A stretch of DNA of 38,576 nt, taken from assembly GCA_001462235.1 (NCBI GenBank), contig LIUI01000018.1, positions 1-38,576 on the forward strand, given 5' to 3'. The position numbers and the translations under genes are program-made. Source of the stretch: Fibrobacteria bacterium GUT307. Lineage in GTDB: Bacteria; Fibrobacterota; Fibrobacteria; Fibrobacterales; Fibrobacteraceae. Position 1 is the stretch's first letter. The number at the start of each line of letters is the position of its first letter. Below the pieces are notes generated by a model. That model worked only from the letters and a program-made list of their open reading frames with translations, did no database searches and was not told where the DNA came from. Positions 1 through 38,576 of the stretch are shown here, one piece after another.

Positions 1-7
1 AATAAAC

Positions 8-33
8 TACCTCGCAGCAGAGACTGCGAGGTA
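8..33. repeat. IS end hairpin (transposase 3' side, RE)
   Basis: Perfect 10-bp stem at 8-17 and 24-33 with a 6-nt loop (CAGAGA). It sits 15 bases beyond the transposase stop codon. The stem base CGCAG/CTGCG is shared with the hairpin on the other side of the gene. In IS200/IS605 elements such subterminal hairpins are bound as single-stranded DNA by TnpA. It could also help end transcription of the transposase. Confidence 0.7.
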
Positions 34-48
34 TTGTAATCCGCAACC

Positions 49-504
49 TTAGTCAAATAGCGACAACTGCTGTGAATATATCTTTTTATACTCTTTTTCT
101 TTACCTTGCTCCCTAACATAATTTCCTACAGCGGTCTCATTGCCATGCCTGCCAACTGTGCCAACATAATAACCATCCGACCAAAATTCACCGCCCCATA
201 ACTTCTTTTTTACCTCTGGATATCGGGCAAATATTTCTTTTGCTGTTATACTTTTTACTGTTCGGATGATTTGGGTCGGGCTTATTTTAGGCACACTTTG
301 TATGAGAAAATGCACATGATCCTTGTCCGTTCCTATTTCCAAAAAACGTATATCATAACGCTTCTCTATTTCTTCGCATATTTCCTTTAGCCCTAAATCT
401 ACATCCTCGCTAAATACTACACGCCGATATTTCGCTGGACACACGAAATGATACAATAATACACTCACATTGTGTGATTTATGAATATATTCGCTCTCTG
501 CCAT
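49..504 (-). CDS. tnpA: IS200/IS605 family transposase TnpA (Y1 HUH)
   Basis: A 151-residue single-strand DNA transposase that cuts and rejoins hairpin-marked element ends. The HUH metal-binding motif is seen as H63-V64-H65 within DKDHVHFLIQ, and the presumed nucleophilic tyrosine is Y129 in NYVREQGKE. The motifs FWSDGYYVGTVG and the overall length match the canonical IS200 TnpA family, so the gene looks intact. It starts at an ATG and is flanked by the two end hairpins. It runs opposite to the truncated gene on its right. No tnpB partner is present. The call rests on family motifs and is firm. Confidence 0.95.
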   Translation of the reverse strand: MAESEYIHKSHNVSVLLYHFVCPAKYRRVVFSEDVDLGLKEICEEIEKRYDIRFLEIGTDKDHVHFLIQSVPKISPTQIIRTVKSITAKEIFARYPEVKKKLWGGEFWSDGYYVGTVGRHGNETAVGNYVREQGKEKEYKKIYSQQLSLFD

Positions 505-516
505 ACCCTAAGTTAC

Positions 517-545
517 TAATTTCGCAGCAGAGCTGCGGGGAATTA
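517..545. repeat. IS end hairpin (transposase 5' side, LE)
   Basis: Stem CGCAG/CTGCG (523-527 with 533-537) around a 5-nt loop, extended by TAATT/AATTA arms (517-521 with 541-545) with a 2-nt bulge. It shares its core with the hairpin at 8-33, lies 13 bases upstream of the tnpA start codon, and is best read as the left end of the element. Confidence 0.65.
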
Positions 546-1463
546 GACCCGAAGAGATTAAACTTGCCAAATGAATGCGAATTGCTGAATCCTTACAGGG
601 AAGTAGCAACCGGATTGAATGGCTCATATTTTTTTGACAGCTTGCCTGAACTTGCAAACTATGATTTGATTGCGCTGGAAACCAGAATAGATGGAGTGCT
701 ATACGGGCAATTCTATGTGCAAAGCAATGGGGTTTTAGGGATTTTCGGAGATATTGCAAAAGCACCATTGGGCATTTACGAAAATGCCATTTCGCTGGAG
801 GATGAATTTCGCCTGCTGAACGTGCCAGACACAGTTGCTCCAAATGAAAAAATATCGCTTGTGTTTTCAAAAGACATAAATAAATCCCGCATCAATAGCA
901 CGTCATTTTCCATAACGGGGATAAATTATGCGGTTGAAACAAGTTGGAAAGGAGAAAGAATATTGGAAATATTGCCAATAAACGGGCTTTGGAAAACAGA
1001 CGACACTATTAGTGTTTCAAATACGGTAAATTTGTATGCGACAGACGGAACGGTCATTCCGCCGGGCAATCTGGCGGCGGTTACGGTTACCAACGGAGCT
1101 TTGGGAGCCGTGTCTGAATTTCGGCTGGAAAATGCCGGAACCGGAACCGCATTGAATGCAGACATGGATTCTCTTAACTTGGATACCTTGCTTTCGCAAC
1201 GCAAAGGATTGGTTTTCCGCTGGAGCAAAGCATACAATGCCTCAAGCTATGCGATTTATGCTAAATGCGCAAACGAAATAAATTACACTCAAGTTGAAAC
1301 AAACTTATCTTTCGCTTCCGACACATCCGCCGTTTGGGAATATTCGCAGGTTTATTATTGCATGGAGAAAGGCAAGCAGGCTGCTTTCTTCGTGCAGGCC
1401 AGAAACGCAAGAGAACACGTTAACTCAGATTTCATCTACGTCACAGGGTACGTTTTTCCATGA
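546..1463 (+). pseudogene. 5'-truncated gene for an Ig-like/FN3-like surface protein
   Basis: An open frame runs out of the IS end and continues for about 305 codons to a stop at 1463. The part inside the IS (474-545) reads through the end hairpin and shows no start signal, so the original 5' part has probably been cut off or lies left of the window. The protein carries a stretch like a bacterial Ig/SbsA-type domain (NVPDTVAPNEKISLVFSKDIN and the following strands) and a later segment resembling a fibronectin type III fold (GLVFRWSKAYNASSYAIYA). Such domains are typical of exported or surface proteins. No signal peptide, catalytic motif or anchor is visible in what remains. It could still be expressed as a shortened protein; the function is unknown. 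Confidence 0.5.
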
Positions 1464-1487
1464 GAAAATTTCGGCTGGGACATTCAA

Positions 1488-2870
1488 TTAGCATAGAAGC
1501 GTATTGAAAACGCTTTTTGCAAATTCCGCTAAACTTGGGTCTCGTGCACCCATAAGTAAAACCACATCACCAGGCTTTGCTACGCTCGCTATTTTTTTAA
1601 AGCACTCTTCCCTGCTCGGAATAAAATTTGCATTGCAATTCTTTTCCCGCAAAGCGTTTGAAAGAATATCCGAATCAAAACTGCGGTCTGCTGTGCCTCC
1701 TGCGTAATATATAGAGCTAAACCACATTTCATCGTTTGGGCGCAAAGCTTGCGAAATTTCATTTATCAAATCGTCTTTCAAAAATTTTGTTGGACCAAAG
1801 CCATGAGGCTGGAACCATGCGAACACTCTTCCCTTTGCAAAATCCTGGCAAGAGCGAATGCTGGCCGCTATCTTTGCCGGATTGTGGGCATAGTCGTCCA
1901 CCAAAATAATTCCGCTTTTGCATTCGTAAATCTGGCTTCTGCGGTGGATGCCTTTCCAGCTTTTTAGAGCCGTTGCGCATTCTTCTAAAGACACTCCTGC
2001 AGATATGCAGGCGGCAACAGCGGCAAGGGCATTTTCTGCATTATGTTTGCCCGGCAGGGGCAAGTGAAAATTTGCGGATTTGCCGTTGCAAAAAATTTTG
2101 AATTCGGATGCAATTCCTTTTGCCGCGTAGTCCAAGCCTTTGACGGTGCAGGTCTCATTCCATCCAAATAGAATGGTTTTGGAATCCGCTAATTTTGCGG
2201 CTAGCGGATGCGATCCGTTTGCAATTAAAATTCCATTTGCTTTGCGAACATTGCCGGCAAATTCTTCAAAGAGATTTTCCAATTCGGAGATTTCCTTGTG
2301 GTCTTTGTCTATATTCAAAACCACTCCGATTTTTGGGCTATACCTCACAAGGGTTCCATCGCTTTCATCTGCCTCTGCAACCAGCCAGCCATTGCCGGCA
2401 ACGGCATTGCCTATTTTCCCTTGTTCTTCCAAAACGCTAAGGCCTGCACCGCTCAAAAGGCTAGGTTCTTTTTTGCATTCATTGAGTATGTGCCAAACCA
2501 AGCCTGTCACTGTGCTTTTTCCGCTAGTGCCGCTAATGGCTATGGTTTGGTTTTCAAGCGTGATTTTTGCCAGCAATTCGCTTCTGTGCATAATAGGAAT
2601 GTTCAGTTTTTGCGCAGCTTCTGTGTCTGGGTTTCCTGCTTCTATTGCTGTGCTTACAACAACTGCGCTCAAATTTTCATTTACGCCGCTTCCGTTTTGC
2701 AAAAAGCATTTTACGCCGGCTTCTTGGAGTTGTTTTTTGATTTTTTCGCCATCGCTGTTTGCAAAGCGTCTATCGGAACCACAGCATTCAACGCCTTTCC
2801 CAGCCAAGAACTGAGCAAGAGCACTCATTCCCACACCCGCAACGCCAACAAAAAAGTAAGATTTTGCCAT
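1488..2870 (-). CDS. MurC-family Mur ligase (MurC/Mpl-like)
   Basis: A 460-residue Mur ligase, the ATP-dependent family that adds amino acids or peptides to UDP-N-acetylmuramate in the cytoplasm. The N-terminal Rossmann motif VGVAGVGMSALA (about 8-19) is MurC-like. The ATP loop is GTSGKST (114-120), where MurC and Mpl normally have GTHGKTT. The central HNAENALAA and the C-terminal DDYAHNPAKI motifs are present, followed by QPHGFGPTKF. The gene stands alone, outside any murein cluster, so it may be a second MurC-like enzyme or an Mpl-type recycling ligase that attaches a whole tripeptide. The TATATT -10 element ends only 11 bases before the ATG and no Shine-Dalgarno is seen. Family membership is firm; substrate specificity is open. 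Confidence 0.85.
   Translation of the reverse strand: MAKSYFFVGVAGVGMSALAQFLAGKGVECCGSDRRFANSDGEKIKKQLQEAGVKCFLQNGSGVNENLSAVVVSTAIEAGNPDTEAAQKLNIPIMHRSELLAKITLENQTIAISGTSGKSTVTGLVWHILNECKKEPSLLSGAGLSVLEEQGKIGNAVAGNGWLVAEADESDGTLVRYSPKIGVVLNIDKDHKEISELENLFEEFAGNVRKANGILIANGSHPLAAKLADSKTILFGWNETCTVKGLDYAAKGIASEFKIFCNGKSANFHLPLPGKHNAENALAAVAACISAGVSLEECATALKSWKGIHRRSQIYECKSGIILVDDYAHNPAKIAASIRSCQDFAKGRVFAWFQPHGFGPTKFLKDDLINEISQALRPNDEMWFSSIYYAGGTADRSFDSDILSNALREKNCNANFIPSREECFKKIASVAKPGDVVLLMGARDPSLAEFAKSVFNTLLC
1497..1518 (+). terminator. Candidate intrinsic terminator of the truncated gene
   Basis: Six-bp stem AAGCGT/ACGCTT (1497-1502 with 1510-1515), 7-nt loop, then a T run ending at 1518, placed 34 bases after the stop codon of the upstream plus-strand gene. 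It lies inside the 3' end of the convergent ligase gene, so the stem is short and could be coincidental. Confidence 0.4.
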
Positions 2871-2881
2871 GAATTGAGTTG

Positions 2882-2891
2882 AATATAGAAA
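2882..2891 (-). promoter_or_regulatory. TTTCTATATT promoter element of the Mur ligase
   Basis: On the minus strand TTTCTATATT contains a near-consensus -10 (TATATT) whose last base is 11 nt from the ATG at 2870. No good -35 is seen at the normal spacing. Transcription would begin some 4-5 bases before the start codon, giving an almost leaderless message. The same 10-mer recurs in front of several other genes in the window. Confidence 0.6.
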
Positions 2892-2915
2892 GTTGACACA
2901 TCAAGCGATTTTCCC

Positions 2916-2944
2916 TTGACAAGCCTCAAAAAATTTTCTATATT
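2916..2944 (+). promoter_or_regulatory. Strong sigma-70-type promoter
   Basis: TTGACA at 2916-2921 (perfect -35), a 17-nt spacer, and TATATT at 2939-2944 (five of six matches to the -10 consensus), embedded in TTTCTATATT. It directly precedes the 31-codon basic protein gene and probably drives the rdgB-ddl operon. Confidence 0.85.
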
Positions 2945-2975
2945 TTTATACCTTAATACCTAAACGGAGAGCCGA

Positions 2976-3071
2976 ATGCCCTGCGGAAGAAAAAGAAAGA
3001 AGAGAAAAATCGCGACTCATAAGCGTAAAAAACGCCGTCGTCGCGATCGCCACAAGAAGAAACTTCGCTAG
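2976..3071 (+). CDS. 31-aa AURKAIP1/COX24-type basic protein (ribosomal protein-like)
   Basis: A 31-codon gene for a protein made almost wholly of Lys, Arg and His, with the core KIATHKRKKR. This matches the short bacterial proteins annotated as AURKAIP1/COX24 domain-containing, related to mitochondrial mS38 and mycobacterial bS22, both small-subunit ribosomal proteins. A GGAG Shine-Dalgarno lies at 2966-2969, 6 bases before the ATG, and a very strong promoter is directly upstream, as expected for an abundant ribosomal component. It heads the operon, and rdgB starts 11 bases after its stop. Ribosome association is inferred from the family. It is short enough to be missed by automatic gene callers. 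Confidence 0.85.
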   Translation: MPCGRKRKKRKIATHKRKKRRRRDRHKKKLR

Positions 3072-3082
3072 TACGGGCTTCT

Positions 3083-3694
3083 ATGCCTCAAAGTGTAGTT
3101 ATTGCTACCGGCAATGCTGGCAAAGTTAGTGAATTTTGCGCTATCCTCAAAGATAGCGCATTTTCCTTTTTAGCATCAAAAGATGTGGGATTTTCAAAAG
3201 AAGTAGAAGAAAATGCAAGCACATTTAAAGGGAACGCAGAAATTAAAGCAAAAGCCGTCTGGGAGCACGTAGCCGCTAAATACCAAAATTATTGGGTTGT
3301 AGCAGACGACTCAGGCTTAGAGGTGGAGGCTTTGAACGGTGCGCCTGGGGTTTTTTCTGCACGATATGCTGGGGAGAATGCCACAAATGTAGAACGCTAC
3401 ACAAAATTGCTCAAAGAACTAGAAGGCGTAAATAACAGAAAAGCCAGATTTGTTTGCTACCTTTGCCTTATAAGGCCGGGCAAAATGCCCGAATTTTTTG
3501 AAGGAGAATGCAAGGGCAGTATTTTAACCGCTCCAAGAGGCAATGGCGGCTTTGGCTATGACCCTGTGTTTTTGCCAGAAGGCTACAATAAAGGCTTTGG
3601 CGAAATTAGCGACACAGAAAAAAACACCCTGAGCCACAGGGGCAGGGCTATAAGAAATATGCTAGCAAAGCTAAACTCAGAGGCTCTAACATGA
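3083..3694 (+). CDS. rdgB: XTP/dITP diphosphatase (non-canonical purine NTPase)
   Basis: A 203-residue house-cleaning pyrophosphatase that hydrolyses dITP, XTP and related deaminated purine nucleotides to monophosphates, keeping them out of DNA and RNA. The substrate-binding N-terminus IATGNAGKVSEF, the acidic motif VADDSGLEVEAL with the following GAPGVFSARYAG, and the GGFGYDPVF and SHRGRA motifs are all present, and the length is normal. It starts 11 bases after the small ribosomal-type gene and overlaps the next gene by ATGA, so it is part of one operon. The assignment is firm. Confidence 0.95.
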   Translation: MPQSVVIATGNAGKVSEFCAILKDSAFSFLASKDVGFSKEVEENASTFKGNAEIKAKAVWEHVAAKYQNYWVVADDSGLEVEALNGAPGVFSARYAGENATNVERYTKLLKELEGVNNRKARFVCYLCLIRPGKMPEFFEGECKGSILTAPRGNGGFGYDPVFLPEGYNKGFGEISDTEKNTLSHRGRAIRNMLAKLNSEALT

Positions 3695-4113
3695 CCGCAA
3701 TCTCTTGGAATAACATTATATGGCAGGCAATAGAAAAGCTCAAAAATGTATTTGAGAGCAGAATAAGCAAAAGCTCTGATATTGATAGTGTTTTTAAAAC
3801 CTGCGAAAAAGAACTATTTAAACTAAAAACCCCCGTAAGGGAAATAGATCTTAGGCTCTTTGCCCTTGCGCTATACTGCGATAAGGTATATAATTATCAT
3901 TTTTTCAAATCTGCCGCTTTTTCACGCTTTAGCGAAGCTTTGAATTTTTCTTGCTTTGAGCACACGGCAAAAAGGCTAATCAAAGAAAATAACCCAGCCA
4001 TGATAGTGTTTTGGGTTATCCTTAGGCTGTCTTTTGTCAATTCCGTTCCGCAAAGCACTTATTTGCCTTTAGAAAAGAAAATGAAATATAAATCCTTGAG
4101 TTTACTATATTAA
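3691..4113 (+). CDS. Hypothetical protein (140 aa)
   Basis: I do not recognise this protein. It is about 140 residues, with mixed charge and no signal peptide or clear transmembrane segment. Its sequence suggests a largely helical fold, with a Phe/Tyr-rich middle (YCDKVYNYHFFKSAAFSRF). Its ATG overlaps the rdgB stop as ATGA, so it is translationally coupled, and the following gene begins 23 bases after its stop. The position between rdgB and cell-wall genes suggests a conserved lineage-specific operon member, but no function can be read from the sequence. Confidence 0.75.
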   Translation: MTAISWNNIIWQAIEKLKNVFESRISKSSDIDSVFKTCEKELFKLKTPVREIDLRLFALALYCDKVYNYHFFKSAAFSRFSEALNFSCFEHTAKRLIKENNPAMIVFWVILRLSFVNSVPQSTYLPLEKKMKYKSLSLLY

Positions 4114-4136
4114 CCCTTCAGTACAGGAAAAAGATT

Positions 4137-4541
4137 ATGGTATTTGCTTTTATTTGCGACACACACTTTCAAAAGAAAGTATCTGGGGTTCTGGTCAATG
4201 GAGAGATTCCAAACCATAAAATTGTAACCTTAACCGCAAACGATTTTTTAGCCAGCGGTAAGTTGCCAGAAGACATCTCCGGCGTTATAGTAGAAAAAGC
4301 TACTTGGCAAAAGAATTTCAGTTTGTTCCGCTACTTTGGGTTGTTGCCCCTGTTGGAAAAACAATGCCTTGCCTTTGTTGCAAACATCCCATCGGAATTC
4401 AAGGGCCGCGTAGCCATGAAAAACAAGGAATTCTTAATTCCAAACAGCATTGGCGCAGAAGAAGCCGGAACTCTGCTCACCCGTTTGCTGGAGCTTCCAC
4501 CCCCGGCATTCACGCACCCAAAATCAAGGGCTATAGCGTAG
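4137..4541 (+). CDS. Hypothetical protein (134 aa)
   Basis: Not recognised. The 134-residue product looks cytoplasmic, with alternating hydrophobic and charged stretches (VFAFICDTHF, IVTLTAND, ISGVIVEKATW) suggestive of an alpha/beta fold loosely like a response-regulator receiver, though no phosphoacceptor pattern can be confirmed. It ends with a Pro-rich segment (LELPPPAFTHPK). Its stop TAG is separated from the ATG of the LysM-M23 peptidase by one base, so the two are almost certainly co-translated and may be functionally linked. Function unknown. Confidence 0.75.
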   Translation: MVFAFICDTHFQKKVSGVLVNGEIPNHKIVTLTANDFLASGKLPEDISGVIVEKATWQKNFSLFRYFGLLPLLEKQCLAFVANIPSEFKGRVAMKNKEFLIPNSIGAEEAGTLLTRLLELPPPAFTHPKSRAIA

Positions 4542-4542
4542 C

Positions 4543-5787
4543 ATGAAAAAAACCACGCTTGATGCCATTTTAGACAAAGCGTGTTTTTTTGGTTTGCGGA
4601 GCTTTAAGAGAGAAACGCTGGCTACTGCCTTGCCCAAACTGCAAGACGGTAAAACGGGGCTTTTAATAGAATTAAAAAACAACTCGCTTTTTGAGCGAAA
4701 CGCTTTTGCAGATACCTCAATTATCCCAGATTTTAAGGAAAAAGAAAATTGGAAAATAATTCCAAGCGAATTGGATTTTGAATATCCAAGCGAAAAGGAA
4801 AAATGGGTTAATTGCTATGCAAATATAAGCATGTTAAAGAGAAAATTTGCAAGAATTACCGTGCTGCTGCCACAAGAAAAAAACGATGCCATTGCGGGCA
4901 TTGAAAATTCCTGCGTTGCGGTTTTTAGCGAAAGCGATTTGCAAAAAGCAGAGATAAACGATTTGCTAAAGCTAAAAATAGCAGAGATGAATATTTTACA
5001 AACACCTTTATTTTTATCTGCAAAATATGCGTGGATTTTTACCGTGCTACTGTGTGCCCTGCCTTTTTTTATAGCAACCAAGCCAACAGAAGAGGTGAGC
5101 AATTTACGGAATATCACAAATGATGTGCAAAAATATTCAGAAAAAGGAGATATAGTTCATGTTTTTAAAAGCGGGGAATCCCTAAAGCAAATAGCACGTT
5201 TTGCAATAGGCAAATATAATACCCTTGTGAGCACAGAAGCTATGATAAAGGAATATTTAAAAAGCAACGAGCTATCCCTAGACAGCAAAATAAATCCCGG
5301 AGATACCTTGCGGCTAAAACTCCCTACTTTCAATAATCCGCACCATAAATCCGCACAAGGAGCATGGATTTATTTCACAGGGCTTTTGAACGATAGCCTG
5401 GCATACATCACGGAACTTTACAACGTAAAGAATGCAAATATGCGGCGGCACGATGGAATAGATGTAGGGGCAAGCAGCGGAACACGCATTTTAGCACCGT
5501 TTAGCGGAACAGCTTGGACTATGGAAGACACTCGCGGCGGTTTGATGATAGCAGTAGCAAGAGAAAAAGACTTGCTGGTTTTTATGCACTGCGAACAGAG
5601 ATTTTACTTAAACGGGCAAGCGGTTATGGAAGGTGACCCTATAGCATCTGTTGGAACAAGCGGGCATACCACAGGGCCACACGTGCACATTACCGCAGGG
5701 AAAATAACACCAAAAGGGGAACGCAGCATTGGCAATGTAAGGTACAGTGTTATAGACCCTTTTGAATGGTATAAGGAGATTATATGA
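4543..5787 (+). CDS. Membrane-anchored LysM-M23 metallopeptidase
   Basis: A 414-residue envelope protein with four parts: a cytoplasmic N-terminal region (1-160) of unknown fold; one transmembrane helix (about 161-178, YAWIFTVLLCALPFFIA); a LysM-like peptidoglycan-binding segment (about 204-259, ending INPGDTLRLKLP); and an M23/LytM domain (about 300-385). Zinc ligands are visible as H303 and D307 in RRHDGIDVGA and H382 in GPHVHI, with H380 also catalytic, so the enzyme should be an active endopeptidase that cuts peptide cross-links in the periplasm. It overlaps ddl by ATGA. The large cytoplasmic domain is unusual for this family and could be a regulatory input. Confidence 0.9.
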   Translation: MKKTTLDAILDKACFFGLRSFKRETLATALPKLQDGKTGLLIELKNNSLFERNAFADTSIIPDFKEKENWKIIPSELDFEYPSEKEKWVNCYANISMLKRKFARITVLLPQEKNDAIAGIENSCVAVFSESDLQKAEINDLLKLKIAEMNILQTPLFLSAKYAWIFTVLLCALPFFIATKPTEEVSNLRNITNDVQKYSEKGDIVHVFKSGESLKQIARFAIGKYNTLVSTEAMIKEYLKSNELSLDSKINPGDTLRLKLPTFNNPHHKSAQGAWIYFTGLLNDSLAYITELYNVKNANMRRHDGIDVGASSGTRILAPFSGTAWTMEDTRGGLMIAVAREKDLLVFMHCEQRFYLNGQAVMEGDPIASVGTSGHTTGPHVHITAGKITPKGERSIGNVRYSVIDPFEWYKEII

Positions 5788-6818
5788 GAAAAATAGTTTT
5801 TGTATTTATGGGCGGCCCAAGTTCCGAATATTCAGTTTCTCTTTCTAGCGGAACAGGAATAGTAAGAGCCTTGGATGCCCGCAAATATGCGGTGCATCCG
5901 GCGTTAATTGGCAAAGACGGAGAATGGGCTTGGAGCGATAAACCGCTCACTCCATATCAAAGCCAAAATTTCAGCGTAAATTTTTTTGCCGACATGAAAA
6001 AAAAATTGCACCCATCGCTGGAAGAATTAAAGCCAATGGATATAGCTTTCATAGCCTTGCACGGCCGCTTTGGAGAAGACGGCCATATTCAAGCTATGCT
6101 TGATTACGCAGGCATTCCATACACAGGCAGCGGACTGCTCTCCAGCGCGCTTGCTATGGATAAAATAAAGAGCAAGGAAATTTACAGGGTAAACGGCATT
6201 CCAACTGCAGATTTCAGGGTTTGGCAAAAGGAAAATTTTTCAAAAGAGTTAATAGAAGAGGCATTTGAAAATCTCGGTTCGCCGCTTGTGATTAAAGACC
6301 CGCTCGGAGGTTCTTCGCTAGACATGGGCTTTGCAAAATCCGTTGAAGAAGCAAGCGAACTATGCAAAAGGCTTTTTGAAAAAAGCGGCAAACTTTTGGC
6401 AGAGCAGTTTATAGCCGGTGCCGAAGCCAGTTGCGGTTATATTGAAGGTTGCGAACCTTTGCCCCCAACAGAAGTGAGAATGACAACAAGGGAATATTTT
6501 GATTTTGACGCAAAGTATAACGGTGCGGTTTTAGAAATTACCCCCGCAGAATTCCCCACAGACTTGACAAAAGAAATTCAAGACGTAGTTCGCAAAGCCC
6601 ACTATGCCCTTGATTGCGAGGTGTATAGCCGCACAGATGTTCGCATAGACAAAGACGGCAAACTCTTTGTGCTGGAAACAAATACCCTCCCCGGCATGAC
6701 CCCTACATCCTTTTTGCCGCAACAAGCAAAGCATATAGGCATGGATTATCCGGCCTTGGCAGAGGCATTGCTGGAAAAAAGTTTAACAAAGCCTATATTC
6801 AACACATATCGTTGCTAG
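5784..6818 (+). CDS. ddl: D-alanine--D-alanine ligase
   Basis: A 344-residue ATP-grasp enzyme that makes the D-Ala-D-Ala dipeptide for peptidoglycan. Family motifs are GGPSSEYSVS (10-19), HGRFGEDG (93-100), GSGLLSSALAMDK (115-127) and ETNTLPGMTPTS (298-309, with E298 and N300 as metal ligands). It is the last gene of the plus-strand operon and is translationally coupled to the LysM-M23 peptidase. The C-terminus is odd: the last 61-bp block of normal ddl sequence (6736-6796) is repeated at 13209-13269, where it is followed by an in-frame MGR-stop. Here it continues instead as IFNTYRC-stop. The present tail therefore appears to have been replaced by islet DNA. The catalytic core is untouched. 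Confidence 0.95.
   Translation: MRKIVFVFMGGPSSEYSVSLSSGTGIVRALDARKYAVHPALIGKDGEWAWSDKPLTPYQSQNFSVNFFADMKKKLHPSLEELKPMDIAFIALHGRFGEDGHIQAMLDYAGIPYTGSGLLSSALAMDKIKSKEIYRVNGIPTADFRVWQKENFSKELIEEAFENLGSPLVIKDPLGGSSLDMGFAKSVEEASELCKRLFEKSGKLLAEQFIAGAEASCGYIEGCEPLPPTEVRMTTREYFDFDAKYNGAVLEITPAEFPTDLTKEIQDVVRKAHYALDCEVYSRTDVRIDKDGKLFVLETNTLPGMTPTSFLPQQAKHIGMDYPALAEALLEKSLTKPIFNTYRC
6736..6796 (+). repeat. 61-bp direct repeat, left copy (ddl 3' end)
   Basis: 61 bases inside the ddl 3' end, running from TAGGCATGGATTA to AAAGCCTAT. They recur in the same orientation at 13209-13269 with two differences (T/C and G/T). Together the copies bracket the four-gene minus-strand islet. Both differences are silent in the ddl frame (TAT/TAC, CCG/CCT). 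Confidence 0.95.
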
Positions 6819-6837
6819 TTTTTGTAAAAAGGCTTGT

Positions 6838-7464
6838 TTATTTTATTTCTCTTATAAGCCAGTTTAGCCCATCAGGAACTTTGCTTAAATCGGTGGTATG
6901 CGTGCTTTCATCATTGGTACCTCTGGTATAAATTTTATTCCAGCCTTTTTTCGCTTCAATTTTGTATTCTAAACCGCTAATTCTGGTGGCCTTTGAGAAA
7001 TACCAATACCGAATTACATGATATGTGCCATCATTCTGTATTTTTGTATAATCTAGATTGCCTATATGCTGTCCGTTATTTAAAAGCCTCAGTGGGTTCG
7101 TGTAAAACCATACTTCCGCACCAAGCGGTTCAATATCCAGACCCGCTGGCACAGATTCCAATTTACTCAGGAAACGAGAATCTACATTTGCCGGCAAGTC
7201 CAAGTATATTTCCCCGTTGCTCATAGTTCCAACCTCAAGCATTGCATCTTCGGTCAGTACAAGCTGGCCGCTACTGTTGCGTTCTTCCGCCATATAAATC
7301 TTACCACTACCTGCGTATGGATTTCCAACTTCGTTATCATCGTTAATTACAACCTGCCCGTTCTCTGCCAGAGAATTGGATGTCGGATTGCCGCCGTCGC
7401 CGGAACAAGACACACAAAGCGGAGCAAGCAATGCAACGGATAAAGAAAAGAGCGAATGTTTCAT
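6838..7464 (-). CDS. Lipoprotein of unknown function
   Basis: A 208-residue exported protein. The N-terminus MKHSLFSLSVALLAPLCVSC is a lipoprotein signal peptide with a CVSC lipobox, followed by a Gly/Asn/Ser-rich linker. The mature part is rich in beta-strand-forming and aromatic residues. No catalytic motif is recognised. It is the last gene of the islet operon; its ATG lies 4 bases after the PDZ gene stop, so it is likely translationally coupled. An envelope-attached partner of the upstream lipase and PDZ proteins is a reasonable guess from context only. Confidence 0.8.
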   Translation of the reverse strand: MKHSLFSLSVALLAPLCVSCSGDGGNPTSNSLAENGQVVINDDNEVGNPYAGSGKIYMAEERNSSGQLVLTEDAMLEVGTMSNGEIYLDLPANVDSRFLSKLESVPAGLDIEPLGAEVWFYTNPLRLLNNGQHIGNLDYTKIQNDGTYHVIRYWYFSKATRISGLEYKIEAKKGWNKIYTRGTNDESTHTTDLSKVPDGLNWLIREIK

Positions 7465-7468
7465 GCGG

Positions 7469-8290
7469 TTACTTCAATTCAAACTTGTATGCCAAAACGG
7501 TGCCGCCTATTTCCAACCTAGCGTGGTATGAACCCGCAGGAAGGTTTACGCCGTTCCAATCAACGTTGTTGGCACCTGCTGGCAGTTTTCCCAAATTCTT
7601 TTGCCAGACGGTTGCGCCCTTGACATTCAAAACCGTAATCCTTGAAAAATTCGTTTCATCGGCAAGGGAGAATGAAATTGTGCTGTGGTCTGCGAAAGTC
7701 AACGTGCTGGCTTTGGGAACATTGGAAGCATTGAGGACATTCTCTTTTCCCGTTTCTTTCTTCAAGGAAATTTGATGCATCTGCTGAGGATTCAGGTTTT
7801 CCATATCGGAGTTTATGAGCAGTCCTTTCTGCGTAAGCCCCAGAAACTCATAGCCATCGCCTGTTTTCTGCGAAGCCAAGTAATTAAGGTCTTCCACGCT
7901 TAGGCCCTTGCTTTTGCCAAGCCAAGCGGAAACATCCTGATTTTCCAAATCCTGAACGGAAATCAAAGCACGCTTTGCTAAAAGATTTATATTTTCCCCG
8001 CCTCTGCTAACCTTCAAATCTGCGAGAGAGCCTGAATTCCCCCTTAGCAGGAAAATCTGTTTTTCCGGAGACATGGAAGATAGGGGTTTTCCGTTCACGG
8101 AAACTATCACGTCTCCCTCCTGCAACCCGGCTTGTTCGGCTGGCGAGTTGGGCAGCACGGAGGCAACGCTTGCGCCATTCTTGCCGGGATAAACGGATAT
8201 GCCAAAGCCGCCGAATGATTCGGATGCTTGGGCGAAAGAGGCCGTGCTTAATACGGCCGCAGCTGCTATTGAAATGATGATTTTTTTCAT
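7469..8290 (-). CDS. Exported PDZ-domain protein with FlgD/T9SS-type C-terminal domain
   Basis: A 273-residue protein starting at MKKIIISIAAAAVLS, a clean Sec signal peptide ending near the ASFAQA site; an upstream extension of the frame lies inside the lipase gene and is not used. A PDZ domain follows (about 28-100; LPNSPAEQAGLQEGDVIVSV is diagnostic), then a linker, then an approximately 75-residue C-terminal domain of the FlgD-like/type IX sorting kind (VDWNGVNLPAGSYHARLEIGG, ending in KFELK). No protease domain is fused, so it probably acts as a binding or scaffold protein. It begins 4 bases after the lipase stop. A chaperone or anchor role for the lipase is possible but unproven. Confidence 0.85.
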   Translation of the reverse strand: MKKIIISIAAAAVLSTASFAQASESFGGFGISVYPGKNGASVASVLPNSPAEQAGLQEGDVIVSVNGKPLSSMSPEKQIFLLRGNSGSLADLKVSRGGENINLLAKRALISVQDLENQDVSAWLGKSKGLSVEDLNYLASQKTGDGYEFLGLTQKGLLINSDMENLNPQQMHQISLKKETGKENVLNASNVPKASTLTFADHSTISFSLADETNFSRITVLNVKGATVWQKNLGKLPAGANNVDWNGVNLPAGSYHARLEIGGTVLAYKFELK

Positions 8291-8294
8291 GGTT

Positions 8295-11200
8295 CTATTT
8301 TTTCCAAGAATACAAAGGTTGCAATAAATTTGGGCCGCCGCAGCTTTCGCATTCTTCAATGCTGGGTTCCTTGCCGAACAATATATTTCCGTCTTTGTCT
8401 TTGAGGGCGATGCCGCAAACAGTTTTGTCAAAATTGCTCCAATCCGTCAAATGCAGGCCTATGTTGCCTTCGCTGACTGAATCGCCTGAATACAGCACGT
8501 GCTTGTTGAAATGCATATCCAAGCGCCAGATATTGCCGCTTATATTCTTTGCCGCGGCTTGGGATTCAGGCGTGTGCCATACGTCAGGAGACGGAACGGC
8601 AAGATTTTTTCCCTGCGGAACCCTGAACCAAAGCTGGGCATGGTAATCCGAAAGAGCAACGGAACCTGTATTTTTCACAGTAACTCTCGGCTTGAAAGTA
8701 TTGGTTTCCCAAGGAGAATCATCTTTCCACGCTATGGTTCCCTTGGGCGTCGGTATTATGCCATTGTCTTCGCTTTCAAATCCTGGAGCTTCGCTGCCCC
8801 AGATTATTTTGCCGTTTCTGTCGTAGACAACAATTTTGCGATTCAACTGCACAACCCCACGGCTGTAGTCCGCAGACCAGTCGTCAAGATGATTTTGCTC
8901 ATACCAATCGGAATAATGCAATCTTATCTGCCAGCCTTCCGTGGAAGGATAGAAAGCCTTCGGGGCTATTTTCTGGTTTCCGACATCAAAAACGAAACGC
9001 CACTGGTCGCCGCCCAAGTTTTCCAAGGAAACGGGAACATAAGGATAGTCAACAGCGACCTTGGGTCCTCTTGCAGGGTCTGCCGTAAAATAATAGGCTA
9101 TTTTTGAGAATTCAAGGGTATCGCTGGCTGCGTTGAAGACCAAGAAACGAGGTCTGGAAGTATTGCTTTCGTGCTCCCCTCTTGCCTCGCGATGGATAAC
9201 GGCAAGCGTGACAGGCGCGAGCCTGTGGCCGGGGGGAGGGGTTGGTGGCTTTTGCGTTTCCGGATTGGCAGCCGTCCCGCTGCCTGCGATAAGCTGGCTC
9301 ATGGCAGAGCCTTTCTCCGAGAGAACATACACGCTTATCTGCTCCGGAATATCGGAAAATTCAATGGTTTTGAAATATTCCTTGCCCGAGTAGTTCGTGA
9401 AGGTTATGGTTATCGTGTTTCCATTGCGGGAAATGGATGGCTGAGTTGCAATTCTTTCGCCCACGATAATTTCGCTCCGCTCAATGCCGTCATCCCCCAC
9501 CCATTTCACTATGGAGCCTATCCCAGGCTCGTAAGTCGCGATTATTGCCCTGCTGCCATTCAGCTGCGCCGCCACTCCCTGCAGCCCGCCAGATATGTAT
9601 ATAGGGGCAACGGAAAAATCGCCTCTCAAATCCACGCTGCGGGATTCCAAATCCGGGGCGGGCGGAAAAGAGCCTTCCGACAGGCGTAGCACAGCGCCCA
9701 TGCCCATTTTGTCTATGTGCTTGCCGCAGCCGCTGTCGTACAGCGCGCACAGCAAATCATAGCCCTGCTCGGGAGCGCTGGCAACCCTCAAAGTGACGGT
9801 CGCGTCAAGCTCGGAGATGGATTTTTTCACGGCCGGTATGCCGCCGTGTGCAACCTGCTCCCAGGGCTTCATCATATCGTGGAGAACATATTTGCGGGGT
9901 GCCTGGAAGTTGCCTTCAAACTGAGGATTATCATAAGTAAGATTTATTTTTGAATCCTGAAACTTTTGGCTCTCGCCTTCCACTACCAAATCGCTTTTTG
10001 AAAGCCAGTCATCCTGCAGGCTGTTCAGCACCATCCACAGGGTGTCATTGAAAATTGGATTGCCCGTCACTGTAAACCCAGACGAGGCCTCCGCGTATGT
10101 CTTGAACAAAGCCCCTGCCATGAAGCAGCCTTCCCCTTCGGAGCTCTGGCTTGCACATATCTTCTTCGTTCCCTCCGACAATTGATCAAATATATCGCCC
10201 AGCAGAGAAGAAACATCGTCAGAGTACATGGGCAGCATTATAGGCATGGCACCGTTGGGGAGGCTAGGGTACACATTGAGAGCAGAACCATCGGAAAGCC
10301 TTCTTATAAAATCGTCGCCGACAGCCAGATGAGTGCCATTGTCGCGTACCGTTCTGAAGTATTCTATGATGCCGTCTGTTTCTATCACATCTTTGTCTAT
10401 GTCGTCCCACCACAGCGGAATGGCTTTTTTTGTGGTTATGGTATAGGGACCAAGATATGAGCCTGTGATTTTCACGGTGACATCCGTGAAAGCACCAATT
10501 ATGGCCCCTGCGTACACGCCTAGCACACTGATAGGCCAAAGCAGAACATCTATCGCTGCTCCAGCAATGTCGCCGCAGTCGCTACATAAAATGTTGGACA
10601 TCAAGCCGCTCTTTGCCCCTTCATAAATTCTTTCGCTGAGAGTTGTCACATCCGTTTCGCTAAGAAGTGTGTGGCTGACGGGCGAATTCAGATCGCTTAT
10701 TATGGGAACCAAGCCAGGAAATCTTTCTCTAACATTATCCATATTATTTTCCGCAAGCACAGAGCCGAAATGAGGGGAATCTACGGTGATTATCTTGCGT
10801 ATGTGGTTGGCGGGGTTTGAGGCATCTGTACTGAATGCCCCTCTGTCTGCAAGCAGACCCCTGAGCATCTCCCTTATCACAAGGCCGCCCTGGCTGTGGG
10901 CTACCAAGTCTATCTTGTATTCGTTGCTCTTTTTCCAATCAACGTCCTTATAGAAACTATCAAGAACCGCAATCAGCTTGCTGTAAAGATAGCGGGACTG
11001 GGAATTCGCGGAGTCCCAGTGAGGCTTGGCCTCTATCCAGTTGCTGTCGCTATCTCTTTTTCCAGGAGCTTGGTAGAAATATATCCCGTTGCGGTTTACA
11101 TCCTCTTTTTTAAGGCTTAGGTTTTGGCTACGGGCAAGGATATCAGGAAAACTGCCAGATTTGTAGCCGTATTCGCTAACCTGACCATCTTGGAAACTGG

Positions 11201-11897
11201 CATCCCCCCTTTTGCCTACTGGCTCCACACCCCAAACCTTGTATTCATCGTTTAGGCCGTGAATGAGCAAAACGGGGATGGGCATTCTGCCAGGAGTGCC
11301 AACATAGTAATAAGGAGGGTAGGAAACTTCCTGCTCTGTCCACCTATTCAAAATCTCCTGCTTCTTCTTGCTGTCCAGTTTCTCAATGGAATAATCGTAA
11401 TCTTTTCCGTTTTCGTCAAAGATGCTTCCGTCCGGCTGCAGCGAACTCATGGGATGCGCACGCCAATCGTAGGCTCTATCCGAAACATCATCGTAATCCT
11501 CAAATGGATTGGCTTCGTTCAGCTTTTTGGTGCCGCTAATAAGATAGTCTTTGCCTTCGTAGCGCAAGCCATTTTCGCATCTCACTTCATAGGTAACCTC
11601 CGCGATGCGAAAAAGGCAATGGTAATGGTCAATTAGAGAACCCGTCTCTGCTTTACTTTGCCAATAATACTCATACTTCACCCGAAGGCCGGTCACTGCC
11701 AAATCGGCAGGCTTCCCGCACACATCAAGCGGAATGTAATCCGTGGCGGTGCTGTCACTTGGAATATTGGCAACTTTAACCTTGGGATTGTAAGGAACGT
11801 ACATCGTCTTGTACTTGTCCCTCTCTGTTTCCAAGGTGGCAAAGGCATTGCTGCAAAAAAAGCAGGATGCAAAAATTATAATATGACTCTTCTTCAT
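8295..11897 (-). CDS. Large secreted lipase/esterase with two CBM3-like modules
   Basis: A 1200-residue protein with a signal peptide (about 1-20, ending SNAFA). The alpha/beta-hydrolase core (about 205-535) shows the oxyanion-hole motif VLLIHGLND (209-217), the nucleophile S335 in LVAHSQGG, and a lipase-type TVDSPHFGS. D508 (TDGII) and H523 (NGTHLAVGD) are plausible remaining triad members, resembling PGAP1/triacylglycerol-lipase-type enzymes. A Pro-rich linker near 885 leads to two C-terminal domains (about 915-1035 and 1068-1177) resembling CBM3 cellulose-binding modules: the first has AYYFTAD and LHYSDW...ADYS, the second LHLTDWSNFD. Substrates are inferred to be acyl esters at a polysaccharide surface. 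The start codon follows a GGGGG-type Shine-Dalgarno, 1 base after the upstream stop. The region is G+C-rich relative to its neighbours. Confidence 0.85.
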   Translation of the reverse strand: MKKSHIIIFASCFFCSNAFATLETERDKYKTMYVPYNPKVKVANIPSDSTATDYIPLDVCGKPADLAVTGLRVKYEYYWQSKAETGSLIDHYHCLFRIAEVTYEVRCENGLRYEGKDYLISGTKKLNEANPFEDYDDVSDRAYDWRAHPMSSLQPDGSIFDENGKDYDYSIEKLDSKKKQEILNRWTEQEVSYPPYYYVGTPGRMPIPVLLIHGLNDEYKVWGVEPVGKRGDASFQDGQVSEYGYKSGSFPDILARSQNLSLKKEDVNRNGIYFYQAPGKRDSDSNWIEAKPHWDSANSQSRYLYSKLIAVLDSFYKDVDWKKSNEYKIDLVAHSQGGLVIREMLRGLLADRGAFSTDASNPANHIRKIITVDSPHFGSVLAENNMDNVRERFPGLVPIISDLNSPVSHTLLSETDVTTLSERIYEGAKSGLMSNILCSDCGDIAGAAIDVLLWPISVLGVYAGAIIGAFTDVTVKITGSYLGPYTITTKKAIPLWWDDIDKDVIETDGIIEYFRTVRDNGTHLAVGDDFIRRLSDGSALNVYPSLPNGAMPIMLPMYSDDVSSLLGDIFDQLSEGTKKICASQSSEGEGCFMAGALFKTYAEASSGFTVTGNPIFNDTLWMVLNSLQDDWLSKSDLVVEGESQKFQDSKINLTYDNPQFEGNFQAPRKYVLHDMMKPWEQVAHGGIPAVKKSISELDATVTLRVASAPEQGYDLLCALYDSGCGKHIDKMGMGAVLRLSEGSFPPAPDLESRSVDLRGDFSVAPIYISGGLQGVAAQLNGSRAIIATYEPGIGSIVKWVGDDGIERSEIIVGERIATQPSISRNGNTITITFTNYSGKEYFKTIEFSDIPEQISVYVLSEKGSAMSQLIAGSGTAANPETQKPPTPPPGHRLAPVTLAVIHREARGEHESNTSRPRFLVFNAASDTLEFSKIAYYFTADPARGPKVAVDYPYVPVSLENLGGDQWRFVFDVGNQKIAPKAFYPSTEGWQIRLHYSDWYEQNHLDDWSADYSRGVVQLNRKIVVYDRNGKIIWGSEAPGFESEDNGIIPTPKGTIAWKDDSPWETNTFKPRVTVKNTGSVALSDYHAQLWFRVPQGKNLAVPSPDVWHTPESQAAAKNISGNIWRLDMHFNKHVLYSGDSVSEGNIGLHLTDWSNFDKTVCGIALKDKDGNILFGKEPSIEECESCGGPNLLQPLYSWKK

Positions 11898-11898
11898 A

Positions 11899-13098
11899 TC
11901 AATCCCCCTTGTAATAAGAATTCTCGCCCGCTATCGCACTGTCCAAGTCTGACAACGGAAATTTAAACACTCCCTCCCAAGCAGCGGCGTAAAGAGTGTC
12001 ACCAACGGCATCAATACCGTATGTTGTGAGGGCAACGCACCTGAACTTGCCCGGAGGGCACCAGCTGTCGTAGCCTAAATTTCTCCAGCCTTTTGGCTCG
12101 CCCTTGTCACCCATATATACCTTAGGTAAACCTGAGTTCCCGCCTGCAACAATCAAATGCTCGCCGGTGGAAAACAAGGTTTTAACATTGATGGGGGTTT
12201 TGGTGCGGTATCCTTCGGATGAAAAATTGCTGTCTGCCTGAATTCTGGAATAATCTTCCTGTATCTCTTGCACACCGCCGTATGAGTATTGCCCGATGTA
12301 AAGACGGTCCTTGTGCAGCTCTACCGCGTAGGGGGCATCTTTTCCTTCATCGGTGTAGCCTGCTGGCATGGGCAATTTTTGCCACGAAGCGTTGTCGTAA
12401 GCCCAAATGCCGCACTCCGCTGATACTACAAATAATTTGCCGCACCATTCCTTGGCTCCAGTGAAATGCAGGGGAGTCCGGATGCCTATAGAATTACATA
12501 TTTCCAAGGAATCTGGCGGGGCTATGTTTTTCCACGTGCCATCGGGCTGCCTATGCAATATGAGACCAACGCTGGAATTAGTGGCATCCGTAAGGTCATT
12601 GAAGCCGGCTATGCTGGCAAGAAGCCCGCCATTGAACTTTGCTATAGAATATACATTGAATCTTTGATTTTCCGTCAGCTTCATTGAGTACAGTTTTGCC
12701 CATTTCTTTGAATCCGGCTCGTAATGCCAAATCTGGCCGTTGCCATAGGAACCAACATACAGCCCGCTGTCATCGCCATATATTTCAAAAGCTTTCATAT
12801 CAACCGGGAGCGGCATTTCTTCCCATTCCTCGCTGCCCTGCCTTGATATGAAAATGCGGTGCGCCGTTGGCTTAAGCGTTTGCGGATCAGATACCCTTGA
12901 ATCCATAACGAATATATAGCCTTTAGAATGCGTTATTTCTGCAAATCCCGTTCCCCATTTGTTGAGGGAATCCGGATTGGGCGTAAGACCTGCGTTGCGC
13001 CAGCCAAAGGGTAGCTTGGCCTCAGGCGTTCCGCCGCCCTGCCCAGTGCTGCAGGAGCAGAGGGACAATGCAAAAACTATCGCAAAAAATTCTTTCAT
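11899..13098 (-). CDS. Beta-propeller-like lipoprotein
   Basis: A 399-residue exported protein. The chosen start, MKEFFAIVFALSLCSC, has an AAAGGA Shine-Dalgarno just upstream and gives a lipoprotein signal with cysteine at the lipobox; a TTG eight codons earlier overlaps the -10 element and is unlikely. The mature part has recurring segments of the kind GLYVGSYGNGQIWHYEP, LYIGQYSYGGVQEI and TLYAAAWEGVFKF, the pattern of short beta-propeller blades. No catalytic residues are recognised. It is the first gene of the islet operon and has a strong promoter. Its stop nearly abuts the lipase start. It may bind substrate or tether the system at the outer membrane (inference). Confidence 0.8.
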   Translation of the reverse strand: MKEFFAIVFALSLCSCSTGQGGGTPEAKLPFGWRNAGLTPNPDSLNKWGTGFAEITHSKGYIFVMDSRVSDPQTLKPTAHRIFISRQGSEEWEEMPLPVDMKAFEIYGDDSGLYVGSYGNGQIWHYEPDSKKWAKLYSMKLTENQRFNVYSIAKFNGGLLASIAGFNDLTDATNSSVGLILHRQPDGTWKNIAPPDSLEICNSIGIRTPLHFTGAKEWCGKLFVVSAECGIWAYDNASWQKLPMPAGYTDEGKDAPYAVELHKDRLYIGQYSYGGVQEIQEDYSRIQADSNFSSEGYRTKTPINVKTLFSTGEHLIVAGGNSGLPKVYMGDKGEPKGWRNLGYDSWCPPGKFRCVALTTYGIDAVGDTLYAAAWEGVFKFPLSDLDSAIAGENSYYKGD

Positions 13099-13121
13099 TG
13101 CTCTTTCCTTTGTTGGGCACA

Positions 13122-13150
13122 AATTTAGAAATATTTTGAAATTTTGTCAA
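13122..13150 (-). promoter_or_regulatory. Promoter of the exported-protein islet operon
   Basis: On the minus strand a perfect TTGACA (13145-13150), a 17-nt spacer and TAAATT (13122-13127) within TTTCTAAATT. The ATG at 13098 follows 23 bases later with an AAAGGA Shine-Dalgarno between, so this message has a conventional short leader. The islet thus carries the same promoter style as the host chromosome. Confidence 0.8.
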
Positions 13151-13208
13151 GGGTAGGTAATTTTTTCGTTGTTGTGAGTAAATTTTTTGTAATTTTTTTG
13201 TCGTTATC

Positions 13209-13269
13209 TAGGCATGGATTACCCTGCCTTGGCAGAGGCATTGCTGGAAAAAAGTTTAACAAAGCCTAT
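13209..13269 (+). repeat. 61-bp direct repeat, right copy (ddl 3' end relic)
   Basis: Second copy of the ddl 3'-end block, same orientation as 6736-6796, 59 of 61 positions identical. Read in the ddl frame it continues to MGR and a TAA at 13277-13279, probably the ancestral ddl end. Its antisense strand encodes the last 17 residues of the DUF2156-type gene. Both differences from the left copy are silent in that antisense frame as well. Confidence 0.95.
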
Positions 13270-14091
13270 GGGGCGGTAAGTCATTTTTGCTTGCCGCAAA
13301 CCTGTATCGCCTAAATCCTGTTCTCTATTTATGTAGTGTATGCTAGGTGGAATTATTTTTGCAAATTCTTGATTTATATATTGATAAACGCCTTTGTATC
13401 TATCATCCGCTTTTTCAAAATGCACGGCAAAACTCTTTCCATCTGCTAGAGTTTCCCCTTGGCAATAGCCAACAGGAATATCTTTTGCATAAAAAACCAT
13501 TCCATTAAAACCCAAAGTTTCGTGAAGTTCAATGGCTTCTTTTGCGGAATCATAATCTGCATGTTCCCCTTTGCCTTGTTTCCACTCGTCTAAAATTTGC
13601 ATGGCATCTTTTAGGGTTTCTTTTCCAATGGGCAAAATTTTTCTCTCTTCCAGTTTATATGTTTTTACAAAAGCGTTTACCAAATTTCTTTTTTTTTGAA
13701 AATCCTTGCCCGGCAACTCTGCCAAGTCTGTTCGCAAATAGAGGTATTCAAAATTGTCACGGTCTTCACTACACATCTCACTTGGTATAAGCATAGCTTG
13801 TTCTTCCGAGATGCCTTTCCAGTAATCATATTGTTTAAGCAATTCCGTTAAAATTGCCTTTTGCGGTAGGGTGCCTAGAATTGAGAAAAATGTTTTCCCG
13901 TCTTTTGCCCCGGTTACAAGCAAACTATTTTCCAAAAGAGAAACCTTAAAATTATATTTGTTGCGAAAGAGATAAATATTTGCAAAAGCAAAAGAAGAAA
14001 TACCTGTTTTGGAATTCAAAATAATATCTTGGATTTGTTGCTGTAACTTCAAACTCACGGGAATAAAATTCGGATAAACTGGGACTCGCAT
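13219..14091 (-). CDS. DUF2156/LPG-synthase C-domain-like acyltransferase
   Basis: A 290-residue protein resembling the phosphatidylglycerol lysyltransferase C-terminal (DUF2156) family, with a GNAT-like fold and probably cytoplasmic. The segment NFEYLYLRTDLAELPGKDFQKKRNLVNAF and the following ILDEWKQGK...AIELHETLGFNGMVFYAKDIPVGYCQGE pattern are typical of that family. The final residues KLFSSNASAKAG are encoded on the antisense strand of a 61-bp ddl-derived repeat, so the gene once overlapped ddl tail to tail. It starts at an ATG 9 bases from a TTTCTATCTT element, without a Shine-Dalgarno. Substrate unknown. Confidence 0.75.
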   Translation of the reverse strand: MRVPVYPNFIPVSLKLQQQIQDIILNSKTGISSFAFANIYLFRNKYNFKVSLLENSLLVTGAKDGKTFFSILGTLPQKAILTELLKQYDYWKGISEEQAMLIPSEMCSEDRDNFEYLYLRTDLAELPGKDFQKKRNLVNAFVKTYKLEERKILPIGKETLKDAMQILDEWKQGKGEHADYDSAKEAIELHETLGFNGMVFYAKDIPVGYCQGETLADGKSFAVHFEKADDRYKGVYQYINQEFAKIIPPSIHYINREQDLGDTGLRQAKMTYRPIGFVKLFSSNASAKAG

Positions 14092-14100
14092 TTCTTAAGT

Positions 14101-14110
14101 AAGATAGAAA
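14101..14110 (-). promoter_or_regulatory. TTTCTATCTT promoter element of the DUF2156-type gene
   Basis: Minus-strand variant of the recurrent motif, with -10 TATCTT ending 9 bases before the ATG at 14091. It is back to back with the plus-strand element at 14116-14125, so the two promoters diverge within a 40-bp intergenic region. No clear -35. Confidence 0.45.
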
Positions 14111-14115
14111 AAATA

Positions 14116-14125
14116 TTTCTAAATT
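14116..14125 (+). promoter_or_regulatory. TTTCTAAATT promoter element of the BamA-like gene
   Basis: -10 TAAATT is followed by only 6 bases (CACCAA) before the GTG at 14132. A transcript starting 6-7 bases after the -10 would begin at or next to the GTG, so this mRNA should be leaderless. The spacing supports the GTG as the true start. Confidence 0.55.
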
Positions 14126-14131
14126 CACCAA

Positions 14132-15634
14132 GTGCCCTTCCTATTCATAGCGGTTCTTTGCCTGATTTCCATGGCATTTGCGGAAGATTCTTTGAGAGTT
14201 TCCAAGATTTATATTCATGCAAAAGATGTTTTTGACGATGCCGTAACCCACACATCTACGGAAAGGAGTTTGTACAGATTTGGAAACTGGTTTCATATAG
14301 AAACAAGGGAATCCGTTATCAGAGCAAAACTTCCTTTTAGCGAGGGCAGTACCGTTTCTTATTCGGAAATACAAGAAGCAGAAAAAAATTTGCGTGCCTT
14401 GTCTTATATAAGCGATGCGAAAATAGAAGCGAAAAAAGATTCGCTCGGGAATACGGATTTATATGTAGAAACCAGCGATAACTGGACTTTTTCTCCGGCA
14501 CTTTCGCTTGGCAAGCCGGGTGAAAAGTGGCTTTGGTCATTGGGATTGATGGAAAGCAACTTGCTGGGATTAGGGCATACTATTGGTTTCTTTTTTGAAC
14601 AAGCAGAAGATAGAGAACAAAAATATTTGATTTACCAAACCAATGATTTTTTTTTCCCGCACAATAAATTCAGCCTTTTGCTCAGCGAAAACTCAGATGG
14701 CTATTCCAGATACGTGGGTTTAAATTATCCCTTTATAAACCGTTCAAAAAATCAATGGTCATATAATGCAGAATGGCTTTGGTCAAAGAGAGATGAAATA
14801 TATTACGAGGGCTTAAGGGAGGATTCTCTGTCTTTTTGGCTTTCGCGTTCTTTTGGTGGAACTTCATTCAAAACTTATTTGGGTGCGGGATATGATTATC
14901 ATCTTTTGGATTCCCACGATTCGCGTCTTGGTTTTTCTCTTGCCGCTTCGCGGATAAAATTAAACAAAAGGTATAATTTGCATAGGGTAAAATGGGCAGA
15001 AGATGTGGAATCCGGTTATTATATTAAAAGCGTTATTGCAAAAAATTTCAAAGAATTGAATGCTACTAGCGATGATTGGTTTTTTGAGCATAAAATAAAC
15101 CTTTCGCTTGGAACAGAAAAACATTATTTTTTGACAAGCGGGCAAAATTCTTTTTATTATAACAAAGATTATATAAGGGATATGCACAACACGCTTTTTG
15201 GCGAATATATTTTCAAACCCGCTTTGGAATGGTCTTCTGTTTTGAATGTGAAAATTGATTCTTGGCAAAAAACAAGCTTTATTCGCCAGCTTTATTTAGA
15301 TGGAAATTCAATTTTTCCGGGTTTTCCCAGCTATTATCTCACGGGGCAAAACACCTTTGCATTCAAGGCAGAGCAACGTTATTTCCCCGGTTTTGAAGTC
15401 TTAGCACAAATCCCGTCTTTCGCGGTATTTTTGGCAGCAGGCCAAACCACCGATAGGCTGCGCGATTTTGAGCCTAATGATTTAACATACATGGCTGGAA
15501 TTGGTTTAAGGGTTTCTAATTCAAAATCCGTGCAAGGCGTAGTTAATCACATAAATTTATCCTGGCCCTTAAACGATAAACTCAACAAAGGTTTTACGCC
15601 AAGGTTTTCTTTTGTGGGTAAATTGGAATTATAA
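14132..15634 (+). CDS. BamA/TamA-like outer-membrane protein (one POTRA plus barrel)
   Basis: A 500-residue Omp85-type protein. The GTG start gives MPFLFIAVLCLISMAFA, a Sec signal peptide. Residues about 21-112 form one POTRA-like domain (SEGSTVSYSEIQEAEKNLRALSYI followed by DAKIEAKKDSLGNTDLYVETSDNW is typical). The rest, from about 115, is a series of amphipathic strands rich in Tyr, Phe and Trp consistent with a C-terminal barrel. BamA itself has five POTRAs and is longer, so this is more likely an accessory family member that inserts or translocates outer-membrane proteins or lipids. It ends convergently with uppS, overlapping by 6 bases. Confidence 0.8.
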   Translation: MPFLFIAVLCLISMAFAEDSLRVSKIYIHAKDVFDDAVTHTSTERSLYRFGNWFHIETRESVIRAKLPFSEGSTVSYSEIQEAEKNLRALSYISDAKIEAKKDSLGNTDLYVETSDNWTFSPALSLGKPGEKWLWSLGLMESNLLGLGHTIGFFFEQAEDREQKYLIYQTNDFFFPHNKFSLLLSENSDGYSRYVGLNYPFINRSKNQWSYNAEWLWSKRDEIYYEGLREDSLSFWLSRSFGGTSFKTYLGAGYDYHLLDSHDSRLGFSLAASRIKLNKRYNLHRVKWAEDVESGYYIKSVIAKNFKELNATSDDWFFEHKINLSLGTEKHYFLTSGQNSFYYNKDYIRDMHNTLFGEYIFKPALEWSSVLNVKIDSWQKTSFIRQLYLDGNSIFPGFPSYYLTGQNTFAFKAEQRYFPGFEVLAQIPSFAVFLAAGQTTDRLRDFEPNDLTYMAGIGLRVSNSKSVQGVVNHINLSWPLNDKLNKGFTPRFSFVGKLEL

Positions 15635-16324
15635 AACCTTTCCAAACCTACGTTGCCTGGTTTTGTAAAACTCCACGGCTTTTGCAAAATCTTCTTTTGT
15701 AAAATCCGGCCATAGAACATCGCTTACAAAGAATTCGCTGTAAGCTGCTTGCCATAGCAGATAATTTGAAAGGCGATATTCGCCGCCTGTGCGTATCACT
15801 AAATCCGGGTCTGGCGCGCCTTGCAAATATAGATGCTTGGCAAATTCCGCTTCGTCTAAGGTTTCTATGTTCAGTTCGCCTTTCTTTGTGAGTTCTGCTA
15901 TTTTACGTGCGGCATCTACAATTTCCATCCTTCCGCCGTAAGATATAGCTAGGTTCAACTGCATCCCTGAGTTTAGAGAGGTTTTGTCTATTGCTTCTTG
16001 TAATTTTTTGCGGGGCTTTTCTGGTAGTTTGCTAAGATTGCCTATCACTTTTAATGTTACATTTTTTTCCATTAAATGAGGCAATTCCTGGGCAACCATT
16101 TCTACTAGGAGGTTCATCAAGTACTCCACTTCTATTTTTGGGCGTTGCCAATTTTCCGAGCTGAATACAAAAAGCGTTAGGTGTTCCAATTTTAAGTCCA
16201 CACCCGCTTCTACGGTTGCCACGGTAGCTTTTGTGCCTTGCCTATGCCCCAAAAAACGCTCAAGCCCCCTGCTTTTTGCCCAGCGCCCATTGCCATCCAT
16301 TATCACGGCTATATGCTTAAGCAT
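15629..16324 (-). CDS. uppS: Di-trans,poly-cis-undecaprenyl diphosphate synthase
   Basis: A 231-residue cis-prenyltransferase that condenses isopentenyl diphosphate onto farnesyl diphosphate to make the undecaprenyl carrier for peptidoglycan and polysaccharide. The signature HIAVIMDGNGRWAKSRG carries the catalytic D10. FSSENWQRP, the GGRMEIVDA segment and RTGGEYRLSNYLLWQ, ending in LWPDF, are family hallmarks. The second motif has RTGGE where RTSGE is usual. The start overlaps the glyA stop by 8 bases, so it is the distal gene of the zinc-finger protein-folC-glyA-uppS run. Confidence 0.95.
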   Translation of the reverse strand: MLKHIAVIMDGNGRWAKSRGLERFLGHRQGTKATVATVEAGVDLKLEHLTLFVFSSENWQRPKIEVEYLMNLLVEMVAQELPHLMEKNVTLKVIGNLSKLPEKPRKKLQEAIDKTSLNSGMQLNLAISYGGRMEIVDAARKIAELTKKGELNIETLDEAEFAKHLYLQGAPDPDLVIRTGGEYRLSNYLLWQAAYSEFFVSDVLWPDFTKEDFAKAVEFYKTRQRRFGKVL

Positions 16325-17552
16325 ACAATGGGTATTTCCTGCAAAGTTCCAAAATATTTTCTCTTATGCTTTTAAGTTTTGCTTCGTCGCTATGGTTTTC
16401 AATAGTATCCACTATGAATTTTGCAACTATGCGAGTGCTTGCAACATCAAAGCCTCTGGTTGTTATTGCCGCTGTTCCCAAACGCACACCAGAAGGGTCC
16501 ATGGGTTTGCGTGGGTCAAATGGAATTGTTGAGCGGCTTGTGGAAATGCCGGCTATGTCTAAAACACGCTCGGCTTCTTTGCCAGAAATGCCTTTGCTTG
16601 TAACATCTACAACCATTAAATGATTGTCCGTTCCATCGGATATTATTTTTAACCCGGCATCCATAAGTTCGGCTGCCATTACCTTAGCATTTTCAATTAC
16701 TTTCTTAGCATAAGCTTGGAATTCCGGTTGCAATGCTTCGTGAAAAGCTACCGCCATTGCTGCTGTTGCATGGTCGTGGGGGCCCCCCTGCATACCAGGG
16801 AATACCGCTTTGTCTATGGCTTTTGCAAATGGCTCTTTGCACATTATTATTGCACCGCGAGGGCCTCTAAGGGTTTTGTGTGTTGTTGTGCTTACAATGT
16901 CAAAATACGGGACAGGGCTTTCTATAGCTTTGCCCGCGATCAAGCCTGCTATGTGGGCTATATCTGCAAAGGTTATCGCTCCAATTTCGTCTGCTATTTC
17001 CTTGAATTTTTTCCAGTCTAAACTTCTGCTGTATGCAGAGAAACCTGCCAAAATCATTTTTGGTTTTTCACGCAGGGCAATTTCCCTAACTTTTTCCATA
17101 TCTATTCTGCCTGTTTCCCTATCCACTTGGTATTGGGTAAAATTGTAAAGCATACCGGAAAAATTAACAGGATGCCCGTGAGAAAGATGGCCTCCGTGGT
17201 CTAATTGCAAACCGAGAACTTTGTCCCCTGGTTTTATGGTTGCAAAATAAACCGCCGCATTTGCAGGGCTACCGGAAAGCGGTTGAACATTTACGTGCTC
17301 GCAGCCAAAGAGTTTTTTGCACCTCTCTATTGCAAGTGCCTCCACCTCGTCAATAACCTCGTTGCCGCCATAGTAGCGTTTGCCTATGTAGCCTTCACTG
17401 TATTTATTGGTGAGTGGGCTGCCTAGTGCTTCCATAACCGCTTTTGAAGTATAGTTCTCCGAGGCTATAAGTTCTATTCCGTCTTCTTGACGTTTTGTCT
17501 CTTTGCTTATAAGGCCTAGGACATCAGGGTCTGTTTGGGAAAGAATTTTCAT
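16317..17552 (-). CDS. glyA: Serine hydroxymethyltransferase
   Basis: A 411-residue PLP enzyme that converts serine and tetrahydrofolate to glycine and 5,10-methylenetetrahydrofolate in the cytoplasm. The PLP lysine is K226 in STTTHKTLRGPRG. IELIASENYTS (26-36), the YSEGYIGKRYYGGNE segment and VQPLSGSPANAAV are the classic motifs, and the length is normal. It sits between folC and uppS. A TTTCTATTTT element 6 bases before its ATG lies at the folC 3' end and may provide a separate, leaderless transcript in addition to read-through from upstream. Confidence 0.97.
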   Translation of the reverse strand: MKILSQTDPDVLGLISKETKRQEDGIELIASENYTSKAVMEALGSPLTNKYSEGYIGKRYYGGNEVIDEVEALAIERCKKLFGCEHVNVQPLSGSPANAAVYFATIKPGDKVLGLQLDHGGHLSHGHPVNFSGMLYNFTQYQVDRETGRIDMEKVREIALREKPKMILAGFSAYSRSLDWKKFKEIADEIGAITFADIAHIAGLIAGKAIESPVPYFDIVSTTTHKTLRGPRGAIIMCKEPFAKAIDKAVFPGMQGGPHDHATAAMAVAFHEALQPEFQAYAKKVIENAKVMAAELMDAGLKIISDGTDNHLMVVDVTSKGISGKEAERVLDIAGISTSRSTIPFDPRKPMDPSGVRLGTAAITTRGFDVASTRIVAKFIVDTIENHSDEAKLKSIRENILELCRKYPLYA

Positions 17553-17558
17553 TGTGAG

Positions 17559-17568
17559 AAAATAGAAA
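17559..17568 (-). promoter_or_regulatory. Possible internal promoter of glyA
   Basis: TTTCTATTTT on the minus strand, a weaker version of the recurrent element, with TATTTT ending 6 bases (CTCACA) before the glyA ATG and just upstream of the folC stop. No Shine-Dalgarno intervenes. The spacing repeats that seen for four or five other genes; the match to the -10 consensus is weaker. Confidence 0.4.
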
Positions 17569-17569
17569 T

Positions 17570-18748
17570 TTAAACCAGCTTCCCTTCATTTGGAAAATTG
17601 CGCAAACTCCTGAATTCCCTTAATTCATGGTATTTACCGGAGAGTTCGGAAATTACCTTTCCTACCAGGTAAAGCGAGCCGGTTATTAAAATCGGTTTTT
17701 GGATTTTATTGCTAAATGGCATTACCTTGATTTTCAATTTCTTGCAAATTTCGCAAATTTCTTTTGGACTTCTGGCTCTTGGATTTTCCATTTGCACAGG
17801 ATAGCAAACCGATATATGCGGCTTTAATGCTTTGAGAACACCAAAAGTATCTTTGTCTTTTAGCGAGGCAAATATGCAGGGCAAGGGCGGAATGTTTTTT
17901 TCCTTTAAGCATTTTGCCAAAATCTTTGCCGCCGCAGGATTATGCGCTCCGTCTAAGATATAATTTTTTACCACTTGCATTCTGCCATGCCATATAGCAT
18001 TTTTGAGCGCAGTCCTTGCTATTATTTTACTGAACTTTGTGCCAAGGAATTCCTTTGCTATAGCCCAAGCCAGCTCTGCATTTTTAATATGAATTTTTCC
18101 AAAGTTTTTAACCTGCAATTCCGGCTTGATTTTTTTTGCCCTTATGTGCCAGGGGCATTTTGCCAAAAGTTTTTTTGGCAAGTTTCCTAAAATGAGAGTT
18201 GCGCCTTTTTTTAATATGCCAAGTTTTTCCTTTAAAATTTTTTCTTCCGTGTTGCCCAGCAACTCGGTATGCTCCAGCGAGATGCTTGTTATTGCGGCTA
18301 TATTGCCGTTTGCGATTTTTGTGCTATCTAGCCTGCCACCTAAGCCCGCTTCTAAAACGGCTGCTTGCACTTTATTTTTTTTGAACCATATAAAAGCAGC
18401 TATTGTTAAGGTTTCAAAATAAGATGGTTCTATATTTGCGGTTTTTGCAGCATGTTCTATTTGCAAAAGAATGGAATCCAATTCCCTTTGAGAAATTATT
18501 TTTCCGTTTATTCTAAATCTTTCCCTTACACTCACCAAATGCGGGCTTGTGAAAAGCCCGGTAATAACCCCGTGCGCTTGCAAAATACCTGCTAAATAAA
18601 GAGCCGTGCCGCCCTTGCCGTTTGTGCCGGCTATGTGAATGCTCTCAAAACTTTTTTGCGGATTTCCGAGTTCATTGCACAAGGTTTTTATATTGCGCAA
18701 ACCTTTGGAAATGCCAAGCGGAATTCTGGACAAAAGATATTCGGGCAT
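17570..18748 (-). CDS. folC: Folylpolyglutamate synthase / dihydrofolate synthase
   Basis: A 392-residue Mur-ligase-fold enzyme that adds glutamates to folates, and in many bacteria also makes dihydrofolate from dihydropteroate. The ATP loop is GTNGKGGT (41-48; GTNGKGST is usual), followed by GLFTSPHLVSVRERFRING, the AAVLEAGLGGRLDSTK motif, SLEHTELLG and the C-terminal LDGAHNP. The length is slightly below typical FolC (about 420). The start lies 4 bases after the zinc-finger protein stop with no visible Shine-Dalgarno, so translational coupling is likely. With glyA downstream this forms a small folate cluster. Confidence 0.93.
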   Translation of the reverse strand: MPEYLLSRIPLGISKGLRNIKTLCNELGNPQKSFESIHIAGTNGKGGTALYLAGILQAHGVITGLFTSPHLVSVRERFRINGKIISQRELDSILLQIEHAAKTANIEPSYFETLTIAAFIWFKKNKVQAAVLEAGLGGRLDSTKIANGNIAAITSISLEHTELLGNTEEKILKEKLGILKKGATLILGNLPKKLLAKCPWHIRAKKIKPELQVKNFGKIHIKNAELAWAIAKEFLGTKFSKIIARTALKNAIWHGRMQVVKNYILDGAHNPAAAKILAKCLKEKNIPPLPCIFASLKDKDTFGVLKALKPHISVCYPVQMENPRARSPKEICEICKKLKIKVMPFSNKIQKPILITGSLYLVGKVISELSGKYHELREFRSLRNFPNEGKLV

Positions 18749-18752
18749 TTAT

Positions 18753-19403
18753 TCAGGGACTAAATCCTGCGGCCTCTTCTTCTGCCGCTGCAAGCAAAGC
18801 CTCTTCCAATTCCAAACTATCCATGTCGCCTAACGCGTTTTCTATATCGTCTTCGTCTATGTCGCTCCTGCTTCCTATGGATTTTTCCATTGAACGGCGC
18901 ATGAGTTCTATTTGAGCTTCAGAGAATACTCCCTCTTTGGATTGCCCAAGGCTAAGCAGCATGGCGCATTCCGTGCAATATCCCAGCGATCTGTCCACAT
19001 AATATTTTGCATCAACATTATTTGTGTTGCATTTAACGCATACCTGGCCCTCACAGCCCTCAAAGAAGGTTCTGTTTTCGTATTCCAATTGCTGCGAGAG
19101 AAGCTCTACTAAATTTCTGCTATCTAGGGAGCCGCTTACCTTTGGGCGGCTGCTTACCGTTGGCCTTTCCGTCAATTTTTGCTGTACAAAATGTTTGACT
19201 GTGCCGTCTTCTTTCTCAATATCAAAAAAGAAAGGTACTTTCAAAAACTTAGCACCTTGAATCAGCAATAGGGACTCAACAGGCTTTGCTTGCGTTTTTG
19301 CTTGTTTTACCTCTTTTGCCTCTTTTGCTGGCGGGCGGGCTTTCTTGGCTTTGGTCGTTTCTTTGCTTTCGGTTTTTTTCGCTACTGGCTTTTTGCTTGG
19401 CAT
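18753..19403 (-). CDS. Hypothetical protein with four-Cys zinc finger and Lys/Ala-rich tail
   Basis: A 216-residue protein that I cannot assign. The N-terminal 45 residues are almost all Lys, Ala, Glu, Pro and Thr and probably disordered. The middle holds two CxxC pairs (CVKC and CTEC) 17 residues apart, a treble-clef or ribbon-like zinc site. The C-terminus is acidic and helical (ALGDMDSLELEEALLAAAEEEAAG). The layout recalls DksA/TraR-type proteins, but the DksA motif sequence around the cysteines is absent. It lies between the cyclophilin and folC, on the same strand with short gaps. A nucleic-acid-linked or regulatory role is a guess. Confidence 0.75.
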   Translation of the reverse strand: MPSKKPVAKKTESKETTKAKKARPPAKEAKEVKQAKTQAKPVESLLLIQGAKFLKVPFFFDIEKEDGTVKHFVQQKLTERPTVSSRPKVSGSLDSRNLVELLSQQLEYENRTFFEGCEGQVCVKCNTNNVDAKYYVDRSLGYCTECAMLLSLGQSKEGVFSEAQIELMRRSMEKSIGSRSDIDEDDIENALGDMDSLELEEALLAAAEEEAAGFSP

Positions 19404-19416
19404 AGAATTCCCATCT

Positions 19417-19944
19417 TTATTTTGTTTCCACTATTTTCACACTGATAATAGGGTCATAAGGTTCTATGCGATAAACCGCATCTAAGCCGCTTTCTACCGT
19501 GCCAAAGATTGTGTGCTTGCCGTCTAAGTGAGGTTGCTCCCACTGTACAATGAAGAATTGCGAGCCACCTGTGTTAGCTCCAGAATTTGCCATGGAAACT
19601 GTCCCAGCAACGTGCTTTAGGCCATTTGTTTCATCGTCTATGGTGTAGCCGGGGCCACCGGTGCCATTGCCGTTTGGGTCCCCACCCTGCACAACAAAGC
19701 GCTGGATTACCCTGTGGAAAGGAAGCCCGTTGTAAAAGCCCTGGTTTGCCAGGTCTATAAAGTTTGCCACGGTATTTGGAGCCTCTTTGAAGAGCAAATT
19801 TACAGCAATTTGCCCCTCATGGGTTTCTATTATGGCTTGGATTTTTTGAATGCCATCGTAGTTTTTGTCAAAAACCTTGCCTGCGGCAAAGGCAGAACCC
19901 GCAAAAAGGGATAGAAGCAACGTGAAAGTGAAAAATTTGCGCAT
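19417..19944 (-). CDS. Exported cyclophilin-type peptidyl-prolyl isomerase
   Basis: A 175-residue protein with a signal peptide ([20 protein letters not shown]) and one cyclophilin domain. [39 protein letters not shown] and HTIFGTV are the active-site motifs; the R, F and Q residues of [14 protein letters not shown] are conserved, so it should be active in folding exported proteins in the periplasm. Its TATATT promoter element ends 6 bases before the ATG, without a Shine-Dalgarno, so its message is probably leaderless. The next gene on the same strand begins 13 bases after the stop. Confidence 0.93.
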
Positions 19945-19950
19945 ATAGGG

Positions 19951-19960
19951 AATATAGAAA
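19951..19960 (-). promoter_or_regulatory. TTTCTATATT promoter element of the cyclophilin gene
   Basis: Minus-strand TTTCTATATT; TATATT is followed by six bases (CCCTAT) and the ATG at 19944. The predicted transcription start falls on or beside the A of the ATG. No Shine-Dalgarno is possible in the six bases. No consensus -35 at 17 nt. It lies immediately downstream of the transporter stop codon. Confidence 0.6.
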
Positions 19961-19961
19961 A

Positions 19962-20579
19962 TTATCGCTCTATCTTCCTGAGTTTCTTTACCACCAGGAT
20001 AGTGACTGGCAAAAGGACAATTTCATAAAGAATTTTTATTCCCCATTGCGATGGAATAACCGCATAAGAAAAAAGCGGAGTTCCCCAAAAAGCCATTGTG
20101 ATGAACACAAAGCTATCCACAGCATTGCCCGCCATAGAAGAGACAATTGCCCGCACCCCAAAACGCTTTTGCCCCTGCCGCTCCTTCATTTTTTTGAATA
20201 TAACATCATTTACAAAATCGCCTGCCATATATGCTGCTAGGCTCGCAACCAAAATTCTCCATGTTCCGCCAAGGGTTGCCTCAAAAGCTTTTTGCGCTTC
20301 TTCGCTCCAAAAAGGCGCCCCAGGCATAAAAATAGCCAGTTTGAAAAATGCCACCATCAGCAGGTTTGCACCAAAGGCATACCAAGCGGTTATGCGGCTG
20401 GCTCTATACCCGTAAACCTCGCTAAAAACATCGGATAAAATATAGGTAATGGGAAACACAAGCACTGCCGCCGGGACAATCAAAGAACCTAGGCTAATCA
20501 TCTTGGCCGCAATTATATTGCTAACCAACATGGCTGTTATAAACAAAACACACAGTTTGGTAAAAAGAGGAGAAGACAT
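19962..20579 (-). CDS. yhhQ: Queuosine precursor transporter (YhhQ/QPTR family)
   Basis: A 205-residue inner-membrane protein with about six hydrophobic helices. The hallmark [22 protein letters not shown] is that of the YhhQ/COG1738 family, which imports queuosine precursors (preQ0/preQ1) for tRNA modification. The start MSSPLFTKL is chosen because the family starts there, and because a TTTCTAAATT element ends 10 bases upstream; a longer frame would run into the divergent promoter and glycosyltransferase gene. The short leader leaves no room for a preQ1 riboswitch, so control, if any, lies elsewhere. Confidence 0.9.
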
Positions 20580-20589
20580 TCCACAAAAC

Positions 20590-20599
20590 AATTTAGAAA
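20590..20599 (-). promoter_or_regulatory. TTTCTAAATT promoter element of the transporter gene
   Basis: Minus-strand TTTCTAAATT with -10 TAAATT ending 10 bases before the ATG at 20579; leader of roughly 4 bases and no strong Shine-Dalgarno. It is directly adjacent to the plus-strand TTTCTATATT at 20600-20609, so the two motifs form an inverted pair and the two polymerases would compete for the site. Confidence 0.55.
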
Positions 20600-20609
20600 T
20601 TTCTATATT
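20600..20609 (+). promoter_or_regulatory. TTTCTATATT promoter element of the GT9-like gene
   Basis: Plus-strand TTTCTATATT, with TATATT followed by 9 bases and the ATG at 20619, and no Shine-Dalgarno. The expected start of transcription is 2-3 bases from the ATG. It abuts the opposing element of the transporter gene. Confidence 0.6.
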
Positions 20610-20618
20610 TCTAAAACG

Positions 20619-21686
20619 ATGTCTCCCTTGCCTTTTGCTAAAAAGTTTCGTTGGTTCTTTATGCGCTTCCTTTCTGCGGAACAACTGAGGCGTTGGTTTG
20701 AAAAACGGAGTGGCGGCAAAAGCGAGATGTTTCAATATAAACCAGACATTTCAAATTGCCAAAAAGTGGTTATATTCCTGCCCTTGGAGCAGGATAAGTT
20801 TTTTGTTTTTTTGCCCTTTGCCGTGGCACTTTCGGAAAAGCGGGGCCAAGACGATTTTTTAATAGTCACAGACGAAAACAACCGATATATCCTAAGAGCC
20901 TTAGGTTTGGAATGGAATTGCCTTTTTTACCACGGCGCAACAATGCTATACGGAGAAGACGATTTTTTTGAAACAGAAAAAAGAATACGGGAACAGAAAT
21001 GGGATTTATGCCTTTTTTTGCAAGATAAAGCTACACTCCCCCACCTTTACCTAGCAAGGGTAACCCGGGCACCCTACCGCCTAGGCATAAAGCAGGAATT
21101 TCCATTCTTGAACATAACCTTAAAAAATTCCTCCAACAGCGAAAATATTTATGCAAATAGGAGTTTTCTCTACAAAACATTTTTGATAGACCCAGAAAAG
21201 GCAGAAAAAACGGGCATCCAAGCTACGCAAAAAAACGAAAGGCAGGATTTTAATTCAAGGCTATCTACATCAAACACCTTATTGCTAAATCTGGAGCCGC
21301 CGGTTGAAGGTGAACCTTGGGAAGAAAGCGAGGTCTTTTCCATTTTCAAGGCCTTTCAATCTAGGTGGCGTTTGATTACCATAGCGGCAACCAACAAACA
21401 GTTTGAACCGTATTATAAGGTTATGGAAGAATTGGATATAAGGAGCAATCCGGTTTTTTTGCATTCGGAATCCATATTCAGTGTGTTAAGGCAATACCCT
21501 GCCATAATAACACTTAACTCCGTGCATTCCCATTTGTTTTTGAATTTGAGCAACATAAAAGTCCTTATGCTTGAACAAGATAATGACTACGACATCCCAA
21601 ACAACCAGAGAATGATAAAGTTTAGCCGGCTGGGGAATTTTTATTCCTTTTCTAAACTAGCTACGGATTTTGTGGTTGCAAAATGA
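20619..21686 (+). CDS. Glycosyltransferase family 9-like protein (heptosyltransferase-like)
   Basis: A 355-residue protein with the two-Rossmann-domain layout of heptosyltransferases: an N-terminal part with FLPLEQDKFFVFLPFAVALS and a predicted acceptor side, then a C-terminal half starting near TLLLNLEPP and containing WRLITIAATNK and the SVLRQYPAIITLNSVHSHL segment. The latter corresponds to the conserved region where GT9 enzymes carry a Thr/Ser-x-x-x-His donor-sugar motif. Similarity is weak, so a role in lipopolysaccharide or other envelope glycan synthesis is tentative. The ATG start is supported by the promoter element 9 bases upstream. Its stop overlaps the ispH start as ATGA. Confidence 0.65.
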   Translation: MSPLPFAKKFRWFFMRFLSAEQLRRWFEKRSGGKSEMFQYKPDISNCQKVVIFLPLEQDKFFVFLPFAVALSEKRGQDDFLIVTDENNRYILRALGLEWNCLFYHGATMLYGEDDFFETEKRIREQKWDLCLFLQDKATLPHLYLARVTRAPYRLGIKQEFPFLNITLKNSSNSENIYANRSFLYKTFLIDPEKAEKTGIQATQKNERQDFNSRLSTSNTLLLNLEPPVEGEPWEESEVFSIFKAFQSRWRLITIAATNKQFEPYYKVMEELDIRSNPVFLHSESIFSVLRQYPAIITLNSVHSHLFLNLSNIKVLMLEQDNDYDIPNNQRMIKFSRLGNFYSFSKLATDFVVAK

Positions 21687-22615
21687 AATGTATTTTAGCA
21701 ACACCTAGAGGCTTTTGCGCTGGTGTTGAACGTGCAATTTTAATGGTTGAAAAATCCATAGAGAAATTTGGCAAGCCCGTTTATGTTAGGCACGAGATTG
21801 TGCATAACCGTTTTGTAGTGGATGGCCTGAGAAAAGCCGGAGCTATTTTTGTTGAGAATTTATCTGAGGTGCCGGCAGGGGCGGTTGTAATATTTTCTGC
21901 GCACGGAGTAGGCAAGGATACTTACGAGAGCGCAAAAAAACTGCACCTTAAAGTGATAGATGCAACTTGCCCCATTGTGCAATCGGTGCATAAGAGTGCC
22001 ATAAAATATGCAAAATCGGGATGCTCCGTGGTTTTGATAGGTCATCGCGGCCACACAGAAATTGATGGCACTCTGGGGCAGCTTCCGCATGGAGAGATGC
22101 ATTTAATAAGTTCTATTACCGATGTTAAAAAATTGCCCCCAACAGAAAAAAACATAGCCTACCTTACCCAAACCACCCTTTCTACAGAAGAAACCGCAGG
22201 CATAATATCTGCCTTAAAAGAGAGATACCCCGGCATACAAGGTTCAAGAACGGGAAATGTTTGCTATGCAACTACCAATAGGCAAAGCGCAGTCCGCTCA
22301 ATATGCAAAAAAGTGGATTTACTTTTAATAGTAGGTTCCAAAAACTCGAGCAATTCAAACCGTTTAAGAGAACTAGGGGAAGAGCAAAACGTAAGAAGCA
22401 TTTTGGTAGATTCCGTAAAGGATTTGAATAAAGGTATGTTTGCAGGCGTAGATTCCATTGGAATATCCAGCGGCGCAAGCGCGCCAGAATACCTTGTGTT
22501 GGAAATAATAAATTGGCTAAAAGAGCATTTTAACCTTGATGAAATTAAAGAAGAACAAACGGTAAAAGAAATGACAAAATTCCCCTTACCGCCAGAGCTA
22601 GATGCACGAACTTAA
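21683..22615 (+). CDS. ispH: 4-hydroxy-3-methylbut-2-enyl diphosphate reductase
   Basis: A 310-residue iron-sulfur enzyme, the last step of the MEP pathway, making IPP and DMAPP. The three cluster cysteines are C12 (PRGFCAGVERA), C96 (DATCPIVQSVHK) and C194 (GNVCYATTNRQ); conserved histidines appear in HEIVHN, FSAHGV and GHRGHTE. The C-terminal SGASAPEYLV motif is present and the length is normal. It is translationally coupled to the upstream glycosyltransferase and overlaps the convergent lipoprotein gene by 4 bases. It supplies the isoprenoid units that UppS turns into the undecaprenyl carrier. Confidence 0.97.
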   Translation: MKCILATPRGFCAGVERAILMVEKSIEKFGKPVYVRHEIVHNRFVVDGLRKAGAIFVENLSEVPAGAVVIFSAHGVGKDTYESAKKLHLKVIDATCPIVQSVHKSAIKYAKSGCSVVLIGHRGHTEIDGTLGQLPHGEMHLISSITDVKKLPPTEKNIAYLTQTTLSTEETAGIISALKERYPGIQGSRTGNVCYATTNRQSAVRSICKKVDLLLIVGSKNSSNSNRLRELGEEQNVRSILVDSVKDLNKGMFAGVDSIGISSGASAPEYLVLEIINWLKEHFNLDEIKEEQTVKEMTKFPLPPELDART

Positions 22616-23112
22616 TTACTGCCAATATAACGGAATACTTCCGTCAATTCTTTATTTTTTAACACACATCCTGAAAAAGAAGAATAACCAGTGGCAGTTA
22701 CTTTTAATTCGGCACCGTTTTTCTCAACCTTAAATTCCGGCGAAACTGGATACGGTATATAAGCGTTGCAGTCTCCTATTATGCAATTTATTTTTATTGT
22801 GTTTCCATCCAATTTCCATTGCCCTTCTGGAGGTACCTCCGCATCATTGTGAAAAGAGTAGCAACCATCGTAATTGAAATCATCGCAGGAAGTGTCTTTT
22901 TTTGTTAGTTCTAAAATCAAAGTTTCAGATTTAGTGCCCTCAGGGCAGTCTTCCGCGTTAACAATCTCATTCAAACGCCATTTTCCAATAAGGCATTCTT
23001 TAGGTTTAGGTGTTTCTTTGCAATAATCCTCACGTGAAGGCTCTTTTTTATCATCTGAACAAGCAAGAACCGCAAAAGCGGTGAAAGCGAGAAGAAGGTA
23101 GAGTTTTGTCAT
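22612..23112 (-). CDS. Small lipoprotein, lipocalin-like
   Basis: A 166-residue protein with a lipoprotein signal (MTKLYLLLAFTAFAVLAC, lipobox VLAC) and six to eight further cysteines in the mature part. The pattern LIGKWRLNEIVNAEDCP...TLILELTKKDT...GQWKLDGNTIKI resembles lipocalin-like (DUF4923/DUF5004-type) lipoproteins common in FCB bacteria. No enzymatic motif is visible. It stands alone with its own promoter element 7 bases before the ATG and converges on ispH. Function unknown, envelope location likely. Confidence 0.8.
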   Translation of the reverse strand: MTKLYLLLAFTAFAVLACSDDKKEPSREDYCKETPKPKECLIGKWRLNEIVNAEDCPEGTKSETLILELTKKDTSCDDFNYDGCYSFHNDAEVPPEGQWKLDGNTIKINCIIGDCNAYIPYPVSPEFKVEKNGAELKVTATGYSSFSGCVLKNKELTEVFRYIGSN

Positions 23113-23119
23113 GAAAAGT

Positions 23120-23129
23120 AATATAGAAA
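23120..23129 (-). promoter_or_regulatory. TTTCTATATT promoter element of the small lipoprotein
   Basis: Minus-strand TTTCTATATT; TATATT is followed by 7 bases (ACTTTTC) and then the ATG at 23112. No Shine-Dalgarno. Transcription should start at or next to the start codon. It lies 10 bases downstream of the RNase D fusion stop. Confidence 0.6.
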
Positions 23130-23139
23130 TGACTAGCTA

Positions 23140-24894
23140 TTAACTTCTTGCCCATAGCACCTCGTCCATTCTTATATCTGTTGCGCTTTGAGGTATGGAA
23201 CTTCTTATTTGAACGGAATATGCCAAGCCTATGCGCGGTATGCCTTTGCAAGATGCCAAAAAACGGTCGTAATAGCCGGTTCCGTGCCCCATTCGGCTGC
23301 CGTCTTTGCCAAAAACTACGCCCGGAACTATGAATGCAGCCGGCGTACCCAAAAACGCAGGCAAACTTGCCTTTGGTTCTATTATCCCAAAAACACCTGT
23401 TTGCAAATCATTTTCAATGTCTTGCACCAAAACAAATTCCATATTCTTCTTATCCAGCACTCTTGGCAAAAGAAGCCGGCCTTCCTCAGAAAGTTTTTTT
23501 AGCAAAGGTATAATTTGAGGTTCAAGCTCGGTAGGGTAAAATGTTGCTATATAACCGCTCTCCAAAGCAGAATGGCTTGCAAGTTCGGCAATCAATTTTT
23601 CCGATTCCTCTGCTTTGCTCTCCGCACTCATAGCCAAAATTCTCTCCTTTGCCCAGGCTCTGAATTCACTTGGGGTTTTGGGCAAAGTCGCTTTAAGAAC
23701 CAGTGCTTCCCAAATTTCACGCTGCCAATTCATAAATTCTGCGAATTTGAATTTCTCTTCCCAGCCGCCTAGCAAAGAATCTGCAAGCACATTTAATTGG
23801 CTTTGCTTTGCCAAAAGCCCGGAATCCACTTTCAACTGAGCAGCCTTTTCATTTCTTAATTCCCTAAGTCTTTCCCGCAAATCCTCGTTTATGGCTGTGC
23901 GGGGTGTGGATTTGCGAGTAGCCTGCGTGGGAAATTCGCTTGATGGAGCAGCAACGGCCTCGTTTAGCATTTTTAAGAAGGATTGGAGCAGGGGGCCTTT
24001 CATGTTCCTTGGCATTTTAGGCAAATTATGCTCGGTTATTTTTCCCTTGATTCTTGCGGCAATTTTAACCATATTGAGCATTAAATATGGATTCAAAACC
24101 CTGTAAGAAGCACAGTCTCTTCTTTTGGCTTCTTTGTCTCGCCAATGCCAAGCTGCTCTCAAAAGCTGCAACTCCAAGGGCTTGAATGCATTTGAGCCTC
24201 TTAATCTCCAATTATCTCTTTGAGTATTTTCCAAAAATTCATTTTGATTTTTCCTTGAATTTTTTAGCAAAGTATCGCAGGATTCCTGCAGCCATTCCAT
24301 GCGCCCCAGCTTGTTTAACTCTTTGCATTGAAGTTCCTTAATGGCATCAAGGTAAATTGTGTCTAGCACCGCATAGCGGCACATCTCAGGCGAGAGCGGC
24401 CTTTTTGTCCAGTCTGCTTTTTGGTTTTCCTTATCCAATTGCATCCCAAAATATTTTGCAACCAAGGCGGCTAAGCCTGTTTGCTTTTCTCCTAACAGTT
24501 TTGCGGCAATGGAGGTATCGTAAATTCTCTCAGGATAAAATCCGTGGAATATTGAAAGCAAACGTAAGTCGTAATCGCAGGCATGAAATGTTATTTGCTT
24601 TAACGCTTTGCATTTCCAAAGTGGCTTTATATTAAGCCCGCAAAGCGGGTCTAAAAGCCAATGGTATTTCCCAACGCTTATCTGAATTAAACTGAGTTTT
24701 TCCTGATAGTGATGCATGGAGTCTGCCTCGGTATCCATAACGCAAGAATCTGCCTGTTCCAGAATACCAAGCATCTTTCTGAACGAGCTTTTGTTGTTCA
24801 CAAAAACATACTCTGGGCTTTTGTCTATAAAGCCGCTTGCCTCTTCCGTGTATTTTGGGGCAAATAATCTGTAAAACAGAGAAGAAAGGAACAT
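23140..24894 (-). CDS. rnd: RNase D fused to 5-formyltetrahydrofolate cyclo-ligase
   Basis: A 584-residue two-enzyme fusion. Residues about 25-200 are a DEDDy 3'-5' exonuclease with D54 and E56 (MDTEAD), D107 (HACDYDL), and Y174 and D178 (YAVLD). Two HRDC-like domains follow (about 232-310 and 337-397), so the RNase D part is complete and should trim tRNA and other RNA 3' ends. Residues about 408-584 form a full MTHFS domain: YIATFYPTELEP, VPGVVFGKDGSRMGHGTGYYDRFL and IPRIGLAYSVQI, which recycles 5-formyl-THF to 5,10-methenyl-THF. The canonical GxGGGYYDR loop reads GHGTGYYDR. The gene is last in the ribosomal-protein/RNAP run, 11 bases after nuoI. I know of no usual fusion of these two enzymes. 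Confidence 0.9.
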   Translation of the reverse strand: MFLSSLFYRLFAPKYTEEASGFIDKSPEYVFVNNKSSFRKMLGILEQADSCVMDTEADSMHHYQEKLSLIQISVGKYHWLLDPLCGLNIKPLWKCKALKQITFHACDYDLRLLSIFHGFYPERIYDTSIAAKLLGEKQTGLAALVAKYFGMQLDKENQKADWTKRPLSPEMCRYAVLDTIYLDAIKELQCKELNKLGRMEWLQESCDTLLKNSRKNQNEFLENTQRDNWRLRGSNAFKPLELQLLRAAWHWRDKEAKRRDCASYRVLNPYLMLNMVKIAARIKGKITEHNLPKMPRNMKGPLLQSFLKMLNEAVAAPSSEFPTQATRKSTPRTAINEDLRERLRELRNEKAAQLKVDSGLLAKQSQLNVLADSLLGGWEEKFKFAEFMNWQREIWEALVLKATLPKTPSEFRAWAKERILAMSAESKAEESEKLIAELASHSALESGYIATFYPTELEPQIIPLLKKLSEEGRLLLPRVLDKKNMEFVLVQDIENDLQTGVFGIIEPKASLPAFLGTPAAFIVPGVVFGKDGSRMGHGTGYYDRFLASCKGIPRIGLAYSVQIRSSIPQSATDIRMDEVLWARS

Positions 24895-24905
24895 TCAGGA
24901 ATAAG

Positions 24906-25364
24906 TTAGTAATATTTAGCCAAAAATTTCTCGCGGCTATCGTGAACAAAGGAGGTTTTTCCTGTGTCCATTCTTATAGCGTCAACTGGGCACGCTTCAA
25001 CGCAAAGGCCGCAAAATACGCAAGCTAAATGGTCTATTTCAAAACTTACTGCTCTTTTTTCAACAAAACCATCTGGCGAATCTCCGGCTTTTATCTTGAT
25101 GCAACGCGCCGGGCAAGCCGCTGCGCACATTCCGCAAGCAACGCAACGTGGGGAGCCGTCTGCTCTTTTAAGCAGATAATGCTTGCCACGGTAGTCCTTT
25201 GGAATTCCGGGTTTTATTGTTGGGTAAGGAATGGTGGGGAGAGTTTCGTATTTAAAAAGCCCGCGCAAAAAATGCCTGAGGGTGGTATATAAACCACGAA
25301 TTGCCTCGGGTACATAAGAAACCACCCAAAGCGTTCTCTCAGGATGCCGGACTATACGGGGCAT
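24906..25364 (-). CDS. nuoI: NADH-quinone oxidoreductase subunit I-like 2x[4Fe-4S] protein
   Basis: A 152-residue NuoI-type ferredoxin. Two cluster motifs, CVACGMCAAACPARC and CVFCGLCVEACPVDA, and the LLKRADGSPRC and F-E-IDHLACVFCGLC context match the complex I subunit that passes electrons through N6a and N6b. An upstream ATG overlaps rpsG; the MPRIVRHPERT start at 25364 has an AGGTGG Shine-Dalgarno and follows the rpsG stop by one base, so it is preferred. No other nuo gene is nearby. It is co-transcribed with ribosomal protein genes, in the place where fusA often stands. It either belongs to a dispersed complex I or serves another iron-sulfur oxidoreductase. Confidence 0.85.
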   Translation of the reverse strand: MPRIVRHPERTLWVVSYVPEAIRGLYTTLRHFLRGLFKYETLPTIPYPTIKPGIPKDYRGKHYLLKRADGSPRCVACGMCAAACPARCIKIKAGDSPDGFVEKRAVSFEIDHLACVFCGLCVEACPVDAIRMDTGKTSFVHDSREKFLAKYY

Positions 25365-25365
25365 A

Positions 25366-25842
25366 CTACCACCTAAAATGAGCAAATGCTTTGTTAGCTT
25401 CTGCCATTTTATGCGTATCTATTTTTTTGCGAACTGCGCCGCCATCGTTGTTTTTTGCAGCAACGAGTTCTGCAGCCAAACGCAAGGCCATGTTCTGCTC
25501 ATTCCTTTTGCGAGCCGCTATCAAAAGCCAGCGAAGCGCAAGGGCTTTGGCACGTTCTGGTGCAACCTCAATGGGAACTTGATAGTTAGCACCACCAACT
25601 CTGCGGGTTTTAACCTCTACGTGCGGCTTGATATTTTCAAGGCACAGGTCAAACTTTTCCATAACGGATTCGGAGCCTGCGATTTTTTTGTTCATCTCTT
25701 CAAGTGCGGTATATACAATACGCTCTGCTATTGTTTTTTTACCTGCTTTGAGAACCACGCCTACCAGCTCCGTTACAACGGTTGAATGGAAACGGGGATC
25801 CGGCAAAATGGAACGATGAATGGATTTTCTTCTTCTAGACAT
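25366..25842 (-). CDS. rpsG: 30S ribosomal protein S7
   Basis: A 158-residue S7, which nucleates folding of the 16S rRNA 3' major domain and contacts tRNA at the E site. MSRRRKSIHRSILPDP, the ANYQVPIEVAPERA and ALRWLLIAARKR motifs are conserved. AGGAGA lies just before the ATG. rpsL stops 9 bases upstream, and nuoI starts 1 base after the stop. The usual fusA and tuf genes of the str operon do not follow it. Confidence 0.97.
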   Translation of the reverse strand: MSRRRKSIHRSILPDPRFHSTVVTELVGVVLKAGKKTIAERIVYTALEEMNKKIAGSESVMEKFDLCLENIKPHVEVKTRRVGGANYQVPIEVAPERAKALALRWLLIAARKRNEQNMALRLAAELVAAKNNDGGAVRKKIDTHKMAEANKAFAHFRW

Positions 25843-25851
25843 ATTATTCTC

Positions 25852-26253
25852 CTATTTCTTGCCGCCCTTTACTGGGGCTGCTGCGGCTTTCTTTTTTACA
25901 CCATAGCGAGAACGGGCTTGCTTGCGGCCGTTTACGGCTTGGGTATCCAATGCTCCGCGGATTATGTGATAGCGAACACCAGGCACGTCTTTAACACGGC
26001 CGCCCCTGATTAGCACTATGGAATGTTCTTGCAGGTTATGGCCCTCACCCGGTATGTAAGCCGTTACTTCCATCTTGTTGCTTAAACGCACACGAGCGAT
26101 TTTGCGCAAGGCAGAATTGGGCTTTTTAGGTGTTGTGGTATAAACACGGCTGCAAACGCCGCGTTTTTGGGGGCATGCTTTAAGCGCTGGGGCTGTTGTG
26201 CGGTTCTTGACCTTTTTACGGCCAAGGCGTACTAGCTGTTGAATTGTTGGCAC
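25852..26253 (-). CDS. rpsL: 30S ribosomal protein S12
   Basis: A 133-residue S12 of the decoding centre. The start is a GTG (rc of 26251-26253), fixed by the universal [10 protein letters not shown]-terminus and an AGGAGA Shine-Dalgarno 7 bases upstream. [13 protein letters not shown] carries the usual lysine (E. coli K42 position) and [10 protein letters not shown] the K87-equivalent, so the streptomycin-site residues look wild-type. A Lys/Ala-rich tail ([14 protein letters not shown]) extends past the conserved core. It lies 57 bases downstream of rpoC. Confidence 0.97.
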
Positions 26254-26289
26254 TCTGGATTCTCCTAGATGCAGGTTAATTTAGCTTTT

Positions 26290-26307
26290 TTTGCAAAGCC
26301 TTGCAAA
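26290..26307 (-). other. Weak hairpin in the rpoC-rpsL gap
   Basis: Seven-bp inverted repeat TTTGCAA/TTGCAAA with a 4-nt loop, on the minus strand TTTGCAA-GGCT-TTGCAAA followed by A residues, not T. It could be an mRNA processing site between rpoC and rpsL but lacks terminator features. Confidence 0.3.
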
Positions 26308-26310
26308 GTT

Positions 26311-29300
26311 TTACTCAATATCATAATCTTCCTCAAAATCTTCGTCCAAAGCGGACTGATTGCGAACTTGCTCCGAAGACAACTCATCCTTTGCATCGGA
26401 ATCCTTTATTTCAACGTTCCGTAAATGCAAGGAGCCTGTGCCGGAGGGTATTAAACGGCCCATAATAACATTTTCCTTTAAGCCAAGTAATTTGTCTTTG
26501 GAACCTGCTATGGTGGCTTTGGTAAGCACTTTTGTGGTTTCTTGGAAAGATGCAGCAGCTATAAAGCTATCCATAGCAAGAGCGGCTTTTGTTATGCCCA
26601 AAAGCAAAGGAGCGGTTTTGGCAAGAGCCTTGCCCTCTTCTTGCAATCTGCAGTTTTCCATGCGAAGTTCAACTCTAGAAACATCCTCGCCGCCTAAGAA
26701 TTTGGAGCCACCTGGGTCTGTAATGGCAACCTTTCTCATCATCTGGCGAACAATGCACTCTATGTGCTTATCAGAAATGGTAACCGCCTGCAAACGATAA
26801 ACCGATTGAATTTCGTCTATCAAATGCCTTTGCAATTCCTCTTCGCCAAGAATACTTAAAATATCTGTTAAACTTATGGAACCTTCTGCTATTGCATGCC
26901 CCTTGCGAACTCTATCGCCTTCGTGAACAGAGAGATGTTTTCCGTGCGGAACCACGAGTTCTTCTTCGGTATTGTCTGCGCCTTTGATTATCACCGTTTG
27001 CCCAGAACTTTTTTCTGAACCAAAAACAACAATGCCATCTATAGGAGCAAGCACCGCAGGATTCTTTGGTTCGCGGGCTTCAAACAATTCGGCAACCCTA
27101 GGCAAACCGCCTGTGATGTCTTTTGTTTTTCCAACAGCGCGAGGCAATTTTGCTATTGTTTGGCCGCCTTCAATGGTATCGCCATCGTGAACGGTTAAGA
27201 ATGCGGCATTCGGCAAAAAGAAATGGCCAACACGTTCGCCGTTTTGCATTACATTTATGGATGCACGCTTGCGGCCTCTTTTATCATTGATTATAGTCCA
27301 TGTCTCTATGCCGGTAGTTTCGTCAACTTCAGACATATAGGTTGTTTTTTCAACAAAGTCTAAGAGCTGGATTTTACCCGGAACATTGCTTATAATAGGG
27401 CTGTTATAGGGATCCCATTCAAAGAGCATATCGCCTTTTTTAACTTGTTCGCCGTTTTTAACTTTGAGCGTTGCTCCATAAGGAATTTGCCAACGGCCAC
27501 GGTTTATGCCGTTTTTATCTATGAACACAAGCTCTGCCATACGGCTTATCTCTATTTGAGAACCCTTGTATTCTATCTCATCGCTGCTCTCAAGAGAAAT
27601 TTTGCCATCACTGGGAGCCTTTTTGTTATTATCAACCGTAATGCGGCTAGATGCACCACCTATGTGGAATGTGCGGAGCGTGAGCTGCGTACCCGGTTCT
27701 CCAATGGACTGGGCTGCCAAAACGCCAACGGCTTCGCCTAAATCAACCAAGCGGCCAGAAGCAAGCATTCTGCCATAGCACTTTGCACAAACCCCAAGCG
27801 GTGAATTGCAGGTAAGCACGGAACGCACGGCAACTTCTTCTATGCCGGCATCCATGATTTTTGGAATGTGCTTTTCCTCTATCATCTCACCTTTTGGAAC
27901 CAATAAATCGTCGTTTACAGGGTGCCTGATTTCTTTGAGGGATAAACGCCCTAGAATACGCTCACCCAAACTTTGAACAATATTGTCTCCATCTTTGGAA
28001 GCAGAGCGAACAATGCCTTTAACAACAAGATGTATAGTTGATTTAACGCCAACTTGCATCATTTCTTTTAACTTTGAAGTGGTCATTAGAGAACCAGCAG
28101 CGGCAATGACTTTGCCATCTTCTCCGTGAACGGCTTTTTCTAAAGTTGCCCCCAGCATTTTTTTGCTGAGTTGTTCGTAATTGATTGCCTCAATGAATTT
28201 TAATTCTACAAACATCAATTTGCGCAACACTTCCTTTTCCAATTCCTCGCCTCTTTTCACCAGAATTTCTTCTGAGTTTGGCTTAAAAATATCTTTTGCC
28301 GCAACATAGCCTTTTAGCCTTCTGGCAAATAAGCTAAGTCCCTCGGAAGTGTCTTTTATGCCTTCGTAATGATCAATGGGCACACGCTCGGGAATTACTT
28401 TAATCTCGCAGCAGTCATCTTCGGTAATAACCAAGTTTTGCGCAACATCAACTAAACGGCGAGTCAAATAACCTGCATCGGCGGTTTTAAGAGCTGTATC
28501 GGAAAGACCTTTACGTGCGCCGTGCGTAGAAATAAAGTATTCCAAAGAGTTTAGACCTTCACGGAAACAGCTGGTTATAGGATTTTCTATAACTTCGTGT
28601 TCGCCTATTTTTCTGGTTGGCTTTTGCATTAAGCCACGCATTCCAGAAAGCTGTTTTATTTGCTCCCTTGAACCACGCGCGCCGGAATCTGCCATCATAA
28701 ATAGAGGGTTAAAGCCGTCTCTGTCGCCAGATAGCAATTCCCATTGTTTAATAGCAACATCGCTGGTTGTACGGGACCACAAATCGATTATCTGATTGTA
28801 ACGCTCGCCATCCGTAACCGCACCTTGATCATATAGGTCTCTGATTTCATTTGCCTTTTTGGTGGCCTCGTCTAGCAGGGTTTGCTTTTCTTCTGGGATA
28901 ACCATTTCTGCTATTGCCACAGAAGAACCCGCTTTGGATGCCCACTTATATCCAAGGTCTTTTAGAGAATCCAAATAATCTACGGTAATAAAGTTACCGC
29001 TTCTGCGGTATAAATCATCAACGGATCTCGCTATCACTTTTTTGGAGAATGTATCGTCTGCATAACCAAGAATGTTTGGAATTGCTTGATTTAAGATAAC
29101 CCTTCCAACAGAGGTTTTAATGCGGCTATCTTCTTTTAATGTTAAGAATTCTACCTTTACGTCCTTCTTTGCCAAAACCTCTTCGCCGTTTTCGTTTTCG
29201 CATTTTGTATCGTAGTCCAAAGCACCGCGGTAAAGTTTGCGGCCTTTGCGTAAACGGAGCATTATGGTTGCATTCAAATCGGCTACGCCGTTTTCATAGG

Positions 29301-30876
29301 CTTGTATAACCTCTTGGTCGCTTCCAAAAATCATTCCCTCGCCTTTAACTTTTGGGCGCGGTTTAGAAAGGTAATAAAGACCAAGAACTATATCTTGAGA
29401 AGGAACAGCTATTGGCTGCCCAGAAGCCGGGTGCAAAATATTGTTTGAAGAGAGCATCAAAACTCTGCATTCAAGCTGTGCCTCAAAAGAAAGCGGCAAA
29501 TGCACCGCCATTTGGTCACCGTCAAAATCTGCGTTAAATGCGGCGCAAACAAGAGGATGCAAGCGAATAGCAGAACCTTCTATCAATTTTGGATAAAAAG
29601 CCTGGATACCTAAACGATGCAAAGTAGGTGCGCGGTTAAGCATAACGGGATGGTCTTTGATAATAGGCTCAACAATATCCCATACTTTTGGATCTTCTGA
29701 GTCAATGATTTTCTTTGCGTGGCGAACCGTATTTGCCAAGCCTTCTTCACCCATAATTTTACGGACTATAAAAGGTTTGTAAAGTTCCAAAGCCATTTTT
29801 TTGGGCAAACCGCATTCGTGCATTTTCAGTTCTGGCCCCACCACTATAACAGAACGGCCCGAATAATCCACACGCTTACCCAAAAGGTTGGTGCGGAAAC
29901 GCCCCTGCTTGCCTTTTAAAAGTTCAGACAGGGATTTCATTTTATCTTTCTTTTTTGCCTTAGGATCGCTGTCAAAAAGATTATCCACAGCTTCTTGCAG
30001 CATTCTCTTTTCGTTGCGCAAAATTATGTCTGGAGCACGTGCATCAATCAATTTTCTAAGACGGTTATTGCGGTTTATTACCCTGCGATAAAACTCATTC
30101 AAATCTGATGTTGCAAAACGGCCGCCGTCAAGCTGCACCAAGGGGCGCAAATCCGGGGGAATAACGGGAAGAACATCCAAAACCATCCATTCCGGTTTGT
30201 TGGGAGAATTTTTGAACGCCTCAACAAATTTCAGCCTTTTCAAGGCTTCTGCTTTTATGCTCTTTGAGCCGCTTTCTTCTGCCTGCAAAGAGAGTTCTTC
30301 GGAAAGTTCGTCTAGTTTTAAGTTTGCCAAAACTCTTCTAATTGCTATGGCACCCATTTCTGCTTGGAGGTTTAGGCTTTCCTTTTTTGCATCTTCGTAA
30401 TCGTCGCTGGATATTATCTGGTTTTTTTTGAATTTGGAATTACCCGGGTCTATCACTATGTATTGTTCGTAATATATAACCCTTTCCAAATCCTTGGCAG
30501 AAACTCCAAGCAAATTTCCTATTATGCAAGGCTGGTTTTTGAAAAACCAAATATGAACCACCGGAATTAGCAGTTCTATATGGCCCATGCGTTCACGGCG
30601 AACTTTGGAAGTTGTAACTTCAACTCCGCACTTATCGCACACAACCCCTCTATAACGCTGCCTCTTATACTTGCCGCAATTACATTCCCAGTTTTTGTAA
30701 GGGCCAAAAATTTTTTCGCAAAATAGACCATCTTTTTCTGGCTTAAAAGACCTATAATTCATAGTTTCTGGCTTGGTAACTTCGCCGTAAGACCAATCGC
30801 GAATTGTGTCTGGATTTGCCAACTGAATGGAAATTTCAGCTACGCTCTTCGTGGAATCGTTGAATTCTTCAAACAT
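26311..30876 (-). CDS. rpoC: DNA-directed RNA polymerase subunit beta'
   Basis: A 1521-residue beta' subunit. The start MFEEFNDSTKSV (30876) has GGAGG 6 bases upstream and overlaps the rpoB stop by 8 bases; the frame continues upstream inside rpoB but is not used. The N-terminal zinc site CNCGKYKRQRYRGVVCDKC, the catalytic NADFDGDQM with three Mg-binding Asp, the second zinc site with CNSPLGVCAKC, and the bridge-helix/trigger-loop segments (GEPGTQLTLRTFHIGG) are present. It is longer than E. coli beta' (1407). The extra length appears to lie partly in sandwich-barrel hybrid inserts after the GGA motif (about 200 residues before LPRVAELFEARE). Catalytic residues are intact. Confidence 0.97.
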   Translation of the reverse strand: MFEEFNDSTKSVAEISIQLANPDTIRDWSYGEVTKPETMNYRSFKPEKDGLFCEKIFGPYKNWECNCGKYKRQRYRGVVCDKCGVEVTTSKVRRERMGHIELLIPVVHIWFFKNQPCIIGNLLGVSAKDLERVIYYEQYIVIDPGNSKFKKNQIISSDDYEDAKKESLNLQAEMGAIAIRRVLANLKLDELSEELSLQAEESGSKSIKAEALKRLKFVEAFKNSPNKPEWMVLDVLPVIPPDLRPLVQLDGGRFATSDLNEFYRRVINRNNRLRKLIDARAPDIILRNEKRMLQEAVDNLFDSDPKAKKKDKMKSLSELLKGKQGRFRTNLLGKRVDYSGRSVIVVGPELKMHECGLPKKMALELYKPFIVRKIMGEEGLANTVRHAKKIIDSEDPKVWDIVEPIIKDHPVMLNRAPTLHRLGIQAFYPKLIEGSAIRLHPLVCAAFNADFDGDQMAVHLPLSFEAQLECRVLMLSSNNILHPASGQPIAVPSQDIVLGLYYLSKPRPKVKGEGMIFGSDQEVIQAYENGVADLNATIMLRLRKGRKLYRGALDYDTKCENENGEEVLAKKDVKVEFLTLKEDSRIKTSVGRVILNQAIPNILGYADDTFSKKVIARSVDDLYRRSGNFITVDYLDSLKDLGYKWASKAGSSVAIAEMVIPEEKQTLLDEATKKANEIRDLYDQGAVTDGERYNQIIDLWSRTTSDVAIKQWELLSGDRDGFNPLFMMADSGARGSREQIKQLSGMRGLMQKPTRKIGEHEVIENPITSCFREGLNSLEYFISTHGARKGLSDTALKTADAGYLTRRLVDVAQNLVITEDDCCEIKVIPERVPIDHYEGIKDTSEGLSLFARRLKGYVAAKDIFKPNSEEILVKRGEELEKEVLRKLMFVELKFIEAINYEQLSKKMLGATLEKAVHGEDGKVIAAAGSLMTTSKLKEMMQVGVKSTIHLVVKGIVRSASKDGDNIVQSLGERILGRLSLKEIRHPVNDDLLVPKGEMIEEKHIPKIMDAGIEEVAVRSVLTCNSPLGVCAKCYGRMLASGRLVDLGEAVGVLAAQSIGEPGTQLTLRTFHIGGASSRITVDNNKKAPSDGKISLESSDEIEYKGSQIEISRMAELVFIDKNGINRGRWQIPYGATLKVKNGEQVKKGDMLFEWDPYNSPIISNVPGKIQLLDFVEKTTYMSEVDETTGIETWTIINDKRGRKRASINVMQNGERVGHFFLPNAAFLTVHDGDTIEGGQTIAKLPRAVGKTKDITGGLPRVAELFEAREPKNPAVLAPIDGIVVFGSEKSSGQTVIIKGADNTEEELVVPHGKHLSVHEGDRVRKGHAIAEGSISLTDILSILGEEELQRHLIDEIQSVYRLQAVTISDKHIECIVRQMMRKVAITDPGGSKFLGGEDVSRVELRMENCRLQEEGKALAKTAPLLLGITKAALAMDSFIAAASFQETTKVLTKATIAGSKDKLLGLKENVIMGRLIPSGTGSLHLRNVEIKDSDAKDELSSEQVRNQSALDEDFEEDYDIE

Positions 30877-33800
30877 TGTCTGCCTCCGAGACTTTAATGT
30901 CCAAACCAAGGGAACGGAACTCGCGCACCAAAACCCGGAAACTTTCCGGTGTTCCTGGCGCAGGCGGATTTTCACCCTTAACTATTGCATCGTAAATTCT
31001 GTTTCTGCCGTTAATATCATCTGATTTAACGGTTAATAATTCCTGCAACGTATATGCTGCACCGTAGGCTTCCAAAGCCCAAACTTCCATTTCTCCAAAT
31101 CTCTGGCCTCCAAAGTGGGATTTTCCGCCAAGAGGTTGCTGAGTTACAAGTGCATAAGGGCCCGTGGAACGAGCGTGTATTTTGTCTTCAACCAAATGGT
31201 TGAGTTTTAGCATATACATGGTGCCTATTGTTACATCGTTCAAGAAAGGTTCCCCTGTGCGGCCATCGTAAAGCGTTGCTTTTCCCGTAATGCCGCCTTT
31301 TGGAATATCCTTTCCGTGTTTGTCTCTGAACGCCTTTTTTTCTTCATCTGTCCAGAAATGTTCGGAAACTTTTACAACGGGGTTTTCAATATAGGCTTTT
31401 TTGAGTTCGCTTTCTATGTTGCTAAAAGAAACTCCATTGAACACGGGGGTTTCTACGTGCAAGCCAAGCGCGGTTGCAGCCCAGCCCAAATGCACTTCCA
31501 AAACCTGCCCCACATTCATACGGGAAGGAACGCCAAGCGGGTTCAAAAGTATTTGAACCGGTTTTCCGTCTTCGGTAAATGGCATATCTTCAACAGATAC
31601 TATTTTGGCTACAACGCCTTTGTTTCCGTGGCGGCCTGCCATTTTATCACCTATGGAAAGGCGGCGTTTTTTGGCTACATAAACTTTAATTACCTTGAAT
31701 ACGCCCGGTTTTAATTCATCGCCTTTATTAACTTTATCTATCTCTTTTTCTTTCAAATCGTTTTGCTCCGCTATGCGGCGATTTGTGATATTAAGCAATA
31801 AAGCCACGTCTTCTTGGTTTTTTTGGTCATCGCAAAATACACTGCCAGAAGCAAGATGCGAAAAATCGGTTTTGTCCAAAAGTTCCTGAGTCCATTGTTT
31901 CCCAGCGGCAACCACAATTTCATTTGTAATGCCATTGCGAACTTCGCCGCTGGTTTTGCCCAAGAGTAAGCGGGCAAGTTCTGGTTTGCGGGCTTCTTCT
32001 ATCTGTTTTGCCTGTTCTGCAAATTCCGTTGCTATTGCCCTAATTCTAGTGGCAAGTTCTTCACGATGTTTTTGCTCTTCGTCTTTTGTATTTCCACGGC
32101 TTTCCCTGCGCTGGAATACATGGGTATCTATAACAATGCCCTTTATTCCGCTAGGAACTCTCAGAGAAGAATCGCTTACATCACCAGACTTAGCACCAAA
32201 GATAGCACGGAGCAGTTTTTCTTCTGGAGCCAGTTCAGATTCGCCTTTGGGCGTAACCTTCCCTACCAAAATATCCCCGGGGTGAACTTCCATTCCAATG
32301 CGAACAATGCCATCTTCGTCTAGAAGGCGGCGGTCTTTTTCGCTTACATTAGGGACATCTCTTGTTGTTTCTTCTTTGCCGCGCTTGGTTTCTCTAACCT
32401 CAATTTCAAATTCTTCTATATGTATAGAGGTAAAGGTATCTTTAATCGCAAGTTCTTCGGAAATTATTATAGCATCTTCGTAATTGTAGCCTTGCCATGG
32501 CAAGAATGCAACGCGAATATTTTTGCCAAGAGCGAGTTCTCCCCTATCCGTGGAAGTACCGTCTGCCAAAACATCACCTGCCTCTACCTTATTGCCAAGT
32601 TTGCAAATAGGTTTTTGGTTTACGCAAGAATTCTGATTAGAGCGTTCAAATTTACGCAGTTCATAAACATCGTGAGGTTTACATCCCAGAGTTTCGTAAT
32701 TCGTATCTGTTTTATCTCTTAACACCTCTATGCGGGTGGCATCTACATAAGTCACTGTGCCACCATTTTTTGCCCTTATCAAAGTGCCAGAATCAAGTGC
32801 TACCTTCTTTTCTAAACCTGTTCCAACAACCGGAGCCTCGGAACGGAGCAAAGGCACTGCTTGGCGTTGCATATTAGAACCCATAAGAGCACGGTTAGCA
32901 TCATCATGTTCAAGGAAGGGAATTAAACCTGCCGCAACAGACACTATTTGCATAGGCGAAACATCCATTAAATCCACCCTTTCTACCCTTTGAGCTTCGG
33001 TATCTTCTAAGGAAATTTCCTTTATGTTGGGCAAACTTGGGAATTCACCTTCTGCTCTTACCAAAACAAAATCGTCTGTAAATCTTTTGGTTTGAGCATC
33101 TAGAATTGTGCTTGCCGGAGCAATTTTGTAATGATCTTCTTCGTAGGCTGTTAAGTAAACTATCCAATCAGAAACAACCATTTGCACGTCTCGGCCCTTT
33201 TGCGTAAAATCTGCCTTGGGTTTTTTGGAATCGCCATTTTTGTACACACCAAGGGTCACTCCGTTTTTAATTATCACGGCCCCGTTTCCGGAATCAAATT
33301 CAAAACTCTTATTTACAAATAAGTCAAAAAGTTCCAACTGCCTGCCGGAGAATTTTTTGCGAGCAAAATTCACTTCGTTTTTGCTGAGTTCTGTTTGCAT
33401 CAAAAGCTGCTGATCTGCATCGCCAAAAAAACTCTTCATTATGCCGGCGTGCCAGCGTGCTTCAGGGAATTCATAAGTTTTCCCAGTGCTGTCTTGGAAA
33501 GGCAGCAAGCCCACTATCCTATAAGGGGTTTCTATAAAACCAAAATGATTTACAATAGAGAATGTAGCAAGGGAGTTTATCAAACCTATATTTGCACCTT
33601 CCGGAGTTTCTATTGGGCACAAGCGTCCGTAATGCGAATGATGTACGTCGCGCACTTCCAAGCCTGCTCTGTCTCTGGACAAACCGCCGGGGCCAAGGGC
33701 AGATATTCTGCGTTTGTTGGTAAGCTCAGAAAGCGGGTTCACCTGATCCATAAACTGCGAGAGCTGGCTTGAACCAAAGAATGCGGCAACCATGCTGTTT

Positions 33801-35146
33801 ACGGTTCTTGAATTTATTAAATCTGTTGGTGTTAAAACACCTTCTCTTTCGCGGGAAGAGAAATTTTCCCTAACAGAACGGAGAATGCGGCTAATGCCTA
33901 TGGATATTTGGTTTGCAACAAGTTCGCCTACGGAGCGAATGCGGCGGTTTCCCAAATGGTCAATATCGTCTAGAGAATAGCCTTCTTCACCGTTGTATAA
34001 ACCTATCATGTAGCGGATAACGTTCACAAAATCTTCGGTTGTGAGCGTCATTGTGTCCCCTGGAGGAGTAGAGACTTCTGAGCCTATATAAACTTTGGAG
34101 TTTAAGCGGTGGCGGCCAAGCTCACCAATTTCGTAGCGGCGGTTGTCAAAGAACAAACCCTTGAAATGAGCTTCTGCAACTGCGGCATCCACTCTGTCTG
34201 GTTGTGCTCTTGTTGTTTGGTAAATGCGTTCTCTTGCAGATTCGCCGTCTTTGGACTGGTCATTGCCTAAAGTATTGTGTATTAAACTATCTTCTTCCAA
34301 ATTCTCTTTTATTACTTCTATTTTGCTTATGCCTGCATCAATAATTTTTCTACAAGTATCCGTATCTAAAACCGAGTTTGCTGTGGCTATAATTTCACCA
34401 TTCGCATCAACAGCATCTTTGAAAAGCGCCATGTTAGAAAGGGAGTCTAACAGTTTTTCATCTGCGTTTTTTAGATCTATAGTTTGGCCGGTATAGAAAA
34501 ACTTTAAAATTTGCTCGTTTGTTTCAAAGCCAACGGCACGTAAAAGCACGGTTGCAAGCAATTTCTTTTTGCGGTCTATCAGCATATAGAGAACATCGTT
34601 CTCCGTATTGAATTCAAGCCACGAACCTCTGTTGGGTATAATGCGGCTTTGATAAATAGTTTTGCCGCTGGGAAGCTGTTCTTCATCAAAACTTACGCCG
34701 GGGGAACGGTGCAACTGGCTTATAACAACTCGCTCTGCGCCGTTTATTATAAAAGTGCCGTTCTCGGTCATAATGGGCAAATCGCAAAAGAACACGTCGT
34801 TGGCAACTTGGTCTTGCAACTTTTTGTCTTCTCCGTCTTCTTTAAATGTTTGGAGCTCCAAATGAACTATGAGTTGGCGAGAATATGTAACTCCGCGCTC
34901 TCTGCATTCCTTTATGGAATATCTGGGCATGGTAAGCGTATAGTGGCTATAGCGCAACACCAAAAGCCCCCTCGCATCGGATACTGGAAAGGCATCGCGA
35001 AACACGCGCTCAAGCCCCTCATTTCGTCTGTCTTTTGCAGGAACGCCAGCTTGCAAAAAACGCTCATAAGAAGCCTTTTGCATTTCAAGAAGATCCGGCA
35101 ATTCCAAACGGAACTCATTAGATGAATAGGATTTCCGTTCTATCAT
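30869..35146 (-). CDS. rpoB: DNA-directed RNA polymerase subunit beta
   Basis: A 1425-residue beta subunit. The start [12 protein letters not shown] has a GAGG Shine-Dalgarno and matches the family N-terminus. The rifampicin-cluster segment [22 protein letters not shown] and the NTPs-contacting [14 protein letters not shown] region are intact. The C-terminal [16 protein letters not shown]-type variant and [26 protein letters not shown] are typical. The residue at E. coli position H526 is Asn (N477 here). The stop overlaps rpoC by 8 bases, so the two subunits are translationally coupled. It lies 98 bases downstream of rplL. Confidence 0.97.
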   Translation of the reverse strand: [1425 protein letters not shown]

Positions 35147-35176
35147 GGATAACCTCGCCCAAAAAGATGGATGGAA

Positions 35177-35194
35177 CCTATGCGTTTGCATAGG
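35177..35194 (-). terminator. Hairpin in the rplL-rpoB gap (possible attenuator)
   Basis: Seven-bp perfect stem CCTATGC/GCATAGG (35177-35183 with 35188-35194) with a 4-nt loop. On the minus strand the stem is followed, after 12 bases, by TTTTT. This is not a clean intrinsic terminator but could be an attenuator or RNase cut site that lowers rpoBC relative to ribosomal-protein expression, as is known for the rplL-rpoB spacer in E. coli. Confidence 0.4.
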
Positions 35195-35228
35195 CTATTT
35201 AAACAGGGATTTGCTAAACAGGCACGCA

Positions 35229-35263
35229 TTATTTCAGCGTGACCTTATTTCAATGTTACCTTT
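35229..35263 (-). repeat. Tandem relic of the rplL 3' end
   Basis: Two adjacent 18-nt blocks (35229-35246 and 35245-35262) differ at three positions. Read on the minus strand both spell Lys-Val-Thr-Leu-Lys-stop; the upstream copy is the true rplL end. The differences are synonymous (GTA/GTC, ACA/ACG, TTG/CTG). Confidence 0.75.
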
Positions 35264-35637
35264 GCTCCAGCGTCTTCAAGCTCTTTTTTAAGCTTTTCTG
35301 CTTCGGCTTTTGCAACGCCTTCCTTAACGGTGGAATTACCCTTATCCGCTAAGTCTTTTGCTTCCTTAAGCCCAAGCCCAGGAACCGCTGCGCGCAAAAC
35401 CTTAATAACATTTAGTTTGCTCGCTCCGCCGTCAACCAGCACAACATCAAATTCTGTTTTTTCTTCTGCAGCCGGTGCAGCAGCGCCACCGCCAGCCGCA
35501 GGAGCAGCCATAACAACCGCACCACCGGCAGCAGCCTCAAGACCATGGGTCTCTTTGAGGTAATCTGCCAATGCTTTGGCTTCTAAAAGTGTGAGGGCAA
35601 CAATCTGGTCGCCTAGTGTTTTGACATCTGTAGCCAT
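35245..35637 (-). CDS. rplL: 50S ribosomal protein L7/L12
   Basis: A 130-residue stalk protein. The N-terminal dimerisation domain and Ala/Gly/Pro-rich hinge ([21 protein letters not shown]) lead to the C-terminal factor-binding domain ([27 protein letters not shown]). It recruits GTPase factors to the ribosome. It is 27 bases downstream of rplJ. A second copy of its last codons lies immediately after the stop. Confidence 0.97.
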
Positions 35638-35664
35638 ATGATTCTCTCCGTTTTGAGTGTTTTA

Positions 35665-36207
35665 TTACGCTGTTTCCAGTTTCTGTTCTAAGGCCTTTAT
35701 TTGCCCCGCAATCTTTGAGCCGGGACCTTTGATAAGTGCTATCAAATTTGCACCCGGTGAAAGCATTAAAGACACAACTTGGCCAAGGATTTCGTTTTTG
35801 CCAGGCATCTTTGCTAAACTTTCTAACTCGCTTCCCTTTAAGGAGGAGCCGTCTAGCGAAATGCCTTTTGCCATTAAAATTTCGGGGCTTGCCTTGTGAA
35901 ATTCAACCACTTCGCGGGCGGGCAGCATTGGATCTTCTGCATTGCCCAGCATAATGGAAGTAGCTCCTTTCAAATAGGAATCCAAGCCAGAAATATTTGC
36001 CTTTTTTAAGGCTTCTCTTATCAATCTGTTTTTTGCCGCTTTGTAAACAATGCCTTTTTTGCGCAAATTTAAGCGCAAAGCGTTGTCTTGGGCAACTTTT
36101 ATTTTTTGAAAATCCAGCAGGTAAATGGAAGCGGCTGCCGAAAAATCTTTTGCTAGGGAATCTATAAATTCCTGCTTTTTCTGTTTTTGAAGCGATATTT
36201 TACCCAT
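35665..36207 (-). CDS. rplJ: 50S ribosomal protein L10
   Basis: A 180-residue L10, which anchors L7/L12 dimers on the 23S rRNA and is the usual feedback repressor of its own operon. IYLLDFQKIKVAQDNALRLNLRKKGIVYKAAKNRLIREAL and the LKGATSIMLG segment are typical. It is 15 bases after the rplA stop, so there is no long leader of the L10-binding type at the normal place. Confidence 0.95.
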   Translation of the reverse strand: MGKISLQKQKKQEFIDSLAKDFSAAASIYLLDFQKIKVAQDNALRLNLRKKGIVYKAAKNRLIREALKKANISGLDSYLKGATSIMLGNAEDPMLPAREVVEFHKASPEILMAKGISLDGSSLKGSELESLAKMPGKNEILGQVVSLMLSPGANLIALIKGPGSKIAGQIKALEQKLETA

Positions 36208-36222
36208 AATTGCCCTCTGCCC

Positions 36223-36912
36223 TTACCTTGTTATTGCCAAATCCAAGCGAACCGATGGGGTCATGGTTGCTGCCAGGGTTAAACTTTTTATATAAATGCC
36301 TTTTGAAGTTTGCGGCTTGTTCTTTTTCACGGAATCCACAACCGAAAGAATGTTCTCGCGCAGTTGCTCGGCAGTAAAAGATAGTTTGCCAACAGGAGCA
36401 TGAACATTTGCGCCTTTGTCCACACGGTATTGAATTTTACCCGCTTTAAGCTCTTTTATAACCTGAGCCAAATTGGGCGAAACAGTCCCGGCTTTGGGGC
36501 TTGGCATTAAACCGCGGGGGCCTAAAACCTTAGCGACCTTGCCAAGAACAGCCATCATGTCTGGGGTGGCAACTACTGCGTCAAAATCCAGCCAGCCGTC
36601 GGAAATTTTTTGAACCAAGTCTGCGCCGCCGGCAAAATCTGCGCCTGCGTCCAGAACGGATTGAACAACATTCTCTTTGCAAAATGCCAAGATGCGAATT
36701 TTGCGCCCTGTGCCATGCGGCAATGCAACGGAACCACGCACCATCTGGTCCGAATGTTTTGGGTCAACGCCCAAATTAAAATGCAATTCAACGGTTTGGT
36801 CAAATTTGAATTGTGCCTTTTTTAGAATATTCACAGCATCATCTACAGTGTAAAGAGCTTTTACATCATAAGAAGCTGTGAGAGCGCGATATTTTTTTCC
36901 TCTTCTAACCAT
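36223..36912 (-). CDS. rplA: 50S ribosomal protein L1
   Basis: A 229-residue L1 of the ribosomal E-site stalk. [29 protein letters not shown], the ADLVQKI and [28 protein letters not shown] motifs are conserved. GAGG precedes the ATG, which overlaps the rplK stop by 8 bases, so L11 and L1 are translationally coupled. Confidence 0.97.
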
Positions 36913-37333
36913 TTACTACCTCAATGCCCATTGAGCGAGCTGTGCCTTTAACCATGCTTTCCGCAGATTCCAGAGATATGGTGTTTAAATCCGGCATTTT
37001 TGTTTTAGCAATCTCAGTTACCTGTGCTGTTGTTATTTTGCCCACTTTTTTGCGATTGGGTTCGCCAGAAGCGGTTTCTACTTTGGCGGCCTGCTTTATC
37101 AAAGACGGGACCGGCGGGGTTTTAGTTATGAAGGTAAAACTGTTGTCTGCATACACGGTTATTATAACAGGGACTATTGCGCCTGCCATGGATTGTGTGC
37201 GTGCATTGTACTGTTTGCAGAATTCGGCAATGTTCACCTTTTTGGAACCGAGTGCCGGGCCAATAGGGGGAGCCGGATTGGCGGCACCAGCCTTAATCTG
37301 CAATTTTATGTAGCCTGTAATTTTTTTTGCCAC
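36905..37333 (-). CDS. rplK: 50S ribosomal protein L11
   Basis: A 142-residue L11 of the GTPase-associated centre. The start is a GTG with GGAG 8 bases upstream. [26 protein letters not shown] and the [14 protein letters not shown] and [14 protein letters not shown] segments are diagnostic. It lies 35 bases after nusG and overlaps rplA. Confidence 0.97.
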
Positions 37334-37368
37334 TGTAATTTCTCCATTTCAAAGTTCCCGAGCCACGC

Positions 37369-37920
37369 CTATAAAACTTCAACCTCTGAAAAGTTAAGTT
37401 CCACAGGAATGGAACGCCCAAATATAACAACCATGGCTTTTAATTTGCCACGCTCTTTTAAAATCTCTTCTACAACGCCCGTGTAATCGTTGAACGGGCC
37501 TTCTTTAATGCGAATCTGGTCGCCTTCTTTTACCGGCGGTGCTTCTATAGGCAACAAGCCTATTTCTTCGTTATCGCGAGGCAGTATGGAAATCATTTCA
37601 TCGTCTGGAATGGGTTTTATTTTATTGCCTATGCTCACAAATTTTGTTACGCCCTGAATGCTCTGAACCAAATGCCTGGTACGGTCGTTCAAAACCATTT
37701 GTATAAATACGTAAGAAGGCATTAAATTGCGTCTTTCTATTTTGACTACTCTTTTGCCTCTTTTTGTTGTGATATGTTCTTCGTTTACGTGTGGAATTTC
37801 AATGCGTCCGAATAAATCTTGTGCTTGCTCACGTACAATCATGGCTTCAAGGAGTTGTTTAACCTTGAGTTCCTGTCCGGAAAAAGTTGTTACCGAATAC
37901 CAAGCCAATTCTGAATCCAT
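37369..37920 (-). CDS. nusG: Transcription termination/antitermination protein NusG
   Basis: A 183-residue NusG with an NGN domain (AWYSVTTFSGQELKVKQLLEAM, then PSYVFIQMVLNDRT) and a C-terminal KOW motif (VKEGDQIRIKEGPFNDYTGVVEEI). It travels with RNA polymerase, and bridges to S10 or Rho. The ATG at 37920 is chosen over an in-frame TTG five codons upstream because it keeps GGAG at 9 bases and the family N-terminus. secE ends 18 bases before this start. Confidence 0.95.
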   Translation of the reverse strand: MDSELAWYSVTTFSGQELKVKQLLEAMIVREQAQDLFGRIEIPHVNEEHITTKRGKRVVKIERRNLMPSYVFIQMVLNDRTRHLVQSIQGVTKFVSIGNKIKPIPDDEMISILPRDNEEIGLLPIEAPPVKEGDQIRIKEGPFNDYTGVVEEILKERGKLKAMVVIFGRSIPVELNFSEVEVL

Positions 37921-37938
37921 GATTATATGCTCCAAATT

Positions 37939-38121
37939 CTACTCCAAAAAAGTCCCAACTAACTTGGATAATCCAAAATCTATAACCGCAATATAAAATC
38001 CCATAATAATGCTAAAAAATATAACTACCATAGTAGAACCTTTAAGTTCTTCCCAAGTTGGCCAAGTGACCTTTTTAAGCTCAGCTATCACATCACGCAC
38101 ATATCTTTGAAAACTCTGCAT
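37939..38121 (-). CDS. secE: Preprotein translocase subunit SecE
   Basis: A 60-residue single-span subunit of SecYEG. The N-terminal amphipathic helix with VRDVIAELKKVTWPTWEEL and the following membrane segment (TMVVIFFSIIMGFYIAVIDFGLSKLVG) are the minimal SecE seen in most bacteria. An AGGAG Shine-Dalgarno lies just upstream. It follows tRNA-Trp and precedes nusG, the usual order. Confidence 0.97.
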   Translation of the reverse strand: MQSFQRYVRDVIAELKKVTWPTWEELKGSTMVVIFFSIIMGFYIAVIDFGLSKLVGTFLE

Positions 38122-38146
38122 AAATACTCCTAATAAATTCCCATCA

Positions 38147-38219
38147 CAGGCTAAGAGGGACTCGAACCCCCAACCAGCGGTTTTGGAGACCGCTACTCTA
38201 CCAATTGAGCCATTAGCCT
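38147..38219 (-). tRNA. trnW: tRNA-Trp (anticodon CCA)
   Basis: The minus-strand sequence folds into a 73-nt cloverleaf: 7-bp acceptor stem AGGCTAA/TTAGCCT, D arm GCTC...GAGT, anticodon stem GCGGT/ACCGC around loop CTCCAAA (anticodon CCA), and a T arm with TTCGAGT. The discriminator is G73, as in E. coli tRNA-Trp. CCA is not encoded. It lies between rpmG and secE, the common position for this tRNA. Confidence 0.97.
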
Positions 38220-38231
38220 AAGATATTTCAC

Positions 38232-38393
38232 CTACTTTGTCTCCTTGTGAACTGTGTGCTTTTTGCAAAAGCGACAGTATTTCTTGTATTCAACACGGGA
38301 AGAATGCTTTTTCTTGTTTTTATCGCAATCATAGTTGCGTTGTTTGCATTCCGGGCATTCTAGCGTGATGAGTTCTCTTATTTTGGAAGCCAT
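38232..38393 (-). CDS. rpmG: 50S ribosomal protein L33
   Basis: A 53-residue L33 with the zinc-binding pattern CPEC (13-16) and CRFC (40-43), the C+ form, and the [16 protein letters not shown] start. It occupies the tuf-secE interval together with tRNA-Trp, the classic order. Confidence 0.95.
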
Positions 38394-38404
38394 ATTTCCC
38401 TTCC

Positions 38405-38576
38405 TTATTTAATAACCGCTGTTACTGCGCCTGCGCCAACAGTCCTTCCGCCCTCGCGGATGGCAAAACGCAAGTCCTTGTCCATAGCCACGGCAGAGAT
38501 CAATTCTACCTCTATGCCAACATTGTCCCCGGGCATAACAAACTCCACGCCGGAGGGCAGCTTGATGGTGCCCGTG
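38405..38576 (-). CDS. tuf: Elongation factor Tu, C-terminal part (runs off the window)
   Basis: The last 56 codons of EF-Tu are visible: [41 protein letters not shown] and TAVIK-stop, the highly conserved domain III end. The 5' part lies beyond the window. The gene body is visibly G+C-richer than the surrounding genes, as expected for a highly expressed gene. It is followed at 12 bases by rpmG. Confidence 0.97.

Follow-up and report, generated by a model that had tools for sequence, protein, structure and literature searches.

How does an RNA 3'-end exonuclease come to share one reading frame with a folate-repair enzyme, and does either activity bear on the other? The locus lies in a window of 38,576 nucleotides, a whole contig (C18) of the 2.6 Mb, 91% complete assembly of Fibrobacteria bacterium GUT307. 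On the minus strand of this window, positions 23140–24894 hold one uninterrupted frame of 584 codons (584 aa, ATG start, TAA stop) that joins an RNase D-type DEDDy exonuclease to a complete 5-formyltetrahydrofolate cyclo-ligase (MTHFS). The RNase D part with its HRDC region spans residues ~29–401, and the MTHFS part follows directly at ~408–580. A preliminary description had reported this frame, with both halves complete and each carrying its catalytic motifs; coordinates and strand proved exact, and the DEDDy residues as well as R412, E458, R534 and GxGYYD of MTHFS are present. It had also called the domain pair unfamiliar. Within a limited literature search we found no description of an rnd::MTHFS fusion, which apparently has gone undescribed so far and which, in the genomes examined, is confined to two genera.

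The DEDDy 3'-5' exonuclease domain occupies residues ~29–183 (24346–24810, minus strand; PF01612, E = 3.4e-28), and its residues D54, E56, D109, Y174 and D178, in motifs Exo I–III, are invariant in 12/12 genus members. It is followed by an HRDC region (23692–24177, minus strand) with two helical modules, HRDC1 at ~240–281 and an HRDC2-like module at ~300–401. RNase D has two HRDC domains, and enzymes with this arrangement digest RNA starting at its 3' end (PMC6330322). Two HRDC-like domains had been claimed for this protein as well; the first passes the Pfam cut-off (PF00570, residues 241–278), whereas the second is recognised only through TIGR01388 coverage, the helices of the AF2 model and the match to the RNase D fold. 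TIGR01388 aligns with residues 34–395 (model 4–353 of 363, E = 2.5e-50) at 171.8 bits, against an equivalog cut-off of 298.95, and we therefore call this half RNase D-type rather than a proven equivalog. In its tree the stem is long, at 1.32 changes per site. Given the score below the cut-off and this stem, the substrate may have changed from the standard one. Judging from family membership and the conserved residues, the N-terminal half would shorten RNA from its 3' end, using two-metal DEDDy hydrolysis and an HRDC region that helps to bind the substrate. At the N-terminus, residues 1–14 (24853–24894) form a short helix, hydrophobic and basic (MFLSSLFYRLFAPK), which is conserved in the genus and reminiscent of RIFSRFFKP in the RNase D of family f3 (families and genera carry our labels f and g); its helical moment is unexceptional.

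The MTHFS domain (residues ~410–580; 23155–23667, minus strand) scores above the cut-offs of both TIGR02727 (residues 410–580, model 3–180 of 182; 118.4 bits against 84.9) and PF01812 (109.2 bits against 27), and Foldseek matches it to human MTHFS with ADP (3hy6) with a TM-score of 0.82 and an r.m.s.d. of 1.9. Residues R412, E458, R534 and the GxGYYD motif (538–543) are conserved across the 13 fused proteins; they are aligned to R14, E61, R145 and GxGYYD of the human enzyme, which we take to be residues of the ATP/folate site. The N-terminal lysine, K10 in human MTHFS, has no equivalent in the fused proteins, which carry no lysine four residues before the arginine; this position varies across the phylum too. 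The missing lysine, the long RNase D branch and the existence of 5-FCL-like proteins without 5-FCL activity (COG0212, PMC3223725) would fit a protein with one non-enzymatic half, in which MTHFS (or else the RNase D part) is kept for folding or ligand sensing only. We regard this as very improbable, as the MTHFS domain is the sole PF01812 copy of a genome that has glyA, TIGR02727 is matched above its equivalog cut-off, all DEDDy residues are invariant, and amino-acid conservation is comparable in both halves. 5-formyl-THF is a by-product of SHMT that inhibits folate enzymes and is repaired by 5-FCL (PMC9426524). Since the genome holds this one MTHFS and the window holds glyA, repair of 5-formyl-THF in the cell probably falls to the MTHFS half; its family and conserved residues suggest that it would convert 5-formyl-THF, the inhibitory GlyA by-product, to 5,10-methenyl-THF with ATP. 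In one clade of the family, MTHFS retains little of the N-terminal helix on which known MTHFS carry the ATP-binding Lys/Arg (L032, L033, L034, L037, L039, L044, L046 and L049, from genera g2, g3, g4, g5, g7, g9 and g10). The activity of these helix-poor proteins, the sole copies found there, is uncertain.

The two halves meet at residues 402–407 (ATLPKT; 23674–23691, minus strand), where the C-terminal tail of RNase D passes straight into MTHFS helix 1 and the alignment of the 13 fused proteins is gapless. AlphaFold models one well-ordered chain (pLDDT 92.7, ~94–95 at the junction; pTM 0.84) in which six residues separate the last HRDC helix (389–401) from MTHFS helix 1 (408–421). A frame break or an internal start, yielding two separate proteins, had been named as the finding that would speak against a fusion; there is no break in 12/12 genus genomes, and no conserved ribosome site. 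The most plausible internal start is Met422, from which a second, free MTHFS would be made from the fusion mRNA, as in unfused relatives. This methionine is kept in 13/13 fused sequences, AAAGGAGA lies 17 nt upstream of it in the window, and several unfused MTHFS of the family without the first helix would correspond to such a start. However, the Shine-Dalgarno-like match before it is strong in 3/13, weak in 3/13 and absent in 7/13, the spacing is long, and synonymous sites nearby are unconstrained. Met422 moreover belongs to the usual MTHFS motif and is present in human MTHFS, and we give a second product of this kind little credence. Met388, also checked as an internal start, has no upstream purine tract like that at Met422. 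Proteolysis may cut the fusion protein into separate parts.

The fusion is without stops in all 12 available genomes of Candidatus Fibromonas ('Fibrimonas'), termite-gut Fibrobacterota of a genus described as Fibromonas (PMC4704652), and the proteins of the other 11 are 71–74% identical to that of the window. In a genome of the sister genus (G018), the same open frame covers fusion residues 281–583. With 13 genomes, an assembly or frameshift artefact is ruled out as the source. At the contig end in G018 (L038:12524–13834), the N-terminal part of the gene is inverted beside the C-terminal part, a probable mis-assembly or local inversion. The fusion was not found in 97 other matching genomes of the family, whose MTHFS frames are too short for both domains, and a class-wide sample of 61 genomes held no further one. 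Where the loci of these 97 were read, rnd lies next to MTHFS or close to it. Outside the phylum, a contig scan with six peptides, narrow enough for distant independent fusions to escape it, returned RNase D alone, with no MTHFS within flanks of ~5 kb. We conclude that the rnd::MTHFS fusion is real, stably inherited and lineage-specific.

The preliminary description had pointed to glyA and folC in the same window, and both are there (16317–17552 and 17570–18748), with plus-strand genes between them and the fusion. Their proximity is not seen in the 11 other genus members, whose flanks (at most ~5.7 kb downstream) mostly end before the distance of glyA; a folate gene cluster, present in the window and not seen in these limited flanks, was rejected. 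The nearest neighbours of the fusion (ispH, ferredoxin, rpsG) already differ in most of the 11. The 4Fe-4S ferredoxin-type (NuoI-like) gene upstream of it (24906–25385, minus strand), which ends 11 nt before the fusion, is not seen next to it in the other genus members. A link to 6S RNA, suggested from the enterobacterial MTHFS gene, found no support: RF00013 has no match above the gathering score in 61 relatives, none of the five weak matches among them is on the contig that carries MTHFS, and the window holds none.

The adjacency behind the fusion probably goes back to an old gene order, rnd-tatA-tatC-TatB::MTHFS, instead of to proximity to glyA and folC. Within the family, rnd and MTHFS usually adjoin on one strand, and in relatives they are closely spaced or overlap. 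Genera g5, g9 and g10 and families f3 and f5 have tat genes between the two, in the order given above; tatC is present in each case, and so is a TatA-type gene, with f5 as a possible exception. In other genera, the MTHFS locus has a membrane remnant only (g2, g4) or nothing (g3, g6, g7, g11). In the trees of both halves, the fused genera form the same single clade, with support of 100/100 and 100/99. Genomes of g2 (G012, G022, G031, G114 and others) carry rnd and MTHFS in one frame with one or two in-frame TAA/TAG codons between them, an arrangement that is one step short of fusion, and the unfused rnd of this genus ends in LPTAKRIGED, similar to the fusion junction. From gene orders and trees, the class-ancestral locus probably was rnd-tatA-tatC-TatB::MTHFS; the tat genes would have left it in several lineages, so that rnd came to abut MTHFS, and loss of the rnd stop codon would have joined the two once, before Ca. 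Fibromonas and its sister genus diverged. Loss of tat from the locus in several lineages plus one fusion event is the likely, economical history. A loss of the whole Tat pathway is ruled out, since a single tatC and a single TatA/B-type gene remain in G000 on a different contig. No tatC was seen in g3, g4, g6, g7, g8 and g11.

Throughout Fibrobacterota, the MTHFS gene begins with a TatB-like membrane segment and helix directly after tatC. Five such loci, among others that exist, are L068:5646–6428, L071:4762–5592, L039:5366–6064, L062:4631–5425 and L067:5149–5910, all on the minus strand. The TatB-like assignment draws on where the segment lies, immediately behind tatC, on an invariant Glu in a GFSE-type motif, on matches to TIGR01410 in four members that all stay under the family cut-off (E = 1e-4 to 3e-6), and on G052, where TatA_B_E is matched above its cut-off; an AF2 model (pLDDT 85.5) has an N-terminal helix at 7–55. 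No description of TatB-like::MTHFS was found in the literature searched. Such a fusion would anchor a folate-repair enzyme at the Tat translocase. It is phylum-wide, has no obvious explanation and may be more surprising than rnd::MTHFS. The phylum has a third fusion type in genus g12 of family f2, where MTHFS opens a frame of ~790–815 aa (L058:4729–7080, plus strand; L056:3054–5498, minus strand) whose remainder resembles a multi-spanning membrane protein, with a weak DUF2142 match in one. It seems a long shot that MTHFS of Fibrobacterota is under selection for tethering, to the Tat translocase, the g2 membrane segment, the g12 membrane protein and, in Ca. Fibromonas, an RNase D with a short hydrophobic basic N-terminal helix. 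If true, rnd::MTHFS would be one of several ways of fixing where in the cell folate is repaired or RNA trimmed.

These changing partners (RNase D, TatB-like segment, g12 membrane protein) suggest that MTHFS fuses with whatever adjoins it, and speak for position rather than function. From the sequences, we consider it likely that rnd::MTHFS is a bifunctional housekeeping protein which arose by one fusion of co-directional neighbours and whose halves each retain their usual activity and work independently; the fusion would bring little beyond co-expression of the two at 1:1 dosage. A coupled protein could account for the fixation of the fusion in two genera and for a short, well-ordered junction with no floppy linker. 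In such a protein, folate or ATP bound to the MTHFS half would control the trimming of RNA, or the nuclease half would bring folate repair close to RNA, for tRNA formylation or folate-dependent tRNA modification. Coupling would also have a precedent in vertebrate MTHFSD, an RNA-binding protein with an MTHFS-like domain (PMC5773659). It has to be taken into account, however, that rnd and MTHFS are separate in most relatives, that MTHFS is joined elsewhere to a TatB-like segment or a membrane protein, and that no link to 6S RNA or to a folate operon was seen; coupling thus appears unlikely. Nothing found requires RNA-folate communication between the halves, and the most likely reading is a fusion of convenience, between genes that were neighbours in an operon.

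Compared with known proteins, rnd::MTHFS is a new domain architecture. Its best Foldseek match is E. coli RNase D (Rnd, 1yt3; E = 1.7e-18), which shares the order of DEDDy exonuclease and HRDC modules but has no MTHFS domain and is 21% identical to the fusion, itself below the TIGR01388 equivalog cut-off. With MTHFS/YgfA/Fau (3hy6, 1sou) the fusion shares a complete domain, the GxGYYD ATP/folate loop and a TIGR02727 score above the cut-off, and differs in that MTHFS lies behind an RNase D and the human K10 position is not Lys. MTHFSD of vertebrates, an RNA-binding protein with an MTHFS-like domain, carries an RRM instead of a nuclease, and its origin is unrelated. TatB-like::MTHFS of Fibrobacterota likewise puts MTHFS behind a fused partner, here a TatB-like membrane segment and no nuclease, and in several families it occupies this very locus. 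In Fibrobacter and other Fibrobacteraceae, the same two genes stand directly adjacent in the same order and on the same strand, but encode two proteins, with an MTHFS that often has an N-terminal membrane segment or lacks helix 1. The rise of a two-enzyme architecture from operon neighbours is well documented here, with intermediates visible in relatives (tat genes between the two, leftover membrane segments, stop codons within a shared frame, the full fusion), and it warns that a gene fusion is no proof of a shared pathway.
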